Of a DNA stretch of 10,493 bases, positions 1 to 10,493 are shown in pieces (position 1 is the first letter of the stretch; each line of letters starts with the position of its first letter). The notes beneath the pieces are model-generated. The model made no database searches. It was given only the letters and a program-made list of their open reading frames with translations, and had not been told where the DNA came from. The DNA is taken from NCBI GenBank assembly GCA_017517985.1, contig JAFWWX010000155.1, positions 1 through 10,493 of the forward strand, written 5' to 3'. Made by a program: the position numbers and the translations under genes. This stretch comes from Clostridia bacterium (lineage in GTDB: Bacteria; Bacillota_A; Clostridia; Oscillospirales; CAG-382).

Positions 1-1
1 A

Positions 2-658
2 GGCAACAGCCTCACCATCAAGGACTGCGGCTCATCCTACGGTACATTCTTTGAAAACGGAACACCTATCGGAAGAGAAACAGCAGTTGCACTTCCCAGC
101 GGAAGCAAGTTCTACCTTGGTTCAAAAGAAAACACCTTTGATGATGTAAATTCAGAGGATTGGTTTAATACAGCAGTTTCAACCCTTACAAACATTGGAA
201 TCATATCAGGTAGAAGCGACACACAATTCGCTCCAAATGCCTATATCACAAGGTCTGAGTTTGCAACGATAGCTGCAAGATTTAGCAAGGGTGAATATGA
301 TGGTGAAACAATGTTTACTGACATTTCAGGTCATTGGGCTGAAAGTTATATAAATCGTGCTGCCTTCTTGGGATGGATCGTTGGAGATAACGGATTATTC
401 AGACCTGATGATTTTATTACAAGAGCAGAAGCGATGACACTTACAAACAGAGTATTGGGCAGACAACCGGAAAGTATTGACGATATCTTAACGGATGACA
501 TGGTTAAGTTCATAGACAATGCAGATGTAAACGCATGGTATTATCTTGCAATACAGGAAGCTACAAATAGCCACGACTACGAAATGAAAGCTGATGGCAA
601 ACACGAAAAGTGGACAAGACTTACTGAAAATCCGGATTGGTCAAAGCTTGAAAAATAA
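2..658 (+). CDS. C-terminal part of an FHA-SLH surface protein (5' end outside window)
   Basis: The reading frame is open from the first bases, so this is the last 218 residues of a longer protein. Residues 1-45 match the second half of a forkhead-associated (FHA) domain: an IKDCGSSYGTFFENG segment corresponds to the conserved D-x-G-S-S-N-G-T-F-x-N-G strand and loop, followed by the closing L-x-x-G-x-x-x-x-L-G. Three S-layer-homology modules follow: about 46-100 (TFDDV...ITRSEF), 104-155 (FTDISGHWAESYI...ITRAEA) and a shorter one from about 160 with WYYLAIQEATNSHDYE. SLH modules normally bind secondary cell-wall polymers, which places this part outside the membrane. FHA domains usually read phosphothreonine inside the cell, so the combination is odd and the FHA fold may be used differently here. 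The stop is TAA at 656-658. The link to the recombinases downstream is unclear. Confidence 0.85.
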   Translation, partial: GNSLTIKDCGSSYGTFFENGTPIGRETAVALPSGSKFYLGSKENTFDDVNSEDWFNTAVSTLTNIGIISGRSDTQFAPNAYITRSEFATIAARFSKGEYDGETMFTDISGHWAESYINRAAFLGWIVGDNGLFRPDDFITRAEAMTLTNRVLGRQPESIDDILTDDMVKFIDNADVNAWYYLAIQEATNSHDYEMKADGKHEKWTRLTENPDWSKLEK

Positions 659-673
659 TTAAATAACTTAGTT

Positions 674-706
674 GTGTGGGAAGAATAAAATATGTTCTTC
701 CCATAC
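674..706 (+). terminator. Inverted repeat after the SLH gene, possible terminator
   Basis: GTGTGGGAAGAA (674-685) pairs with TTCTTCCCATAC (695-706) with one G-T wobble, giving a 12-bp stem and 9-nt loop. The T-rich stretch comes only after eight more bases, so termination is likely but not textbook. It separates the SLH gene from the next one. Confidence 0.5.
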
Positions 707-732
707 AATGAAAGTTTTATTAAGGAGAATAC

Positions 733-1077
733 ATGGCAAAGATACTACTAATGATTTTAGCATTTATTTTCATATCGTTTGTTGTTGTGACAATGTACTG
801 TGCTATGGTTGTTGCAGGTCGCTCTGACGATAATGGCAATGAAGAGAACAACGGAGGAGATGACATCGAGATGTTTTTAAAAAAACAAATATGCCCAAGA
901 TGTAAGACGGGAAAAGAAAGTTATGATTTAGATCAGCATTCGGAAGCTTGTCCATATATAGGTTGTTGGAAAAAAGGGAAGTGTAGCTTTTTCGAACCGC
1001 TTGATACAACATCTAAAAAGGGCGTTTTTAGCAGGTTTAAAAATAAGCGAAGCGTTACCCCCCCCCCCGAAAAATAG
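733..1077 (+). CDS. Small membrane-anchored Cys-rich protein, function unknown
   Basis: This is a 114-aa protein with a good AAGGAG site at 722-727 ahead of ATG 733. Residues 4-27 are a hydrophobic segment (LLMILAFIFISFVVVTMYCA) that should act as a single membrane anchor or uncleaved signal. An acidic, Gly/Asn-rich linker follows (31-46), then a compact Cys-rich region with Cys54, Cys57, His69, Cys73, Cys78 and Cys84. The CPRC pair and later Cys/His residues could hold a metal ion or form disulfides. The tail is basic and ends in Pro-Pro-Pro-Glu-Lys, encoded by an 11-C run. I do not recognise a named family. The frame, RBS and composition make it a believable gene. The exact C terminus depends on the length of the C run. 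Confidence 0.7.
   Translation: MAKILLMILAFIFISFVVVTMYCAMVVAGRSDDNGNEENNGGDDIEMFLKKQICPRCKTGKESYDLDQHSEACPYIGCWKKGKCSFFEPLDTTSKKGVFSRFKNKRSVTPPPEK
1058..1068 (+). repeat. Homopolymer run of 11 C
   Basis: Eleven consecutive C residues lie in otherwise A+T-rich DNA, inside the last codons of the Cys-rich protein gene and in the left arm of the following hairpin. Gain or loss of one C would replace the Pro-Glu-Lys end with a longer tail in another frame. Confidence 0.95.
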
Positions 1078-1105
1078 CGCTACGACGGGCTTTTGGGGGA
1101 TTTTT
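1064..1105 (+). terminator. Terminator built on the C run
   Basis: CCCCC (1064-1068) and AAAA (1070-1073), with one bulged G, pair with TTTTGGGGG (1091-1099). ATTTTT follows at once. The left arm has more C than the right arm has G, so the stem can form in several registers. It overlaps the stop codon of the gene at 733-1077. Confidence 0.6.
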
Positions 1106-1121
1106 AGAGGTAAATAAGTAT

Positions 1122-1160
1122 AGGAGCATTTCGTGAAAAATGAGGTGCTCTTTTGTTATT
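1122..1160 (+). terminator. Rho-independent terminator
   Basis: GAGCATTTCGT (1124-1134) pairs with ATGAGGTGCTC (1140-1150) over 11 bp including G-T pairs, with a GAAAA loop. TTTTGTTATTT follows. It is a second, stronger stop before the promoter at 1195. Confidence 0.7.
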
Positions 1161-1194
1161 TATAGAGGAAAAATTGATGCACTAAAAGATTAGG

Positions 1195-1223
1195 TTGACA
1201 ATTAAAAATTATTCTGTTACAAT
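1195..1223 (+). promoter_or_regulatory. Sigma-A promoter of the pRiA4b-like gene
   Basis: TTGACA (1195-1200) is a perfect -35 box. After a 17-base spacer comes TACAAT (1218-1223), one base from the -10 consensus. Transcription would start near 1230, giving a leader of about 25 bases to ATG 1256. Confidence 0.85.
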
Positions 1224-1255
1224 ATATAAAGGTTAGGTTGAAAAGAGGAAAGCAT

Positions 1256-2848
1256 ATGAATGAACAATCTTTATATGAAAAAGTAATAGACGAATTTAAA
1301 AATAAATTATCTGTAAAAGAGATTGCGAGTAAGTTGGAAATATCAATTGTTAAGGTTCGCAGAATTCTTATTACAGAAGGTCTGTGGAGAAGCAGGTCAA
1401 GTGATGAAATTGGAAGACTATATAAACAGAATTATTCAGTCAAGGAAATTGCAGATGAATTGCATATGACAGAAAAGAATGTACAAGCATATCTGCCATA
1501 CACCAAAGGTGTATATGGTCTTGATAATAAAAGTGAGAGTGCATCTTGGTCTGATGATTTCAGAAGACGAAAGAGAAGAGCAGCAGATGCACAGGTTGTA
1601 CCATCCATAGCAGAGAATGAAATTGTAAAGAGACAGGAAATGTTTGATATGGAGAAAGCAAGGATAAACTCAACACCACCAATAGCAGTGAAATTACATA
1701 TTGAACTTAATACAAATGATGTTTCTGAACAGAATATATTAACACTAAAAAAATATGCAAAAATGAAAACCAAAATATCCCGTGACATTCTTGTGCCCGG
1801 CGATATTACACTTGATGCACTACATTATGTAATTCAGAGACTTTTCGGTTGGCAGAATTCCCACTTGCATCATTTTTATTTGCCGGAAGATGCATTCAAA
1901 AAGGTAACGCAGAATAAGGTAAAGGAATGGCAGAAACTCTGCGGAATATATTTCAGATTCCCTGACAATGATTTGGATGATAGATATTGGGGAAGTAACT
2001 ATGATCCGACAATTGCATTTAATTCATGGCTAAAGAAAAAATATCAAGGTCCGTATGTGTATGCCGGATTAGGCGATTACTACTATGAGAATCAAGACAA
2101 GGTTCAGGAAATGAAAGTAGATATGGCTGAGTTTGAAGTACGACAATTCTTCAATTCATTATCAAAGAAAGGTCAGAATCAAAATAAGGTAGTGAAATTA
2201 GAAGATGCGACCATTGAAGAATTGCAAAGCGGAATTAGATTTGAACAGCCTATAAATTGTTTGCTAGAGAGGTTATTTGTTGTTGACTATCTGTTTATGC
2301 CGAATAAAGAATATGTGGTTATTGACGAGGAAGCAAGATGTATTATTGAGGAATTAAGCGAAGATATTGAAATGAATATTCGAGCATGGAAGAGAATTCT
2401 TGCGAAGCTTCCTAATGGTCGTTTGAATTTTGAATTGGCAGTTGGAAAATCAACAATCAGAATGAAGCCAATAACTAACGAAATTAAATACTGCTATGAT
2501 TCCGGAGATGACTGGAATGTATCCATTGCATGTACGGAGGTGTATTATAACAAACACTATTCACCGCTTTCGTATAGAGAGTCTCCTGTATATGTTGATT
2601 CAAAAATGGAAGAGGTTGATAGAGACATATTAAATTTAATTCACAAGGTTATCAAAAATCATTCACCGATATGCCTTGATTCTGATGGAATGAATGTATT
2701 TGATGATGTAGGCGGCATTGCCGGATTCGCAGAATTCTTAAGAACCATTCATGAATCAGAAGATGAGAATGAAAGGAAAGAAAAAAGAGAATGGGCAAGG
2801 TATTTAGGGTGGACAGGAAGAGATACCAAGCCACAGAATAGATTATAA
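1256..2848 (+). CDS. pRiA4b ORF-3-like protein with two N-terminal HTH-like repeats
   Basis: The protein has 530 residues. ATG 1256 is chosen because AGAGGAAAG lies just upstream and the promoter above fits it; an in-frame TTG at 1238 has no such site. Residues 19-43 (LSVKEIASKLEIS) and 60-82 (YSVKEIADELHMT) are two similar helix-turn-helix-like units. From about 145 the sequence follows the plasmid pRiA4b ORF-3-like family: a hydrophobic strand, LHYVIQRLFGWQNSHLHHFY near 189-208, a YCYDSGDDWNVSI segment near 411-423 matching the family's Y-D-x-G-D-x-W motif, and FDDVGGIAGFAEFL near 481-495 matching its E-D-V-G-G motif. The biochemical role of the family is not established; it is common on plasmids and mobile elements. 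The HTH pair suggests a DNA-binding role, which is inference. The gene sits alone between its own promoter and a hairpin. Confidence 0.85.
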   Translation: MNEQSLYEKVIDEFKNKLSVKEIASKLEISIVKVRRILITEGLWRSRSSDEIGRLYKQNYSVKEIADELHMTEKNVQAYLPYTKGVYGLDNKSESASWSDDFRRRKRRAADAQVVPSIAENEIVKRQEMFDMEKARINSTPPIAVKLHIELNTNDVSEQNILTLKKYAKMKTKISRDILVPGDITLDALHYVIQRLFGWQNSHLHHFYLPEDAFKKVTQNKVKEWQKLCGIYFRFPDNDLDDRYWGSNYDPTIAFNSWLKKKYQGPYVYAGLGDYYYENQDKVQEMKVDMAEFEVRQFFNSLSKKGQNQNKVVKLEDATIEELQSGIRFEQPINCLLERLFVVDYLFMPNKEYVVIDEEARCIIEELSEDIEMNIRAWKRILAKLPNGRLNFELAVGKSTIRMKPITNEIKYCYDSGDDWNVSIACTEVYYNKHYSPLSYRESPVYVDSKMEEVDRDILNLIHKVIKNHSPICLDSDGMNVFDDVGGIAGFAEFLRTIHESEDENERKEKREWARYLGWTGRDTKPQNRL

Positions 2849-2872
2849 AATAGAATAAATATATATTAAGGG

Positions 2873-2901
2873 GAAAGGCGGTTGAGGTTCGACCGTCTTT
2901 C
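2873..2901 (+). terminator. Strong hairpin after the pRiA4b-like gene
   Basis: GAAAGGCGGTTGA (2873-2885) pairs with TCGACCGTCTTTC (2889-2901) over 13 bp with two G-T pairs and a 3-base loop. No T run follows, so it may stabilise the mRNA 3' end or be a weak terminator. Confidence 0.45.
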
Positions 2902-2911
2902 GAACTGTAAA

Positions 2912-2929
2912 CACATAATAAATTATGTG
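2912..2929. repeat. Perfect palindrome upstream of the XRE regulator
   Basis: CACATAAT (2912-2919) and ATTATGTG (2922-2929) are an exact 8-bp inverted repeat with a 2-base centre. The spacing and symmetry suit a dimeric repressor operator. It lies about 80 bases before the XRE gene, so autoregulation is possible but not shown. Confidence 0.5.
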
Positions 2930-2940
2930 AGTAAAAATTT

Positions 2941-2987
2941 TGTTACATAATCGTGTTGTTACATTCTGTCGAAACGAGTGATAAAAT
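2941..2987 (+). promoter_or_regulatory. Candidate promoter/operator region of the XRE gene
   Basis: TGTTACAT occurs twice as a direct repeat at 2941-2948 and 2957-2964. TGTCGAAA follows at 2967-2974 and TGATAAAAT at 2979-2987, which reads as an extended -10 box (TG-N-TAAAAT). No good -35 box is present at 17 bases. A start near 2994 would leave almost no leader before the GGGAG site, so the true start may lie elsewhere. Confidence 0.35.
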
Positions 2988-3009
2988 ATAGATGGGAGAG
3001 CGACACGAA

Positions 3010-3366
3010 ATGAAGAATGAAACAGTCGGAATGAAGGTCCAAAGGGCCAGAAAAATGCGAAATTATTCCCAATGGAAATTAGGGGATAAGGCGGATGTAT
3101 CACAACAACATATATCCAGAATCGAAAATGACGAAGTATGTCCAACGGTAGATACTTTGCTGAAGCTAGCAAAGGCACTTGATGTATCGATAACAACTCT
3201 AACAGAGGAAGAATTGCTTGTAGTAGAAGAAAAGTGTATTTTTGAAATGGTAAAGAAGTTGGAACTTTTATCAATGGATTCGAAAATGAAGGTTAGCGGA
3301 TACATAGATTGTTTATATCAAGATGAAATGAAAAAGTTTAGAATCAAGCGTTCAAAACAGACCTGA
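3010..3366 (+). CDS. XRE/Cro-type transcriptional regulator
   Basis: This 118-aa protein has a helix-turn-helix of the Cro/C1 type at residues 6-63: VQRARKMRNYSQWKLGDKAD, then SQQHISRIEND as turn and recognition helix, then PTVDTLLKLAKALDVSI. The remaining 55 residues are charged and probably helical, suited to dimer formation. ATG 3010 is preferred because GGGAG lies at 2994-2998, although the gap of 11 bases is long; ATG 2992 in the same frame lacks a site. Such proteins are usual switches in integrative elements and often repress their own promoter; the repeats just upstream are the natural candidates. The stop codon overlaps the left arm of the terminator that follows. Confidence 0.9.
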   Translation: MKNETVGMKVQRARKMRNYSQWKLGDKADVSQQHISRIENDEVCPTVDTLLKLAKALDVSITTLTEEELLVVEEKCIFEMVKKLELLSMDSKMKVSGYIDCLYQDEMKKFRIKRSKQT

Positions 3367-3384
3367 TACCAGGCCTGTTTTTTG
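3357..3384 (+). terminator. Terminator of the XRE gene
   Basis: ACAGACCTG (3357-3365) pairs with CAGGCCTGT (3370-3378) with one mismatch and an ATAC loop, followed by a T run at 3378-3383. Confidence 0.85.
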
Positions 3385-3540
3385 TCCCAAAAATAAAATG
3401 AAAGGTATGAAAACACACAATGAAAATTGCAGTAATCAAAGTAAGCTACAACCCACAATTTTTTGCTGTGATGCATGCCTTTCGACAAAAATGGCTGACA
3501 CCATAGATTTTTGTCCCCATTTTTAGAAAAAGAGTATATA

Positions 3541-3580
3541 GATGAAGCGTCACGGATTATAATCTGTGGCGCTTTTTTCA
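3541..3580 (+). terminator. Very strong terminator hairpin
   Basis: AAGCGTCACGGATT (3545-3558) pairs with AATCTGTGGCGCTT (3561-3574), the innermost bases forming the loop, with two G-T pairs. TTTTTT follows, and GATGAA/TTCATC extend the symmetry. No gene ends immediately before it. Confidence 0.85.
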
Positions 3581-3679
3581 TCCCTATTTTATGGTGAAAA
3601 ATATCGAAATATGTATGCGAAGCATACCTCGTTGTAAAATGCAGGAGAATTATAAGATAATTACTCGAAAGATTTTAAT

Positions 3680-3740
3680 GTTTCGACAACAGATTTTGAC
3701 AGTTTTCTCTGTTGAAAAATAGTAAAATATTGGTAATCAA
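3680..3740 (+). promoter_or_regulatory. Candidate promoter/operator ahead of the leader peptide
   Basis: GTTTCGACA (3680-3688) is the reverse complement of TGTCGAAAC at 2967-2975 before the XRE gene. CAACAG and CTGTTG form an inverted repeat across TTGACA (3696-3701). A TAAAAT at 3723-3728 is 21 bases away, too far for an ordinary promoter, so the exact -10 is uncertain. The shared 9-mer suggests the XRE protein could act at both places; this is inference. Confidence 0.4.
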
Positions 3741-3791
3741 CTCAAAATTCATAAATTACAGTGGCAAATTGCCAAAAGGAGAATAAAAACA

Positions 3792-3860
3792 ATGAAAATC
3801 ACAATTTTATATACAACAAGCAAAAAAACAAGAGAAATAATGATGATGTTACAGACTTAG
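3792..3860 (+). CDS. Leader peptide of 22 residues
   Basis: A short frame starts at ATG 3792 behind AGGAG (3777-3781, 10-base gap) and ends with TAG at 3858-3860. The product reads MKITILYTTSKKTREIMMML plus QT. It has a Lys-Thr-Arg triplet, the +x+ type known to stall ribosomes in the presence of macrolides, and three Met codons in a row; either might matter for ribosome pausing, but neither is shown to. The stop codon lies directly against the RNA segment (3861-3868) that can pair with the terminator arm downstream. That position, rather than the peptide sequence, is the main reason to call it a regulatory leader. It stands first in the transcript that leads to the sigma-like gene. Confidence 0.6.
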   Translation: MKITILYTTSKKTREIMMMLQT

Positions 3861-3988
3861 CTGCGACAAGTGCTTACATAACCTAAGGAAGAAGACGTAT
3901 AAAAGGTTTAACTCTAACTTAAGAGAAGCACATCGCATAACCACAGGATAGGTGTCGCAGTAGGTCAAATACTGCGGCACCTTTTTCT
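3861..3988 (+). promoter_or_regulatory. Transcription attenuator (alternative RNA folds plus terminator)
   Basis: The terminator is AGGTGTCGCAGTA (3950-3962) paired with TACTGCGGCACCT (3970-3982), 13 bp with one G-T, a 7-base loop and a T run. CTGCGACA (3861-3868) is exactly complementary to TGTCGCAG (3953-3960) inside the left arm, so forming that pair destroys the terminator. The same segment can instead pair locally: TGCGA (3862-3866) with TCGCA (3933-3937) and GTGCTT (3870-3875) with AAGCAC (3926-3931), leaving the terminator free. Three mutually exclusive pairings directly after a leader stop codon are the layout of ribosome-controlled attenuation. The signal is unknown. Confidence 0.7.
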
Positions 3989-4006
3989 GTCTTTATGAGG
4001 TGCCAA

Positions 4007-4180
4007 ATGTCAAGTTCTACAAATTACCCCAAATCTAACAGGATAATTAATAGCAGAACTTCAACTCGTATTCAAGATTGCACAGAAGTCGGGTGCTGGC
4101 TTTGTGCGGTCTTTTTTGTTTTAGGCAAACACAGTAGATGGACTGAGCATTGGTTCTCTTATTATAGCAGATATCCATAG
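4007..4180 (+). CDS. Possible second leader ORF, 57 residues, doubtful
   Basis: A frame runs from ATG 4007 to TAG 4178-4180, with AGGTG at 3998-4002 four bases upstream. The product is Ser/Thr/Arg-rich at first and then has a Cys/Trp-rich hydrophobic stretch (CWLCAVFFVLG), which is simply the translation of the terminator hairpin and T run at 4076-4124. It matches nothing I know. A reading frame across a terminator between an attenuator and the regulated gene could serve as a second regulatory leader, or be chance. The ribosome site is moderate and too close. I list it because of its position only. Confidence 0.2.
   Translation: MSSSTNYPKSNRIINSRTSTRIQDCTEVGCWLCAVFFVLGKHSRWTEHWFSYYSRYP
4076..4124 (+). 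terminator. Second leader terminator
   Basis: GATTGCACA (4076-4084) and AAG (4086-4088), with one bulged G, pair with CTTTGTGCGGTC (4100-4111). The loop is 11 bases and TTTTTTGTTTT follows. No complete gene precedes it, so it seems to be a second barrier before the sigma-like gene. Confidence 0.75.
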
Positions 4181-4186
4181 TGTCCC

Positions 4187-4219
4187 CATTCGAAACAACC
4201 ACAAAAATTCGAATGGAGG
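4187..4219 (+). promoter_or_regulatory. Inverted repeat against the ribosome binding site of the sigma-like gene
   Basis: CATTCGAA (4187-4194) and TTCGAATG (4208-4215) are perfect 8-bp inverted arms. The last base is the first G of the GGAGG site (4215-4219). Folding could limit ribosome access, or the DNA could be an operator. Confidence 0.45.
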
Positions 4220-4227
4220 ATAAATTA

Positions 4228-4638
4228 ATGGATAAAAAATATTATTGGATTATTGATGGAAATTACTACGAAGTTTCAAAAGAAACATATCAAAAACTAA
4301 AAAAAGAACACGACCACAGTAAACGTCTCGAAAAATATGAAAATGAGGCGGTTATTCTTTCTTTGGATGCTCTTGTAACAGAGGATCATAATGGTTACGA
4401 CTTTGTTGCGGATCCTGATGTTAATGTTGAAGATGAAGCCATACAAAATGTAATGATTGGAAAATTAAGAGCAATTCTTAAGAGCCTGTCAGAGAAAGAA
4501 TTAGAGCTTATACATATGCTTTACGAACTTAATAAAAGTGAGCGCGAAATTGCTGAAAAGCTCGATATTTCGCAGAATGCAGTACATAAGCAAAAGAAGA
4601 AGTTGTTGGCGAAATTAAAAAAATTTTTAGAAAGTTGA
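4228..4638 (+). CDS. Sigma-70 region-4-like regulatory protein
   Basis: The protein has 136 residues. ATG 4228 has GGAGGA at 4215-4220, eight bases away; earlier in-frame starts overlap that site. Residues 1-65 are unassigned, with many Lys, Tyr and acidic residues. Residues 78-134 resemble sigma-70 region 4: ILKSLSEKELELIHMLYELN, then SEREIAEKLDISQNAVHKQKKKLLAKLKKFL with the helix-turn-helix at about 103-125. There is no region 2, so it cannot be a complete sigma factor alone. Small proteins of this type occur in Gram-positive conjugative elements, where they are thought to act as sigma-like activators. It lies behind an attenuator and two terminators, so its expression looks strongly restrained. 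The likely targets are the ncRNA and recombinase genes downstream, which is inference. Confidence 0.8.
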   Translation: MDKKYYWIIDGNYYEVSKETYQKLKKEHDHSKRLEKYENEAVILSLDALVTEDHNGYDFVADPDVNVEDEAIQNVMIGKLRAILKSLSEKELELIHMLYELNKSEREIAEKLDISQNAVHKQKKKLLAKLKKFLES

Positions 4639-4673
4639 AAATTTTTGGTTGTCAAAATCCTAAAAAACTCCCT

Positions 4674-4719
4674 AAGGAATAGTGAGGGGATAAAAAAGGT
4701 TTTTCTCTCACTGTTCCTT
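4674..4719 (+). terminator. Long hairpin after the sigma-like gene
   Basis: AAGGAATAGTGAG (4674-4686) pairs with CTCACTGTTCCTT (4707-4719) over 13 bp with one G-T, and weaker pairs continue inward to 4690/4703. The loop carries an A run and T run rather than a T run following the stem, so it may be a terminator variant or the 5' structure of the next RNA. Confidence 0.45.
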
Positions 4720-4764
4720 GAAAATTTAATACCCAACAACGAATACATTAGCAATAATTCGAGC

Positions 4765-5089
4765 AAGTTGCGAATGCGCCAAGACTACCTGTGGAGGACA
4801 AACCTTCATAAAACGGACCGCTGAAACTAAGGTACGAGCGTGTATCCATTTAGCAACAGTACGGAGAGTAACTTACCGTACCTGCCATGACGGTTATTGC
4901 CTATAATGATACTCCCGTATAGTCGAGGTTAGGTCCCAGAGTACGGCCCGGGCGATGCCGGGGAGGTGAGAGTCCTGTGATGCTTTAAGTTAAAGCAGTT
5001 CGATTGATTGCCCGTAAGTCAGGGGACAGGAATAATACTGATTGTGGTAAAGTTACTTAAAGAACCTATAAGGTTTAGTTATAAGCCAG
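4765..5089 (+). ncRNA. Probable structured non-coding RNA, family not assigned
   Basis: About 330 bases lack any plausible reading frame, are richer in G+C than their surroundings, and contain many complementary segments. Helices I can trace are ACCTT/AAGGT (4802-4806 with 4829-4833), GTACGG/CCGTAC (4859-4864 with 4876-4881), CTATA/TATAG (4901-4905 with 4918-4922), GTCCC/GGGAC (4933-4937 with 5023-5027), CGGGCGAT/ATTGCCCG (4949-4956 with 5007-5014), TGCTTT/AAAGCA (4981-4986 with 4992-4997) and AACCT/AGGTT (5063-5067 with 5071-5075). The 4933/5023, 4949/5007 and 4981/4992 helices nest. CCCGG/CCGGG (4947-4951 with 4958-4962) competes, and TCCTG/CAGGA (4973-4977 with 5027-5031) would cross them, hinting at a pseudoknot. 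A terminator follows at once. Known RNase P, tmRNA or intron cores are not recognisable. The raiA RNA motif, known from Clostridia and integrative elements, is the first family to test, but I cannot confirm it. The 5' end is a guess. Confidence 0.6.
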
Positions 5090-5128
5090 CGAAGGAGCAT
5101 CGGATTGTCCGTTGCTCCTTTGTTTCTG
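5090..5128 (+). terminator. Terminator of the ncRNA
   Basis: CGAAGGAGCA (5090-5099) pairs with TGCTCCTTTG (5113-5122) over 10 bp with one G-T, and CGGA/TCCG (5101-5104 with 5108-5111) continues the stem to a TTG loop. TTTGTTTCT follows. It sits just ahead of the small gene at 5147, so either it leaks or that gene has another promoter. Confidence 0.85.
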
Positions 5129-5146
5129 GTAATTGGAGGAAAAGAT

Positions 5147-5317
5147 ATGGCAAATGATAAGTTAAAGGATATGTCCATCTTCATTTATATAATGCATATG
5201 ATGGAGAATTGCACAGAATTGAATGAAGTCGTAAAAAACGACATGAAAGAAATAAGAAAATACTTTAATTCGAACTTAAATATAGAAGTAAAAAATGTTG
5301 CATTTGATGCAAATTAA
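5147..5317 (+). CDS. Small protein of 56 residues, unknown
   Basis: ATG 5147 has a clear GGAGGA site at 5135-5140, which favours it over a TTG at 5105 that lies inside the terminator. The product begins MANDKLKDMSIFIYIMHMME and is predicted largely helical and mildly acidic, without Cys pairs, signal peptide or obvious HTH. I do not recognise the family. It lies 89 bases ahead of the first recombinase with no clear terminator between (only a weak ACCAAT/GTTGGT repeat at 5317-5334), so it may be cotranscribed with the recombinases. A small helical protein next to a serine recombinase could be a recombination directionality factor or regulator, but there is no direct sign of this. Confidence 0.6.
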   Translation: MANDKLKDMSIFIYIMHMMENCTELNEVVKNDMKEIRKYFNSNLNIEVKNVAFDAN

Positions 5318-5406
5318 CCAATAATTTTGTTGGTATTAGTGAATAGACTTTCAGACAAAATTGTAGTATTGTGTTGTTGAAAAAAACAGGAAAGGAGATG
5401 AGCGAA

Positions 5407-6966
5407 ATGGCTGAAGTATTAGTTATAAATCCTACGAAGACAGATGTAAAAATAAACGGACTGAAAAGAGTTGGAGCATACATAAGAGTAAGCAGTGATT
5501 CTGAAGATCAGGAAAACTCATTCGTAACTCAGTATGACCACTACATGAACCTTATCGCCAGTAATCCTGAATGGATGTTGGTTGATATATACAAGGATGA
5601 CGGAATCACAGGAACCGAAATGGAATGCCGTGATGATTTCAACAGAATGTATCAAGATTGCGTAGATGGTAAGCTCGACCTTATACTCACAAAGTCAATA
5701 TCCAGATTCGCTCGTAACACTTATGACTGTATCGATACAACACGAAAATTTAAGATACTTGGTGTAGACATAATATTCGAAAAAGAAAATATCGATACGA
5801 GTAAGATGACAAGTGAGACGGAATTGGCTGCATTGAGTTCAATGGCACAGGAAGAATCAATCTCACTGTCACAGAATGTACGGCTCGGAATTCAACACAG
5901 AATGAAAAACGGTACATTCAAACAAGGTTGCATACCATATGGATACTACCTTGGTGAAAATGGAGAATGGAAAATAAATGAAGAACAGGCGAAAATAGTT
6001 CGCCTTATCTTTAATGCATATATAAACGGGATGAGCCTTTGGAAAATAGCCGAAGAACTTAAAAAGGCAGGAGTGATAAAAAACAACGGCTCAACCGATT
6101 GGGGAGAAAACAGAATCAGGTACATAATTAAAAATGAAAGGTATAAGGGAGATGCTCTTCTGCAGAAAACATATACAGAAGACTTCCCGTTCAAGTCAAG
6201 AACCAATCACGGTGAAAAAGATATGTACTATGTGAAAAACAGTAACCCTGCAATAGTTACAGCAGACATATTCGAAAAGGCAAACGAACTGCTGAAAGCA
6301 CAAGGCAAGAGGTACAGACCGAGTACAACACCTAAAGAACATACACTTTCTAAGATGATATACTGTGAAGAGTGTGGCACACTGTTCAGAAAAAAATCAG
6401 GTGAAGTTAATGTGTATTGGGTATGCAGAACAAGAGACTACAGTAGTAAGGAATGCCCAACACCGCAGGTGGCGGAAAAGGCAGTAATGAATGCCTTTGT
6501 GAATATGTACAACAGACTTGTAAATAATGTGGACATCATTCTCACTCCGATGCTGACACAACTGACAGAATATAAGGACCAGAGAATGATAGACAAGGGT
6601 GAAATTGCAAATATAAATAAAGAAATAGCAGAATTAACAGAGCAGGTTCATGTACTCCAGAACGCAAAAGCGAATGGATACATTGAACCTGCTTCCTTTA
6701 TGGAAAGAATGAATGAAATCGCAACAAGAACTGCGAAGCTGAGAAAGGACAAAAAGTTCCTGCTTGGCAATGACGAATGCGAACAGGCAAGAAAGAAAAC
6801 GGAAATGCTTGTAAATTACATAAGGACCGCAGGACCTATGGGAGAGTTCGATAAAAAAGCATTAAGAAAGATAGTAACCCGAATTCTCGTAAACAAAGAC
6901 AAGGACCTGACCTTCGAACTTATAAACGGTCTGAAACTGAAAATCAAGTATAGCGAGGTGGCATAG
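5407..6966 (+). CDS. Large serine recombinase 1 (complete)
   Basis: This 519-aa protein is of normal length for a large serine recombinase, the enzymes that integrate and excise elements by double-strand cleavage through a serine-DNA bond. Residues 20-165 are the catalytic domain: AYIRVSS holds the nucleophile Ser29, and TKSISRFARN gives Ser99, Arg100 and Arg103. Residues about 180-290 are the recombinase domain, with IPYGYYLGENGEW and later IRYIIKNERYKGDALLQKTY. Cys320, Cys323, Cys340 and Cys350 form the zinc ribbon. About 395-450 looks like a coiled coil, as used to hold synapses. ATG 5407 is chosen because AAAGGAG (5391-5397) lies nine bases upstream; ATG 5398 touches that site. The next gene starts 3 bases after the stop, with its ribosome site inside this gene, so the two are translationally coupled. 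Confidence 0.93.
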   Translation: MAEVLVINPTKTDVKINGLKRVGAYIRVSSDSEDQENSFVTQYDHYMNLIASNPEWMLVDIYKDDGITGTEMECRDDFNRMYQDCVDGKLDLILTKSISRFARNTYDCIDTTRKFKILGVDIIFEKENIDTSKMTSETELAALSSMAQEESISLSQNVRLGIQHRMKNGTFKQGCIPYGYYLGENGEWKINEEQAKIVRLIFNAYINGMSLWKIAEELKKAGVIKNNGSTDWGENRIRYIIKNERYKGDALLQKTYTEDFPFKSRTNHGEKDMYYVKNSNPAIVTADIFEKANELLKAQGKRYRPSTTPKEHTLSKMIYCEECGTLFRKKSGEVNVYWVCRTRDYSSKECPTPQVAEKAVMNAFVNMYNRLVNNVDIILTPMLTQLTEYKDQRMIDKGEIANINKEIAELTEQVHVLQNAKANGYIEPASFMERMNEIATRTAKLRKDKKFLLGNDECEQARKKTEMLVNYIRTAGPMGEFDKKALRKIVTRILVNKDKDLTFELINGLKLKIKYSEVA

Positions 6967-6969
6967 GAA

Positions 6970-7848
6970 ATGGCTAACAGATACATACCCTTTGGATATG
7001 AAATCATAGATGCAAAGGTTGAAATCATCGAAAGAGAAGCAGAAGTGGTAAGGAATGTGTTCAGTCTGTATGTACAAGGACATTCATTAAAAACCATAGC
7101 AGAAAGACTGAACTTGCTTCCAATAAGCTATGCAGGAGATGGTCGAGAATGGGATAAGAACATGGTAAAGAGAATGCTCGAAAACAAGAAATACACAGGC
7201 GATAAAGACTACCCCGTAATCATACCACCTGAAACCGCAGAGCTTGCACTGCAATGCAAGGACAAGCGTGGCGGAGAACTCAGCGATGAGGACAAGATAA
7301 AGCTTGATACATATCGCTTAAAAACCTGCTGTGCAATCTGCGGAGCGAAGATGACAAGAAAGCATGCAGGCTCAGGAAAGAAGAGAAGAGTGTATTGGCA
7401 ATGCACCAATAACGAGTGTGATGGTAGCAGACACTTATTCAGAGAAAGAATACTTGACAATATAATCACAGAATTCCTTAACGAACTCACAGATGACCTT
7501 GCAATGATAGAGCATACAGAGGAGAGAGACTACGAAAAGGATACCGAGATTATTAGGATGACAAATGAAATGCATGAAATGATGCAAAGGCCCGATGCAG
7601 ATGCAGAAGATGTCATTGGCAGAATCATGGACCTTGCTACAAAGAAATTCGAGATGTGCAAGGTAGGAGATAATACTGCAATAACAAAGAACATTCAGAC
7701 CGAACTCGCCATATTCCCAAAGAAAGAAAATGTGGATGGCAAAATGGTAGGGAAAATTGTGAAATCAATAAGAATGCATCCTGACAAGCATGTGTGGGTG
7801 CAACTGATAAATGGAAAAGAATTCGAAAGGAATGAAAAAGCCATATAG
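6970..7848 (+). CDS. Serine-recombinase-like protein without a catalytic domain
   Basis: The protein has 292 residues and begins with ANRYIPFGYEIIDAKVEIIE, which lines up with the start of the recombinase (DNA-binding) domain of the upstream recombinase at about residue 180. A recombinase domain (about 5-105, ending in VKRMLENKKYTGD) and a zinc ribbon (Cys121, Cys124, Cys145, Cys150) follow, then a short helical region and a C-terminal segment like that of the recombinase. The resolvase domain with the serine nucleophile is absent. It is no recent deletion: the gene has its own site (AGGTGG 6956-6961) and start, and sits 3 bases behind recombinase 1. It should bind DNA without cutting it. A role as accessory subunit, attachment-site specificity partner or directionality factor is inference. 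Confidence 0.88.
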   Translation: MANRYIPFGYEIIDAKVEIIEREAEVVRNVFSLYVQGHSLKTIAERLNLLPISYAGDGREWDKNMVKRMLENKKYTGDKDYPVIIPPETAELALQCKDKRGGELSDEDKIKLDTYRLKTCCAICGAKMTRKHAGSGKKRRVYWQCTNNECDGSRHLFRERILDNIITEFLNELTDDLAMIEHTEERDYEKDTEIIRMTNEMHEMMQRPDADAEDVIGRIMDLATKKFEMCKVGDNTAITKNIQTELAIFPKKENVDGKMVGKIVKSIRMHPDKHVWVQLINGKEFERNEKAI

Positions 7849-7862
7849 AAAGGAGAATAGCT

Positions 7863-9503
7863 ATGGATGTAAGATATAGCGAGACTCAGGTAATGCCCGA
7901 ATTGGAAGTAGTGGTAATACCTGCAACAAAAAGCCCTGTAGAAAAGAAAAAGAAAGGTAAGAAACGAGTTGCAGCCTATTGTCGTGTAAGTACAGATGAT
8001 GAAGAACAACTCACAAGTTATACTGCACAGATAGAACACTATACGCAGGTCATAGAAAGTAACCCTGAATGGAAACTCGTAAAAGTATTCGCAGACGAGG
8101 GTATAACAGGTGTTATGGCAAAAAAGAGAGACGAATTCAATGAAATGATTGATATGTGTCGGGAAAAGAAAATAGACCACATCATCACAAAGTCAATATC
8201 AAGATTTGCTAGAAATATAGTCGACAGTATTAAGTACATAAGAGAACTGAAGGCTCTTGGAATATCCATCTACTTCGAAAAAGAAAACATTGACACAGGC
8301 GAAATGACAAGCGAAATGATGGTGGCTTTATATAGCGTATTCGCACAGGCAGAAAGTGAATCAATAAGTAACAATGTAAAGCTTGGTAAGAGATTTAACT
8401 ATAAATTAGGAAGAGTTCCGATGATGTATGGAACATTACTTGGCTACAGAAAAGGTGAAGATGGTAATCCCGAAATCATACCTGAAGAAGCCGAGATAAT
8501 CGAAATCATATACACGAAATTCCTCGAAGGATACAGTTATCATGGAATAGCACAGTACCTTATGGAAAAGGGATACAAAACAAAAAAAGGGAAGACAGAA
8601 TGGAAAAGGTCTGTAATACAGGGAATACTGCACAATGAAAAATATAGAGGGGATGTCCTTGTCCAAAAGACCTATGTGGTGGACTTGTTCACAAAGAAAA
8701 TCGCAAAGAATACAGGCGAACTTCCTATGTACTTAATAAGAAATCACCATATTCCAATCATCACTCCCGAAGTATATGATCAGGTGCAGGTTGAGTGTGC
8801 AAGAAGAAACAGCCTTAAGCCAGTATCTGAAAAGACAGTATCTAAGAAATCAAGGTTCAACAGTAAATATGCCTTGACAGGGCTAGTAGTATGTGCAAAC
8901 TGCGGAAGTAAATACCGCAGAACAACGTGGGCAAGAAATGGCAAGAAGAAAGTCGTATGGAGATGCATAAACAGACTTGACTACGGCACGAAATACTGTA
9001 AGGACTCATTCACCATAGAAGAAGAAAGACTGCATGCAGGAGTGCTTGAAGCGATGAACTCAATGCTTGATAACACAGATAAAATCAAGGCCTTGATGAA
9101 AGGTAGCATCGCAGAATTACTATCAGCACCCAATACAGTCATGCAAATACATGGACTTGAAAGCAGTATAAAAGCCAAGAACAACGAAATCGTAGAGATA
9201 ATACGGTTAGGCGTAGAAAACAGAGAAGACAGAAATGTCATAGAAGAAAAATGCCGTCAAAAGCATAAAGAGGTAAATGAGCTACAGGCGAGGCTCAATG
9301 CTGCCACTGCGAAAAGTCAAATAGAAAACGCTCAGACAGGTCAGCTCAGAGCAATATATGACATCATAGACAAGCTTCCCGGAAAATTCGTAACATTTGA
9401 TGATACCGTAGTGAAGTCGATGGTGACAAGAGTGAAAGTAGTATCACAAGAAAAAATTGAGGTAACCTTATTCGATGCGGTTACACTCGCAGTAAACATA
9501 TAA
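7863..9503 (+). CDS. Large serine recombinase 2 (complete)
   Basis: This 546-aa protein has the full set of large serine recombinase parts. A basic N-terminal extension (KKKKGKKR) precedes AYCRVST with the nucleophile Ser43. TKSISRFARN supplies Ser113, Arg114 and Arg117, and FEKENIDTGEMTSEMM follows as in the family. The recombinase domain spans about 200-310. The zinc ribbon has Cys344, Cys347, Cys368 and Cys379. A charged coiled coil is likely at about 430-490. AAAGGAG (7849-7855) precedes ATG 7863 by seven bases. It is a paralogue of recombinase 1 (shared TKSISRFARN, FEKENIDT and SNPEW), but clearly diverged. Both enzymes keep all catalytic residues that can be seen, so the pair may act together on different half-sites, as CcrA/CcrB do in staphylococcal cassettes, or separately; the sequence does not say which. 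Confidence 0.93.
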   Translation: MDVRYSETQVMPELEVVVIPATKSPVEKKKKGKKRVAAYCRVSTDDEEQLTSYTAQIEHYTQVIESNPEWKLVKVFADEGITGVMAKKRDEFNEMIDMCREKKIDHIITKSISRFARNIVDSIKYIRELKALGISIYFEKENIDTGEMTSEMMVALYSVFAQAESESISNNVKLGKRFNYKLGRVPMMYGTLLGYRKGEDGNPEIIPEEAEIIEIIYTKFLEGYSYHGIAQYLMEKGYKTKKGKTEWKRSVIQGILHNEKYRGDVLVQKTYVVDLFTKKIAKNTGELPMYLIRNHHIPIITPEVYDQVQVECARRNSLKPVSEKTVSKKSRFNSKYALTGLVVCANCGSKYRRTTWARNGKKKVVWRCINRLDYGTKYCKDSFTIEEERLHAGVLEAMNSMLDNTDKIKALMKGSIAELLSAPNTVMQIHGLESSIKAKNNEIVEIIRLGVENREDRNVIEEKCRQKHKEVNELQARLNAATAKSQIENAQTGQLRAIYDIIDKLPGKFVTFDDTVVKSMVTRVKVVSQEKIEVTLFDAVTLAVNI

Positions 9504-9520
9504 TATGGGAGGAAAGACAA

Positions 9521-9895
9521 GTGACAAAGAGAATTATCACAGAAAATGAAATGGACAAGTTGCTCGATCAGTTAACTTGGAAGGTGGAATTGAAATACTC
9601 TGAAAGACCGGGGTTTAAACAGGTAATTGATGCCATTAAGAAAAAGAGGGCAAATTGCGTTTATATGGTATATGTAAGTACATTATCGCAAAATCCAGCT
9701 GATGTGAGAGAAGCTTGTAAGTTGCTCAAAGATTTAGGTGCATCAATCAACTTCATTAAAGACAATGTTACAAGTGAAGATATACTCAAAATGGATATAT
9801 TCACATTGGACAACCTGACCATTAATACTGTCAAAGAGGATATCTTAATGGTAGTGAATTCGGAAGAAACATACAACGAACTGACTAAGTGCTGA
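9521..9895 (+). CDS. Degenerate serine-recombinase catalytic-domain protein
   Basis: The protein has 124 residues. GTG 9521 is chosen for its GGGAGGAAAG site (9507-9516). Residues 29-88 align without gaps to residues 89-148 of the recombinase just upstream: RPGF/RDEF at the start, then STLSQN against SRFARN, then LLKDLGASINFIKDN against ELKALGISIYFEKEN, with 17 of 60 positions identical by my count. The first strand with the nucleophile serine is missing, and both arginines of SRFAR are replaced (Thr54, Gln57). There is no recombinase domain or zinc ribbon. The frame is intact and well translated, so this looks like a maintained non-catalytic protein rather than debris. It could pair with the catalytic domain of a recombinase and modulate it; this is inference. 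It lies 17 bases after recombinase 2. Confidence 0.75.
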   Translation: MTKRIITENEMDKLLDQLTWKVELKYSERPGFKQVIDAIKKKRANCVYMVYVSTLSQNPADVREACKLLKDLGASINFIKDNVTSEDILKMDIFTLDNLTINTVKEDILMVVNSEETYNELTKC

Positions 9896-9909
9896 TAGGG
9901 GGTATCCTC

Positions 9910-10029
9910 ATGAAGAAATATTATAAATTCAGTGATAGCAAAGGAAGGATATATTGGTATGCATTTGAGAGTAGGGATGAAGCAGCAAGGTATGGATATG
10001 TTCATGGACTCTGCTTCATGGGCAGTTGA
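9910..10029 (+). CDS. Small protein of 39 residues, unknown
   Basis: ATG 9910 has a good AGGGGG site at 9897-9902 and lies 14 bases after the previous stop. The product begins MKKYYKFSDSKGRIYWYAFE and continues SRDEAARYGYVHGLCFMGS. It is rich in aromatic and basic residues in the first half, with a pattern (strand, turn, strand, then a helix SRDEAARYGY) that suggests a small folded beta-beta-alpha unit. I do not recognise it. Its place at the end of a recombinase operon makes it a candidate DNA-binding directionality factor, on position only. The next gene begins 5 bases after its stop. Confidence 0.6.
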   Translation: MKKYYKFSDSKGRIYWYAFESRDEAARYGYVHGLCFMGS

Positions 10030-10034
10030 TATGT

Positions 10035-10277
10035 ATGTCATACTACGAGATAATTGTAATTTATGATAAAGAGTATGGCGAAGTCATTGCCTTTGAAAGC
10101 AACGCTATTATGAATGATTCCAATGACATCGTAACAGAAGCTATCCGGTTAATGCTATTCGAAGAAGAGTATCGTAATAAAGTTAGATGGGCACATTGCG
10201 TGTCTGAGTATGAATATGAATACATAGAAAAAGGACAGAGAAAAAGGAGTGTATGTACTGTCCAAGAATACAAATAA
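10035..10277 (+). CDS. Small acidic protein of 80 residues, unknown
   Basis: ATG 10035 gives MSYYEIIVIYDKEYGEVIAF at the N terminus. A TTG at 10026 overlaps the stop of the previous gene and would add three residues. No clear ribosome site is present for either, so translation probably depends on coupling to the upstream gene. The protein has strand-like stretches at the start and end, a Glu/Tyr-rich segment (SEYEYEYIEKGQRKR) and two Cys. No signal peptide, membrane segment or known domain is visible. It is the last gene before a terminator and most likely closes the recombinase operon. Confidence 0.55.
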   Translation: MSYYEIIVIYDKEYGEVIAFESNAIMNDSNDIVTEAIRLMLFEEEYRNKVRWAHCVSEYEYEYIEKGQRKRSVCTVQEYK

Positions 10278-10292
10278 AAGGAAAGTTGTAAA

Positions 10293-10325
10293 GCGGCTCC
10301 GTTTCGGGAGCCGTATTATATTTTG
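10293..10325 (+). terminator. Terminator after the recombinase operon
   Basis: CGGCTCC (10294-10300) pairs exactly with GGAGCCG (10307-10313) around a 6-base loop. The following TATTATATTTT is A/T-rich but not a pure T run, so termination may be partial. Confidence 0.65.
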
Positions 10326-10342
10326 AGGAAGGAGAAAAACAA

Positions 10343-10493
10343 ATGACTATAGGCAATATATTAAACGCAAGGTCATTATCAGAATTGCTTGATGCCTCGG
10401 AAGAATTCTGCAAAAATGCAATTTTGAGAGATAATGATGACGAATGCATGAAATTAAAAGCAAAGCTTGAAGAAACGACATGTAACGACTATC
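10343..10493 (+). CDS. Start of an unknown gene, cut by the window end
   Basis: ATG 10343 follows a strong GAAGGAG (10328-10334), eight bases away, and the frame stays open for 50 codons to the end of the window. The visible part starts MTIGNILNARSLSELLDASE and is acidic and probably helical (many Leu, Glu, Lys), ending in KLKAKLEETTCNDY. No family can be named from this much. It lies behind the terminator at 10293 but shows no clear promoter, so it may be read through from the recombinase operon. Confidence 0.65.
   Translation, partial: MTIGNILNARSLSELLDASEEFCKNAILRDNDDECMKLKAKLEETTCNDY

Follow-up and report, generated by a model that had tools for sequence, protein, structure and literature searches.

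The window, i.e. the whole stretch of 10,493 nt analysed here, carries on its forward strand four recombinase-derived genes, designated A, M, C and D, preceded by a regulator gene and a pemK RNA motif and followed by smaller reading frames and the start of a longer gene:

4225..4638, + strand: sigma-70 region 4-like regulator (Sigma70_r4, 2.8e-7), upstream of the recombinase module
4903..4980, + strand: pemK RNA motif (RF02913; 59.6 bits against a gathering threshold of 34.8), about 0.43 kb 5' of A
5147..5317, + strand: 56-aa ORF, 3' of the RNA motif and 5' of A, matching no family below E 0.03
5407..6966, + strand: A, complete large serine recombinase of 519 aa (PF00239, PF07508, PF13408; RVS at 27, SRFAR at 99)
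6970..7848, + strand: M, large serine recombinase of 292 aa without catalytic domain (PF07508 and PF13408)
7863..9503, + strand: C, complete large serine recombinase of 546 aa (PF00239, PF07508, PF13408; RVS at 41, SRFAR at 113)
9521..9895, + strand: D, stand-alone degenerate catalytic-domain core of 124 aa with a GTG start (partial PF00239, 7e-6)
9910..10029, + strand: 39-aa ORF 3' of D, without family match
10035..10277, + strand: conserved small gene 3' of the module; similar small proteins follow the module in loci L001, L003, L081 and L111
10343..10493, + strand: first part of a conserved gene of about 250 aa that runs past the window end; its counterparts lie close to the right end in related elements

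As the original prediction had it, all four frames between 5407 and 9895 are intact, the intergenic gaps are 3 (A-M), 14 (M-C) and 17 nt (C-D), and by Pfam and motifs A and C are complete, M lacks the catalytic domain and D is a degenerate catalytic core. Proteins similar to the regulator at 4225..4638 are encoded upstream of A in L001, L081 and L022, and the gene cut by the window end shares 56% identity over 50 aa with a gene of genome G092 and has similar genes in L002, L003, L081 and L111. No tRNA gene was found in the window. A run of C at about 1060-1068, near the end of the ORF at 733-1077, is possibly slippery.

Both A and C match PF00239 Resolvase (E 2e-25 and 1e-31, respectively), PF07508 Recombinase and the PF13408 zinc ribbon, all three above cut-off, which places them among the large serine recombinases; their RVS and SRFAR motifs we take to carry the catalytic Ser and Arg. 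The top PDB match of C is 3g13 (E 1.2e-44). M matches PF07508 (4e-13) and PF13408 (1.6e-6), which together characterise the DNA-binding half of such enzymes; PF00239 was not detected in it at E ≤ 1 in the Pfam search, and M is thus not classed as an active enzyme. It begins where the catalytic domain ends and consists of the recombinase domain, the zinc ribbon with a helical hairpin, and C-terminal strands. Its fold is that of the DNA-binding half of a recombinase, the fold matches beginning at about residue 153-182 of the recombinase chains.

A scan of other genomes seeded with M, with one genome per species, returned 132 stretches and 117 relatives, of which 80 were kept, and viral contigs added 13. 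The full A-M-C order (complete - catalytic-less - complete) was present in 79 of these 93 loci, the remaining 14 being cut, broken or N-masked; it should be noted that L085, counted among the 79, has a broken C and qualifies through a distant recombinase. As M had served as the bait, the scan was repeated with C, which gave at least 600 stretches and at least 506 relatives. The best 80 were kept, 79 of them not classed before. Triplets were found in 77 of the 79, the other two (L289 and L305) are cut before A, and not one locus was without M; this set may include near-copies, and some contigs are common to both scans. The gene order noted in the window thus recurs widely as far as A-M-C is concerned, and D is mostly missing. 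Five named records also carry the triplet, namely phi1605 (520/138/520 aa), Javan105 (521/138/523 aa), TPDSL_ph1 (517/137/523 aa) and NatCom_28274, all with a short M, and the Ruminococcus albus 7 plasmid pRUMAL02 (512/289/545 aa). A search for M in plasmids gave no match, yet pRUMAL02 has a middle gene by position. In L088, M and C are preceded by a row of four more large serine recombinase genes.

Together with the window and the five named records, the 79 M-seeded loci make up 85 triplets, in which M measures 274-350 aa (76 triplets) or 137-150 aa (nine). With M starts taken from the annotation or the longest ORF, the recombinase-domain match begins at M residue 1-5 in 60 of the 85. Relatives of M numbered 148, and 55 of the 120 listed share 45-82% identity with it over at least 97% of its length, at sizes of 287-315 aa; the zinc-ribbon cysteines 121, 124, 145 and 150 are invariant across 30 sequences. 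The dN/dS ratio, which the original prediction had proposed to compute for the non-catalytic genes, revealed constraint on M, with a median of 0.144 (range 0.044-0.312) over 119 pairs, i.e. those of 367 with an M dS of 0.3-1.5, drawn from 54 loci and hence non-independent; the medians of A and C were 0.135 (81 pairs) and 0.083 (87 pairs), respectively. In a tree of 229 recombinase domains, which suffers from long branches and a small number of columns, positions A, M and C require two changes each and the short M one, as compared with shuffled means of 65, 60, 63 and 8. Conserved, constrained and fixed in a recombinase operon, M is not debris and is likely to take a working part in recombination. 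The original prediction, which did not include the tRNA-end and terminator target described below, is supported in part, for M more than for D.

The situation of D is different. The expectation that the short genes would be neither absent nor broken in most related elements holds for M, whereas D is largely absent from them. Its sole Pfam match is a partial one to PF00239 (7e-6, profile positions 46-107 of 145); RVS is lacking and STLSQ stands in the place of SRFAR, so that D does not have the make-up of an active serine resolvase. The structure model is weak (pLDDT 54.9), the first Foldseek row being the catalytic domain 3g13 (E 9e-3). Nevertheless, 20 of 22 candidates proved to be members of a D family, intact and with 40-100% coverage. 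Outside near kin, a D homologue was detected at E ≤ 1e-12 in one of 391 genomes of the class (G092), in series with a 267-aa protein composed of two degenerate catalytic domains; such a 267-aa two-domain degenerate protein also directly follows C in L002. There was no D-sized protein among the best 60 D-profile matches in L001-L093, and no relatives of D were found in viral contigs. Judged by its intact relatives, D is a real conserved protein family, confined to near kin and thus lineage-specific. Manual reading revealed degenerate catalytic-domain pieces beside 11 of the 93 triplet loci (L002, L009, L010, L012, L014, L022, L024, L025, L026, L064 and L086); the stand-alone pieces other than the D family have no canonical serine motif and lie mostly upstream of A. 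As similar pieces occur at other loci, D is one case of a looser habit. ORFs of 54 aa, located just before or overlapping the A start in L010, L022, L024 and L025, resemble the first piece of a catalytic domain with an altered RVS.

Near-identical modules at different places revealed a sharp common end of the related elements downstream of C. Right ends of groups X, Y, P and W finish in ACA, with sequences differing between the groups. By eye, a terminator-like hairpin stands at the start of the host side, or within about 25 nt of it, at 20 of 21 right ends; the count leaves out L079 and L063, whose flanks resemble another element's left end, and L123, with a 45-nt flank and a weak hairpin. 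The exception is L024, where a T run is followed by a tRNA gene with no such hairpin. The window's clade contributes two of the 21 (L081 and L111), on the terminator side only. Seven ends found later by motif alone (L009, L068 and L174-L178) are all hairpin-flanked, with the arms at both element ends alike; L174-L178 are putative ends of triplet elements. Under strict terminator criteria only 8 of 14 right ends qualified, against 498 of 4000 control places in the flanks and 257 of 4000 inner ones, and at 13 right-end sites, L079 and L063 included, the mean was -21.0 versus -10.3 kcal/mol (Mann-Whitney p 1.6e-8). The right-end pattern of group X was matched in one of 392 further genomes, one already known, and no empty sites in relatives were obtained via synteny. 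From position 14335 of L079, the right end is followed by sequence like the left end of another element, in the manner of a tandem array. A Gut-1 RNA lies at 12680-12750 of L006, in host DNA just past the right end of the element.

In groups X and Y the left end falls on the CA within the 3' CCA of tmRNA or of tRNA genes of diverse kinds. In all ten readable left ends (L166 included; L197 and L198 are too short to read), GTTCRANTC stands at a constant distance from the core, which is CA in nine and TA in one (L195, genome G400); a right end of G400, L123, located on another contig, also reads TA. ARAGORN identified the gene at seven of the ten (tRNA-Ser twice, Asp, Pro, Arg, Leu and one tmRNA), the elements of G285 and G397 starting at a tRNA-Ser and a tRNA-Leu gene, respectively. 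Searches with inner arms yielded four more readable ends for group X (Arg, Ser, tmRNA and one tRNA-like 3' part) and three ends at tRNA 3' ends for group Y (Asp, Pro and one 3' part), along with two three-mismatch group Y left-end matches in G500 away from tRNA genes, one by a hairpin and one by nothing. At L184, L166 and L195 the tRNA is represented by its 3' half alone, a hint that T arm and acceptor are enough. The triplet seems to read what tRNA genes share, and not one gene. Terminators as a target in themselves, first suggested by the right ends, were rejected: with the left ends at tRNA 3' ends, the hairpins make better sense as tRNA terminators that have been displaced.

In four cases, each with one pair of ends, a single contig holds the triplet together with both element ends: G285 (about 46 kb), G397 (77 kb), G395 (61 kb) and G1242 (63 kb), the last being Oscillibacter valericigenes Sjm18-20, where manual reading places the element at about 4,179,467-4,242,107 of the genome. 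In group Y, manual reading of the arms shows inverted repeats of 18 bp that flank a 12-nt spacer with CA at its centre. The G285 element carries a MobL relaxase, TrbL and a coupling protein, and no tyrosine recombinase was detected among the 30 of its proteins scanned. Its cargo adjoining the right end (L022, 12929-16525) comprises ABC-three-component parts (CTD7, middle component 3 and DUF3732), and on the minus strand at about 3491-5461 of L022 lies a protein start which, as we presume, resembles ribosomal-protection tetracycline-resistance proteins. For the window's clade and group P no left end was found, nor were inverted arms for group P. The arm search for the window's clade matched 46 of 391 genomes, the reversed control also giving several hits; among 40 loci read, five new ones lie by a hairpin (L223, L229, L232, L234 and L236). 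No homologues of A, M, C or D were found near these five (four contigs followed for 17-19 kb and one for 3 kb), which were for that reason not counted as element ends.

Among established systems, the nearest known kind is the triplet of streptococcal ICEs (Tn1806-like), with three serine integrases in a row (PMC4701971, PMC12942858, PMC13214566). All of these serine integrases are reported to carry the catalytic Resolvase domain, and the triplets to insert in mutT, traG, hsdM and other protein genes. The sets searched contained no Tn1806-type triplet. Shared traits are the conjugative element, the clustering by position and the very short core at the ends; the module described here differs in that the middle gene has no catalytic domain and that related elements sit at the 3' ends of tRNA and tmRNA genes. 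A-M-C is not a row of three genes each with a Resolvase domain, since M has none. Records of phages of Streptococcus, Erysipelothrix, Ruminococcus and Terrisporobacter and of Enterococcus faecium plasmids show the complete - catalytic-less - complete order under the names recombinase, DNA invertase or integrase, but with a middle protein of about 138 aa and the recombinase domain only, as compared with about 290 aa and a zinc ribbon here. The gin element of Bacillus cereus has three serine recombinase genes, girA, girB and girC, of which girC stands apart from girAB and works with GirX; the target is gerE, and girAB is dispensable for its rearrangement (PMC5595907). They do not form one module, unlike A-M-C. 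Three recombinases in elements are also mentioned, without the present analysis, in PMC6814731 and PMC11083093. Staphylococcal cassettes encode two different large serine recombinases, CcrA and CcrB, in one operon, a pair also discussed in PMC5595907. The NCBIfam Ccr equivalog models, however, scored far below cut-off on the window proteins (best 117.7 bits versus 900). We know of no catalytic-less third protein in Ccr systems. No description of a catalytic-less triplet member, of triplets at many tRNA genes or of insertion at terminators was found in open PMC papers, and the siting of triplets at diverse tRNA ends in groups X and Y is new here, as are the hairpins faced by the right ends of four groups.

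The explanation we favour, with a probability of about 0.62, is that catalytic A and C together with an obligate non-catalytic M would constitute a heteromeric serine integrase, serving a Clostridia mobile element as its integration/excision module. A and C would make a staggered cut and exchange strands at CA; one half-site of attB would be the tRNA end, with its shared T arm, and the other would be arbitrary. As M keeps the att-binding half, uneven reading of half-sites or the setting of direction could naturally fall to it: placed on DNA beside A and C, it may read a half-site, be it on the T-arm side of attB or in the attP arms, or alternatively control direction via its helical hairpin. 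D, present only in near kin, might pair with A or C to modulate them. The tRNA terminator would be displaced to the right end, as seen in groups X and Y and not in the window's own element. A narrower version, that an obligate three-protein integrase reads the T arm and CCA and cuts at the CA of CCA with M as reader of the T-arm half-site, is tentative and on balance doubtful.

M could also act apart from the recombination complex. It would then be a site-bound regulator and not a subunit of the synapse, occupying att half-sites or a promoter and repressing or timing A and C in the manner of a repressor or directionality factor. The retention of nothing but DNA-binding parts and a helical hairpin agrees with this, as do the degenerate pieces beside 11 of 93 triplet loci, which might be expected of modulators. 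However, a mere regulator would be lost more often, whereas M is as fixed as the enzymes, and it is translated between A and C with gaps that are short or negative in most triplets, so that we regard this explanation as unlikely. A further idea is that A and C do separate jobs, one for instance integrating and the other excising or inverting, with M serving one of them only. The two are distinct enzymes, 36% identical and largely in separate groups of the recombinase-domain tree (the short M forming a group of its own), and in 29 of the 119 pairs the divergence of A is more than double that of M, as if A had been swapped. Nonetheless, in the C-seeded set A and C always occur together with M, bar the two cut loci, and each of the four two-ended elements has a single end pair; a division of labour is quite improbable. 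That M and D each lack a domain of active recombinases could also mark them as vestiges of decayed genes, which is very hard to reconcile with the dN/dS of about 0.14, the invariant cysteines, the constant start and length of M in distant relatives and its one ancient grouping in the tree, or with the 20 intact relatives of D. Finally, A and M share a frame in the window (TAG GAA ATG), but readthrough of the A stop into one protein is scarcely credible and is refuted as a general mechanism, because the A-M gaps of the 85 triplets (-136 to 1694 nt) are often out of frame (-4, 1, 2, 4), and M has its own ATG.

The large serine integrases known to date are viewed as single proteins acting as identical subunits, and the use of tRNA genes is usually tied to tyrosine integrases, with one gene each. 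In the heteromeric integrase favoured here, a large class not found without its catalytic-less sister, subunit roles, half-site reading and direction would be testable by simple gene removal. The siting at tRNA 3' ends suggests that safe landing sites may be found in an unusual and general manner. If the T arm and CCA are indeed the target, the use of many tRNA genes by one integrase would be accounted for: nearly every tRNA or tmRNA gene in nearly every host would be open to the element and stay undamaged, at the sole cost of a displaced terminator, and the module would offer a portable tool for integration in Clostridia that resist engineering.

Along with the window, the pemK RNA motif was detected 5' of A in 10 of the 16 triplet loci scanned (L001, L002, L009, L012, L081, L022, L062, L077, L053 and L067), and of the six without it L003 begins inside A. 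The window has no PemK gene despite the motif, and L022 has one behind it. The motif is possibly a component of the recombinase module, and not of pemK. A c-di-GMP-I riboswitch lies at 6244-6333 of L062, upstream of the module of that locus.
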